A stretch of DNA of 64,000 nt from assembly GCF_964204645.1 (NCBI RefSeq), contig NC_134026.1, positions 6,820,001-6,884,000 of the forward strand, read 5' to 3'. Shown here one piece after another: positions 1-64,000 of this stretch. The notes under the pieces are model-generated. The model had not been told where the DNA came from. It did not search any database and saw nothing but the letters and a program-made list of their open reading frames with translations. A program made the translations under genes and the position numbers. The stretch is from Tubulanus polymorphus. Lineage: Eukaryota; Nemertea; Palaeonemertea; Tubulaniformes; Tubulanidae. Positions within the stretch are counted from its first letter, which is position 1. Every line of letters begins with the position of its first letter.

Positions 1-340
1 TCCTTTAGCGGAAGAATAGAAATTTACCGTATGCAGAACGCTAGAATTTTCTTTAGACAGTTGTCTTAAGAGGAACACCGACCTCCTGAGTGTTTCCTTT
101 AGAGCTTCAGGGCTAATATCCCAATAAAGAACACTAAAACTTCTTTGAGATCACCAGTTAATTTCTTTATAAAAGAACGCTGGCAAGTTCCTTTACATGA
201 ACACTAGAACTCCCTTTTAGAAGAACACTTAGAAAGTACTTTTTAGAAGAGCACTTAAAAAGTACCTTAAAGAAGAACACTTAGAAAGTACCTTATAGAA
301 AAACACTAGAGTGCCTTTCTTCGAAGAACTCTTAGGACGC
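1..340. repeat. Degenerate tandem repeat
   Basis: A motif resembling AGAACACTTAGAAAGTACC, followed by a T-rich spacer, recurs imperfectly about every 30-35 bases. It is clearest at 200-310. No coding sequence is supported here. It is probably an old minisatellite cut by the window edge. Confidence 0.55.
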
Positions 341-720
341 TCTGTACTCGCCGTCGAAAAGGCGCAACGGATTCTAAACGACTGAATCGCAATGACAATG
401 ATGACATTTTCACATTTATACGGGACCATATTTCATACAAAACGCTTTTACTTCTAACATGAATGATGTTTATATCGAATATTGTACAAATGAAATATTT
501 AGAATCATGAGTAATCTTTGAAGTGACTAAAACACTTCCCTGTTCATGAACGCATTATTATCAGTGCATTGTCTCTATCAGAATTTGGCAGTCATCTCTC
601 AGGTGGACGCGCAGTGACGTCAGGTGCATTTCCCCAAAAACCCGTGTAGATTTGCATCCATACATTGTGTATCGTTTTTCGTTCGCCAGGTATAGAACAA
701 CAAACTACAGTAAAACTTGC

Positions 721-800
721 TTAAGGCCTCCCGCACACGAGCCGGAAACTGCGTACGCAAATGGCGCAGCGCAGTTTTCGGCTCGTGCGGGGGGCCTTAA
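721..800. mobile_element. Short palindromic element, TTAAGGCC termini
   Basis: The 80-base stretch begins TTAAGGCC and ends GGCCTTAA. The two halves form a stem of about 32 bp containing CGCACACGAGCC and its complement. A related half-site (GGCTCGTGTGCGGGGCCC) lies at about 1236-1256 and another at about 870-890, so the full element could extend to about 1257. A similar palindrome lies at 33863-33920. It is probably a non-autonomous foldback element with no coding capacity. Confidence 0.6.
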
Positions 801-1305
801 ATATTTCGAGCGCATTTTGTCGTTCCCCACATATCCTAATGTTTGATATTTTTTGACGCAGTGCCAACTGCGCTCTCGTGTGCGGGTAACTCAGCGCTAT
901 TTGCAAGTTTCATTCGTCGTCAATGCGCATGCGTCATTATTCAAAAACGGATGATAGCGGCTAGTATATTGATTTCAGATTAGAAAAACACTGATTTATG
1001 ACATGAATATCACTTTCTCTATGATATGGGATTACTTAGATTATCAAAATCACAATTTTCCCCTTGCAAGACTTTTAATGCCGATGTAGATGTGTTAAGA
1101 ACAGAAAAATCTCTTTATATTCAAATAGATTTGACAAGGGCAATAAAAAGTCGCGAGTAAATGCTGCAGATATGGAGTAAATATGGTTGTATAATGCATA
1201 CGTGCTTGCCACAGCTCCCTTTGCTGAGCGCAGTGTTCGGCTCGTGTGCGGGGCCCTATATTCTGCTAAATGCGTGTACGCATCAAAGAATTTAATTGTA
1301 CAAGT

Positions 1306-1311
1306 TTTATT
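1306..1311 (-). promoter_or_regulatory. Candidate polyadenylation signal of GPCR 1
   Basis: TTTATT on the plus strand reads AATAAA on the minus strand, about 115 bases downstream of the stop of the GPCR gene at 1426. Position and sequence fit a polyadenylation signal. No transcript evidence is available. Confidence 0.4.
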
Positions 1312-1425
1312 TTTTTGGAGTTGTAGATGTTAACAAAAAATGTAATTTACTAAATGTCACTGTAACCAGTCCACAGCTGATACGGGATAAAGTTGTATGA
1401 AGTGAATGAAACTTGAAATCAAGAG

Positions 1426-2379
1426 TTATTTGGCTGAATTCCTACAGCAGATTTTCATACAGAAATATTCACGAATTTCTCGTCCCAGTAAAATATATAT
1501 GTAGAAATTTACCACAAAGTTACACATTAGGAATAGTGCGAAAATGTCATATAGAAATTCTCTCTGTTCAGGTAAGTTCGGTAACAATGAAGTAACAGTG
1601 GTTGGAAGTGTAAATATTGCAAATGCGAGTGAAACTGTTACGAGCATTATTGTCGTACGTTTTGATTTTGTAGTTTTCTGATCAGACGAAACCAGCCTTG
1701 AACTCCTGAATAACTGAACTATTATAACAGAATTTGATGTAATAATCAAAGTTAAGGGTATAAGGTGAAGGTGGATGTCAATTATGGTAAAAAATGTAAT
1801 TTGGTCAAATAATTCATAGTAACATCCCAAAAGCTGGTCGGTAAAATGTATCGACAAACCAGGTGTGAGATATATAAACAGTGCATTTACTGCAGTAATT
1901 ATCAATATAGTAAATCTAGCGAATCTTGGTGTACATATCAAACGAGATGTGAACGGAAAGAGCACAACTGCCGCACGTTCTAGATTTATAGCTACTATCA
2001 ACCACGAACTATTGCAGACAGTAAGCGCCGTCACGAATTCGTATATTATACAACTGAGCACTGAATTCATAATAAATATAGGACCATCTTTAACGCGCAA
2101 GAGAACAAACTGTAAGACAGGCATCAAAGTAGAATTGATACAGTACATAAAATCACAGACTGACAAAACGATAAGATAGTTAGCGTAAGATAAGCTGCGG
2201 AATCTGCGACTTATCATTATCAGGAAAGAAGCTACATTTCCGAAGGCTCCAAACAGGAACACGACAGACAGAATGATCAGTGACACAGTACGGTAGATTC
2301 CAGACTTGTTCACTACAGACATGATGACAATGTAACTGTTATAAGTTCGACCGATTTGAATCGGAGTAGAATTCATCAT
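1426..2379 (-). CDS. Class A (rhodopsin-like) GPCR, copy 1, intact
   Basis: An intronless 317-residue open frame with seven hydrophobic segments. Visible class A landmarks are GN in TM1 (FGNVASF), an Asp in TM2 (LSVCDF), one Cys before TM3 and one in the second extracellular loop (LGCYYELFD) that can form the usual disulfide, LERAAVV at the end of TM3 in place of DRY, FAIFTLP in TM6 in place of CWxP, and NFYIY in TM7 in place of NPxxY. The N-terminus has an N-glycosylation site (NST) and no signal peptide. It would be a plasma-membrane receptor. The NF..Y form of TM7 occurs in invertebrate peptide-receptor-like families, but the ligand is unknown. It differs from the copies at 27-31 kb (for example extra N-terminal Met, NSYIVIM) and is separated from them by the two CAP genes. 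The second of the two adjacent ATGs aligns with the starts of the paralogues. Confidence 0.88.
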   Translation of the reverse strand: MMNSTPIQIGRTYNSYIVIMSVVNKSGIYRTVSLIILSVVFLFGAFGNVASFLIMISRRFRSLSYANYLIVLSVCDFMYCINSTLMPVLQFVLLRVKDGPIFIMNSVLSCIIYEFVTALTVCNSSWLIVAINLERAAVVLFPFTSRLICTPRFARFTILIITAVNALFIYLTPGLSIHFTDQLLGCYYELFDQITFFTIIDIHLHLIPLTLIITSNSVIIVQLFRSSRLVSSDQKTTKSKRTTIMLVTVSLAFAIFTLPTTVTSLLPNLPEQREFLYDIFALFLMCNFVVNFYIYILLGREIREYFCMKICCRNSAK

Positions 2380-2720
2380 CTACGTGAGATTGGCTGAAAA
2401 TAATATAACATAATGAAGTTAAGTCTATATTCTCTGAAACTCACAATTTATCACTTTCCCATCAAATGAAATCAATCAATTCTGTGTTATCTCATACAAT
2501 GGTATCAGATTTAATGAACGTTCGCGTGTAAAAAACAATGTCACTAAAATCAGATATCAATATACGTTGTACAAGATTGTTTATGGTGAAATATCCTATA
2601 GTAAAACATCTGAACAGCTTGGAAAATGTCTGCAGAAGTTCTGAGTGAAGTCAGAATGATATCACAATGAATTCATACAAAACGGTCGCGGCCTATTGCT
2701 ATAGATGCAATATAATATTG
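2380..2720 (-). promoter_or_regulatory. 5' flank conserved between GPCR copies
   Basis: This stretch upstream of GPCR 1 matches patches upstream of the other copies. For example, the 2590-2680 segment with TATAGTAAAACATCTGA resembles 31790-31890, and 25790-25920 is related. The retained similarity shows that the duplications included 5' flanking DNA. It may contain the promoter, but no core element is clear. Confidence 0.4.
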
Positions 2721-2975
2721 TCGATGATAAATAATATAATATCAAATTATATGATGACGGTTTGAATATATCGCTAATTGAAAATGAATTGACCCGCAAC
2801 CAGTCAAGCCCCGATACATTGTGACGTGTACCCATCCTCCTAGATATAATTATAAGATTCATCAAATTTATAATAGTTCTGAAATATATTACGTAGATTA
2901 CAAAATAAATGCCAAAATTCACAAATTGTAACTGTTATATTGAAACGCCAATATTGATGACGTAGTGCGCATTGA

Positions 2976-3681
<706 letters not shown>

Positions 3682-4035
3682 TCTATTGTTCATAACAAAC
3701 TGAGAATATTTTTGTTGATGGTGATAGAAGGTCATATTTTTATTCAGATGCAATTTATTTCCTACCGAAAACGTAAATATTTGATACCACACACGCTTTG
3801 CAAATAAAAACAAACTTTTGAATATGGTTTTATGTATAGATGAAATTGACCTAAATCGGTTTTCAATTCTTATTACTTGATCATATCCATTTTATCCTCA
3901 AACCACTTTTACCTTTTTTAAAAAGAAGTTGACAGTTTAATTTTTTCTTTTCTTTTTGTGCAAGCAAATTTCGTACGAATCTTTAAAAAGGAAGCAGATT
4001 AGAAATGCTGAACGATTGATTGACGTTAACCAAGG

Positions 4036-4182
4036 CACAGGGGCTCGTATCAGAGTTGTAGGTAATGTAAAAACGATAATCTGTTAATCCAATGTATATA
4101 GTATATATAAAATAACTATATACATTGGATTTAACAGGTTATCGTTTTTACATTACCTACAACTCTGATACGAGCCCCTGTG
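4036..4182. mobile_element. hAT-type hairpin MITE with 8-bp target duplication
   Basis: A 147-base near-perfect palindrome. It starts CACAGGGGCTCGTATCAGAG and ends with the complement, around a short TA-rich loop. It is flanked on both sides by AACCAAGG (4028-4035 and 4183-4190), an 8-bp target-site duplication. Eight-base duplications are typical of hAT transposons, so this looks like a recent non-autonomous hAT-mobilised element. It has no coding capacity. Confidence 0.85.
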
Positions 4183-4190
4183 AACCAAGG

Positions 4191-4620
4191 TACCATCAAA
4201 TTTTTGATTTTCAAAACATATTATTCATTTAACTCACTCATTTATGGTTGTATGAAAATTTTGACTTCGGGTGAATAGAACAATAATTAATATCTGCTCC
4301 AAACAACACCAAGATTTAGCCCGAAGATTAGCCTCAGGTCTTTTTTCATTCAAAAAGTCCTAATGGCATGCGTTGGAGAATCCAACGGATTTGGCCTTTG
4401 AAATTCGAACCCTCTTGAAAAATCCCGCGGACGCATATGCGTTGTATATATATACGTACAGGGTTGAACACGATCACTCAATGGGTAGTTTAAAAGTAGT
4501 CTAAAATCTTATCAATGTCCAGTTTATCTATTTACATACTACACGTAGTATATATCTACGATTCTCAGGTGGTGGTGTTGTAATTGAGATAACGATGAAC
4601 CGGCGGTGTTAAAGACTGAG
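4191..4620. other. Upstream region of gene A, nothing recognised
   Basis: No open frame, RNA gene or clear repeat was recognised between the hairpin element and the gene A promoter region, apart from a short TA run at about 4445-4456. Confidence 0.4.
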
Positions 4621-4628
4621 TGGACCCA

Positions 4629-4660
4629 GTTATATAGAGTATAGTATTGAGTATATATAC
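4629..4660 (+). promoter_or_regulatory. Candidate TATA region of gene A
   Basis: TTATATAGAG (from 4630) and TATATATAC (to 4660) lie 80-110 bases before the gene A start codon, compatible with a TATA promoter and a short 5' UTR. This is inferred from position and sequence only. Confidence 0.4.
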
Positions 4661-4738
4661 CACCAAGATACTCTCTCAGATCGTTGTACTTTAATACACA
4701 GTCTACCCCTGGTTAGAGACCGACACACAACGACAATC

Positions 4739-7700
4739 ATGTTTTCGCGTTTGCTCCCGAAATACGGCACCGGGTCGTTATCGATTTTAATGCTTCTACT
4801 TATTACCGGGTTCGAATCCCAGAAATTACCGTCGCAATTTACGGTCGTTGAAAAACAGCGAATTTTGGATTTACATAATTGGTTTCGAGCCGATGTGGCC
4901 CTGGGAATCAATCCTTATCTGCCCACAGCTTCTAACATGATCGCGCTTGTAAGTACTGCATATTTTCATCAATAAGATGTATCAGTAATTTGATTGAAAA
5001 TAAATTAAATTGTACTGAATAATTGTGTTCAACCAATGAAATGTAATCTCACGAGTTATGAACTTCAAACAAAATCCACTATGTGGAGCAAATCACAAAT
5101 CAGAAAACTCTAGACTTTTCGGTCTGTGGAAGGGCGTGGAAAACGACGTATCTTTTTACTTTTAGATTTCGTTTTAAATATTTGAAATTTTTTTGTAGTG
5201 GGTTGTAACATTATTTTGTTCAGCTGCGTCTATTATCAACTCTGCGTTTACTTTCATAATGTGTTTACAGTTTTATGAATGTTAGACTAGGAAATTAAAT
5301 GCGGTTTTGATATAATCAAAATTCTTTCAATATTTCAATTACATTCTATTGAAAAACTGTCCGGGCCTTATTTCTAAATTGTAGTTCCGTATTCATTGAA
5401 ATAATGAAATGATATGTTATCTTTCAATAGTAAAACCATCATAACTACTTGAAATAAGTAATTCATTCTCTCAATTTTCATATATGGATCTAGGAAGTTA
5501 TTCGACATTTTTTTCGATGGCAAACTTCCAAAGTTTATAATTCAATGGAATATAAAAAAGTAGTTTATTTGTGACAGGAAATACGAATTAGACCCGAATC
5601 CGAGTCAAACATTTAATTACTAGTCACTGGCGCTTAGAATTAGTCTCTAATTTCAGTTCATTTTTCCATTCGACTTTACTCGTACTGTGGGTCCTGGGAG
5701 ACAGGGTCTTTTATAGGCTCATTTCATGCACAAGATTAAAACCGACCTTCGGGATCTGGGTCTCTGGTTCGTTAGGACCCTATAACACTGGGTCTCCAGA
5801 CTGCGGGGACCCTGGAACACTGAGGTCTCGGGTTCGCTGGGGAACTGGAACATTGGGTCTCTGGTTTAATGGGACCCTGAATCACTGGGTCTCTGGTACG
5901 CTGGGACCCTGGAACACTGGTTTCCTGGCTCGCTAGGACCCTGGAACACTGGGTCTCTGGTTCGCTGGGACCCTGGGAACCTATACCCTTGATATGTCAA
6001 CAGCGTACAGACAAGCTAGAATTTTACAACTTTGAAATTTTACACCCCATCGTCAGACAAAAAAATTCGAGTATATGACACTATCTAATTTCATAAACAA
6101 ACTTTATTTATTTTACAAAACGAACTTAAAACTGTAAACATGAACTCGATACAAGCAGTGAATATCAAGGACGACACACACGAACAAAACCAGACATAAT
6201 AAAACTAGTAAATGTTGATAAACTTATGAATGAAAGAGAGATTAATGGTAACTATCGGCTCTCAGTATATTTGAACTTTAAGACATAGAGATAATCGCGA
6301 TGAAGCAATCCGAGCCCGTGTTGTCAAGATAACAGAGTCCGAAAAGCTTCCTTGAGCTAGTAGTTCATTTCAACGTTTCGACACTAACTTAATAGTATTC
6401 CTGAACCTAAATCCTTCTAAAATTGATTAAACACTCTGAGTCTGTGTTGTAACGATAACATATAAAACAAGTAAAAGAGTGAAATTTGATTGCAACGTTC
6501 TTGTTATCTTCTGATTTTCAGAAAGGCGTCGAAACTTCGAAATACACTACCAGCTCAGGGAAAAATTTCGACTCGTTTTTCTTTTATATTGTGGGCTTAT
6601 CGTACGTAGATATTGAACTTCGGGTGGCCTTCATTACTCTTAAACCCGTGAAGACCAGCAGCCTAGTGATATATCGAATTATTGAAGATATCTACTACGT
6701 AGTTGATGATACATCACTGAACTGATGAATTCCACAGGTTTGAGATTCTATCCGCTGTGCGTATGAGATAATATCACTACAGCCATGAAATGATAATGAA
6801 ATCTCACTTGTATCAAAGAAACGTGTATATACTAAACGAAATGGCAAAATATAATATATCTTTTTACAGCATGCCACCCACGCAATGAGGGAAGCAATGT
6901 TTTTAGAACTATTCTAGAACTTTTAATCTCATAACTTTGATCCCACTGTAACTACGGTTCATGGCCAGGTTGCACAATGAGGACTCAGATTTAAGACCAG
7001 TCTTTGACAATAATTATTAGTTATATGGCCAATCCGACAAGTTGGGACCAGGCAGTCTTAAATTACAAATGCAAACCTTGGCACAGGGTATGGCTGTCTT
7101 GACCGATGGACTCCGTTGTTGAGGCCAACTGTGTAACGAAGACTTTACCTAATGCAATATTATAATCAAATCTATTTACAAACAATCCTTAAGTTGAGAA
7201 TTCTACCTTATCTCTTTACAGTAGCCTTATCCTTATCTGATAGCACGGTTTTCAGAGTCAGTATATGTCCAAAGATGTCATGTCCGGGTGAAGGCTTTTT
7301 CTTGGCCATAAGATTGATGAGCTGATGAGCCAATAAAAGTCTGTTATGTTGATGTCATATCTGAGTGAATGCTTTTACATCCTAAAATTGGTCAAAGGCG
7401 TCTTCGTAAAACAGGCCTCCTGTCCAAGAGGACCAATCTTATAAGTACTAAAAACAACCTTTCTATAAAAGACGGCCATAACCATAAATTCCTATAAAGA
7501 GATCGATAAGATGTCTTTTCACGCGACCCTTCTGATAGGGTGGCTTATCTTTTCACAGGGGTATTTGATGGTTTTGGATTTCCGGAAATTTTGGAGAATA
7601 TGAACGCATAGGGGAACCTATGGAGTTAGCCACCTTTTTTAGATATTCCTGATGAAATGCTGCATTGTCTACGTATATTTTGAACGTGTTTCACCTCATA

Positions 7701-10700
7701 GACCAGTTCACAAAACATGAGTTCAGTTGTTCATACGCGATGACAGCTGATTCCTTCGCTTTCAGATAAAGTTTGTTTTCAAAACATAGAATATATACAA
7801 TATTTAGATCTAAAGACTAAACTACGAGTTGACGATGATTAATACGTCGTTTGGGAGGGGGGGGGGGGTGGTGGGTAATTCGCAACTTTAAAGATAACAC
7901 TAAATGATATGGGTGTTGGTGTGTTAAAATGATGAAACGTTGTGTGATTAAAGACTTTCTATTCCGATTAACAAGATTTTAACTGTTGTTTTTGCTTTGT
8001 ATTTTCTCTAGGAGTGGGACGACAGGTTGGCTGAAACGGCTCAGAGTTGGGCGGATAACTGCACAGGTTGGCACGATACAAACAATAACAGACGAATTCA
8101 ACCGTTTACTAACGTCGGGCAAAATTACGCGGGTAATTATGGAATTGAAAAGTACGTAATGCCTTATTCGTTAAAATAAAACCCTCAAAAGAAACATCTA
8201 TTCTTATAGAATATGGCGGTAACATCCAGCTAAAATTACTATTCTTCTTTGAGCAAATACGTATGTAACAAACAGCAAATTCAGAAATGAAAATACTTGT
8301 CCAGATCCGTTTGAGGTACCGGTGATCACCAGTACAAAATAATTGATATTTTGAAGTTCCCAGGGCCGAGTTGCACATTTATGACTTAGGTCAAATGTAG
8401 AACCAAAATGAGCCAGAAGCTTAGACTGGTCTCAAGTTGTTAGATCGTTTATGGATCTAAAATCAGTTTAGACTGGTCCTAAGTTGTTATAGAACCAAAT
8501 TAAGCTTAGACTGGTCTCAAGTTTTAAAATGAGCTTAGTTTGGTCTTAAAGTTGTTACATTGGCTATAGAACCAAAATGAGCTTAGGCTGGTCTTACGTT
8601 GTTAAATTGGCTATGCAACTAGCCCCATGACGCCCCGTGTATTAGACTAAATTTTAGTAGATAATTTCTATTCGGTTTTTCCAATAGAGCCATCGAATTA
8701 TGGTTTGAAGAGGGGAAGTCATATCAATACAATTCAACAGGACTCGGGGAATGTCTGGGTGCAGCTTGTAATCAGTATTTACAGGTAAGAATAATAACTA
8801 ACAAAACCTAAACTACACGAATTCTACATTAACAACTCGAACTCGTTGGAAGTCTGTCGTATATACGTAAGTTATAATAGTGGTCATGTTTAAAGCCGTC
8901 TAACTGAAGTCAATTACGTGACCGTTATCATCCTAACAATAAGGCACCTTCTAGGTAAAAACAGAAAGTAAAAAGATAAAAACCTAGCCCGCCTCGCCTA
9001 CCCGTGACCTCCAGCCCCGCGCGATAACCATCAGAGCACTTGATTGTAGTGACTGATAACGTGTGTGTGGCCCAATCGGTGCGGTGACCACTCTGAAGCG
9101 TATATTTATTAACCGTATCATTCCAATGATAAAATGCTTCCTGTTTTAATGACTATTTCCTGTGTAGCTGATTTGGTCCGGAACGAGTAGAGTTGGGTGT
9201 GGTTGGAACGTCTGTCCGGACAGGAAGATATCAATGTTGATATGTAACTACGCACCAGGGTGAGTATTACATCAGTATCAGTTTTACCAATTGAAAAGTG
9301 AATCCAAAGGAAACTCGGGGAAAAAAGTTTGAGGCACACCCAGTTGCACAAACCCACACACACATAGAAAAAATTCCAAAAAGGTCATATTTATTTTTTT
9401 GAGTTGTGGTATCGTTTATCGACTATACTAGTGCCACTAGTTTACCGAGTTTATCAGAATATCGAGAAAGCTAAATTCTTGATCCAGTTCCACAGTGTTG
9501 TTGGCTAAGATTTGTTTGAAGGCTTTTAAAACATCGGAAGTCGGTTTCCCATGGAGTCAAACTTGTTTTCACTGCTCGCTGGTTCCACAGTCTGGCGAAG
9601 ACTCATCAGTTAACTCATTGAAAATAAACAGAAATGTGTAACTGAGTCCAGAACTGAGTAACCGAGTCCAGAAATGTGTGACTGAGTCGATAACTGTGGA
9701 ACTGAGTCCAGTTACTGTGGAACTGATACTTACTGATTCATCTCCAAATTATAATCTTCCTTACAGAAGTCATACGGGTTACGCCGGAAGTGGAGATCCA
9801 CCATTTTTAGAAGGAGAAGCGTGTTCGGAATGTCCCGAAGGGCACCCGTACTGTTTAGGGAATGCACTCTGCGGTAAAAGAATAATCTAGTGACATTTTT
9901 ATCAATGTTCCGAAAAAAGCCCGAAAATCTAGAACAGTTTTTTATCCTTGATAAATATTTATATTTTTATAAGCGCTGAGAGTTTATTTTTCCTTGATCG
10001 TAAAAGTTTTAGAATATTTTTAAAATGATTTCATTTGACAGATGTTTCGGTTCTCAGATTTATGATGATGATTTATTCTAAAACCTGTTGTTTATATTTT
10101 TTTTGCAAAATTTTATTCCAGCTTCTAAAAGTGCTGTGAAAAATACTGACACTAAATCAGGTATGACTTCATTATTACCAACCCAGTTAACTTAAGAGTC
10201 AAAGTCTGATCGGAACTGTGTCCTATTTCACAAAAAGCACCATCAAGAGAGACTCATCGAGGCTGTAAGTTTGAAACCCACTTTATACAGAATCTGAAAT
10301 ATTAGAATCGAATTTCATTTACGTATCAAGAATTAGAATCAAAATATACGACGTGATAGTGGGTTTTAAACTTTTTGTCTGTTCTGCTCGTCTGATTGAG
10401 GCTATTCTACAATTGAGCCAAATTAACTGCAAAACTTTATTTAACATTTGAACGCTATCCGGGAACACTATGGCCCTCATAATTCAAGAGGACGTAATCT
10501 TATAACTGTAGCATGTGAAGCTAAATCTGATTTTTTTTTTGTTTGTAGAATGTAAAGTGATTCCTTGTTTAAACGGAGCTGTTTTTGATGATGAAAGCTG
10601 TTCATGTTTGTGTCCACCTGGAACTGGAGGGGTTTACTGCGAAGGTAAATTCGAGCTCGAATCATCCGAATAATCCCGATGTGTTATCTCAGCCGTTCGG

Positions 10701-13492
10701 ATGAACTCGGAATACCGGAATGATCACTATGTTTACTCTCAGCCGTTCGGATGAACTTGCATATCCCGAACAATCCCGATGTAAAATCGTATTTTGCTAA
10801 TTTGATTTCATCATCTTGTTTTATAGAATCGTGTAAAGATCTAAGTGATAAATGTATTGAACTGAAAGATAAACAATGTTCCTGGGATTCGCAACTTTAT
10901 ACATTCATGTCTATAAACTGTAGGGTATCGTGTGGTTTGTGTGGTCAGTATCGTCACCTGCTCTACCCCAACTCCCTGCCCTCCTCACTCCTCACCTGCC
11001 CTACCCCAACTCCCTGCCCTCCTCACTCCTCACCTGCCCTACCCCAACTCCCTGCCCTCCTCACTCCTCACCTGCCCTATTTCAACTCCTTGCCCTCACA
11101 GACTCCTCATCTGCCTTCCCCGACTTCTCATCTGTCCCACTCCCTTCGCATGCCACCACCAACCCAACACCCCCTTCAAAATAATAACTAAATTTTAAGC
11201 TGTTATAGTTCATTCAAAATTGTTACAAGAACTCAATTCATAAATATCTTCGTCGATACGTCTAATCGTCGATTCACTTGACTTCCTGTAAACTATATGT
11301 TGTTGCTTTTAAAAAGGTAAAGTGAACGGTGAATTCGATTCTGTCAACGCTGACAAGATTAAAACCAATGTCCGCCTTATCAATAAAAGTAAGTGTAAAT
11401 GGAGACACGTTCTCATGACGGGTTCTCAATCTGGGTTTAATATGACTCAGTTAACGTATTGAAGATGAACTGAGTTTACTTCTGAGCTGAATCTCAATCA
11501 CTTATAACCGGGTTACGGGTGTTGGGAAATATGGAATTGGGTCCTAAACTGCAGATCTGGGTCCTAAACTGTGGAACGGGGTCTGAGTCCTGCTGTGTAT
11601 ACAATATTTTGAGCCTGATTTTATGAATTTGTGTTTCAGCTGGAGATTTTGATTTTGCGGAAGCCATTAAGAACGCTAAGGGTAGGTGAACTAGACGTTG
11701 AATTAAGATAACAACCAAATCACTAGACTAAGTTAAGATGTTTGAAGTTTAAAGCTTACGCTCATTCCTGATTGTCACCTCTTTCATGTTATATTCATAT
11801 TCAGATGAATGCATTGATAAGTTTCCTGGTAGTTTCTGTTCTCGTTGGACCGAACGTGGACTGTGTAAAAGTGCCTCGATATTCATGGACTTCCATTGTT
11901 CTAAGTCGTGTAAACGATGTAAACTGATGCGCGAACCTTCTGTCGTCAATTACGGTAAGAGAGAGATTAAAGTGCGCGTTAGAACTGGTTTCGTAATCCA
12001 TAATTATTAAAGGTGAAGATTTCTAACCACGTGATTTCATGAAATATAACACTTTATCTCAGTCACGAATCGTGATGGGTTAACCAACGCCAGTTACTGT
12101 GTTATGTCTCCCAGAATTCTAACGATCAAGGCCTGCCACATTGAAGACAAAATTCACAGTGATGAAGATAATGGCTTTTAGATGGCTCATCACATTGAAA
12201 CGTCATTATTCTCTTAGTTTTGAAAATGGCCCATAGAATTGAGTCTGAACGTCAAAAACACCCTTAGTTTTGAAAATGACTAGAATAGTCAAAACATCAC
12301 TACTCTCTTAGCATTTGAAAATGGCTCTGAAATTTACACAGAATGAATAATATTACCACGATAAAACTCTGCCCATCGATGATATTGATTGAACTTATTG
12401 TTTAACCATTTCCTAAAGGTGAATGCAAGAATAAACATGATAACGATAGACAGTGTGATGAATGGGCTTACTACGGACATTGTGATAAGAGTCCAACATG
12501 GATGAGAATATTCTGTTCCAGATCGTGTAATTCATGTCAAAGTTAGTAGAATTTAACTATCAATTCTCTGGGATATCAAACCAGGTCTTAACAATCGACC
12601 GGTTATCAAACAACTATCTGAGATATCCTACACACTTATCCGAGATATCAAACCAATTATGTGAGATATGAACCGTTCTCTGAGATATTATGATTTGATA
12701 TCATGTCGTGAAAATTTGGTTCATAATAGCGCAAGTTTTATTCATTATCGTAGAACTTGGGAAATTATGGATAGATTTTATTTTAATCTGAGTAGATATC
12801 CGAAAATTGCAAAATCTCAGTTTCTATTGCACTTGTTGTCTTACTGTCGCATTAGTGGATCCACAGCGGGGAAACCTCGATTGCCACAGTTGACTGTTAA
12901 GTCTTTGGTCCAGTTCCGCAGTTCCGAGTTAACATTTGACTCTGAGTTAACTTATTGAAAATATACTATGTTAAACTCACAGTTAACTCTAACTCACAAC
13001 TGTGGAAGTGGGTCCTGATTATTTTATTCTGGAATTTCAGCTTACAAAGTCGGATCGTGTGACAACCAGTACGGTAACGATGCATATTGTAACGCATGGG
13101 CGCTGCGGGGAGACTGCGACACTAGTGAATACTGGATGAAAACATTCTGTGCTTCAGCTTGCGATAGCTGCAGCTGGAAAAAACCACAAGCAACAACAAG
13201 ACCCGCCGCTGCGGTGACATCTGGGCAAAATAGGGGAGGCTCCGAAAAAGCTACTTCACTCGAAAGCGCTGACATTATGTCGATGAAGGAGCTCAAAGCG
13301 GAAGTTGGAAATGAAGTCGACGTCGCTGAAGACAAAAAAGGAAATGACATTGCTATTGACACCGGGGATGAAACGGAAAAACAGGAACCGGAAGCTCTTA
13401 CGAGCGAAAATCAAGAGAAGGCATTTGTACCGACGATAGAAGAAAAAACAAGAGATTCGAATAAAAATGTTGATAAAATCAAATCTTCGTAA
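4739..13492 (+). CDS. Gene A: secreted CAP-EGF-ShKT x4 protein (13 exons)
   Basis: Exons: 4739-4948, 8012-8151, 8688-8784, 9168-9259, 9767-9873, 10122-10160, 10549-10644, 10827-10943, 11317-11388, 11640-11681, 11805-11954, 12419-12541, 13041-13492. All introns are GT-AG and the frame runs through to 578 residues. A signal peptide (about 1-27) precedes a CAP/SCP domain (about 35-185) with LDLHN (His46), EWDDRL, WFEE, GCGW and CNYAPG. Then come a Cys-rich hinge (CSECP), an EGF-like module (229-260), and ShKT modules at about 261-299, 338-376, 389-427 and 430-472, each with six Cys. The last about 105 residues are Glu/Lys/Asp-rich and disordered in character. The CAP motif GHYTQ is replaced by NQYLQ and GEN by GQN, so the canonical metal-binding tetrad looks incomplete. 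The role is unknown: CAP proteins are extracellular and occur in defence, reproduction and secretions. The start is set by the signal peptide. Intron 1 (3 kb) and intron 8 carry minisatellites. The nearest relative is gene B downstream. Confidence 0.88.
5753..5985. repeat. 32-bp minisatellite in intron 1 of gene A
   Basis: About seven imperfect units of roughly 32 bases, each containing GGGTCTCTGGTTCGCTGGGA followed by CCCTGGAACAC, run head to tail. It lies entirely within an intron, so it does not affect the protein. Confidence 0.85.
6000..6960. other. Intronic DNA of gene A, no feature
   Basis: The open frames here are short, lack domain character and sit inside intron 1. No exon matching gene B is missing from this stretch, so it is treated as plain intron. 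Confidence 0.5.
6961..7140. mobile_element. Dispersed 'GACCAGTCT' foldback repeat, copy 1
   Basis: It begins TGGCCAGGTTGCACAATGAG and carries internal GACCAGTCTT and TTGACCGATGG-type units, ending near an inverted GGCCAACTGTGTAAC. It is the same family as the clear copy at 15672-15816. This copy is degenerate and intronic. Confidence 0.5.
8361..8628. mobile_element. Dispersed 'GACCAGTCT' foldback repeat, copy 2
   Basis: It opens CAGGGCCGAGTTGCACATTT and closes with GCTATGCAACTAGCCCC, an inverted counterpart. Between the ends, four to five tandem units of about 50 bases carry AGACTGGTCTTAAGTTGTTA and a segment like GGCTATAGAACCAAAATGAG. It lies inside intron 2 of gene A. Confidence 0.7.
9595..9735. 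mobile_element. Dispersed 'AACTGTGGAACTGGGTCC' repeat, copy 1
   Basis: It contains GGTTCCACAGTC, CAGTTAACTCATTGAAAAT and several ACTGAGTCCAGA units, all typical of a dispersed family seen at least seven times in the window. It is intronic and lies immediately before exon 5 of gene A. Confidence 0.55.
10958..11135. repeat. 38-bp minisatellite in intron 8 of gene A
   Basis: Three to four C-rich units of 38 bases (CCCCAACTCCCTGCCCTCCT plus CACTCCTCACCTGCCCTA) start right after the donor of the first ShKT exon. Open frames through it are proline-rich artefacts of reading into the intron. Confidence 0.85.
12907..13015. mobile_element. Foldback repeat with GGTCCAGTTCC ends, copy 2
   Basis: It opens GGTCCAGTTCCGCAGTTC and closes AACTGTGGAAGTGGGTCC, which are inverted relative to each other. 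Between them are GAGTTAAC and ACTCACAGTTAACTC. This is the tidiest copy of a family that seems to be a small non-autonomous element. It lies in the last intron of gene A, just before the ShKT4 exon. Confidence 0.65.
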
Positions 13493-13639
13493 TAATCACA
13501 TTGTATTAGTTTTTGTAGTTTTGTAATTGATAATTTTCTACAGTTTTTTACAAACTTGGAGAAAGTTTCGTAGCGAATTTTACCTAAGTATACACGATAT
13601 ATTATACTAGCTGTATAGATGTATAGTTAGATATCATAA

Positions 13640-13868
13640 CTCAGGATCCAGTTCGACAGTTCTCGTTTGACTCTAATAGAGCTAAAACATCCGGGAAATG
13701 AACTTATGTGTAATGAAATCTGTGGGACTGGATCCAGCACTGTGGAAATAGACCCAGAACTGTTGAACTGGGTCTTGAATTGTGAACTGGATCCAGATTG
13801 TGGAAATGGATCAAGAACTATCGGACTGGGTCCAGAACAATGGTACTGGATGCAGAACAAACTGTAGA
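13640..13868. mobile_element. Foldback repeat with GGTCCAGTTCC ends, copy 3
   Basis: Multiple inverted and direct copies of GGATCCAGTTCGACAGTT, ACTGTTGAACTGGGTC and AACTGGATCCAG fill this stretch. It lies in the 3' flank of gene A, so it may be in the transcript's 3' UTR. Confidence 0.55.
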
Positions 13869-14009
13869 ACGGAATTATTAGAATTAGATTATCATGTAAA
13901 AATTGATAATTCGGGTTACAAATCATCCCTTAAGATAACATTTTGTTATCATGAATTTCAGTGAAAATATTCACGAGATTATGTAATGCGATAGTCCGAA
14001 GTGTTTTTA

Positions 14010-14335
14010 CAGTGGAACCTCGTTATAACGAATTCGGATACAACGATTCATCGGATATAACAAATATAGAATTTTGTCCAAAGTAAGACGATTTGGCTAA
14101 TTTCATACTGGATATAACGAACTATCGGTTATAACGAATATATTTTCTGGTCCTGTGAAGTTCGCTGTAACGAGGTTTCCACCGTACGGAGCCCCGGAGG
14201 TGACGTGGTGAGAAATAAATAAATATTTGTTTCGTTCGAACGAAAAGGTTATTGCGTTCCCACGAAAATTATTTCGTTCGAAAGAAAAAAAATAAATATT
14301 TTTCACCTCGTCACCTCCGGGGCTCCGTACCACCG
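14010..14335. mobile_element. Tigger/pogo-like MITE with TA target duplication, interrupted
   Basis: The left end reads CAGTGGAACCTCGTTATAAC and the right end TAACGAGGTTTCCACCG, an inverted pair. TA flanks both sides (14008-14009 and 14336-14337). CAGTGGAACCTCG-type termini with TA duplications are typical of Tigger/pogo elements of the Tc1-mariner superfamily. Without the nested insertion at 14185-14329 the element is about 175 bases. It is non-coding and cannot move by itself. Confidence 0.8.
14185..14329. mobile_element. Palindromic MITE nested in the Tigger-like MITE
   Basis: A 145-base inverted repeat opens TACGGAGCCCCGGAGGTGAC and closes with the complement, GTCACCTCCGGGGCTCCGTA apart from small differences. 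The host bases CCACCG occur on both sides (14179-14184 and 14330-14335), as expected for a 6-bp target duplication made by inserting into the last bases of the older element. The transposase family is not identified. Confidence 0.75.
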
Positions 14336-14339
14336 TATT

Positions 14340-15660
14340 CGGCTCGACATATACGTTTATCAAAACCGACCACATATAAAATAGTCCCATTTGATTCACT
14401 TCTTTCCATCCGGTGAAATATTTCGAGAAGCATAATTTGTACATATATGATACTGTTAATGTGTAGACATTTTTAACTTTTGTACGAATAGTAATCAAGT
14501 AATCGAATTTATGAATTTTTTTTATTTTCCAAGTCGTTGTTCAGAGGGCCTAAGGATTGTTTGAAAACGGATTTTGTAATTTCAGCTAAACAAACGACGT
14601 TTAACTAAATAGGATCCATGCTCAAGGAATACCGGAGACAACTTGATGCGATGTTTCATGAGCTTAAATCAGTGACAACGACGATAATACATAAAACAAA
14701 GGATGGGCCAGAACATGCATAGAGATGAGTTAGCTTGGTATCAAATTAGATGTGAAAACAGGTAGCGCTTTATATGTTTACAGATTTTATTCGAAATTTC
14801 GAAATTTCGCTTCTAGAGCATAGTAGCCTCGGTCCATCGGGTAAATGGGATAAGATACTCGTTTACCCGATGAACTTACTACGCACAAGTAGCGAAAACT
14901 CGTAATACAATCTAATCTGCCTACTATACAGTGCTGCGTGTTTTCACGTTTGATTTTAAAACCAACACACCTCCTCTTCGGAATCTTCCGAGAAATTGAT
15001 ACAGTTCGTGATAACGCCCCGACCATGCTTAATGCCACTGCTCACTTAACAACAACATGTTCAGAGACCAAATTTGCTCAATCTAACTCAAATTCAATGA
15101 AAATACCATTCTTTATGACGCCATATTGTTCATCGGTCTCAACGGTGGCGTTAAAAAGGACTTTTACCGTAGATAGCTCGAGAATGGAATTGATTCGAAA
15201 CGTCCCTAATAAAGGTTGATCACACGCTACTGTCTGAATGCTTCAAGTACCGGTAAGAAATGCCACGACCAGACTGCCATCTCTTACCCAGTCATCAAAA
15301 ATACCCATTACCATACCCATTCTACTCCTTACTGGAAATCATAACGGTTTTCTGTAGACATATTGACGTATTTACCAAATCACGGTCAAGATATTGATTA
15401 CATAATTTTGCGCGTAGACTCGGGGGCTATCGCAGTCACTGGTCAAATTAATAAATATTAGATTGGTTTTAGTTGTTTGTTTAAGAGCAATAAAGCGAAC
15501 CCGGTCGCGACAGACGCATTAATATTGAAGAACATCAACAAATCACTAGTGGAAGAAATGCAGAAATGTCTTCTCACAGCAGACTGGCAGAAAGTTGTAA
15601 TTGCCATCTGGGATATCAAATATTTACAAGACGAAAAATCACTGACACTGAAATGAAATC
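14340..15660. other. Intergenic region between genes A and B, no gene seen
   Basis: Short open frames at 14787-15219 lack domains, a convincing start context or a paralogue. A short inverted pair surrounds 14825-14870 (CATCGGGTAAA / TTTACCCGATG). Nothing else was recognised. Confidence 0.45.
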
Positions 15661-15671
15661 AAGATTATATC

Positions 15672-15816
15672 CAGGGGCCAGTTGCACAGTCGTGACTTAA
15701 GTCCAAAAGTGGTCTTAAATCTTAAAACTGGTCTTAAATTGTTAGATTAGCTATAGAACAAAGTTGGTCTTAGACTGGTCTTAAGTCTAAGCCATGACTA
15801 TGCAACCGGCCCCTGG
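15672..15816. mobile_element. Dispersed 'GACCAGTCT' foldback repeat, type copy
   Basis: This is the best copy of the family. It opens CAGGGGCCAGTTGCACAGTC and closes GACTATGCAACCGGCCCCTG, inverted termini of about 20 bases. The interior holds two AAACTGGTCTTAAATTGTTA-like units and GCTATAGAACAAAG. It is 145 bases with no coding capacity, probably a MITE. Related copies occur near 6961, 8361, 19410, 32395, 50738 and 52945. Confidence 0.75.
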
Positions 15817-16398
15817 GTTTATATCCAGTCGGTTCGGGAATCTAGGGTTTTTATTCAACTCTAATTAACTAAACATAAGGTCTCCGACCCAGTTCCTCAG
15901 TTCGAGGATCCAATTCCACAGTAAGGTTCAGGATCCTGTTCCACAGTCTGAGATCCAGTTCCAAAATTCTGGAATCAGTTCCACAATCCTAGTATTCACC
16001 ATCTGGAATATTGTATTCTTTGAGTTTGTAGTTTATTTCAACGTTTCGACTCTATCCCATTAAAAGTCATTTAGTCATCTTCAGGAATACTGATATCTAG
16101 AAATTAAACTAATAAACTGTATATAGCTCTAGGAAACCTTTTTATGCTCGTTTTTCGTATTGTATTGTGGAATTTTACCGTTGATATGGACATTAGTTAG
16201 AATTTGGTTTTATTCGAAATCATTCTCGGTCAATATTTCATCGTCTTCGGCGGAAGTGAAAATATTGACGTCGCGCCATCGAAACATTATTTACGCGAAC
16301 GATTAGCGGCACTCAGCAGCAGACGGCAGGTCACGTGATGTCACCATCATCCACAAATGGGACCCGATCACTCTGAGTTTAAACGGGACAGACGACAG

Positions 16399-19300
16399 AT
16401 GAACATGTTAACCGACGCGATTGTTGTAACGGTATTGCTACTGTTACCTGCGGTAACAATGGCTCAAACGTTGCACAGAGGTTTCACAACGCAAGAAAAA
16501 CAAAGGTTACTTGATTTACATAATCTGCTGAGAGCTAAGGTGGCCACAGGAAGACAAGCTGGTCAACCGCAGGCGGCTAATATGATGGCTATGGTAAGTG
16601 TCATTAACTTTCTCGTGATAACTTTTCCAACTTTTCCAATAAAACTATTCGATTGATTCAAATCATACAAATTCTAAGATCGTAAAGATTTTCACCAAAC
16701 ATTTCCCTAAAAAAATAGAATAAAAACAAAAAATTGAGCTCTGAATAAAATGTGAAAAGAAAATATGAAATGAAAAAAGAAATTTACAGTTATCTGAATA
16801 TAAACCAAGATATAATAATAACCTGATTAGCTTAAACTTCATGGAATAAACTGATTAAAAAACTCATATTCAACTATATATATTTAGGTTCTACAAAATT
16901 CGTATTACCTTTTTAAATATAGATTGATAGAGGCAGGATAAAAATGATCCCGAATAAGCAAATTTATGGGAAAATTGATGTCTACTTGGGTTCATCAATG
17001 GGTTCGAATCAAAAATGGTCGAAAACCATGAACACGTAGATATGAAAAATCTATAGAAAAATCAGAAATCGCTAAATATGTCCCTAATTAGTACTGTTGA
17101 TTGCAGTACATAATTTGTCATCATCAAAACATCGCATCAATGCATCGGAAACAAAATGATGACATTACGAATACTGTTAACTTGACCTTTTTGACTTAAT
17201 TCCAAAATTACCCATTTATTCGTCGCTATTTGGCCTTGTATCGAGGTTTTGACCCCTTTGATTATTTTATGATGTATTGTACTCTCTGCTCTACGGGACT
17301 CGAGCCCTTTTGTTGATAGAAATGGGTGGGTCATCAGTTCAAAGTTTCCCTATCTTGAAATAATGATGACTGTCCCTTTTATCGTCTTGTTTATTTGATT
17401 GATTTATTTGGAATTTCGGTTCCACTCGGGGTTACAAAATCAAATTTGAAACAATCAAATTTGCACTTAAAACGGCACTCTATTCAAAAGCATTTTAGTT
17501 AAGTTGTCATTTCTGTAGGCCCTATGCATATTCTGAGTCATCTTCACCCGTCAAGGGATTCGAACCCACTACGCTAAAGCTGTTCCCCAAACAAGCTGGT
17601 GGAAGCGAGTTCGGGAGTGATACCGGACTCCTGGCAAGCGAGGATGATTGTGAGTTGAGAATAGGAAAATAGATGGTACAATACGTAGTCTGACTTGGCG
17701 GTTAACTGAGTTGACTACTCCTACCGAGTAAGGAGATATTCTTCCATATCTCTAAATTACGTTGATCCGACATCTAGAAGATCTACGTTTCTAATTTAAG
17801 AAAGGAGTTTCCAGTGTATTTCCAGTGTTTTATCATTCTTTATTTCAACAACGAATTGAAAATTAGAAAAATACGATGGTTTTTCCAAATAAAACTATAG
17901 TAAGGAACTAAAACCGGGTCGGTTAACCGAATTGACGGGTACAGAGTAGGGGTAGGAGTCTTCTGTAACATCGTATCTTGGCCAGTGCATAAAGATTCTG
18001 TATTTAGAGATCTATCTATAATGCAGGAATGGGATGATCGTCTGGTCAGATCGTCACAGAACTGGGCGACCCAATGTCAAGGTTGGCACAATGATAATCG
18101 CGACAGAATGTTCAAACCTTACCCTCACGTCGGACAGAACTATGCTGGCAACTATGGCATCGTCAAGTAAGTCTGTTTTACTGTTAAATCCTTCCGAAAA
18201 GATGGCTGCTTGCATAAATCCCCATATGACATCATCAATCAACCATGAATTGACTTAATTTTGAAAATATTTAATGTCAGATTCTATGTTCATGACTGCG
18301 GATCTAGTTCCGGATTGATGAGGAAATTTCTTATTGGGTTGTGAAGTTTTATGAGTTTTTGAGGGAATTTTACACCTATCATGAAAGAAACATCGAAATA
18401 GTTTTTTAAAAATCAAATCGTCCATATTCCATCAGACAAATATTATGATTATCAAACAGCATTAAGTCAGTCAAACAAAATCCAATCAATTTAGAACCAT
18501 TAAAATTCCCCAATGCGCAGAATAGATTCTTCATCTTCTGCTGTTGTATGAATTTATCGGATATTTCCGTGACTAATCGGGCATTTTCGTGATACAACTC
18601 TTTCCAACTGTTAGATGAGAAATAGATTATTATCGAACTCAGGATGATTTAAGCATTTTTCTAAATTCACTTTGGTTCCGTTTATCGGAATCATTAGTAC
18701 ATAAATTAGTGTATCCCGGGGTGATTAATCCGAATTACACCCTGGACATTAGATTTAATGTTAGCTTTATTAACCCCAGGAGTAGACTTTGGAATATGTT
18801 TATTACCATTAATTACAATTGATAAAATTAACGGGATTAGATGAAATTATCAAAATCGTTGGCAGATTGTGCTTAAGTGCTCTTTATTGTATGTTTTAGG
18901 AGTATGAAAGTGTGGTTTGAGGAGGTGAAATATTTCCATTATAACACGGGTTATTGCAGTAAGAGTCCGTGTGGACATTATACACAAGTACGTATCGTAT
19001 CTTACCCTGTAGGACTATCACATTCATAAGAATCCCAGTTGTCTGTTTAATACGAGACTTATTCTACTGAGAACTATGATAATCGACACAGAATAACAGT
19101 CCACGTGGGTCCCCAGTTAACAATTGTTATCCAGTTCCACAGTTCCCCGTTTGGGAGACCTCGATGGTAAGGCAGGGGCCCTAAATCCCCCCTGCAACAA
19201 ACCCCTATACATTCACCAAACTAAACCCTCCGAAATTTCTATATTTTGTTTATGTTTGTATACAGTTGATTTGGTGGAATTCGGCACTGGTCGGCTGCGG

Positions 19301-22300
19301 TTATGATGACTGTAAGGGAAGAAGAGATATGACAACACTTTATTGTGACTATGCACCGGGGTATGTAACAGAAATAATATGGACTTTCTCAACTGTTCAA
19401 CGACCGTGTTAGAGCCAGGCTTAGATCATTTTGCTATAACCAGTCTACGTAACAGCTCACGACCAGTTCTATAACCAATCTAACAGTTTGAAACCAGTCT
19501 AAGCTCGTTGGTTTCCAAGACAAGTGTCTGTCTGATATCAGTAAAGTGAAAAACCCACAATAAAATGAAAAGAAATACTATATACATGCAATAGAATCTG
19601 ACGTTGCTATGAGAATTCTATGAGCCATTTTCAAAATCTGATTTTTGAGCCGAAACGTCAGATTCTCTTATCGTGTTTTTTTTTCATTTCATTGTGAGTT
19701 TTGACTTTGCAGTCTTTACAGCCCAGTTTGGTTCTATAATCAATCTAACCCCTTTAAGACCAGTCTAAAGTTAAGCACACTTTGATTAGGGCAAGGGATT
19801 TAAAGGAAATTTAACAACTCAACATGAATTGATATTCGAATTAACTGAAGTTGTTGCTAATGTTGTTCAGAGGTAACGTGATGGTTGTCGGGAAGAGTCA
19901 ACAAGAGAAGCCATACATTGAAGGACCACCTTGTAGTAAATGCCCGGATGGTTACGGTTTATGTATGGCTGGAGCTTTGTGTGGTAAGATATTCCTCAAA
20001 ATTCAAAAATCCTGCATCCGCCCCCAAGGGTTCCCCGTGGTAAAAGTCTCCAAAGAATGCTTGCCGAAATGTTGTTTAAAATATTGATAATATTTTGAGT
20101 ATGGTATATTTGTCTGTTTTGTAGCATCAGCTAAAGCTTGTCAATCATCGAAAACTGGTTGCGGTAAGTGAGTTTGATATCTCATTTTATAACCGGCATC
20201 ACCTACTTAAAATATCAATTATCATTTCATTCGAAATATCAAATATAATAGAATTTTCATTTTGATATTTTCACACAGAATGTGGAATTAAATCGTGTCG
20301 AAACGGCGGAGTCTTAGATTCCGTGAATTGTAAATGTAAATGTTCGGAGAAATGGCAGGGAAACCGCTGTGAAAGTAAGTTTAGAATATTTTGCGCCCTG
20401 TGGCCTCTTTTCATGGCGTATTTGACCCACATGCTAAGATCTAGTTCGAACTCAATGAAAGTCCGTGTCATAAATTGATTGTTTGATGTGAAGTATAGTC
20501 TAATTCTGATCGCAATTTGAAATCTCGCTTTTATGTTTTTTGACGCACTTTTACTAGTTAAAATGATTTCATTCAGAATTCTATCGTCCGTAATTAAATA
20601 CTTTATGCTGTAAAGTGCAGTGTTTCTTAATGTTGTAGAAATTAGCGCTTTGAAACATAAAATTTATAACTATTATGATGCGTGTATTTCACAGTACCGT
20701 GTGAAGATAAGATCACGTATTGCGATCAGTACACTCACCAGTGCAGCTGGAATGCTAATATGTGGCTATGGATGGGACAAAGTTGTCAGAAAACATGTCA
20801 CAAATGCGGTAAGATAGAGAGTTATCCTTCCAAGGGTCACCTCCTGGGTCCGGTTTCATGAAAAATTTCAAGTATAATGGTTAAGTCTGAATTGTTATTC
20901 TCAATAAAAACACGAACTTTCTCGTCAATTTAAACCCTGTTCGTCCAGAGATATATAATGTACGTGGTGTATACTGAGCTCAAACCGTCGGGGTAGGGGT
21001 GTCTCAAACCCCATCTTCACCCGTCAAGGGATTTGAACCCACTACGCTAAAGCTGTTCCCCGAACCCCTTGACCTCACGAGTCGTTGGAGTCGTTACTAG
21101 CCGACCAGAATCCGGTCGTACCAATCACAGCGCTTGTAACAAACCGTCAGTAGACTTTTTTTGGTTTTCCCGTTAAATTGACCAATCAGCGAACGTTTTA
21201 CCGAACAAGGAAGTATTTCGCAAATCGATATATGACGTCACGCGCAACAGCGCCAGTAATAAAATCACGCTTCGTGAGGCCAGGGGGCTGGTGGAAGCGA
21301 GTGCGGGAGTGATACCGGACCCGTGGCAAGCGAGGATGCTCAAACCCGCTCGGAACTCAAGTCTCCCCATCACCCTCGCTTAACCAAAGAAAAATGGCCA
21401 ACCAAATGCTGGTGAGCGAGGATGCTATCTTTTATACAGAACTTCAGTCACTTTATTTAGAAACGACTGTTCTGTTGTAAATTCATCTTATGAACCATAA
21501 TTTTGTATGAATTGAGCCAAATATAAAGTGATACGCCTGTAACATGTTATGCTGGTAGACGCACACATGCATATATTGAATTACTATTGATGTCTCAATT
21601 TTGAAGGATTTCTATTTGTTGTTTGATATTTTCTAGGCCCAGTCAAGGACGACAATACTTCAAATAGAGATGGAATCAAAACTAATGTCATCAAATATTC
21701 AGGTAGTTGTCCCAAGCATTTTGTAAAATGGATCTGTAGTCTGTCGTTATCAATGTTCAACAGAATTTGATATGATGACGAACCATCCAGAAAAAAAACA
21801 TTATGGAAGCCAAATTTTCTGTTTGCCTTTGAATTTCTTACATTTTTTTTGTAGGATCTGGAACCGGACAAAGCACAGATACAGACACTACAGAGGACAA
21901 TAAACGTAAATATAATGCATATACTGATCTTATTACTGTATATAGGATAACTCTAGGTTAAAAGAACTGAAATCGTTTTCGATTTCTTATGATATCTGAA
22001 AAGTTTGGAGGAGCCGTGTTAACCTGATAAACAATTTGATAAAGAAAAAGCAGCTAGTTCTGAAGGTTAACTGATTTTATTTGAAAGACGAGCTTTAGCT
22101 ACATTAGAAGCTTAAGTGTTGTCATTTTAGCGATTTTGGCCTAATATTATCCGCGTGATCGCGGCTCTAGTCCCTCAGGTAAACAAGATCTGTCCTAATG
22201 AAGCTACTCTCTAGATTTTAGTTCATCCGGAGGTCTCACTCGCTAAACTACCGGGTATACAGTAACTAAACCAAAAATTTCCAGATTTAAACATTTTCGT

Positions 22301-23414
22301 GAAACTGGACCCTCTAGTAAATGAACTTGATTCTAATTTACCCGATGAAGCCAAAATGCAGCATAGTAGCGAAAGCTCGTTAGTTTCGAATAAAATCGGT
22401 TACTCAACACTGTAATTACCCGCGTGCTCTTCGCGGTAGTCGTTATCATTATGATAACTGCTGATTTTCGCACCGTTTCAGCGACAACTGGTGGAACCGA
22501 AAACTGCAAGAATACATATTCAAATAGCAGAAAATGCGACGATTGGGCTAAAACAGGAGAATGTCAGAAAAATCCAGTCTGGATGAAAACAAACTGCGCA
22601 AAATCGTGTAAATCTTGTAAAACAGACAGCGACAAATCTAACGGTAAAAACTGCAACATCATCTCCAGTCTCTAAATCTATATTAGTTCATTACGCGATC
22701 GATCAATTTATTTCGTAACAGAGATGGATAGAGGGCGATGACAATGTCTGTGTCTATAAATAAGGTTCATATAGTCTTGTCCTCGATCTACTTTCTTACA
22801 ATCTTAGCTCGCGCAAGAAATTTTTATGTTACCCCTGCATGCCCGGTAGACCACACACGTTTGATCAGAAAATACGAGATCTGCGAAATCCAAAATGGCC
22901 TACAAGGACACTTTACACACGTGGTACGGGCCCAGTGTCTGATGTTATAGCTTTAGAATCAGTGGATCATGGCCACGAAAAGAGAGTCTTTTTGACGTGT
23001 CGCATGGTTACCCTGCCATTAATTACATCACATTTCACGCTCCACGTGCGCATAGAACGCAAGACTGGTTGCCTCAATTCTGCGCCACCTGCATTCGCAG
23101 TCAGAATAACTGAGACCGAGGTAGAGACAAGGCAACCAGTCTTATAGAACTCGAATTGACCATTTTGAGGGTCGTATGGTGTCCGATACAATCAACTAAC
23201 TATTTATTTATCGACAAATTGTAGGACGAGTTTGCATCAACAGATAATTCCAGTGTCACCGTTTAACTATGTTGATCAGTATGACTTATATTTTACAGGT
23301 TGCACCGATATTCACAATTCATCTGCTTGTTCCGCCTGGGCTGCTGATGGTGAATGCGATGCTAATCCAATCTGGATGAAAAAGAATTGCGCGTCGGCTT
23401 GTAACTCGTGCTAA
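16399..23414 (+). CDS. Gene B: secreted CAP-EGF-ShKT x3 protein (12 exons)
   Basis: Exons: 16399-16593, 18027-18166, 18900-18987, 19266-19360, 19871-19983, 20125-20163, 20279-20374, 20695-20808, 21637-21702, 21855-21905, 22482-22643, 23299-23414. All junctions are GT-AG and the frame gives 424 residues. The frame is also open from an ATG at 16357 (14 more residues), but the ATG at 16399 places the hydrophobic signal peptide at the N-terminus. The CAP domain (about 29-180) shows LDLHN (His41), EWDDRL, WFEE, intact CGHYTQ, VGCG and PGGN, with GEN changed to GQN. Next come CSKCP, an EGF-like module (224-255), ShKT1 (256-293), a Thr/Asp-rich linker, and ShKT2 and ShKT3, the last ending at the stop right after the final Cys. 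Exon sizes 2, 6 and 7 (140, 39 and 96 bases) equal those of gene A and phases match throughout, so B is a tandem duplicate with one fewer ShKT exon and no acidic tail. Its specific function is unknown. Confidence 0.88.
16675..17538. other. Intron 1 of gene B, no feature
   Basis: AT-rich intron sequence. An open frame on the minus strand at 17137-17334 has no recognisable domain. Nothing else is supported. Confidence 0.45.
17539..17646. mobile_element. Dispersed 'CATCTTCACCCGTCAAGGG' repeat, copy 1
   Basis: It opens CATCTTCACCCGTCAAGGGA and closes GGCAAGCGAGGATG, an imperfect inverted pair. The same ends bound 21012-21338 and 36461-36811. It contains a GGGATTCGAACCC motif resembling a tRNA B box. 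It is probably a non-autonomous element and lies in intron 1 of gene B. Confidence 0.65.
19120..19152. mobile_element. Fragment of 'GTTCCACAGTTCC' repeat
   Basis: A short piece with AGTTAACAATTG and CCAGTTCCACAGTTCCC matches the dispersed family at 12907-13015. It is in intron 3 of gene B, shortly before exon 4. Confidence 0.35.
19410..19800. mobile_element. Dispersed 'GACCAGTCT' repeat, copy split by an inverted repeat
   Basis: Two blocks with CCAGTCTAAG / AATCTAACAGTTT units (19410-19520 and 19720-19790) flank 19545-19700. That middle stretch has loosely inverted ends (AAAACCCACAATAAAATGAA and TTCATTTCATTGTGAGTTTT). This looks like an older repeat interrupted by another foldback element. 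It is intronic in gene B. Confidence 0.45.
21012..21338. mobile_element. Dispersed 'CATCTTCACCCGTCAAGGG' repeat, copy 2 (full-length type)
   Basis: It opens CATCTTCACCCGTCAAGGGA and closes GTGGCAAGCGAGGATG. The ends are imperfect inverted repeats of about 40 bases. The 327-base interior is not found in copy 1 and has no credible open frame. It lies in intron 8 of gene B. Confidence 0.65.
23062..23143. repeat. Inverted repeat in the last intron of gene B
   Basis: AAGACTGGTTGCCT and its exact complement AGGCAACCAGTCTT bound an 82-base segment. It may be a small foldback element. Confidence 0.5.
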
Positions 23415-23869
23415 ACCAATTCCCGATAGAGGTCGTACATGTGACGTCATAGTTTGTTTTCCAACCGGGGTTGAAGATTACAAAATCGAAAAGGGGATTT
23501 ACAAATTTCGGGGATTTGTCAGATTGTAAATCGCTACCATTGTGTTTTCCAAGCAATATGGCGGTAACATTGATGAAAGAACATGTATTGCTATACGACC
23601 CCTATACTGCTGCGTCTCACACAGCAAGGTGCCTTGTGTATCTTGATAATCATGGACAGATTCATGTTGAGTTTAAACTGTAATCGGTTTAAAATGCAAT
23701 TAATTGTGTCCATTAAAAATTACTTGTGAGACATTGTCAATTGCTTTTTCTTTATAAATTCGTTCTAACGTTTTAAGGAATCGGTAAAAAAGGGATATTT
23801 TAGGACAAAATGGCCATTTTACCCAGTAGCTGTCATCTTACACAAATCAGAAATTTTTCGATTTGGACA

Positions 23870-23882
23870 AATAAACAATAAA
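23870..23882 (+). promoter_or_regulatory. Possible polyadenylation signals of gene B
   Basis: Two AATAAA hexamers (23870-23875 and 23877-23882) lie about 460 bases after the gene B stop. They also sit in the duplicated 3' flank of a minus-strand GPCR copy, so their assignment is uncertain. Confidence 0.25.
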
Positions 23883-23929
23883 ATATTATTTACTGAATGT
23901 AACTGGCCCACAGTTAATACGGGTTAAAG

Positions 23930-24540
23930 TTGTATGAAGTGAATCAAACCATCAAGAAATCAATGGTTATTTGACAGTATTTCGGCAGCGGATTTTCACA
24001 CAGAAATATGGACGGAAGTGTAAATATTGCAAATGCGAGAGAAACTGTTACAAGCATAATTGTTGTACGTTTCGATTTTGTAGTTTTCTTATCAGACGAA
24101 ACCATTTTTGAACCCCTGAATAACTGAAATAACATAATTTGATATAATGATCAACGTTAGGTATAACGATAATGCTATGATTATGGTAGAAAATGTTCCT
24201 TGGTGATTATAGTAATATCCGAAATATTGGTCGGTAAAATGGTGTACCTACAAGTCATTTCAGGTGAGAAATAAACAAACAGTGAATTCACTGCAGTAAT
24301 TATGATTGTAGTGAATCTAGCAAATCTCAATGTACATATCAAACGAGATGTGATCGGGAAGAACACAACTTCTGCACGTTCTAGAGATATTGCTACTATC
24401 AACCACGTAATTGCAGCCAACGAGCACCATTATAATTTCACAACTGATCAGTGAATTAATGATGAATATAATTCTATGTCCATCTTTAACGTGCAAGAGA
24501 AAAAAACTGTTAAACAGGCATCAGTGTATAATTGATGCCA
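23930..24540 (-). pseudogene. GPCR copy 2, truncated pseudogene
   Basis: Minus-strand frames at 23944-24135 and 24181-24420 match TM3-TM6 of the intact receptors (SLERAEVVFFP, SDKKTTKSKRTTIMLVTVS), but frameshifts and stops break them. The N-terminus and TM1-TM2 are absent. Similarity stops at about 24535, in the TM2 region, and the next bases are the 3' flank of copy 3. A functional receptor is not possible. Confidence 0.85.
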
Positions 24541-24591
24541 AAACGTCGAAGTAAGTACAAAGTGAATGAAAATTGAAATCAATGTTTATTT

Positions 24592-25534
24592 GTCTGAACT
24601 ATTAGCGTGGATTTTCATACAGAAATATACACGAATTTCTCGTCCCAGTAAAAGATAAATGTAGAAATTCACCACATAGTTACACACATGAATTTGATGA
24701 AAAATGTCATAAAGAAATTCTTTCTGTTCCGGTGAGATTGGTAAATATGTAGTAACCGTGGATGGAAGTGTGATATTGCAAATGCAAGTGAAACTGTTAC
24801 AAGCATTATCGTTGTGCGTTTTGATTTTGTAGTTTCTGATCAGACGAAACCATTTTTGAACCTCTGAATAACTGAATTATTATCACCGAATTAGATGTTA
24901 TAATTGAAGTTAATGGTATGATAGTATGGTAGGTATCGATAATTGAGAAAAATGTCATTTGGTCAAATAAGTCATAGTAACATCCGAAAAACTGGTCGGT
25001 AAAATGTATCGACATAGCAGGTGTGAGATTTGTAAGCAGTACATTTACTGCAGTAATTATCAATATAACAAATCTAGCGAAACTCGGTGTACATATCAAA
25101 CGAGATGTGAACGGAAAGAGGACTACTGCCGCACGTTCTAGAGTTATAGCTATGATCAACCACGAACTATTGCTGACCGCGAGTATCATTACAGATCCAT
25201 GTATTTGACAACTGACCAGTGAATTCATGATGAATATAGGACCGTCTTTAACGTGCAAGAGAACAAACTGTAAAACAGGCAACAGCGTAAAATTGATGCA
25301 GAACGTGAAATCACTGAGAGACAAAACGATAAGATAGTTAGCGTAAGATAAACTGCGGAATCTGCGACTTATCATTATCAGGAAAGTGGCTGAATTTCCG
25401 AAGGCTCCAAAAAGGAACAAGATAGGCAAAATGACCAGTGACACTGTACGGTAGATTCCAGACTTGTTCACCACAGACATAAGAACCATGTAACTGCAAT
25501 AGGTTCGACCGATTTGCCGTCTAGTAGAATTCAT
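24592..25534 (-). pseudogene. GPCR copy 3, full-length but frameshifted
   Basis: The start and TM1-TM5 are open for 242 residues (24806-25534), with MNSTRRQIGRTY, FGNSATF, LSLSDF, LERAAVV and the two conserved Cys. After SSDQK one T is missing from the run seen as GTAGTTTTCTGA in the paralogues (here GTAGTTTCTGA), so the frame shifts before TM6. A second one-base loss occurs in TM6 (GTGTGATATTG instead of GTGTGAATATTG). The C-terminal region to a TAA at about 24592 is recognisable in other frames. It is either a young pseudogene or carries two sequencing errors. Confidence 0.8.
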
Positions 25535-25989
25535 GATTTACCGTTGAAGGTGTGGACTGACTTGTCCCAACGGACTGATGCTTAATCAAAAATCTGCGCA
25601 CACAGGGAAATTGTCTTGTTTATTGAAGCCAAGAATTTATTTATTGCATTGAAAAATCAATTCTCAGAAATCAAACACAGTTTACTAAGATTTGTGAAAG
25701 TTATTGTTGCATGAAATTCAAATGTAGCTGAAATCACATATCAATATTCGTTATACAAGAATTCACACGCAATGTAAATGGCGAAATTGTGCATACAGTA
25801 GAAATTTCTTACAGTAGTATACCAGAATAGGTTGGAAAATCTTTTCACTAATTCAGTACGTTCAGAATGGAGGTCAGAATCTTCCAGAAGTGAGGTCAGA
25901 TTGATATCACAATGAACTCCCACCAGAAGCAACGAGATCACACAGTCATATACGTAGTAGACTTATGCGATAATTATCAATCTGCAGCC

Positions 25990-26380
25990 TTTACCTCCTG
26001 AGACATTAAAACATTGCATACTGTAATCATCATTATACCAATTTGTCATCGTCCACACTTCATATTCAGAACTTAACCTGAGAAATTATGTTTGGAAATG
26101 AACTAGAAACGCCAGATACATTAGATAGGACAAAATAGTAGTCACACTCGTAAGCTCTCTTAGTATTTGACAGATAGCAGATTTTTCAATTTTTTTATAG
26201 ATGAATTAACAATAAATGTACAAATGTATAAATTTACTAAATTTCACCGTAACCATTACACAGTGAATACGGGCCAAAGTTGTATGAAGCGAATCACACT
26301 TGAAATCAATTCTTATTTGACTGAATTTCTACGGCGAAATTTCATATAGAAAATTTCACGAATTTCTCGTCCCAGTAAAA
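25990..26380. other. Inter-copy spacer in the GPCR array
   Basis: This is 5' flank of copy 3 passing into 3' flank of copy 4. At 26240-26330 the TACGGGCCAAAGTTGTATGA segment matches the 3' flanks at about 1380 and 23918. No gene is supported. Confidence 0.5.
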
Positions 26381-27045
26381 TATATGTAGAAATTAACCAC
26401 TAGTTACAAACAGGAAATTGATTGAAAATGCTATATAGAAATTCTCTTTGTTTCGGTGAAATTTGTAAAAACATATTGATAGTGGATGGAAGTGTAGATA
26501 TTGCAAATGCGAGTGAAACTGTTGAACTGTTGAACTGTTGAACTGCCTTATTGTTGTACGTTTTGACTTTGTAGTTTTATGATCAGACGAAACCATTTTC
26601 AAACCTCTCAATAACTGAATTATCTTAACAAGATTTGATGCAATAATCAAAGTTGATGTAATGGTGAACGTCAACAATGAAAAAAGAAATCTTTTTTGGT
26701 CAATTAATTGATACTAACGTCTAATGAACTAGTCGATCAAATGTATGGAAAAACCAAGCGTGAGATGCATAAACAGTGCGCATTTACTGCAGTTATTATC
26801 AATATAGTAAATCTAGCGAATCTCGGTGTACATATCAAACGAGATGTGAACGCGAAGAGCACAACTGCCGCACGTTCTAGAGATATTGCTACTGCTATCA
26901 ACCACGAAATATTGCCGGCTGCAAGTACCATTACAGATCCATGTATTTGACAACTGATCGATGAATTCAACAAGGTTATAGGATCAACTCTAATGTGCAA
27001 AAAACAAACTGTAAAACGGGCATCGTATAATTGATGCAGAAAGTG
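26381..27045 (-). pseudogene. GPCR copy 4, truncated pseudogene
   Basis: Open pieces at 26393-26677 and 26737-27000 match the receptor's TM3-TM6 (SLERAAVVLFAF, TSRLICTPRFARF, SDHKTTKSKRTT). They are disrupted by indels, including a small tandem GAACTGTT expansion near 26521-26543. Like copy 2, it lacks everything upstream of TM2 and ends at about 27045, directly against the 3' flank of the intact copy 5. Confidence 0.85.
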
Positions 27046-27082
27046 AAAGTTGTGTTAAGTGAATCGTACTTGAAATCAATCC

Positions 27083-28033
27083 TTATTTGACTGAATTTCT
27101 ACAGCGAATTTTTATACAAAAATATTCACGAATTTCTCGTCCCAGTAAAAGATATATGTAGAAATTAACAACAAAGTTGCAAACATGAACTTGATTGAAA
27201 ATGTTATAAAGAAGTTCTTTCTGTTCCGGTGAGATTGATAAATATGTAGTAATAGTGGATGGAAGTGTGAATATTGCAAATGCGAGTGAAACTGTTACAA
27301 GCATTATTGTTGTACGTTTTGATTTTGTAGTTTTCTGATCAGACGAAACAATTTTCGAACCTCTGAATAACTGAATTATTATAACAGAATTTGATGTTAT
27401 AATTAAGGTTAATGGTATGATAGTATGGTAAGTGTCGATAATTGAGAAAAATGTTATTTGGTCAAATAAATCATAGAAACATCCGAAAAACTGGTCGGTA
27501 AAATGTATCGACAAAGTTGGTGTAAGATAAAGAACCAGTGCATTCACTGCAGTAATTATCAATATAGCAAATCTAGCGAATCTCGGTGTACATATCAAAC
27601 GAGATGTGAACGGGAAGAGCACAACTGCTGCACGTTCTAGAGATAGCGCTATTATGAACCACGAACTACTACTGCCTGCAAGTATCATTACAAATTCGTA
27701 GATTTGACAACTGATCACTGAATTCATGATGAATATAGGACCGTCTTTTACGTGTAAGAGAACGAACTGTAAAACAGGCATCAGTGTATAATTGATGCAC
27801 ACCGTGAAATCACTGAGAGACAAAACGATAAGATAGTTAGCGTAAGATAAACTGCGGAATCTGCGACTTATCATTACCAGGAAAGTAGCTGAATTTCCGA
27901 AGACTCCTAACAGGAACACGATAGGCAAAATGACCAATAGCACATTACGGTAAATTCCAGACTTGTTCACCACAGACATGAGAACCATGTAACTGCAATA
28001 GGTACGACCGATTTTCATCTGAGTAGAATTCAT
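27083..28033 (-). CDS. Class A GPCR, copy 5, intact
   Basis: Intronless, 316 residues. Key positions: N-glycosylation sites at Asn2 and Asn23, GN of TM1 at 46-47, Asp75 in TM2, Cys109 and Cys185 for the extracellular disulfide, Glu133-Arg134-Ala135 replacing DRY, FAIFTLP at 252-258, and NFYIY at 290-294 replacing NPxxY. The short C-tail has CIKIRCRNS, with Cys residues that might be palmitoylated. The third intracellular loop is short and basic (KTTKSKR). It is expected at the plasma membrane, probably coupling to G proteins. The TM7 form suggests an invertebrate peptide-receptor relative, but the ligand is unknown. The start matches all the paralogues. Confidence 0.9.
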   Translation of the reverse strand: MNSTQMKIGRTYCSYMVLMSVVNKSGIYRNVLLVILPIVFLLGVFGNSATFLVMISRRFRSLSYANYLIVLSLSDFTVCINYTLMPVLQFVLLHVKDGPIFIMNSVISCQIYEFVMILAGSSSSWFIIALSLERAAVVLFPFTSRLICTPRFARFAILIITAVNALVLYLTPTLSIHFTDQFFGCFYDLFDQITFFSIIDTYHTIIPLTLIITSNSVIIIQLFRGSKIVSSDQKTTKSKRTTIMLVTVSLAFAIFTLPSTITTYLSISPEQKELLYNIFNQVHVCNFVVNFYIYLLLGREIREYFCIKIRCRNSVK

Positions 28034-28239
28034 GATTCACGATGATTTGCTGTTGAAGGCGTGGACTGACTTGTCTCGATTGACTGATGCCAATCGCTAA
28101 ATCTGTGCACACGTAATGTCTTATTTATTGAAGCCAAAAATTATTGATTGCATTAAATCAAGAATCAATTCTCAGAAATCTAACACAATGTACTCAGATT
28201 TTTTAAGTTTATTGTTGCGTTAAATAAAGTTTATTGTTG

Positions 28240-28690
28240 CGTAAAATATAAACGTCACTAAATGAAATTTCAATCTTTTACATCGCGGTCGCAGGGCAAT
28301 CACATCCGACCCGTGGCTCAATGTAGTTGGAAAAATATTTAGGTTACTAGAAATTCTGAATTCGAACCCAGTACACGCATGTTGATATTTTCCAATTTCA
28401 ATTCGATGAAAATGAATTTGAAGAAAACGAATAAATTAATTCTTTAGGCCATTCAACATTTATACAGTGTTCCTCATCACATTAGTTTCACAAAAGTGAA
28501 GAGGGACGCAGATTTTTTCATTCAGGTTAAAAAAACAACCTTGAAATAAAATATTTAAAGGATACTTGAAGAAGAGCATAAGGGGATCAGTTTTTTGAAT
28601 TCTTATTTAGGTAGAAAATGCAGCAAAGATGGCATGAGGGATCCAAGTTTTTACTTTTGGACAGTGGTTACCTAAATCACAGCATGCTAG
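28240..28690. other. Intergenic, nothing recognised
   Basis: No coding or RNA feature is seen between the 5' flank of GPCR copy 5 and the foldback element at 28698. Confidence 0.4.
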
Positions 28691-28697
28691 AGCATGG

Positions 28698-29002
28698 CAT
28701 GCTCCCCCGGCTGGGATTCGAACCTGACGGCATCGAGATCGAAGCAACACGCGCACCTTAGATGATGTCATTATCAGCCAAACAGAAATCCCGTTTGATT
28801 TTAGCCCGGGTTTTACCATTTATAGTTCTTCCGTGAAATCTACCTCAGTGATTGTACAACGAGCAATCTGATTGGTACCGCCAGTTTTCGCGCAGCAAAG
28901 CTGCGCATGTACCTGCGCACCCGGTCTACTGTGGCAGGGGTTCATGCCGTGGCTGAGTGTAGCGATACCATCAGGTTTGAATCCCCGCCGTGGGAAGATG
29001 GA
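28698..29002. mobile_element. Foldback element with tRNA-like GGGATTCGAACCTGA ends, copy 1
   Basis: It starts CCCGGCTGGGATTCGAACCT and ends with the inverted AGGTTTGAATCCCCGCCG. The interior includes CGCACCCGGTCTACTGTGGC and the CAATCTGATTGGTACC segment. A second copy in the opposite orientation is at 62220-62579. The terminal motif resembles a tRNA B box, but no complete tRNA can be folded. It is a probable non-autonomous DNA element. Confidence 0.65.
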
Positions 29003-29567
29003 TTATGGTAGCTTCAAACCCCGGTCCGCACAAATTCCAATCACCTGATTCATTGCCGTCAGAGCACATTTCATCTCTAAAAGCCCTTGCTTTTCCTTTT
29101 TCTCTCAAAGACTCGCTCCTCCCTTTTATATCGTTTACCGTTTAGTAACGTGTACGGGCCCTTTACCACACATGATTTGGTATCCACGGATTGTGACGCA
29201 TTCATACGTCACAGCCGACAGTATCTACGCACGTCACAATATTCTAAAAATACATTTTGCACAAAAAATAACTATTTATTGTTTTTTTTTTGTGTGACGC
29301 AAATATCAACGCAGCTACTCTGATGATAGCAACACTGTCCATGAACTCCAGCTTTCGTTCATTCCTGATTGCTATTGTTCAACCGCTGATAACTGAAAGT
29401 TCAATAATATATTTCCTGAAAGCACAATAGTATATTCGTTAAAAGCCCAACAATATCTTCCCTAAAAGCCCAAAACAAGCACGGTAAAAAGAAAAAATTA
29501 TATGAACAAAGATTCATCGACGAGTATTTTATTTCTTTTTTTTTTAAACCTAACATGAATTTTTACA

Positions 29568-30158
29568 CTAGCTCTTTAACCGGCAAGTATTTTTCGGCCT
29601 GTGAGTGATTTAGGACCTTACAAGGGGAAAACTGAATAACTCAGTAGATATGAGGGATAATTGCATGTATTTTATAAAAGCTCTTTTCATAAGCTTTCGA
29701 ATGGTACCAAGTTTGCGAACTTTGGTGGTCACCTTCAGGGTTTGACCCCAAGGTCACAGATCCCAAGGTCATCCAGATTTTAGGGCCATCCATAATCAAG
29801 CACTGTCATCAGATTCATCCCAATGCGAATTATCATCAGAATCTTTCATTTCTATGTCCAAAATATCAGCCAAACTCACTAGAGAACGTATTTAGTGCAT
29901 TGGCCATTACTACTAACGATGTTTTCAACTTCGGAAATCTGACCCACGTCACACTCGGTTTCTATACCCCCTACTATATGCCAAATGTATGATATATCGC
30001 TTTCCTGCTTTGTTAGACATTGTAGGCCGTCTGGTGTCGCCATCTGCTCACAGCAAAATGAGTCAGAATGCTTCACTGAAATCAATACTTGTCTATATCC
30101 ACTTTAGCTGGTCTATTAAAATCGGTCGCTAGCGACCGATTGCCGGTTAAAGGGCTAG
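29568..30158. mobile_element. 591-bp element with CTTTAACCGGCAA inverted ends
   Basis: CTAGCTCTTTAACCGGCAA on the left is inverted as TTGCCGGTTAAAGGGCTAG on the right. On the minus strand a 68-codon frame (29879-30085) is followed, after a frame change, by an acidic segment (KDSDDNSHWDESDD). That segment is reminiscent of transposase N-termini, for example piggyBac-like ones. It may be a decayed non-autonomous derivative. The family assignment is tentative. Confidence 0.5.
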
Positions 30159-30479
30159 CGGAAGCACTGATTTTATTCTTACCCAAATTTCGTTAGTGAT
30201 TTCTCCGATGCGCGCGGGGATGAGAAACACGGTTTTCTACCTCTGTGTATTTGCATGTGGTGTGTTGCGTACAAAAATTAGCAATTCAATGGCTTATGAC
30301 AAAGAATTTTGATGGTCCAAAGTTTGAATATTTTTGATTTGTTGATATTAACAACAAATGTATTTCACTGAATGCCACTGTAGCCAGTCCCAGTGATACT
30401 GGTCGTTCTTACTGTTCCCTTTTTGCAAATATACGTAATAAATGAAACAACAAACACGGTGAAATAACAATCGACGAAA

Positions 30480-30570
30480 AACTATGAAGCCATGAAACCA
30501 CTTAGTGCAAACTGTAAAACAGGCATCAGTGTTAATCTGATGCAGAACGTGCAAGTTAGTGCGAAGTGCG
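30480..30570 (-). pseudogene. GPCR relic fragment
   Basis: About 60-90 bases around ACTGTAAAACAGGCATCAGT match the TM2-TM3 part of the GPCR genes. It ends at the same place as copies 2 and 4, right beside the 3' flank of intact copy 6. The rest of this truncated copy is gone. Only its 3' flank at about 30355-30400 remains recognisable. Confidence 0.7.
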
Positions 30571-30605
30571 GCGAACTCAATTAATGGTTAAGAAATCAAT
30601 GGTTA

Positions 30606-31556
30606 TTACTTGACTGAATTTCTACATCGGATTTTCATACAGAAATATTCGCGAATTTCTCGTCCCAGTAAAAGATATATGTAGAAATTTGCCACGTAGT
30701 TACAGACATGAATTTCATTAAAAATGTTGTAAAGAAGTTCTTTCTGTTCTGGTGAGATTGGTAAATATGTAGTTATGGTCGATGGGAGTGTGAATATTGC
30801 AAATGCAAGTGAAACTGTTACAAGCATTATTGTTGTACGTTTTGATTTTGTAGTTTTCTGATCAGACGAAACCATTTTAGAACCTCTGAATAACTGAATT
30901 ATTATCCCCGAATTTGATGTTATAATTAAAGTTAATGGTATAAAAGTGTGGTAGGTGTCGATAATTGAGAAAAATGTTATTTGGTCGAATAAATTATAGT
31001 AACATCCGAAAAACTGATCCGTAAAATGAATCGATAAGACAGGTGTGAGAAGTAGAACCAGTGAATTCACTCCAGTAATTATCAATACAGCAAATCTAGC
31101 AAATCTCGGTGTACATATCAAACGAGATGTGAACGGGAAGAGCACTACTGCCGCACGTTCTAGAGATATTGCTACTATCAACCACGAACTATTGCTGATT
31201 GCAAGTATCATTACAAATTCGTAGATTTGACAACTGATCAGTGAATTCATGATGAATATAGGACCATATTTAACGTGCAAGAGAACAAACTGTAAAACAG
31301 GGATCAATGTATAATTGATAGAGAACGTGAAATCACAGAGAGACAAAACGATAAGATAGTTAGCGTAAGATAAACTGCGGAATCTACGACTTATCATTAT
31401 CAGGAAAGTAGCTGAATTTCCAAACGCTCCAAACATGAACAAGATAGGCAAAATGACCAGTAGCACAATACGGTAGATTCCAGACTTGTTCACCACAGAC
31501 ATAAGAACCATGTAACTACAATAGGTTCGACCGATTTGCATCTGAGTAGAATTCAT
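30606..31556 (-). CDS. Class A GPCR, copy 6, intact
   Basis: Intronless, 316 residues, very similar to copy 5. Landmarks: N-terminal NST and NKS glycosylation sites, FGNSATF in TM1, LSLCDF in TM2, SLERAAVV at the end of TM3, ECL2 Cys in FFGCYY, FAIFTLP in TM6, and NFYIYLLLGREIREYF in TM7/helix 8. Its main differences lie in the TM4-ECL2 region and the TM2-TM3 loop (VKYGP instead of VKDGP), where ligand contacts are expected. It is the last copy of the array and is preceded on its 3' side by a relic of a truncated copy. It is a probable orphan peptide-type receptor. Confidence 0.9.
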   Translation of the reverse strand: MNSTQMQIGRTYCSYMVLMSVVNKSGIYRIVLLVILPILFMFGAFGNSATFLIMISRRFRSLSYANYLIVLSLCDFTFSINYTLIPVLQFVLLHVKYGPIFIMNSLISCQIYEFVMILAISNSSWLIVAISLERAAVVLFPFTSRLICTPRFARFAVLIITGVNSLVLLLTPVLSIHFTDQFFGCYYNLFDQITFFSIIDTYHTFIPLTLIITSNSGIIIQLFRGSKMVSSDQKTTKSKRTTIMLVTVSLAFAIFTLPSTITTYLPISPEQKELLYNIFNEIHVCNYVANFYIYLLLGREIREYFCMKIRCRNSVK

Positions 31557-31959
31557 GATTCACGATGATTTTCTGTTGACTGACTTGTCTAACGGACTGA
31601 CGTTAAATTCAAAATCCATGCACACGGTCATAACGTCTTATTCATTGAAGCCAGAAATGCATTGAAAAAATCGATTCTAAAACAATTTAGTCATATTTTG
31701 TGAAAGTTTACTACTGCATGAAATATAAACGGAACTCAAATTAAATATCAATAATCGTCGTAAAAAATGTATTGTGATTTATGTGAAATATCGTATAGTA
31801 AAACATCTGAGCAGGTTTGAAAATGTTTGCGCAAGTTCAATTCGTTCTAGTGAGGCCAAAATGATATTACAACTAATTCCGGCCACATGTAAGCAGGCCA
31901 ATCGCATAGCCACGTTTGACTTATGTAATCATCAATCTCTATCCTGGAACGCCTGAGAC

Positions 31960-32390
31960 ATCCTTACTCACCATTTTACCCCTGCGATCGTTTAGACTTC
32001 ACCTGTATTCAGAACTTCGCCTGGGACATATTCAATTGAAAATGAACCACAAACACCGGACATTGGACATTTCATCAACACACTTTCAAAATCTTCCACA
32101 CTGTACTTTACGTTATAACGGGGGAAAATTATCTTTTTCCGCTTCCAGAAGTGCTTTTTGATAACTGTTAGCGAATGGCAATGAACTGTTTAATGAAGTG
32201 TTTAAATCACAGGAACTTACTCTTTTTCACAAATCGATCCTGAACATGTGGAAGAATTGCTCCAGAGTTTTATTCTATAACGGTTCTCACGAACCGGAAG
32301 TGGTTTAATGGCTTCATAGTTTTTCTTTGATTGTTATTTCTCCGTGTTTGTTATTTCTGTTATTATGTCGCAAGAGAGAACAGTTGTACC
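31960..32390. other. Intergenic, nothing recognised
   Basis: This is 5' flank of GPCR copy 6 fading into unique sequence. A short open frame on the plus strand (to 32161) overlaps the duplicated GPCR 5' flank and has no domain character. Confidence 0.4.
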
Positions 32391-32394
32391 GTCA

Positions 32395-32592
32395 TAGTTC
32401 AGATTTAAAACCAGTCTAAGACCGTCTTAGTTCCATAATTCCTTAGTGCCAATTTAACAAAGACCAGTCTTAAGTCAGGAGCGTGCAACTGGGTCCTTGG
32501 CCAAAAGCATCGTGAATGATCTTAAGTTCTTAGATTGGCCATACAAACCAGTCATAGGCTTAATCTACCCTTGCTGGACAACTGGGCCCAAA
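32395..32592. mobile_element. Dispersed 'GACCAGTCT' repeat, copy
   Basis: It contains AAAACCAGTCTAAGACC, AAGACCAGTCTTAAGTCAG, TGCAACTGGGTCC and a closing GGACAACTGGGCCC. It is a degenerate member of the family typified at 15672-15816. Confidence 0.55.
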
Positions 32593-33033
32593 GGTGCATT
32601 GTCATTTTTGTTTTTTTTTAAGTATCGATCTTGAAATAGGGTGAGTTTCCTTCTTATTGATTTGTTGACTAATTTGAAGTTGTGCTCATTTTTGTTTGCC
32701 CCCCCCTTCCTTTTCGAACGGGCCACCAGTCACGCCTACCGTTTGTCTTCAATCGAAGAATCACATATGGAAATTCCGCGGCGTATCAATCATCCAACAA
32801 TCTTCCCCAGCCTGAACCGGCAAGCAATCTTTATTATTGATGGCTACCTGATTTAAAACATCGAGATTTGGCTTAAGATGGTGCATGGTTTAAGCCAAGG
32901 GCAGTAAGGCCGAATTGAACAATCTAAAACTGAAATTTACAACCAACAAAAATTAGATTACTGAATCTCGAAGTTTTTATCGATTTATTTTCAAACAATA
33001 ATTGGCGGTCGCTAAGCATCATCTCGTTAGTTA

Positions 33034-33048
33034 CCACTAGATGACGCT
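33034..33048 (+). promoter_or_regulatory. CTCF-like motif
   Basis: CCACTAGATGACGCT is close to the bilaterian CTCF core CCASYAGRKGGCRC and lies about 275 bases upstream of the apextrin-like gene. A motif match alone does not show binding. Confidence 0.3.
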
Positions 33049-33321
33049 TTTTACTGAGAACTTTTAGCAGAACGGGTTTTTGTAACCGCGTGTGGCACAA
33101 GAAGAATCAATGTTTAATACCACAGCTATCGCATCCATCATCACTGAATGATGCGTACGTGTCCGCTACGTACTTGACGAGGAATTTGTCTTGATCAATA
33201 ATATGGAAATTGAGCTGTAAATCAATCGAAAAGTAACGTTTTTTTTTGTGCCGCGCATTGCTAGGATACTCGATTTTCAGCTTTTCATGTGACACTTTCT
33301 TGAAAGACAATAAATGCAAAT

Positions 33322-36300
33322 ATGGCGTTGATGTATAGACTCATAGTGCATATTGCGGTCTTGCTGTCAGTTTCCTTGGTAGATTTTACGGATGGAATGG
33401 ATAGAAATTACAAACGAATTAAACAGCGAAATAAAATTTTGTGCGGACTTTTGAACGAAGTAACAGGAATTACTCAACTTCATTGCGCCAATTTGTGTTT
33501 CACATATTATCCAAATTGTACGGATTTTGTCTACAGTAACGATTTGACAGTCAAAAAGTGTTCTCTTTGTAACAGATACGGAACAACGAACGTAATTGAT
33601 ACAAGCGGAAGTAAAGCGTACGGTTTACCCATGGGTAGGTTATAGATTTAGACCCAGTTCCAAAGTCCAGTACCCGATTCTAGAGACATATTGACAGTTG
33701 GCTCTTTAAGTTGAAATGTTGGAAACTTATCGATTTAATTTATCCGGTAACTGTAGATGGGTCCAAGATCCTGGATTCAGTTCTACAGTTGACGGCCATT
33801 TGATGGCTAATGACGTGACGTCTCTGAATAAGAGAACATTACACATACGCGACTACATTATTAAGCCCGCCGCACACGGCACCGAAAAAACGTTTTTTCG
33901 GTGCCGTGTGCGTTGGGCTTTCGAGTTGTCTGCTGTTTGGAAATATTGTATAGATAACTGCTCAGGTTCTATAGCGTTTGAGCTTAGAAGTTTTATATTG
34001 TTATGAGCTCGATTAGAATTAATTTTTTTTTGCATTATGATATCAGTTCATATTGCTCAGTACTGATTATGGTCTTTTAGTATAAGAGGTTTGGCGGATT
34101 TTCACGTAATCTTTGATCTGTAGTCTGTGTAGCACTATCATGATGCTAATATCCTGAGTGTTGTATCAAAGGAGACCATGGTCACTACAGAATCGTCAAA
34201 AAACGTATTCGGGTCAAATAATACATAGTGTCAAAAATACACCCTCTTTATTGTAATGTTAGTAACTCGCAATACATGTATCTCGGTGATATTTTCCCAC
34301 ATGGATTCTACCCGTAGACTCGTAGCAGGAATTGAAAAAGTGGTGGGGCCATTTTTCGATTGTGGCACCCTCTATTAGAGAAAAATACTAAAAATAAGGA
34401 ATCTTGTGGGTTTCAAAGTAAAATTAATATTCGTCCCAATTTTCCACAAAATAGTACCAGTTAGAAGTGGTACGGCCATGTAGCCGTAGCGGCAGTACCG
34501 CTAACTTCAGCCTTGAGCTACGAAAATATCTCAAATAACTTTCATGTCCGACTGTGCGAGTCATCATTGGTTTCGAATTCCAAAGAAATAGAAATTTTAG
34601 GTTCCACTCCAATAAATTAGAAATCACCGTTTTGTGTTTGAATCCGGCTTAGTTAACTTTTATTGAATAGTCCTATAATGCCTGTTAATAGTAAAAGTAA
34701 TTTGTACATATTATGAGAATGTACCAGTCATATCAGGTTCGAAACCCCGACAATAAACGATTTTTTATTTCTATCTATAATTTCCAAAGATTTGCATATT
34801 AATGATACGTGCAAGACAGAAAATCCGTTATCGCTGAAGCTATATGTTTTGTTATTGTACATAACTTATCTAGGTTGTGTATAGGTAAGCTGCATCCAGT
34901 TCCACATGTTCCATAGGAATACGTCTAGTGAATCCCTGATATCCCGCCCTCCAATATACCGCCACCGCTACCGCCAGGTTTTCCCAATATACATCTCTAT
35001 ACAAATACATAGTAAAGCACCCATCCCCCTCCCGATATTCCGCCATACTCTCTATACCGCCAAAATCGTTCTGCACCAATGTGGGTTGTAAATCGGTGGT
35101 TGACTGTATATTCTAACCAAGAACTGTGAACCTATGGAAATGGCTGCCCAAATAGCAACGTTCAACAATGATTGTCGGCATGGACAGTTTGATTTTAGAG
35201 TTATAGCCTAATGCAGTGCATTTCTGATGGCTCAACTGAATTATTAATGACTTTTTGTTTTTTCAAAGTGACCTGGCCTGTAGGGCGTTACGGATTACCT
35301 AAATCGCTTGACGGATGTCCCAACACAGAAAGTGATGGTTTTCTTTGGGAAGAAGGTTGGAGTAAACAGTTTGCGCATCATGTTTACAATGATTTTAATC
35401 ACGCCAGCCCCGGGTTTCATTGGCCCCCGGGACATTTACAGTGGAATTGGTCCAATCAGACTTTCTGTATGAAGACCGTCGACAACGAAACCAACAGCGC
35501 CCCCGTGTGGCCGGATGGGAAATACTGTATCTTCAGATATGGCGGCTCTTGTCCAAGTACGTATTCCTTAAATGCAATGAGTATAAAAAGAAATTTTCTG
35601 TGACAGGTATAGAAGATCTGCTTTCGTATACAAGAATACAAGAATAAGAAATACAAGAATATAGTCTATTGAATAAATGTCCATGTCCATTGATAAACAT
35701 GTATAATAAAATATATTTGAGCGCCATGAATATTGGGGATAGCCAATGCACAATAGTTGCCGGTCATTTCAAAACAATTACCGATATATTCAAGTTCAAA
35801 ATAGCCAGTTCCATTGGATAAACAATGTTTACAAAAAGGGCACTTTTCGAAAATTTCTAGGGGGCAGCTACCCCCTGCCTCCCGTTGGATAGGCTGCATT
35901 ATGTGCTTTCTTTCTTAAAATGATTTAATATTGATTTTCGTAAACACAACATATGTGTACAATATAAAGAATAATTCGTTATTCGTTATTCGTTAATTAC
36001 ATGATATGGTATGATGACGAGGGCATCAAGGCGTCAACAAAATGTCAAGTTAGTTTTCCTGTTTTGTAGTTGGTCTAGAAATCGGAAGCATACATTTCGA
36101 CGATGACGACAGAGACAGTAAGGTAACTGGACAACACGGTGGTGTCGTACCCGATGAGGTTGAACAGCGCTGGTACAACGTGCGTCTCTACTACTGCTGT
36201 AAAAACACCGGTAATATCGTTCAGCCGATTGAATTACCCTACGATAAACCGTTCTATCTGTTCAGAAAGGACCCGACCGGCTGTCAGCAAGTGAGGGGTA

Positions 36301-36449
36301 TGACCGCTGCCGAGGAGTTCGTACATTTCAATACTCATGACGGAAATGATAATTCGGATTCGTCAACTGGCAGTATTCCGTATACATCTACTCCACCGGC
36401 TAGGATAACCGCCTGGGAGATTCATTACTGTTACTATTGTCCGATATAG
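33322..36449 (+). CDS. Apextrin-like secreted protein with C-terminal ApeC domain (3 exons)
   Basis: Exons 33322-33634, 35269-35556 and 36070-36449 join in frame across two phase-1 GT-AG introns to give 326 residues. Residues 1 to about 25 form a signal peptide. Residues about 38-85 hold a Cys-rich stretch (CGLL, HCANLCFTYYPNC, CSLCN) with a PAN/apple-like look. From about 105 to the end is an ApeC domain. Its features are TWPVGRYGLPKSLDGCP, the WEEGW block, FCMKT, YCIFRYGGSCP, IGSIHFDDDD, the paired-Cys LYYCCKN, and a closing WEIHYCYYC. ApeC proteins are invertebrate secreted or vesicular proteins. Some amphioxus members are known to bind bacterial peptidoglycan, so a pattern-recognition role is plausible here but inferred. 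The ATG is set by the signal peptide. The gene stands alone, with no paralogue in the window. Confidence 0.87.
33655..33790. mobile_element. Fragments of GGTCCAGTTCC repeat in apextrin intron 1
   Basis: Pieces such as GACCCAGTTCCAAAGTCC (about 33652) and GGATTCAGTTCTACAGTTGA (about 33773) match the dispersed family at 12907-13015. They are intronic and degenerate. Confidence 0.4.
33863..33920. mobile_element. 58-bp near-perfect palindrome in apextrin intron 1
   Basis: AAGCCCGCCGCACACGGCAC and its complement GTGCCGTGTGCGTTGGGCTT surround a central GAAAAAACGTTTTTTC. It shares the CCGCACACG core and TTAAG edge with the palindrome at 721-800, so the two probably belong to one foldback family. 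Confidence 0.65.
34010..35200. other. Intron 1 of the apextrin-like gene, no further feature
   Basis: Only short open frames without domains are present. Nothing is supported beyond the repeat pieces already listed. Confidence 0.45.
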
Positions 36450-36460
36450 CGCCATCTATT

Positions 36461-36811
36461 CATCTTCACTCGTCAAGGGATTCGAACCCACTAAACTAGC
36501 CGTGCCTCGAAGCGAGTTCGGGGAGCGATACCGGACCCCTTAATAAGCGAGGATGCATATATTGGGCGAAACGAAAGCGAGGATGCGTATATTGGGCGAA
36601 ACGATTTGTGAAACAACAGCAAAATCGCGACAATTAAAAACTTCACTAATAACATGTATATCGTTGTAATAATGGAGATATTACTCAATGAAAATTTCGA
36701 GAACTGTAATGAGTTTAAATCAGTTGATTTTCGAAGAGTTTCACTCTGAGTAAAATCTTTACTCGCACGTGAGCGTCGGTAGAGGCGATCCAACACTGGC
36801 AAGCGAGGATG
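36461..36811. mobile_element. Dispersed 'CATCTTCACTCGTCAAGGG' repeat, copy 3
   Basis: It starts CATCTTCACTCGTCAAGGGA only 11 bases after the apextrin-like stop codon. A first inverted end AAGCGAGGATG occurs at 36545-36555 and a second GGCAAGCGAGGATG at 36798-36811. It is the same family as 17539-17646 and 21012-21338, and probably contributes to the gene's 3' UTR. Confidence 0.6.
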
Positions 36812-36836
36812 GTACTCACGGGTAGAACTGATCCAG

Positions 36837-36842
36837 AATAAA
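36837..36842 (+). promoter_or_regulatory. Candidate polyadenylation signal of the apextrin-like gene
   Basis: AATAAA about 390 bases after the stop codon, just beyond the repeat. It is plausible but unconfirmed. Confidence 0.3.
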
Positions 36843-36849
36843 TCGCGAA

Positions 36850-37390
36850 TAACGACTGTAGAACCTCCGTCAGTTTCCCGACAGATGGCGTGAGATTTCC
36901 AACGACAATTAAATCAACGCGTCCTCATATATGGATTGGTTTAGCAATATTCCGATAGAGGGCGACGTGTATTTTTTGGAACGTTGATGATAAGCGGTGA
37001 TTGAATGTAATTACAGAAATTACAGCGTAATTAATTTGCGTAATCGCTGTAATCCTCTCTTCACAGATAGTGAAATCGCGTTCGAATAGGATCTGCCATC
37101 AGTGATTGAAATGTGAGTCTCCACTCGACCTTCGGTCACGTCTTAACCGAAAACGTGTCTTACAATAACAACTACATTAACGAAATGAAAACGACTCTTT
37201 CTCGCGCTCGTTTCCGCTCCATCGGATTGGGTATCTTAGTAATTACATCTCAGCTCGTGTAACATTCTACTGTGCGCTAGGAATGGAGAGTAATAATCCC
37301 TGAGACGAGAAATTAATTCCTAAATCTCCATTAACAAAAAAATGATCATGATTTGTAAAACTGCCCCACGCGGTGAGTTCGAAACGGCGG
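36850..37390. other. Gene-free stretch rich in TAATTA-type sites
   Basis: No coding frame. The 37005-37075 segment has several AATTAC/TAATTA sites of homeodomain type and could be a conserved non-coding element. This can only be tested by comparison with a related species. Confidence 0.25.
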
Positions 37391-37399
37391 CTCTGTCAG

Positions 37400-37712
37400 A
37401 CCTTGGATCCAGTTCTATTACTTACTGGTGGATTCAGTTCCACAATTATCGAGTTTGACTAGAGATTTAGTTTCACATTTCTATAGCAGTTCCACTGATC
37501 TCGAGTTTAGGATATCGAAAATGAAGTCATAGTTAACTCAAGCACAGGGTCCAGTAGTTCCACAGATCCGAGTTCAGATTTGACTCAAAGTTAACTCATT
37601 GAAATGAACTAACAGTAAATCCCAACTGTGGAACTGGGCCTAGGAGTGAAGAATTGGATCCTGATTGTAAATGAACTCAACCGACTAGTGTAGAACTGGA
37701 TCCTGGCGATAT
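37400..37712. mobile_element. Foldback repeat with GGTCCAGTTCC ends, tandem copies
   Basis: At least two overlapping copies are seen, with GGATCCAGTTCTATTACTTA, GGTCCAGTAGTTCCACAGAT, GTTAACTCATTGAAATGAAC, AACTGTGGAACTGGGCC and TAGAACTGGATCC. The middle copy spans about 37549-37641 and has inverted ends. Confidence 0.6.
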
Positions 37713-37719
37713 TGTTATA

Positions 37720-39750
37720 ATTAAGGTGCTGGAATAAATCCGGGCGTAGGCCGACTTAACAGGCGGCGTTTTTACTTGAATCGACTGTTCGCATTGTATG
37801 ACCCAATCTATTTCCATGGATACAAAAAATTATGAAAAAATTGATACTTTATAGATACCGTTAAATGCATTTTTTATCAATTGAAATATTTTTTGTCATC
37901 GATAATGCGACGCGTTTAAGAGATTCCAATATCATAATTGGACAATTTTACGACGCTCGCGAATATCAAATTATTTTCTATAAAGAAATGAAAAAATAGT
38001 GGAATCGACATTTCCTTCGGTCGATAGTGAGACTGTATATATGGATATTCAAACCTATGAAATATCGTTAAAAAAAAAAAATAAATATCATAAAAATCAT
38101 GAAAATAATTTTCTGCCTTCGTGTGTTTATGTTTGAAATTCGATACTGTCACTGTTAGACTTACTCAACCGATGCTGAATAGGTTTTATTTGAAGATATG
38201 TTTTTTTGTGCTCCTTATCGATAAAACTGCAATATCGCACGTAAATTAACGATAGTAACAGCTTCTAACGGAGCTGATCTACTCGCTGATATATCAATTT
38301 CACACAAATTCGACCCCGCCGACACCAGAAAACACTTCTCGATATTTGGTTACCATCGACGCCATAGAAAAATATCGATTACGTTAAACGAGAGAGTTTG
38401 CGCGAGATTTCGCGAGAACGCAGTTGAAATAGTTACGTCTGGTATTGTAAGATATCCTCGGGGCTTAATACGGTGAAGTTGCGTTTGTCTTTCTTTACGG
38501 GGGAAAAAAGGAAATCGCTTCGGGGTTGATTATCGAGGATGGGTTTTTGTTGTTGGGGTGATATCAGCCCTGTTGAAATTTAATCAACGCGATATATTTC
38601 ACTAAACTCCGCGTGATTAGTCGTTTTTGATAGAATTCTGTTTACCACGACGACGATAGACTTGAAGTCTCTCTCACCTTTTGAGCGTAGTTCGCGTTAT
38701 AACCGTTAGAACCTGATACATCTCTAACGGACTTCGGCAACCGTCAGCTAAATGGCAATAACTAGAAATCGATTGCTTCGTTTTGGTGAATGCGACACGC
38801 GAAATATAATCTCAAATCGAATCGTTCCCGCGGCCGGGGTAGAGGTAAGAATCTGTGAGCATCTCTCGCGAGGGTATCGGGTTTATGACGGCTAAATTAT
38901 AGCATGCTGTAGTTCGGCGCGTTTAAATCCGTGAGACAAAACATAATTTCAGAAGATTATAGTGAAAATAATTGATTTTCATGACTGAGATTTACCGGTA
39001 ACCCTGTGGCTACCTGCCCTAGTCCTGAGGCGCAGAAATAATGACGTATTTCCTATAGTCGGATTCGGGTCGGTAATTCATCATCGATTCAGATAAAAAC
39101 GCGAAGAATGTAGACATAAAGATGTTTATAATAACGATATTTCATTTACGAATTAACTTACAATAAAGAAGTATAGTATAATAGGAAATGCAAAATTAAG
39201 CAGGGGACGACTGGTGAAGTTGAAAAAAAGATAACTTATGACCTGAAAGGCCCAGTCGCCCATCACACTCGCGTTCACACCCCATTCATTCACACCTATA
39301 CGAGATCAAGTAAATAAACATTAAACAATGTAAGCGTGGACGGAATAAAATTTGCAGGATTTTTCTTATAAATCACATCACCCGGACTCTCGATCAAAAC
39401 GGGAAAACACGAGTTTTGCGTCATAGACAGAGAAAACTAATCATTTTCAAACGATCAAGATGAGTACCCTTCCCCGTGGATTTCAGTTGGTTCGATATTC
39501 GAAATAATTTGAGTCTTGACCGAATGAATTTTATATCATAATCGTAATCTCGAGCTGCAGGAGACACACCTGTGTGAATTGGATTTGTTGCAATAACTAA
39601 TTTACAAGTGAAAGTAAGGACTAAATAGATATATCAAATTTGTTTCGCAACAACGCAGGGGGTTTGCCTTAGTTAGAGATGTTGCATGTGGCGTCATAGC
39701 TTGTTTATGAACCAATGCTGGAGACCTGCCATACATAACAACAAAAATTA
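37720..39750. other. Gene-free stretch, nothing recognised
   Basis: AT-rich sequence in which short frames lack domains, splice structure or paralogues. No RNA gene was found by eye. Confidence 0.45.
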
Positions 39751-39754
39751 ATCA

Positions 39755-39859
39755 GGGCCAGTTCCACAATTGTTAAAAAGCCTGGGTTGAGTTCATTCTT
39801 AATTATTCCCAACTCCTGAGAGTAAATAAAAACTAACTCATAATCGTAGAACTGGGTCC
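39755..39859. mobile_element. Foldback repeat with GGCCAGTTCCACA ends, copy
   Basis: It opens GGGCCAGTTCCACAATTG and closes GTAGAACTGGGTCC, inverted. The interior has AACTCCTGAGAGTAAATAAA and ACTAACTCATAA. It belongs to the family at 12907-13015. Confidence 0.55.
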
Positions 39860-40027
39860 AGAAGATTTGCGAACTTTGAGTGTGTTTTGCCAGCCGATGT
39901 AGCATGGTCACATGTGGAAAATGCTCTTGACTGTAAGAACTCGACAGGTGATAATGATACAGGTGATCGAAACCCTTTTCAAAGGCTGTTTAGCAACTTT
40001 CATTTCTAAATGAAGATTTATTTCTCG

Positions 40028-40280
40028 GGAATGAAGTGGAGAGATGGGAGAGGGAAGAGAAGGGAGAGGGTACAGGGAGAGAGGCGGGAGAGAAGGGGAT
40101 AGGGAAAAGGGAGGGCATGGGAAGAGGGAGGGAAGGGGATAGGGAGAGAGGAGAGAGAGAGGGCGAGTGGAGGGAACGGAGAGGGTGTAGGGAGAGAGAG
40201 GGGAGGTGTGGAAAATGGAAAGGGGAAAGAGTGGAGACAGAAGGGCGAGGGGAGAGAAGGGAGAGGGAGGAGAGTGGTGT
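40028..40280. repeat. Polypurine GGGAGA-rich tract
   Basis: About 250 bases that are almost entirely purine on the plus strand, with loose GGGAGAG/AGGGGA units. Open frames through it (Arg/Glu/Gly-rich, or Ser/Pro/Leu-rich on the other strand) are compositional artefacts. It could form triplex DNA. Confidence 0.8.
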
Positions 40281-40289
40281 GGGTGAGTA

Positions 40290-41010
40290 TTTAATATTAA
40301 GCGTGTAATGTTTAACAGCTACACGCATGTTGACGCTTGCTGCTCACGCCCGATCACAGTAAGTTGTTCATCTTTTAAAAGACGTCTCCAATAACTACAT
40401 AAAACCCTCCAGTAATTAGACATGTATGAATGGCGCGTAGTCACGATTTTACAGTAATTAGTTCTTCTAAGTTGATCGTGCCGTTAATAGATGATGTTGG
40501 ACGGTTAGTTCTCATCTTTAACGCTAACGTCAATCGCTGCAACTCTCTCGGAGACTGACAGATGAGATGTTTAATAATCATACTAATTGATGCTTTTTCC
40601 CGCGAGGGTTTCAGAATAGTGGATGGATGGATTGATGCCGGAGTCTTACTGTGTAACATCTACAGTGTATCGCACACATATTCACCAGATTCAAAGAAAA
40701 ACCCATTTATTACGTGTCACGTGGTCGTTGATGCGTTCTCGAGCGTAAAGCCCGTTGTTGAGTTAAGCGGATTTTAGACGCTCGTCATCAACTCCTATTA
40801 AATCGACTAAAGAGAGTCAGCGAGAGAGAGAGAGTGTGAGAGGGCTCTCGTCGATCGAGTCCTAGTACACGACATAAAGAGAAAACCGACGAGTTGATTT
40901 ATCTGAAACCAGTGGCTAATTAGCTCCCAGGGAACTCTCGGCGGTGACTTGACAAACAAGAACGCCGAGTTGAGTAAGAAAAACAGCGGATAATTTTTTG
41001 TAATTGTGCT
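40290..41010. other. Gene-free stretch
   Basis: Open frames at 40441-40777 overlap on both strands and have no domain. A GA run lies at 40818-40842. Nothing else is recognised. Confidence 0.4.
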
Positions 41011-41024
41011 GCCATCCATCAAAC

Positions 41025-41330
41025 CAATACTGGGATTCGAACCCGATAGACCCCGAGGAGCAGCAGATTGGATGAGTATGCCCGAACAGCGGAATTCTGA
41101 GGAAGCTTTGCACAACCATCTCGCAAACCATAACTGGGATTCAAATCTGATGACATCGAAGACCCTACATTGAATGATATCTGGTTTTTGTCCAAAAATA
41201 AAAACAAAAACAACGATTGGCCGTTGTGCTGTCATCTAGTGGACCGTCGTCCAAGTTATTACTGGGATTCAAACCTGATTACTTGGCGGACTAAGCTCGG
41301 ATGATGCCAGATATTCAACCAACTGAGGTC
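41025..41330. repeat. Three spaced GGGATTCGAACCTGA-like blocks
   Basis: ACTGGGATTCGAACCCGATA, ACTGGGATTCAAATCTGATG and ACTGGGATTCAAACCTGATT recur about every 110-130 bases, each followed by different sequence. They resemble tRNA B boxes and the ends of the element at 28698. They are probably decayed element ends. Confidence 0.45.
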
Positions 41331-41339
41331 CTATTGAGT

Positions 41340-43390
41340 GCCAACTCTCGAATGTCTGATGTCCATGTCTGATGCTTCCATCGACTCGTTTTGATTATAC
41401 GATTTCGATTATTCATTTCTATATTTGTCCAAAAGTCGCAACAGAACGAGAACAGAAAATCGATCAATTGAATATTCAAATTTATCGAATTTACATAAAA
41501 GATCTAATTGCGCCGCCCTATTGGCGATCAATAGAATTAAACCGATTCGTCTGTGATGGTTCTAAAAGGCATACATATTTCATAGAGCGATGCTGTACTG
41601 GTTTTTACCCAGACTCGTCGTTCGATGTGATTCCATCGTCGCGTAGTTTATTCAAAGTGAATCCCAGGGCAATTTAACAGCTATATGAGCGCATACAACG
41701 CAAACCCATCAGTTTGAGTGGAGAGGGAGGGGAAAGAGGAGAGAGATTTTACTCGACAATTCAATAAAGATAAACCTGACTGACTGTTTGAAAACAGACA
41801 CCCCGTAAAGTGTGCACTGACAGACGAGAATATTTGTCTGATGAACAGCGAGCAAGATGATTTACTAAAACCATGGAACCAGTTCTATTACCGATAGTTG
41901 TTATATTTTCGGGAATAGGGAATTAGCGGAATTACTTGCATTGCTCTTTCGTTTTGATATGAGACTTATTTTGTGATATCCCGGTGTATCATACTGGAAT
42001 TTATTGAATGAATTTGATGATATGATAGAGGGAATTTGGATGCGGCTGTCCATCTTTTCTGTACGGAGCGTCAAGGGGCGGATCTTCCATTGTATTCTAG
42101 AATAAATTTTAGTCAGAAAAATGTGAATACAATATTTTCTAGTACCTTATCTAACAGGTCCAGAATGCCTTAAGATACAATGAAAAGGAATCATTTTTAA
42201 AATCGTTCAAACCCGCCTTTAATGAGATTCGCCACCGGCGTATCATTAATCAGCAATAATTCCTAGGGATATAGTCAAATTCACCGGCTGGATCGGCCCC
42301 TGCATCAGAAGAATTTAATGAAGTCATAGGGTGACAAATCGTATGGTTCTACTAAGTAAAGTACCGGATAACATCAATTGTACAGTACAGTATCAATACT
42401 GTATCATATACTGTATCAATACTGTCACTATGTCTAAATGAAGCAGTTGTTAAGGTTTAATTGCTGCTGTGTATGTCAGCATATACCGTGTGTGATTGTC
42501 TTTTGGGACCGAGCTAGAAAAGAACCATTTTGTACAAGTGTCTGAGCTGACAGATCGCCTGGTCTCATAGCTATTTACCGAGTCGTTACCTGCAAATGGT
42601 GCACGCATACAAAACATCAGCAATCAGGATAAAATAGGAAGAACACGCCACTGTCTAATTTACCTAAATGAAGGTCTATTTGCTAAGACAACTGGCGCTA
42701 TTTGCATTTATATGGATTTTGTCGCTTCATTGCCAGTAGAGTCTAATTACCGTCGAACATAGTCTGAAGATTGGTGGATGTTAGTTGTAACTGATTTGTT
42801 AACCAAAGAAACGCAATCTACCATTCTAGTTCTGCCAATTACTTTGTTTCGTGATGCTACCATTTGCTCTATGGACCCCGGTTGATAAATATTTATAGGT
42901 TTTCGGATAAATCCTGAACATTCAAATGATTTTCATTGCCCCAATGCGCACGCGTAGGAGCAATGAAATATAGCAATTATTCCTAGGTTGGGTCGAGTGC
43001 ACAGCATGCGGCACTATCAAGGTCGGCGTATATGAGTTGGAAATCTTATTCCAGATCATTTTTACGATCTAATCTTGTCTGAGGCGGACGACATTTCTGT
43101 TTTGTTATGTGTACAATGTAACATTACTTTCTAAAATCATTCTCATTTTCCAGAAGTTTCTTTGGTTCCGTCAAATATTTCAAATATTCCCACTTGACGC
43201 ACCTATTCTTTTGCAAAAGGCGCTATCATTTCTGAGAAAATTATTTTCTTAATATGACCAATATGACCATATGAATAAGCTTGCATGAAAAGATATGTTT
43301 TCGGAGAACTTTCATAAGGAATTCCTTAAAAGGAGGCTGAGAAGAAACTCTAGTAATAAGAGAATGATAGTGGGTATTGTTAGTCATTAT
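41340..43390. other. Gene-free stretch
   Basis: No supported gene. A few short palindromic ATACTGTATC units occur at 42385-42430. Confidence 0.45.
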
Positions 43391-43397
43391 GGGTAAT

Positions 43398-43640
43398 TAC
43401 ACACGACTGGTCAGCAGTTACTACACTGACTGGTCAGCAGTTACTAAACCTCACTGGTCACCAGTTACTACACCTGACTGGTCACCAGTTTCTACACTAA
43501 CTGGTCACCAGTAACTACACTGACTGGTCACCCGTTACTATAACTGACTGGTCACCAGCTACTACACCTGACTGGTCACTGGTTACTACACTGACTGGTC
43601 ACCAGTTACTACACCTGATTGGTCACCAGTCACCGCACCT
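43398..43640. repeat. Minisatellite of ACTGGTCACCAGTTACTACA units
   Basis: Ten or so head-to-tail units of about 22-25 bases, each with a CTGGTCACCAG palindrome and TTACTACACCTGA. Related GGTGACCAGTCAGGTG units in the opposite sense lie at 51940-52030, and single ones near 55790 and 56620. Confidence 0.9.
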
Positions 43641-43924
43641 AAAAATGCTGGCTTATCTAATGGAGGTCCTAGTTAATCCATCAATCCCGAAATAGCTATG
43701 GGTTTACAAGATCCCCTTCGAGTCACTGCACCCGTTGAATCTAGAGTTGTTATCAAATCAGATTTCATTTTGAGATTTTAGATGACATAACGAGATTATA
43801 ACAGATTCTAAGAATTTGAGGCCTATAAGTGCGTCATACGTTGTCAGACCTTGGAATTAAACCATGTTTCATAACAATTTGATAATTAAGATTTCCTAAA
43901 ACCCTCCAACGTTAGATGATCTCT

Positions 43925-44181
43925 TTAAGGGAGAGGAGGGAGTGGCAGAGGCAGGGAAAATGTGAGGCAGGGGCAGGACCAGCAGAGGAGAGGCAGGGGC
44001 GGGGCAGAGGAGAGGCAGGGGCAAGGGCAGAGGAGAGGCAGGGATATGAGCAGGGAAGAGGAGAGGCAGGGGCAGGAGCAGGGAAGAGAAGAGAAGAGGA
44101 GAGGCAGAGGCAGGGACAGGGGCAGGGGCAGGGGCAGGGGCAGGGGCGGGGGCGGGGGCAGGGGCAGGGGCAGGGGCAGGG

Positions 44182-44250
<69 letters not shown>

Positions 44251-44275
44251 AGGACAGGGACAGTGGGCTGAGTAG
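43925..44275. repeat. G-rich hexanucleotide repeat (GGGGCA then GGGACA)
   Basis: A polypurine tract begins with irregular AGGAGAGGCAGGGGCA units. It sharpens at about 44110 into GGGGCA repeats and from about 44185 into about 15 GGGACA repeats. The regularly spaced G runs could form G-quadruplexes. The open frames here are artefacts. Confidence 0.9.
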
Positions 44276-44485
44276 TTGTATTACTCATATAGCTGGTCTC
44301 ATGCTTCAGTTGTAACTCGATACCTCACTCCACTCCGAGCGAGTGACGTGAAACTCTTTCAATAAAAGACGATTTTCTATTTCATCTTTTAACGTCGTCA
44401 GAGATCGTCGAAGAACCGGTTGTTAAGGGTAATAACAGCCATTATTGTTGAAACCTGTCGTCTGTCAGTGTTCGGTGTCGTTTAG

Positions 44486-44520
44486 CGCTGCAGCAGCAGC
44501 GGCAGCAGCAGCAGCAGCTG
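44486..44520. repeat. Short (CAG)n tract
   Basis: About ten CAG/CGG units within GCTGCAGCAGCAGCGGCAGC and neighbouring bases, followed by a GA-rich run. No coding frame is supported around it. Confidence 0.8.
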
Positions 44521-44529
44521 AGAGAGGAG

Positions 44530-45760
44530 AGGGGAGAGAGAGCGAGCCAATTAAACCCTTTCGATAGATGTCACATCTTTGAACGGATGCGCAGGAAAAC
44601 ACGGGCGACTTATGATTAACCAGCATCAGCAACCGAAACCATCATCTTAATTAGTGACTCTTTACCGGAAAGGCAGAGCGAACACGGGCCGCTAAAGTCG
44701 TCTTGTTGCTAAGGATAATAGACCCACTTCGGCGTTAATTTTAAGCAATCATCAAATAATGCAAATTACTCTCTCAATTACCGTCTAGTGCAATTTGCAG
44801 ATTTGCTTTGATTTGCTTCTCCAAAGAGCAACGATTTGCTTAGCATAGCATCATCTTCTACTATCGTAAATTGCCTTTCATCCTCGGGGGACGCGATGAG
44901 ACTACAAGAAAAACCACCCATTTCATCCGTCTTATTGGGGAACAAAAATAATTCATGATTGCAACAATTTGAGCTCGTGATATCGCTCCGCGTGCGCAGT
45001 GTAATACACAACTACGCGTATGTATACGTTTAAAGGTGATAGAGTAGTTAGGCTAATGGCGGACGCACCGGAAATGGTATTAACGCGTACGTGACGCAGA
45101 GGCTGGCGAATTAACGGTGACCATATCCATAAAATAACGCCAGAAATTAGGGTTATTACTAGAGATAAAAGAACTGACTGCGATGGAGTTCGGGTACTAA
45201 AGGGATAGTGGGAAACAACTTACGTATGTCTATTTCAACTTTGCTTGAATGCCGAGTGGCCGAAGTCAGTTTTGGAAGTAAATTTATTACCAGGCATTTA
45301 AATGCCTGATAGTATAATAACCGGATAAGTCTCAATTGGGGAACAAATTGACTTGATTATCAAAGAGAAATAGAACGATTAAGTTTTTGAAATGTAGGTC
45401 TTTAAAACCTGGGAGTTCAGTACCGAATTGGTTTCAGGACATTCAATCGATCCTTCATAATAGTGAAGGAAAAATTCATATCCTGTCGGTATAATATGAT
45501 TACCAGTGCGAAAGGAGAGTGAATGATGATTAACGAACGATTTTGCTAGTTATATGTTTGATCCCTATCAATACAGCGTTGATAGTCAGTACATGGACAT
45601 GTACACATTGAATATGTACATCGCGAGTTATAACGATCCCGCCAATGCTTGTTTATAATGACCATCAGTATCTGTTCTTATCGCTGATAATTGCCTCAAC
45701 TTTGCTTCCAAACTCATCTTCTAATCAACACTAAAACGACAGTCCATCGGAAATCATTAC
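44530..45760. other. Gene-free stretch
   Basis: No supported gene. The minus-strand frame at 44778-45011 has no recognisable domain. A small ATTTAAATG palindrome with inverted arms lies near 45292-45309. Confidence 0.4.
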
Positions 45761-45770
45761 TTCGACTTCC

Positions 45771-45785
45771 GGCGCCACCTGGTGG
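45771..45785 (-). promoter_or_regulatory. CTCF-like motif (strong match)
   Basis: GGCGCCACCTGGTGG on the plus strand reads CCACCAGGTGGCGCC on the minus strand, matching the full CTCF core. CTCF is conserved across bilaterians. Occupancy is unknown. Confidence 0.45.
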
Positions 45786-45895
45786 CTTTAATTAGTAAAC
45801 AATACGTAGTGTCACGTTGTAAGAGCTAATGATACAATTATCGATGTGGAAACGTCTAGTGTTTATTGATCCAATGTTCAGTAACCAGTTATTTA

Positions 45896-45918
45896 CTCTC
45901 TCTCTCTCTCTCTCTCTT
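45896..45918. repeat. (CT)n microsatellite
   Basis: About 11 uninterrupted CT units. Confidence 0.9.
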
Positions 45919-45959
45919 ACTCGCCTAATTATGGTCAAACGGGTTGGATACAATCTAAA

Positions 45960-47460
45960 TGTTGAATAAACAAAAATGCCTCCAGTAATACCCAGTTTGC
46001 AGCCTTGAACCCATCCCTTCAGAGTGGACGATAGGTTTTTGAAATAGCGCTGTTGAAATGTCTAATGTCTGGTGTTTGTTGTTCATTTTCATCTTAGAAA
46101 TATCTCCGCAGAAGTATGAACACTTGATGATAAATGTCTAACGTCTGGTGTTTGGTCATTTTTAATCAATAATTTGTCAAGTGAACTTCTGAACACGAAG
46201 TGTGGACAATCAGTTTTTTGAAAGTGTGCCGATAAAAATGCTTACAACCTTTCGGGTAAAGCCCTGAACGAGTCACGCATAAGTTCTGACTAACCTCCCT
46301 GATCAATTCAAAGAAAAAAATCTTAACTGCGATATCGAAACTATCGAAATCTAACTAATCGAAACTATCTTAACTGCAAGAAGGATTTCTTGTCTATAAT
46401 GTTAATCTTCTGCTATCTTAAGCACCACATTTGATCTGTTTCTGTAAACCTATATCTTAGCGTGCTGTAGTTTTACATCATTTATGACTTGTCTTGAGAA
46501 GGGGTAATGTTAACCCAAAAACGTTCGACTTATTCAACATGATTTATTGAAAATGAAACTGTTTGTTCTTTTATGGTTTTTATTAATGTAAGGGTTCGAG
46601 ATAACTAAAATGTTTCCCATCATCAAAGTCACCATCGACTTAACAACTCTCAGAATCAGCATTTTTTCAATCTCTAAAATCCTCGCTACGCAATTTTCTC
46701 AGCGGCAGATTTTTAAACCGTCGACAACAAATCACGTCTTTACGTCGTCAGCGCGCTCGCGGAGCCAGCCAGGGATGATAATAATGACCCGTAACGTATT
46801 GACTACGTGATCGTATAAGGGGTTTATTTATCCAAACCACTCAGCAGCAAGAAGGGCTAAGCCTCTAAACACTCTATTCAAATCAACAGCCGACGAGAAA
46901 GACTTGACTCTTTATGTTGACAATTATTAAAATAATCTGGCAATCTGTGAATTGCTTCGTTTCTGAGCTTCTATTGTCAACATCTTGGCTCTAATCACCA
47001 CGCTTTGAGTCTTGCCACCACCGACAGATCAAAAGATTGTAAAGTTAATTATTTTAAGAGCAAGGCGAATATCGGATCCCCTCCCCTGTCTTAACGAGCG
47101 TCAATATTTCTTAGTTTTTCTGTACGTTTACCCCTGCAGCGCTAATCACGCGCGCTATAATCCTAAGGAACCGGTATTCCATTAGTGCTGTAAGCGGGAG
47201 ACTTCGGGATCGCTATCTTCAAAAATACACCGGAAGAGTTCGTAATCACTCACACGAAAGTCACGTGTGCGGCACTTAGAAACCGAAACAAAAGTACCGC
47301 AACAATGCGACACGTTGAGTCCGGCTGGTTACAGAGAGTGACCATGAACTTTGATCACTAAGTGCTCGTTCAGGTAATTTTAATGATTAGAAATCTAAAA
47401 TTTTCATGCAATTTTTTGTTCATAAATCGTTTTTCAATAAAGCCTTGATTTTCGTAATTT
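45960..47460. other. Gene-free stretch
   Basis: No coding frame with domain character was found. A repeated AATGTCTAATGTCTGGTGTT phrase at about 46058 and 46133 suggests a small local duplication. Confidence 0.4.
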
Positions 47461-47462
47461 CT

Positions 47463-47584
47463 ATTTCAACTTGACTTGAGAGGACATCGGGTGGCCCAGT
47501 TCAGTCACACCTTGGTTGCACACCTGAGCCGATTTTAACTGACTGAGCTAGTCGACACCATGTCCCCTCAAGTCAAGTTGAAAA
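47463..47584. mobile_element. 122-bp inverted-repeat element
   Basis: It opens ATTTCAACTTGACTTGAGAG-GACAT and closes ATGTCCCCTCAAGTCAAGTT-GAAA, inverted ends of about 25 bases with one mismatch. It is probably a MITE. A diverged one-sided match (TATTTCAACTTTGCTTGAA) occurs near 45230. Confidence 0.65.
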
Positions 47585-47589
47585 AGATA

Positions 47590-49660
47590 TTAGGTAATAT
47601 TCAGAAAATAAAATTCAAAAACACGGCCATCTTGGACTAAACGCGAGATTTAACGAGACAACACGAGACTTGACAAAAATTCAAAAATGGCATCCAATAT
47701 GGCCGTAAAATTGTGGAATATATATGTGTTTAGCGTTTCAAATCTTAAACGCCACCACTATCTATCCACCTCAAAAACCATCCACTCACTCATATAACAC
47801 TTGACGTGGGCGTTGCCTGTTTATATGAAATAAGAATTTTATCAATTCCAAAACTGAAGTGTTGTTTATTGAAAAAAAAAATTCCCGGAGGCTGAATAAG
47901 TATTTATCGTTGACACTTTGATGATTCAAAATTATTCGCTTATACATATATTTATTATATACTAATAGAAATCTATCCAACGTAAATTCAAATAAGGTCA
48001 CTTAACCTTTGATTTTAAATATGCAAGGCTCTAATTTATCTGAAGTATCATCAGTTCTCCCGTATCGTTTCAGGGGTTTTTAAAACTTTGATGGCGATGA
48101 ATTTATTTGAACGCCTCCAGCTCTGTGTGTATCTCGTGCGGGTCGATTTTCCACTTAAGCGAACGATCATCTTGAATTCAAATACCTATTTTATTTTTGT
48201 CGTTTTTAGCCCACAGACAAATATAATTTATATATAGTCAGTTGTTGTAGCGTTTGGTTTGAAAGCCTGGCAGCTATTTGGTATTGATTGGCGAAATCTT
48301 TTGATATCGTCAGCGAATTTTTGCTGATTTCAGCTACGATTTCATGCTCTAACTCACGCGGGTAGATTTTCTGTAGGCCTTGCTTGAAAGATGGCCGCTT
48401 ACTAAGAAAGACCCTTTGGCTGTTGACAAACCTTTGAAACAGTTCAGCAGTTAAGATTTTAAATTAGTTCTCAATGTCGTACGTTGTCAATGACTTTGGA
48501 GTCGAAACTGAGGAATTTGCCACCATGACTGGCTACACTTCCTTTAAGGTTTAATAGTTTCGAATAAATAACCTTTTTTAAACCCTAGACTCTAGAGTCA
48601 AATTCAACAGTTCTATAAAGGTAACCTGGGACCGGAATTTAAGTGCTGTCAAGTTACCAAAAATATAGCATTGATAAATTAAATACAGTTGTGTTTCAAA
48701 ATGCTTTGATCCTATCAGAACACATGTTATTTTTCTTGCATTTCCATACATTCACGTGTTGAGTTGTTTTGCACATCTCCCGAGAAAAATAATCATGAAT
48801 TCGATGATTCAATATAGTCGCTTTTTTCTAAATCGAAAAATTGAACCCAATTTGTTTCGCTTGAGGTAAAATAAACAAAACATTTATAGATTTATCTAAA
48901 CAGATTATTGGGTTTGGGCAAAAAAATTCAAATATAAGACACTGGCGGTACAGACAGACAGACAGAAACAGACAGAAAGACGACATCTCTGTTTAGAGTC
49001 TCGTGTATCATCATGTAACAGCAGAAGAGAAACACAAACTACGTATCCCGCCAGATGGTGCGAAGAGGACTCGGTCTTATGTGTAGTCATCATCGACCAA
49101 CTTGATTTGAGCTGAATTCTGAGGTTCAGTTGCACAGTAGTCACTGACGTCCACAAGTGGGTCTTAAAATGCATATTAGATTCATTTTTCTATTCAGCGT
49201 TTTCTTTGATAGCTGATCTATTTTAGAGAAATTCAATCAATTCTAACAGAAATATATAGGAAATCGAACGTCACGGAATACTCCCGAGCAACTACCAGCG
49301 ACACAGGCGGATCCTCACCTGCCAGACTGTCACTGCAGAAGCGACCGAGGTTCCCCATAGGTATACGCAATAGCATTGTTCTCTTGAAAGTCACACAAAT
49401 AAAATCGTTTCTAATCGATGGATATATCAAATATCAAACTGCAAAAACGCCATCTAAGCGTTAAGAGTTTGCGTCACGATTAAACTCTATATATGTAGAT
49501 GTATTGTTTTAGCCGCAGGCCTCTAACCATTTGCAGTTTAAAGTATGCAGGGTAAAGTTATGAGTGGAACAACACCTCCACTTCGGGCATCAACCGCCGC
49601 CACCGCCGCGCTATTTATTTGATTGATTTCATAGAAATTGAATATGTAAATATGAAGAAG
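47590..49660. other. Gene-free stretch
   Basis: Short frames only. A CAGACAGA run lies at about 48952-48975. No gene is supported. Confidence 0.4.
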
Positions 49661-49689
49661 CTGCGACTGAATCGTGATCGCTGAGGGCG

Positions 49690-49935
49690 CATCCTTAAGC
49701 CATCGGGTTCGTATCCTGGATATATCGAAGAATTTTTCTTTGCATGTCGAGCATCGGATATACCCTACATTCATTCCGGGTTCGAATCCTGATTATATTG
49801 TAGATTTAATTTTCCGCATTCTGGACATTGGGTTGAATCATAGAAGTATTTTTCTAGATGTCGAACTTTAGATTTGAACCGCGAATTCATCGTTCATCAT
49901 CATTCGAACATCATTTCAGGTTCGAACCGGGCGTT
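49690..49935. repeat. Degenerate repeats with GGGTTCGAATCCTG blocks
   Basis: CGGGTTCGTATCCTGGATAT, CCGGGTTCGAATCCTGATTA, TTGGGTTGAATCATAGAAG and CAGGTTCGAACCGGGCG recur at irregular intervals, each followed by AT-rich sequence with CATTC. Two similar blocks are at 59365-59450. They resemble tRNA B boxes but no tRNA fold is visible. Confidence 0.45.
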
Positions 49936-50592
49936 CATTTTTAGTATACATATAATCATTGATAATGTACTGTAACCTGCGGCACGCAAGGGCTCAGAAA
50001 TAAGGTATGACTAAGTGATTGTTGAGCAATTTATCTGGCGTTATATCTAAATAGCCGACAGTAGGGAAAGCCGCTCATGATGAGGCATCCATAGTAAATA
50101 CGTCCTCGTGCCTTTGATTGTATTACATGTTCCGGCCATTAAATATCTCCTTTCCTTCCTCTATTAGTCTCTCCTAATAACATAACTCTTCATCATAATG
50201 CTTATTAAACATCTAAGTGCATTATCTCTTCATTTCCTACCAAATTTTCGCTATTGCCGCATTTCTACGGCATCCAATCAGCGAGTCGGTTGTCAGTCAT
50301 TGCTGATATGGGAAGCTCTTTACACGGAAAGCACGGTTCGCTATCGGAACGCATTAAATTAAGCTGTTTCGTTTGAAACGGCCTTTCAGTGAGAAGTAGG
50401 CACGAATAAGTCTAGCAGAAACGAGGAGATACGGAGTGTAGTTAATGGGCTTCTTGTGATCTGAAACGTAACGAAATTTACAAGAAGTGAAGATAAAAAA
50501 AGAAACTGCCACAGACTCCGAATCATATTGACATGCGGCCGTCTTGTAAAGTGGCTGGTAGCGACATGTAGTGGTCGAACGGTGACGACACC

Positions 50593-50606
50593 AGCACCAT
50601 CTAGTG
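50593..50606 (-). promoter_or_regulatory. CTCF-like motif (weak)
   Basis: AGCACCATCTAGTG reads CACTAGATGGTGCT on the minus strand. It sits in a short array of CATCTAGTGTTCGAATG phrases at 50560-50720, so the motif is partly a by-product of that local repeat. Confidence 0.25.
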
Positions 50607-50737
50607 TTCGAATGGTATGGTTGCTACGTTCATCTAGTGTTCGAATGTAGGCGTATATCAGCGCTAGTGGTCGAATGGTATAGGGAAGTCAGCGTCATCT
50701 TACGATGATTGGCGACACCTAGAGGTCGGAAACCAGG

Positions 50738-51035
50738 TTCCATAGTCGAGATTAAGGTCCAAAAGTGGTCTTAATCTTAAGACTGGTCTAAAGTTGTTCG
50801 ATTAGCTCAAAAAAACCAAGATAAGCTTAGACTGGTTTTATGTTAGCATGACCATAGCACTTAGTTAGTCTTAAACTGGTCTTTTGTTGTAGTTGGCTAT
50901 GGTATTAAGATGAGCTTGGACTTGTCCTAAGATTGGTTATGGAACTACGTAAGCAGGTCTTGACCTGGTCTTTAGTAGTAAGATTGGCTATAGAACTGAG
51001 ATAAGCTTGGGTAATGATTATGGAATCGGCCCTTA
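50738..51035. mobile_element. Dispersed 'GACCAGTCT' repeat, long copy
   Basis: Several tandem units with AGACTGGTCTAAAGTTGTT, AGATAAGCTTAGACTGGTTT and GGCTATGGTATTAAGATGAG, bounded by CCATAGTCGAGATTAAGGTC and an inverted GATTATGGAATCGGCCC. It belongs to the family at 15672-15816. Confidence 0.65.
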
Positions 51036-51039
51036 GTTT

Positions 51040-51930
51040 CTATCATATGAATTCAGATTGCTGAATTGTGGTGATATGATATGGAGATGTATGAGAGATG
51101 GGTGTCAACCCTATTTCAAAATCAAATTGTCTTTGTTTCTATGTTCGCGTGACTAGGTATCGAATAGACCTCTTGTTATTTAATATGTCATGATTGATTA
51201 CTGAAATAAAGACCGATAAAATAAATGTAGATAGTTTATAAAGGTGTATGAATCGATAAGTTAGCATTCTAACTGGAAACTTTTCTCTCTGTGATCCCTG
51301 TCTTAGCTGTGATCCTGTCTTTTGTTGTTTCGGATAAATCGTTATACCTACCGCGTCTGTACTCGGTTGAAAACGATTTCGATGTATAATTTTGTTGGAT
51401 AAAGTTTTGGATAGTCACCACGAATGGACACGTAAGCGCTTATTACTAAAACCAATTCGGGGGAAAAACAAACTTTGATGATAGACGAAATTACAGAAAA
51501 TTGCTTTCGCATTCGACAAATATTTCTGAATTGACATTTTGAAGAACAATAATCTATACATAGTGTGTCTAGTGACCAGGATAATGATAGTTTTATAAAA
51601 TCCACAGATGCATGAAGCAACTATTTTGTCTAATAAGATCGTAAAATGTTCTACTTTTTGATACAACTGAAATGCATTTTACGCCTTGGTCAATAAAATA
51701 ACAGTAAACTCTATGGGAAACTATTATGTATGCGTTATATTGTTTACTATCGGGGCGTTTAAAAGCCTCGAGCAAAGCAAGAGAAAAAATACCCAAAAGC
51801 TTATCCCCGATTCTGGGATATGTTTCTTGAGAGAAGTCAAAACAGATGTAGAGCCATGGCTCAAATCTGGACCACCAGGACAGAAGCCCAACGCGATGAC
51901 CGCTAGACCATAGGTAGTGATTGACGCAGT
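51040..51930. other. Gene-free stretch
   Basis: Short frames on both strands lack domains and splice structure. Confidence 0.4.
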
Positions 51931-51937
51931 TTATCTG

Positions 51938-52035
51938 GTCAGTGAGGAGTCAGGTGCAGTGACAGGTGACCAATCAGGTGTGGTGACAGGTGACCAGTCA
52001 GGTGTGGTGATTTATGACCAATCAGCTGGTCTGAT
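51938..52035. repeat. GGTGACCAGTCAGGTGTGGT repeat units
   Basis: About four 22-24-base units in the sense opposite to the array at 43398-43640. They are evidently the same repeat family at a second site. Confidence 0.75.
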
Positions 52036-52822
52036 GACTTAATTCACTAACAATACCCGCTATCATTTTCTTGATTACAAGTTTCTGATCAGGTCCATGC
52101 TAGATATGAAGATAACCCTCCCGTGGCTACGTTGTTTTTGATTCTATTCTCTATTGTCGGAGGGAGGGGGATGTAATTGCTACACATCTGACCATTTGAA
52201 CACTAAACGGGATCCATTCTAGTCCACGGTAGAAAGTTATAGACTGTTCTAGTAACCAATAGCTTTTTCTGAATATGATTTTTCGCCGATCAATAACAAT
52301 TTTCGAAAATAAAAAACCGTTCGCTACGTATGTCGCTGCGTAAAATTGTATATTGAGTTCATAGATGTGTTTTTTCTTGCAAATGTGTATTTTCAAAGTT
52401 ACCGGGTAATGCTATATACCTACAGCTCTAATAGAAGAGATGATAGGCACGTGTTTATGTGAAATAGAAACAGTTTGTTTGAAGTTACCTCTCATAAAAC
52501 GCATTTCTGAATCGACGTTCTCTTTGTACTATTCACAGCCTGAAGTTTGAAAATGATCCAACGATTTCAAATGCTGTGAATAAAAAATCAAATTATGTCA
52601 GGAAATTTGTCGGTTGATATGTTCCTGTGGAGATATTGAAACTGCTCCAGTGGCCCCATCTGCAGTGCTTCTGATGTACTACGTACACAGAGCTATTCTA
52701 TTTTTTTGCTACTTTTCCTTTTGGCAATCGTCCTAATATAATAACAAACAGAGGGTTTCCCAACCATCCCCAGACGGATGGAAACTCAAGATTTTTTTCT
52801 TTGCACAATTTTGAACGTATTT

Positions 52823-52837
52823 CCGGTAGATGGCGCT
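52823..52837 (+). promoter_or_regulatory. CTCF-like motif
   Basis: CCGGTAGATGGCGCT resembles the AGATGGCGC form of the CTCF core. Motif match only. Confidence 0.35.
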
Positions 52838-52944
52838 CTTACGATATTTTGGAATTTCAGGTCACTAGAAGTAAAATTGGATTACTATTGTGGTATTAAC
52901 ATTAAGCAATTCTAGGGCAACTGCTGTCGGTTCAATAGACATGG

Positions 52945-53245
52945 CTTAGACCAAAGACCAGTTAGCTAATTTTGTTTTCATGGCCAATCTAACAATTAAG
53001 ACCAGTCTTCAAGCTCATTTCGTGTTTTTTATTACTAATGTAACAACTTAAGACCAGGGTAACACGTAAGTCCAGCTCATCTTGTTTCTATAACCAATCT
53101 AACAACTTAAAACCAGTCTAAGCTCCTTTTGGTTCTATAACCAATCTAACAACGTAAGACCAGTCTAAGCACATTTTGTTTCCATGGCCAATCTTACATT
53201 TAGACCACATTTTGACTCAAGACTCGACTATGGGACCAGCGTGTC
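52945..53245. mobile_element. Dispersed 'GACCAGTCT' repeat, long copy
   Basis: Tandem units with AACAACTTAAGACCAG, AAACCAGTCTAAGCTCC and GGTTCTATAACCAATC run in the orientation opposite to the copy at 50738-51035. The ends are CATGGCTTAGACC and GACTCGACTATGGGACC. Confidence 0.65.
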
Positions 53246-53249
53246 TATA

Positions 53250-54030
53250 TTTGTTTCAATGTAGCGAGGTATTTGCCGAGAAAATATCATAATCATCCAC
53301 AATGTGTAAAAGTGTAAATATTTTCCGACTAATTTGAAAAGATGCGGAAAAATCTGATGACTAGAGAGAGAGAGAGGGGGGAGAGGGATATATATTATAG
53401 ACAGACGAGGTGTGATTAGTGTAACACGACACCGTTCTGAACAGGCAATTATCTAGGAATTAAGTCTTATCGCGTAATAATCGTGCAGTAGTTCGACCAG
53501 ATGATATTAATCCGCAATCAGTATAATATAAGTACGAACTGATTACGCAGCGAATGATATAATGTTCTTAGTCATTCGACAATAGTCATCCGATCTACGT
53601 CTTTCTTCGCGTATTAACATCACGGTGAGATTGTGATTAATTCAAGCGGCTAAAAAGGAACTAATTACACGGATGAGGCAGTCACGTGGTCCCGCCGGTC
53701 CGTGTGTCGGCGGCCGCGGAATAATCCGATCGCTGGTAATTGAAAAGATTAAATAAATATAACGCATCGATCAAAAGGGTGCAACACGAGAACGGCTGAG
53801 ATTACTTGTAATAGCTCTATTAACGAGACAAATTAAGCATGAATCCTTTAAGTACCTTATATACTTTTGTTCCACACGTTGGAATCTTTTGGTTCATACT
53901 TCACGTGCTGCCAATAGTCGGCAGCGTTTAGTTATTAATGCGTTGACATAAAATCTGAACGTTCTCACAAGCGCGCACCGGTTAACGGAAATTAGACTTA
54001 TTGATTTTCTAGTTAGGTCTTCTTAGTGGA
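53250..54030. other. Gene-free stretch, possible regulatory DNA
   Basis: A GA run lies at 53364-53392. The 53500-53770 segment mixes ATTA sites, a CACGTG and a GC-rich GGCGGCCGCGG core, and looks like a candidate conserved non-coding element. No homologue could be checked. Confidence 0.25.
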
Positions 54031-54037
54031 AAACAGT

Positions 54038-54132
54038 AATTATTTCGTGCGCGGTGCAGTGATTCTGTGTGTGATACTAGGAGTCGTCCTTCTCAGTTGC
54101 GCAGAGGCACAAAACAATGGAGGAGATTGTTA
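54038..54132 (+). other. Possible signal-peptide exon (unconfirmed)
   Basis: A plus-strand frame encodes a strongly hydrophobic run followed by a good cleavage-like site (VILCVILGVVLLSCAEAQ), then NNGGDC and a stop. No in-frame ATG precedes it, so it would need an upstream exon, and the downstream donor (ATTGTTAGA) is weak. It may be a chance frame. Confidence 0.15.
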
Positions 54133-54481
54133 GAATGAAAGCTTTCCCACCCGCGGGTCCGCATCGACTGTGTTACAGAGCTGAAATGTGATCTAAGCTC
54201 TTTTTTTTAAAGGGGGGATATCGACGTGAAAATTGTTTGAAATTGGTTTTATGTGGTGATGGTTGGTAATTCAATACATGCTTGTATAATGGATCTCTTA
54301 TCTATCTACTCACAGATACATGTTTCACAGATTGATAATCTGTCTTTTGATTGCGAGAGCCCTTTAAACTCTAAGCGGTTGTATACAGACTATTTTGCGC
54401 CTGAAATAGAATGTATATACATTTATCTGTTTGTACCGACGAATAAATTCACAAGTAGGTGTCGCTGAATTCTCATAAAAA

Positions 54482-54621
54482 GGCGCCACCTAATGGGAAT
54501 ATTAGAAAATAACGACGTGATTAATCATTCTACTTGTACGAGGTTAACTCTTTAAAATATAACGTTAACTCCGCCAGTAGATGGCGCTCGATTCCTATAG
54601 TCAATAAGCGACATCTAGTGG
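54482..54621. promoter_or_regulatory. Cluster of three CTCF-like motifs
   Basis: GGCGCCACCTAATGG (54482-54496, minus sense), CCAGTAGATGGCGCT (54574-54588, plus sense) and GCGACATCTAGTGG (54608-54621, minus sense) lie within 140 bases. The plus-sense site matches the CTCF core particularly well. This is a candidate insulator or loop anchor, inferred from motifs only. Confidence 0.4.
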
Positions 54622-54980
54622 TGATGTCAGGACTTCGATGAAATATCGTCATTTATTTCGGTCATTATCTCGGCGATAAATTCTCGCTTTGTTGTGAAGT
54701 TACCGTGAAACGATTCGCTTTTAACGAGACCTGTGAATGTTTTCTCGTAGAAAAACTGTCTCATCATTAAAAACTCACAATAACAACATCGCTTCGCGAA
54801 TTGTTTTTACCTTTCATGGTTAATTGCCTATTACTGAATGCGTATATGTATATCTGTCTATAGCTGTGAGGCACTGGGGATAGATAAAGGGGGACTGAGA
54901 GACACGGATGATATTGTGCTGAGATCAATGAGCCAATAATTACTGTAACGATCAATGAATAATACCCGAGCCTCGTCGCT

Positions 54981-55010
54981 CGCTCGCTCGTTCGTTCGTC
55001 GTCGTCGTAT
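54981..55010. repeat. CGCT/CGTT/CGTC short repeat
   Basis: TCGCTCGCTCGCTCG, then TTCGTTCG, then CGTCGTCGTCG. Simple sequence only. Confidence 0.7.
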
Positions 55011-55019
55011 ACAACTTTA

Positions 55020-55610
55020 TTTTCTATCAGCTCCAGTTTCAAAGACGATTATCCTTCAAATAAGAGCGATACAGAACTAGAGAATCCGTCTGAGAGCCAT
55101 GATCGACTGACAGGCCACCGCCGGTCCCAGGTCGAAAACTGTTAATTATTTCTCCTAATTGTAATTCTAACCAGTGCCCGCGGCAGCGATCATCGATTTC
55201 GATTGGTTGCCAGAGGATTGTTATAATGAATGGCGGATTTGTGAAAGTTGCTCGACTATCAGCGATGCGAGATGTGGATGATATGTCAAAAGGGTTTTAA
55301 ATTGTCGACTGATAGAAGTTAATCAGGTGTAGACGCTACATAAATCAACTTGGGAAATACACAATATTGATCGATTTTGATAGAAATGTTGTCAGAAATC
55401 CATATCCCTTCCCCCACCCCTCCCTCACTCCCTCTCCCCCTCCGAGATTCTGAACGTTTTAGGATATCATCTTACTTCGGGCTCAAACAAAACAAAATGC
55501 AATTTCAATTCAATTCATTATTCACAAATTGATTGAATTTCTGTTTTTAAGAACATTATTTACAAAAAAAGAATAAAGGAAAGGATGATTGATCATTAAC
55601 GACTATTTAC
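55020..55610. other. Gene-free stretch
   Basis: A C-rich run lies at 55405-55445. No supported gene. Confidence 0.4.
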
Positions 55611-55622
55611 AAACACACAGTA

Positions 55623-55717
55623 CCACTAGGGGGCGCTTCCCATACCACTATATATTTACTTTTATTAACGCACAACCTGAAGAGACATTAATGACACATA
55701 ACACCACCAGGGGGCGT
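55623..55717 (+). promoter_or_regulatory. Two same-sense CTCF-like motifs
   Basis: CCACTAGGGGGCGCT (55623-55637) and CCACCAGGGGGCGT (55704-55717) are both near-perfect CTCF cores in the same orientation, 81 bases apart. These are the strongest matches in the window. Binding is not shown. Confidence 0.5.
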
Positions 55718-55859
55718 ACCAAGTGACGTAATTTCACGCTATCGAGAATACATGAGAGGATCTCGATTTTATGAGAACACTTCCTTGTGGACTGGTCACC
55801 GCTTCTATATCCGCTCCCTCCCCGTGGACTAGAGTTACCACTTCTAGTCTGGAATGTTC

Positions 55860-56510
55860 TTTTATTCGTGCTACCGGTAACCAGTCTAACTAATAGCCGT
55901 ATAATTGGCAGCGATCAGTAGTAGCGGCGTCACGTAACCAATCCAACTCGTCAGCACCGGCAGCAGATCGATGAAGTCATCGTTCAGTCACATTAGAGGA
56001 TAATAACTCTAGATTCCGCCATTAATAGAATTCAATTAGCGCTATGTTCCGTTCTACTCGAACCGCGCGTCTACGCACAAAGGAAGCAACTTCGAAACCT
56101 TAGATTTAATGAGATAGACTTCGATAGCGATTTGCTATAAATTGAACGCGCTGGTGTTTCCGGTTGTTTCCGGCTGTTTCCGTGATTTTCCGGCTCGTGT
56201 GACGAACTGCTAATAGGGTTCTCAATTCATTCAATTGTGTCGAGAATTTACAAGGATAAAAACCGCTGATAAATGGTTTACTTTGTGTCTCATTATTTCG
56301 TGACCTCAAGAGATCGTAAGCGGCTGACACTCGCCACAAAAACCATCAATACCAGCGAACATTCATTTCTATCGCTGATAAAAGAAAAAATGATTTTCAT
56401 TGACACGATAATTGAACGTTACGCAATGAACATTTTTTCTCTTTTCAAGGTAGAAACTAAATTTTTCTTTGTGATCAAAACCAAAAATAATCGTGAGACT
56501 TTTCGTAAAA
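55860..56510. other. Gene-free stretch
   Basis: The frame at 56273-56581 runs into the tRNA-like segment and has no domain. Nothing else is recognised. Confidence 0.4.
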
Positions 56511-56514
56511 ACGA

Positions 56515-56585
56515 TCACAGACTCGAACCCAGGTCATACTGCTCTGTAGGCGAGCATGTTGCCGAGACCACTGAGCTTTAGCCTG
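56515..56585 (-). repeat. tRNA-like segment (SINE head or decayed tRNA)
   Basis: The minus strand reads AAGCTCAGTGGTCTCGGCAA, then CTGGGTTCGAGTC, resembling the D-arm/A-box and TpsiC-arm/B-box of a tRNA at about the right spacing. The acceptor and anticodon stems do not pair convincingly, so a functional tRNA is not called. Confidence 0.4.
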
Positions 56586-57347
56586 TAAGATCGTCTGGTT
56601 AGTATGTTGACGATTTTAGAAGTGGTGACCAGTCATTGTCACTGGTCAAATCACTAACAGAACACTTGAGTTTCTCCAGTAGGTTCGTGGTGACGGATGG
56701 GTGCCAGAATGAGCTAAACGCAAACAATTGATATATAATTCATTTCAAAATTAAAAATGATTCGAATATTTTTGAACTCTTTTATCCCAAACAGTATCAT
56801 CGATCGGCAAGTCATTATAACGTATAATTTCCCCTGATATCACAGAATACGTAACATGCTAGCCTCGAGATGTGCTTCCGGCGAAATGTATCGTCAACTT
56901 TGAACACGAAAATATATTTGAGTTCGATCAATTTTTGCTCGATAGATTGTCTCGTCCTGCGGCAGCCAGAGACTTGAATATCTGAATTTTTAAATTGTCA
57001 AGAATGCCTAGTGACTTTTAAATCCTAGAATAAAGTTGAACGGTTTAAGTAAGTTCATAGCTAGGCGCGCCCATCCAATTTAGAAACTTTTGTGTTTGAT
57101 TCAACAATTTAAATTTCAAATTGATCCGGCAGAAATTCCATCTCCTATAGCTACAGGGGGGCGGTATCGACAGAAAATCAGCTGATATAAACACTCTTAC
57201 CTGGGGGCTGTCACACAAATTTACAGTGCGAAATGTAGATGAACACAATCAATTCAAATATTGCCTGCGAGTTTGAGTATAGTGTTTCACCTCATTAGTA
57301 TGAAATCAAACGACGCCAGTTAAAATAGCAATGAGTAGTGCTGCAAT

Positions 57348-57580
57348 CGACTGTGGCAATCGAGGATTCAACTTGCTGCAATTGAGGACCCACGTGGTGT
57401 CGCACGTGTGCAGTGGGACATCAACTACTGCATCGATAGATGATTCCACTTGTGGCAAGTGAGGATCCAATGAGTGCCGCTATTGTGCAGTAGGACATAA
57501 AGCTATTGTAGCGATCAGGGATTCCGCTTGTGGTAACTGAGAATCCACAAGGTGTCGCTTGTGTGCAGTAGGACAATAAT
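57348..57580. repeat. Tandem repeat, about 80-bp unit, three copies
   Basis: Units share GATTCCACTTGTGGCAAGTG, GGATCC.., GTGTCGC and GTGTGCAGTAGGACAT, repeated three times with drift. Confidence 0.7.
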
Positions 57581-57599
57581 GCAGAATTTCTCCTCAGTT

Positions 57600-58480
57600 T
57601 TCTTCCCTAATTTGATGCCGGATTTCTTCTTGGTTTCAAAATCTGACGCTGAGATATGTTCTAATAGTGTATAAGTAGTATCATAGAATTAGTCTGCATC
57701 ATTTTCGATTTATTTTGCCACAAATACGGGAGCATAATAAAAGATAGCTCCCAGTCAGATCACAACCGTGTCGGACCACAGAGTGTATACGTTATGTACA
57801 ACCCGAAAACCGACAATAACAAACGACTGTTATTTAGAAAAAATCCCCGCGTGTCACGATAACTATCAAAATAGAGATTAACATCTTTTAAAATGCCTGT
57901 AGGGTTTTGTCTAGGTTTGAATGACTGAAGACTCGTATTGTGTCTTTATATTCGCTATACTACTTAGGTTTTTATTAAACGTTATATTCAGGAGTCGGTC
58001 TCGGTGTTTCTCGATTATTACAGATCTCAAGATTCGATAAGATACAAATCTTTATCATAACAACAAACCATTAAATATCTAGTCTGAACTTTCGTGTGCG
58101 CGGAATAAAAGATCTTTTCATCCGTATGGCGACAGTCGCTTAAAAACCGTATGAATCGAAACAATGAATAAGTATTTCCAATTTAGTTCCCATTATTTAT
58201 TAGTAAAACGTACAATAAAACGGTTGTACATGTTGGTTACATGTTGGTTGGGTTTTTATAGGTTTTATGGTGTGAAGTCACCATTCACTTGCAGTAAAAG
58301 TAACGTGAAAATAAGAATATTAACAACTTCTATTTTGAGGAGTTGTAGAGGAGCCGTGGTATGGAATTAGTAAATGCGAATACAAAACTTACTGTGTAGC
58401 GTTAGCTTGATTTTGTTAATCAACTGAAGAAAACTGAAAAAATGAAATATATGAATATGTTGTTTTTATTTCTTTTGATG
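57600..58480. other. Gene-free stretch
   Basis: No supported gene. Short frames at 58164-58370 have no domain. Confidence 0.4.
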
Positions 58481-58489
58481 TTTTTCTCG

Positions 58490-58635
58490 TGATGAGGGCA
58501 TAACCTCACCCGATGAGGGGATCAGCTCACCCAATGAAGGGATACCGCCTTTCCTGGTGAGGGGGATATCACCTCAGCTGATTAGAGGATGTCACCTCAC
58601 CTGATGAAGGGATGTCACCTCACCTCATGAGGGGA
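58490..58635. repeat. Tandem repeat, GATGAAGGGATGTCACCTCA units
   Basis: About five imperfect units of 26-30 bases containing GATGAGGGGAT and TCACCTCACC. Confidence 0.8.
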
Positions 58636-58639
58636 ATGT

Positions 58640-60400
58640 GATCTGGAATATGTTCGAAAGTGAACTTTTTGAATTTTTTACTTTTTGTAAAATCAGGTTT
58701 ATCCATCTATCATTTTTTAAATGGATTTTCGGTTAGCCAAAATAATAATAAAGAAAATATATCATCTTAAAGTTTTTATCTGTAGGCCTGGTCTAATCCA
58801 AGGAGTAAATTGATTGATTATACAAAACCGCGTAATGAATCTAATCCGACATAATTACTCCTTGAATAGAAATCTGTTTGTTTTTTACTCATTTACTCAT
58901 ACCGCATTTAAGTCTTGGGGGACTATTTGAGTCAGAGCTGTAGTCGCGCGATGACAGCAGCAGCAGCGGCGGCGGCGTGGTTGGCATTTTAAATGAACAC
59001 ACGGTAAAAACTGAGCATTCTCACTCTCGGAGATAAGTGATTTGTAGTCTAAGCGCAATGAAAGCACGCTAACCGTACGAATTGCCCATACAATATTCAG
59101 ATAGAGCTATTAGTTTGGGTTGGCCTCTAAGTAAATTCCTATTTCAGCCCGCATTATATAAATTGACGTGGATGTCTTGTGAGGCGTTGTTTCGGTGAAT
59201 TATTTATGTAATTCGCTGACGGGTTAAGCTATGTTGTAAGATTGTCAGTCGTTTTCGGATAGTCCCCGCGTCTCTCGTTTCTGACGCGTTACGAATACGA
59301 AATCACTCATAAAAACGGTCACTTCTCCGATTTATCGTTTGGGTGACCAGATCATGACGTCGATTGGGTTCGAATCCTGGAAATAACTCTTTAAAAGCGG
59401 CAATGTCATTGGATTTTCAGGAGGCAATTTGGTTCGAATCCTGAAAATCGTATTCTGTTTTTTCAATGACCTTTTTGAACGTTTGGAAATATTTATCAAG
59501 GTTGTTATATCAAAAGATGATATTGAGGTCAAAAGGATTGACAATTGGTTTCGAATTCTGAATTTTGTATTCCATATTTTTCATTGGTGTTGCACGTGGA
59601 TTTTCTGCTGAGGGTTTTTTTTTCAAGAAGATGGTTTATAGTTATAACTGATTGTTGTGTTATATATAGGAGGTGATGGCTTGTGTAAGGTGACCAAACC
59701 AATCCCTCCCGTCCATTTACCAGGTTTTACTATTTCTAAATTGAATATCGTGCATTATTCATTTCCTAAGCGAAAGAAATTGTCTATAAAAATCAATAAA
59801 CTGCTAAAAAAAGGTTGACTAGAGCATGTCTGTCTGGCTGTATTTGTATACATTCACGCTCGTATGTCTGTTTAGGAAATTTACTGAGTTTAAAGAAAAC
59901 ACGAAACAGCATAGATATAAAAACAGAGAGTACTGTGAAGATTAGAGTTTTCGTTAGAAACTGTTAACTGATTTTATATGAAATCACGAGCATTTTGCCT
60001 CTAAGTAGCTTTTCAGGTAAGTAGTCAGGTTAGTAGTCAATGGAAAATCGACTCCACTTATCTAAAAAGACGAACAAGAAAATTGGCAGTTCTTTGTAGG
60101 TTCAGACTTTGTTAGAAATTACGAGCTTTCGTTTGATGTGCTCGTAGCTTCATCAGGTAAATGAATAATGTCAATGGGGAAACAACAGTATTCATATGGA
60201 GGGTGACAAACCAGTACATATAATGTAGGTAGATATATAAGTATAGAGCTGGGATGGTTTAGAAAAAAAATATATCGCTTGAAAGGAATATTCTATTGAT
60301 CGAAATAGAATATTGGAACAACAATATAACGATATCGTTCTGGCAGGTTTTATAGCTGGAAGGTTAAAATACCTCGAGCAACAAACATCGGAATTTTCTG
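58640..60400. other. Gene-free stretch
   Basis: CAGCAGCAGCGGCGGCGGCG at about 58952 is a short triplet run. Two GGTTCGAATCCTG blocks lie at 59365-59450. No gene is supported. Confidence 0.4.
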
Positions 60401-60405
60401 TGGAG

Positions 60406-60735
<330 letters not shown>

Positions 60736-60980
60736 CTCAGAGATCTAAACGTTACCCCTCTAGTTATAGAAATGGCGTAGCACGAAACATTTTTCATCAC
60801 GCGAAAATCGTAACAATTTCAATGGACGTTTGAACTCTTTTCTGCCCTGTAATTGATCATGAATAACGATGATACGGCTGAAATTGTTACCTACGCGACG
60901 CAAAAATCAACTGTCGGGAACAATAAAATATATATTCAACACCTTCAAAAAAAACCCACGTTTGTTTCATATATTCGATA

Positions 60981-61004
60981 TGTATATATATATATATATA
61001 TATA
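60981..61004. repeat. (TA)n microsatellite
   Basis: About 11-12 TA units. Confidence 0.85.
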
Positions 61005-61297
61005 GAAAACCAGGCTTGTAGACAACTCAAACTATATAATCGATATCATGAATATTGGGTTTGATTTATCCGTTTACCCGACGACTTTTAAGAGAAAAGT
61101 TTAGAATAAAGTAATATCTAATAAAGGGAAATATTTCATTAGAATCCGACCCCACATAACCATGTATCGTTCATTGGTTCATTGGTCAATCTTTTCACGT
61201 TCGTATTCCTTACATGCATTTGTCATACGATTATAGCTCTGATACATTAGTCAATCTTTAATTAATCATTCTTAGTTGAAAAACCGAAAAGCAGAAT

Positions 61298-61350
61298 AGT
61301 GGAACTGAGTCCTGAATTGTGGATGAAAACTGGATCCAGTTCCACGGTTT
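61298..61350. mobile_element. Foldback repeat with GTGGAACTGAGTCC, short copy
   Basis: AGTGGAACTGAGTCCTGAAT and the inverted TGGATCCAGTTCCACGGTTT bound a short spacer. It is a compact member of the 12907-13015 family. Confidence 0.5.
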
Positions 61351-61359
61351 CAGGTAGAA

Positions 61360-62210
61360 TCTTGCATCACAAATGAACAAATTTTGGGTCAAATCTACTC
61401 GAAACTATGGAAAAAGATGAATTGTAGATGTAAGGTTACAATACATACATGCATTGTAAATGAATATTTTATATCTACTGTTAGGAGCGTTGTATAGAAT
61501 AGTGTGCTTCAGTAAGTTGGGTGTGATCTAAGTCGAGTCCTTGTCTCAGGTGTTCCACACTACAATACACCCATTCAACGATACAATCACATCACAAAAC
61601 GATGTATCATTTTTCACAATTTGATTCCCCATCAAACTCTAATAACATCTATTATACCATTTGCGTTGCTTGTTCTTCCATTGTCGCCGTAAAAGGCTGC
61701 AATTATCTGTGACCATTGTCTGAAGAGCGGGCGCAGTCTCGGACGCCTCCGGGGGATATAAAGACGGGTTCCTCCGTCTCCTATTTCATCATAATCATTA
61801 ACCGCTTATGGTAGAGCTTTAATCGAAGCCATTTTACTCACTGTTCGGCTGCTATCGGCAACATCCGTCAGAAGAACGGCACTCACTTTTCGATCATCTC
61901 AAATTTTTGATCGTTCCCGTTTTTTATCTCGTCAACATCTCAAAAACGGTTGCTATGGTTATCGATATAATATGAAGCTCGGCTGTGGAGAGTGTACGGT
62001 ACGGGTGTTATTGTGTTTGGTCGCTTAATCGCTTCGAGCTGAAAACAACTTGGTCGTTTCGGGTTCGTGCGGATTGGATTATCATAATTATTAATAGGAT
62101 CAGTCGGCGTCAATACGGGATTTATTGAAAAACACGTTTTTTTCTGTGCATTAGAAATACCGCCATAACTCATCACCTTGGTCAACACTGGGTGGCTTTT
62201 GGGTATAATG
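61360..62210. other. Gene-free stretch
   Basis: TATAAAGACGGG at about 61756 resembles a TATA element, but no open reading frame follows that could be called a gene. Confidence 0.35.
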
Positions 62211-62219
62211 GATTTACAG

Positions 62220-62579
62220 GTGGCCCCATCCTCCCCGGGCAGGGATTCGAACCTGATGGCATCGCAACACTCTGCCACGGCACGAACTCTGCCACAGTAG
62301 ACCGGGTGCGCAGGTACATGCACAGCTTTGCCGCACAAAAACTGGTGGCACCAATCAGATTGTTCGTTGTATAATCACTGAGGGAAATTTGACGGAAGAA
62401 CCATGAATGGGAAAACCCGGGCTAAAATGAAACGGGATATCTGATTGGCTAATAATGACATCATGTAAGCTACGCATGTAGCTGCGCAATCGGTCTAGTG
62501 TGGCAGGGTTTCGTACCGTGGCAATCTCGATACCATCAGGTTCGAATCCCTTCCGGGGGAGGATGAGGCGGAAGCCACA
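62220..62579. mobile_element. Foldback element with tRNA-like GGGATTCGAACCTGA ends, copy 2
   Basis: About 360 bases. The left end has CTCCCCGGGCAGGGATTCGA and the right end the inverted TTCGAATCCCTTCCGGGGGA. The interior includes GTAGACCGGGTGCGCAGGTA and CAATCAGATTGTTCGTTGTA, matching the copy at 28698-29002 in the opposite orientation. Non-coding. Confidence 0.75.
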
Positions 62580-62734
62580 TTTATCTCCTCTGAATCTATT
62601 TGGTCTCCTCTAGTGGTTCACTGGGGCACCTCTGGGTGAGGTATAATTGGGGTGCCGAGCCTAAGTCTTCTCGCAGAGATCTTCAAATCCTAAATCGATT
62701 CAATACCAATTAAATATATGGATAAAGACAATGA

Positions 62735-62830
62735 CGGATCCAGTTTGAGCTAGGATTCTACTCAAGAGCTAACTCATCGAAAATCTTTCACTTAAGGGCT
62801 CTATCTCACAACCGTGGAACTGAGTCCAGA
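62735..62830. mobile_element. Foldback repeat with GGATCCAGTTT ends, copy
   Basis: It opens GGATCCAGTTTGAGC, has AGCTAACTCATCGAAAAT inside and closes CAACCGTGGAACTGAGTCC. It belongs to the 12907-13015 family. Confidence 0.55.
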
Positions 62831-63021
62831 ACTTTCATCAAACGGCATCAAAACTAAATGATTTGTTTCAATTAGATTTTATTTTTCTATTCACAGTTGT
62901 TTTCAATATATTCATATTCGTTCATTTTATTTGTTAATTTATTCATTTATTTACAGAAACACGAATTTTGTCATATTTTTGTTTTTAATGTAATTACAAT
63001 TTTATAATAATTCGTCATGAT

Positions 63022-63055
63022 AAAGAAGAAAGAAGAAAGAGAGAGAGAGAATACT
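63022..63055. repeat. GAA/GA simple repeat
   Basis: AAAGAAGAAAGAAGAAAGAG followed by a GA run. Confidence 0.85.
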
Positions 63056-63221
63056 GCTGTAATCGAGGAGTATCTTACATTATTACAAATCATCATTAGA
63101 CGGATATAATTTATATTACATGACTATAAGTAATTACATATATAAATAATAATCCAGGAGTAACGTTATGACAAGTCACGCAATGTGTAATAATCCTTGG
63201 AGTACGATTATTGCAAGGTTA

Positions 63222-63428
63222 ATCCGTCGAAACCCTCGCCTGTCAGTCGACAGTCCCCGGACATCCGTCCAAACCCTCGATTGACCGTCGACAGTACCCG
63301 GACACCCGTCGAAACCCTCGACAGATAGTCGACATACCCGGACACCTGTCCAAACCCTCGACTGACAGCCCCGGTCACTAGTCTATACCCTCGACTGACA
63401 GTCTACAGCCCCGGACACCCGTCCAAAC
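63222..63428. repeat. Minisatellite, about 42-bp unit, five copies
   Basis: Units share CCGTCCAAACCCTCGACTGA, CAGTCGACAG and CCCCGGACAC, repeated head to tail with drift. Confidence 0.85.
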
Positions 63429-63429
63429 A

Positions 63430-64000
63430 GATATAAATGATAATCGGGAAAGGTAAGAAATAATCAGGGGAATATAGGGAACACCTTATCGAGAAACATA
63501 GAAATATCATATATAAATCACAAGTGAAAAATAAAACCAACTAAAGATTTTCTTTTTTTCAAAAGTTTCACTGCGACAGCGACTCACTGTTAATTCAGCC
63601 CAACATATATTGTATGATGTCACCAGTGACAGATAGAGATACCCCTCCCCCTCTCCCTCCTCTCCCTCCCCCTCTTCCCTTCCACAACGGAACATAAAGC
63701 CCACATTTTAAGTTAAACGAACTACTAACAAAAACATGTATATATACACATAGTCCTATATACAAATTTTACAAATGACTAGATTGATAATGAATTAATG
63801 ATTTCTGTCGATTCGTTTTTAAACGAATGGAATTGATATGGTTAAACCATAGTAATCGTCTTGATAATCTATCGTAGAAACTGTGTCCCCAGGGCTTGTT
63901 ATATACATCGCGATAAGTTGAAATACGTGTTTTCTTTGGATTCCAATATAATGTTATAGATTTCGAAGCAGTCTTTCATTATAGGATTCCGCAATCTGCT
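63430..64000. other. Window end, nothing recognised
   Basis: A C-rich run (CCCCTCTCCCTCC) lies at about 63645-63680. No gene is supported. Confidence 0.4.

Follow-up and report, generated by a model that had tools for sequence, protein, structure and literature searches.

A truncated and a full-length receptor gene repeated together in tandem in the nemertean Tubulanus polymorphus

Described systems and the present locus

Partial gene duplicates are frequent in the animal genomes covered by the passages of a review drawn upon here (PMC3449122). In the tandem partial duplicates outlined in those passages (PMC3449122), the break falls within an open reading frame and the full gene acquires a shortened paralogue as its neighbour, as at the present locus, yet here the pair itself has been amplified as a unit to three copies. 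The human RCCX module (STK19-C4-CYP21-TNX), as portrayed in the excerpt consulted (PMC8362596), likewise consists of tandem segments in variable number that carry a truncated pseudogene (TNXA); its segments, however, hold several unrelated genes, whereas the unit described here has a length of 2.3 kb and one gene type. A comparable course of events is outlined for Drosophila Sdic, in which one duplication and deletion fusion was followed by tandem copying of the compound unit (PMC3395120, in part); Sdic combines two different genes in an expressed chimera, while here the truncated part has decayed and the full gene works. As for the receptors themselves, the AcCRb candidate chemoreceptors of Aplysia, according to the sections of the survey used here (PMC2700072), are intronless rhodopsin-like GPCRs of 319-364 aa, some of them clustered, and pseudogenes occur in the survey. 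The present receptors are likened to them by description, not by sequence, and membership is not claimed.

The locus is a new instance of a known mode, that of ordinary gene-family evolution, and it leaves the general view of receptor-family evolution unchanged. The RCCX segments are far larger than 2.3 kb. In the present case a single locus displays two breakpoints, the decay of partners that were probably born dead and the constraint on working partners, and so provides a clean, small example.

Receptor copies, junctions and compound units

The window, i.e., the whole stretch of 64,000 nucleotides that was analysed, contains four full-length copies (A, B, C and D) of an intronless rhodopsin-type GPCR gene, all on the minus strand:

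1426..2376, minus strand: full GPCR copy A, intact and open throughout, 316 aa, 7tm_1 E=2.6e-13
24586..25534, minus strand: full-length copy B, with two single-base deletions
27083..28033, minus strand: full GPCR copy C, intact, 316 aa, without frameshift or stop, 7tm_1 E=1.5e-15
30606..31556, minus strand: full GPCR copy D, intact, 316 aa, without frameshift or stop, 7tm_1 E=4.5e-14

The Pfam 7tm_1 scores of A (50.5 bits), C (57.8), D (53) and the open part of B (36.3) all exceed the curated cut-off of 30.5, which places them among the rhodopsin-type (class A) GPCRs. Among solved structures, the best sequence matches of copy D are adrenergic, galanin and leukotriene receptors (E 3e-6 to 7e-6). 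An AlphaFold model of the receptor has a mean pLDDT of 32.7, too low for use, and a simple hydropathy scan listed hydrophobic segments without resolving seven helices or picking out TM2. Both deletions of B sit in short homopolymers, and assembly error could account for them. A tblastn search with A and D (E up to 1) revealed no receptor copies in the window beyond the full and truncated ones. Pattern searches gave one match in a viral contig collection and 40 in prokaryotic genome contigs, none of them a relative, which says little given the viral and prokaryotic scope of these collections. A profile search also found an ApeC domain and ShK domains encoded near the receptor genes, a combination that would suit a marine invertebrate.

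Directly downstream of B, C and D, in the sense of the genes and in the same orientation, lie the 5'-truncated copies tB, tC and tD. Copy A served as the frame reference for the counts of indels and stops:

23937..24549, minus strand: truncated copy tB, with 10 indels, 7 of them not multiples of 3, and one in-frame stop in the frame of A
24549..24550: junction 1 of unit 1, between TM2 and the 3' flank
26287..27049, minus strand: truncated copy tC, with 9 indels, 7 of them not multiples of 3, and two in-frame stops in the frame of A
27049..27050: junction 1 of unit 2
30411..30503: most of the sequence (30403-30507) in place of the middle of tD
30508..30554, minus strand: stub of truncated copy tD, 47 bases, ending at the same junction as tB and tC
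30554..30555: junction 1 of unit 3, its position less certain in a rearranged stretch

All three truncated copies begin at about codon 76, so that codons 1-75 and the promoter side are missing; the aspartate just before their first codon is presumably the conserved TM2 aspartate. A preliminary description had reported that three copies stop at one site in TM2, at about 24535, 27045 and 30560. The shared breakpoint holds, at 24549, 27049 and 30554 as measured here, but since the genes lie on the minus strand it is the start of the truncated copies, and not their end, that is lost. The third truncated copy is reduced to the stub (30508-30554) and an outer flank (30300-30402), its middle missing; most of the intervening 105 bases (30403-30507) are occupied by an inverted copy of 32298-32384, with a local score of 118 against 44 for the best of 582 control comparisons. 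The motif TGATGCAGAACGTGAAA, said to mark the junctions, has a single exact match, at 25294 inside full copy B, and TTGAAATCAA, placed in the joined 3' flank, occurs at two junctions, those of B (24573) and C (27070), and is absent at that of D.

The breakpoint thus lies within the coding sequence, and each shorter copy stands beside a full one in the same orientation, as in tandem partial duplicates. When the window is compared with itself by BLASTN, an unbroken alignment of 1.1-1.5 kb and 84-89% identity runs across the junction in all three pairs: 24277-25717 with 26771-28225 for B/C (1475 bp, 84.5%), 24504-25751 with 30509-31758 for B/D (1275 bp, 85.0%) and 27005-28056 with 30508-31579 for C/D (1072 bp, 88.7%). 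The stop of the full copy is 34 bp (C), 37 bp (B) or 52 bp (D) from the junction. A three-way alignment of the junctions reveals single-base indels and some substitutions at the fusion point itself. When the junctions are scored against hand-made parental consensus strings, junction C is best split inside an AAA common to both parents; at junction B the AAA split is within 0.5 of the best score, which falls a few bases on; and junction D, with a 13-base insertion to the right of the rearranged stretch, fits best about 12 bases away because of that rearrangement. The breakpoints agree within a few bases, or about 12 in the worst case, that of D. Continuous alignments and nearly coincident breakpoints require one shared junction, and that it arose only once is almost certain.

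The same internal junction is found in all three units of an amplified compound unit, the limits of which, together with the corresponding flank of copy A, are as follows:

1284..1425, minus strand: uninterrupted long 3' flank of copy A, matching the outer flanks of tB, tC and tD
23801..26125, minus strand: compound unit 1 (long 3' flank, tB, junction, B and 5' flank), 2325 bp
26125..26126: unit-to-unit breakpoint (junction 2), where two homologies abut
26126..28226, minus strand: compound unit 2 (tC and C), its right end replaced by about 2 kb of other sequence
30300..32067, minus strand: compound unit 3 (remnant of tD, and D)

The spacer between B and tC matches the right flank of D up to 26125 and the left flank of tB from 26126. 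This seam is, to judge from the two abutting homologies, the trace of copying of the whole pair of truncated and full gene. It is visible at one of the two seams (B/tC); towards unit 3, the end of unit 2 and the C/tD seam have been lost in the 2 kb of other sequence. The earlier proposal of one junction followed by amplification of the compound unit is supported by this seam, by the continuous alignments and by the coincident breakpoints.

As had also been pointed out, the 3' flank of copy A is uninterrupted, and the layout of A is consistent with the ancestral arrangement, although recombination of a truncated copy with its partner could recreate it. In the long outer flank, the Jukes-Cantor distances of A to the truncated copies are 0.26-0.41, and those of the truncated copies among themselves 0.44-0.59. 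In the proximal 5' flank A falls outside B, C and D (0.51-0.76 vs 0.26-0.29), and the longer 5' flank, compared for A, B and D, shows a weak contrast (0.46-0.52 vs 0.40). All of these flank alignments are short and gappy.

Divergence, trees and exchange among the copies

The truncated copies evolve as neutral sequence, and C and D are under constraint. Differences between tB and tC are spread nearly flat over the codon positions, as for neutral sequence (45:35:44 in 176 codons), and those between C and D are distributed 16:10:48 in 241 codons, with a dN/dS of 0.18. None of the indels of tB and tC are the same in place and length. The truncated partners, for which decay to different degrees had been suggested, thus decay in different ways. 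The truncated copies were probably dead on arrival and merely riding along. In the six-copy distance table (576 gap-free columns), tB and tC differ at 138 of 576 columns (24.0%), a value near the 24-27% at which B-C, B-D and C-D diverge synonymously over that region; joint copying of the two halves would lead one to expect this. The truncated copies can act as internal neutral clocks for dating the burst of the receptor family.

Unrooted trees were built from A, B, C, D, tB and tC; tD was left out because only 47 bases remain. Maximum likelihood on 760 columns separates B, C and D from A, tB and tC (98.3/99; 98.9/98 in a second run), the only well supported split. In AU tests of the full alignment, no tree pairing a truncated copy with its neighbour survives (0 of 15 for tB with B and 0 of 15 for tC with C), and survival is 3 of 15 for trees with tB and tC as sisters and 1 of 96 for those lacking the B,C,D group. 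The rejection weakens on gap-free columns (0/15, 4/15, 7/15 and 17/96, in the same order) and further without the stretch around TM5 (5/15, 11/15, 8/15 and 51/96); when the B-tC tract described below is removed as well, 2 of 15 trees with (tB,B) and 9 of 15 with (tC,C) survive. Owing to this fragility under column removal, the junction, not the tree, is the main evidence.

Seventeen sites are common to B, C and D but absent from their truncated partners, and nine of them lie in one 55-column stretch around TM5, a clustering matched in none of 20000 permutations. No substitution is exclusive to tB and tC, whether counted as strict sites in gap-free columns or as pair sites. Approximate simulations (Jukes-Cantor, with hand-set branch lengths near those of the gap-free tree, A being 0.090 vs 0.076 fitted) give a chance expectation of about 2.6 such exclusive sites in the absence of a shared tB-tC branch, with a probability of zero sites of 0.07-0.08; for a shared branch of 0.003 (terminal branches 0.14-0.15) this probability is 0.03-0.04, and the simulations reject a shared truncated-copy branch of 0.003 or more. 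Amplification would therefore have come very soon after the junction. Had the two simply been separated by a delay, both sides should carry shared changes, but these are seen for B, C and D only. Zero sites for tB and tC against 17 for B, C and D suggest either immediate amplification with later exchange among B, C and D, or separate ancestry of the two halves. Pairwise differences at fourfold sites (71-85 sites for each pair) range over 18-31% without a clear hierarchy among the copies, which indicates that the copies radiated at nearly one time.

One tract suggests exchange:

25187..25215, minus strand: 29-base tract of B, identical to tC 26929-26957 and holding all four states unique to B and tC

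Three residues of B are changed at this tract (YEF to HGS). A GENECONV-like run test for B and tC gives p=0.0155, which is not significant after correction for 15 pairs; a site-cluster permutation, restricted to pairs that have four sites or more and prompted by the cluster itself, matched it in 10 of 20000 cases. One exchange between B and tC, in either direction, seems visible here. Taken together, the tract and the changes confined to B, C and D make some exchange, or separate ancestry of the two halves, likely. That truncated copies are kept as donors, which drift freely, pass on occasional conversion tracts and diversify TM3-TM7 of the neighbouring receptors, with TM1-TM2, covered by no truncated copy, staying more conserved, is very doubtful. 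The exchange may have run either way and B is itself frameshifted, which speaks against it, as does the synonymous divergence of TM1-2, whose lowering relative to the rest, in the four pairs compared out of six (Fisher p 0.04, 0.13, 0.14 and 0.34), is not significant in three of these four.

Origin of the compound unit

The locus is probably best explained by a single joining event, by way of a partial duplication, followed by tandem duplication of the pair of truncated and full gene to three units. Non-homologous joining would have connected the TM2 coding region with a position about 37 bp beyond the stop codon of the same GPCR gene or one almost identical to it. A partial tandem duplication spanning about 0.76 kb is the most likely event, and the 3-base AAA microhomology may have served to close it. 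The whole gene would thereby have gained, immediately downstream, a promoterless copy that lacks codons 1-75. The resulting pair of about 2.3 kb, spanning the whole working gene, may then have been tandemly duplicated at the breakpoint 26125/26126 to give three units, with some later exchange among the copies.

We infer duplication rather than deletion as the joining step. A deletion could have fused two diverged full neighbours, an A-like gene on the left, which would have lost its 5' part, and the ancestor of B, C and D on the right, which would have lost its outer 3' flank, before the fused pair was amplified; this origin is possible but rather unlikely. Such an origin would account for the split of B, C and D from A, tB and tC, for the 17 changes on one side and none on the other, and for the position of A, which behaves as an outgroup on the full side, in its proximal 5' flank, but not on the truncated side. 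The split, however, leans largely on the 55-column stretch; its support falls to 92.2/84 without the TM5 region, where 51 of the 96 trees lacking it are not rejected, and the truncated copies are on average equally far from A and from B, C and D (about 0.19). The short and gappy flank alignments and the small contrast in the longer 5' flank also speak against it. A replication-based rearrangement with template switching, which made the junction and the extra units together, would fit the lack of a detectable interval between junction and amplification, and also the AAA common to both parents at junction 1. Two quick ordinary steps would leave the same picture, however. A microhomology of 3 bases often arises by chance, and the AAA is not resolved at junction D; this origin is improbable.

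Spread of a once-formed junction among pre-existing tandem genes by gene conversion, without copying of units, could draw on the exchange suggested by the B-tC tract, but the seam at 26125/26126 and the homologous outer flanks on both sides indicate copying of whole units, and conversion of this kind is highly improbable. Three independent truncations at one fragile site are scarcely credible: although trees without the TM5 stretch do not fully exclude the pairing of truncated copies with their neighbours, the breakpoints agree on either side to within a few bases (about 12 for D) and every pair is homologous across the junction, on which ground this origin, already doubted in the preliminary description, is rejected.

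A processed (retroposed) pseudogene was also considered; the long 3' flank of the source gene, retained in register, argues for an event at the DNA level. The notion that a full gene draws its 3' UTR from the truncated partner is weak and is not relied on, as a displaced poly(A) signal could not be traced. Neither AATAAA nor ATTAAA occurs for C in the stretch scanned (25900-27090). In the same scan, limited to these two motifs, AATAAA lies 117 nt past the stop in A and overlaps the stop in B, and the only one of D is 431 nt away.

Changes common to the full-length copies

Nine of the 17 changes which are common to the full-length GPCR copies B, C and D, and missing from their truncated partners, are clustered at 1741-1789 (coordinates of copy A), near TM5, and several residues are altered by the shared changes of this cluster. 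This TM5-proximal grouping could reflect selection on ligand binding, or else a conversion tract.

Repeats at the unit edge and elsewhere in the window

In units 1 and 3, two of the compound units of truncated and full copies, the outer 5' flank has a match, in inverted and partly tandem form, at 46020-46211. This repeat either contains the unit edge (breakpoint 26125/26126) or has this edge at its border.

BLASTN comparison of the window with itself revealed a 259 bp repeat, whose two copies (28743-29001 and 62226-62483) are inverted and share 86.9% identity. The pair carries an apparent polymerase III B-box, and the repeat is possibly a tRNA-derived SINE; no tRNA gene was found by ARAGORN.

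Simple-sequence arrays and other coding segments

An (AC)n dinucleotide array of ~705 bp (2975-3679; 99% matches) includes 327 uninterrupted AC units at 3025-3678, and a perfect (CAG)109 array occupies 60407-60733. Two ORF segments at 35199-36449 match the two halves of an ApeC (apextrin C-terminal) domain. ShK-like domains occur in two ORFs, at 10724-11191 and at 13019-13492, the match of the latter being below the Pfam cut-off.
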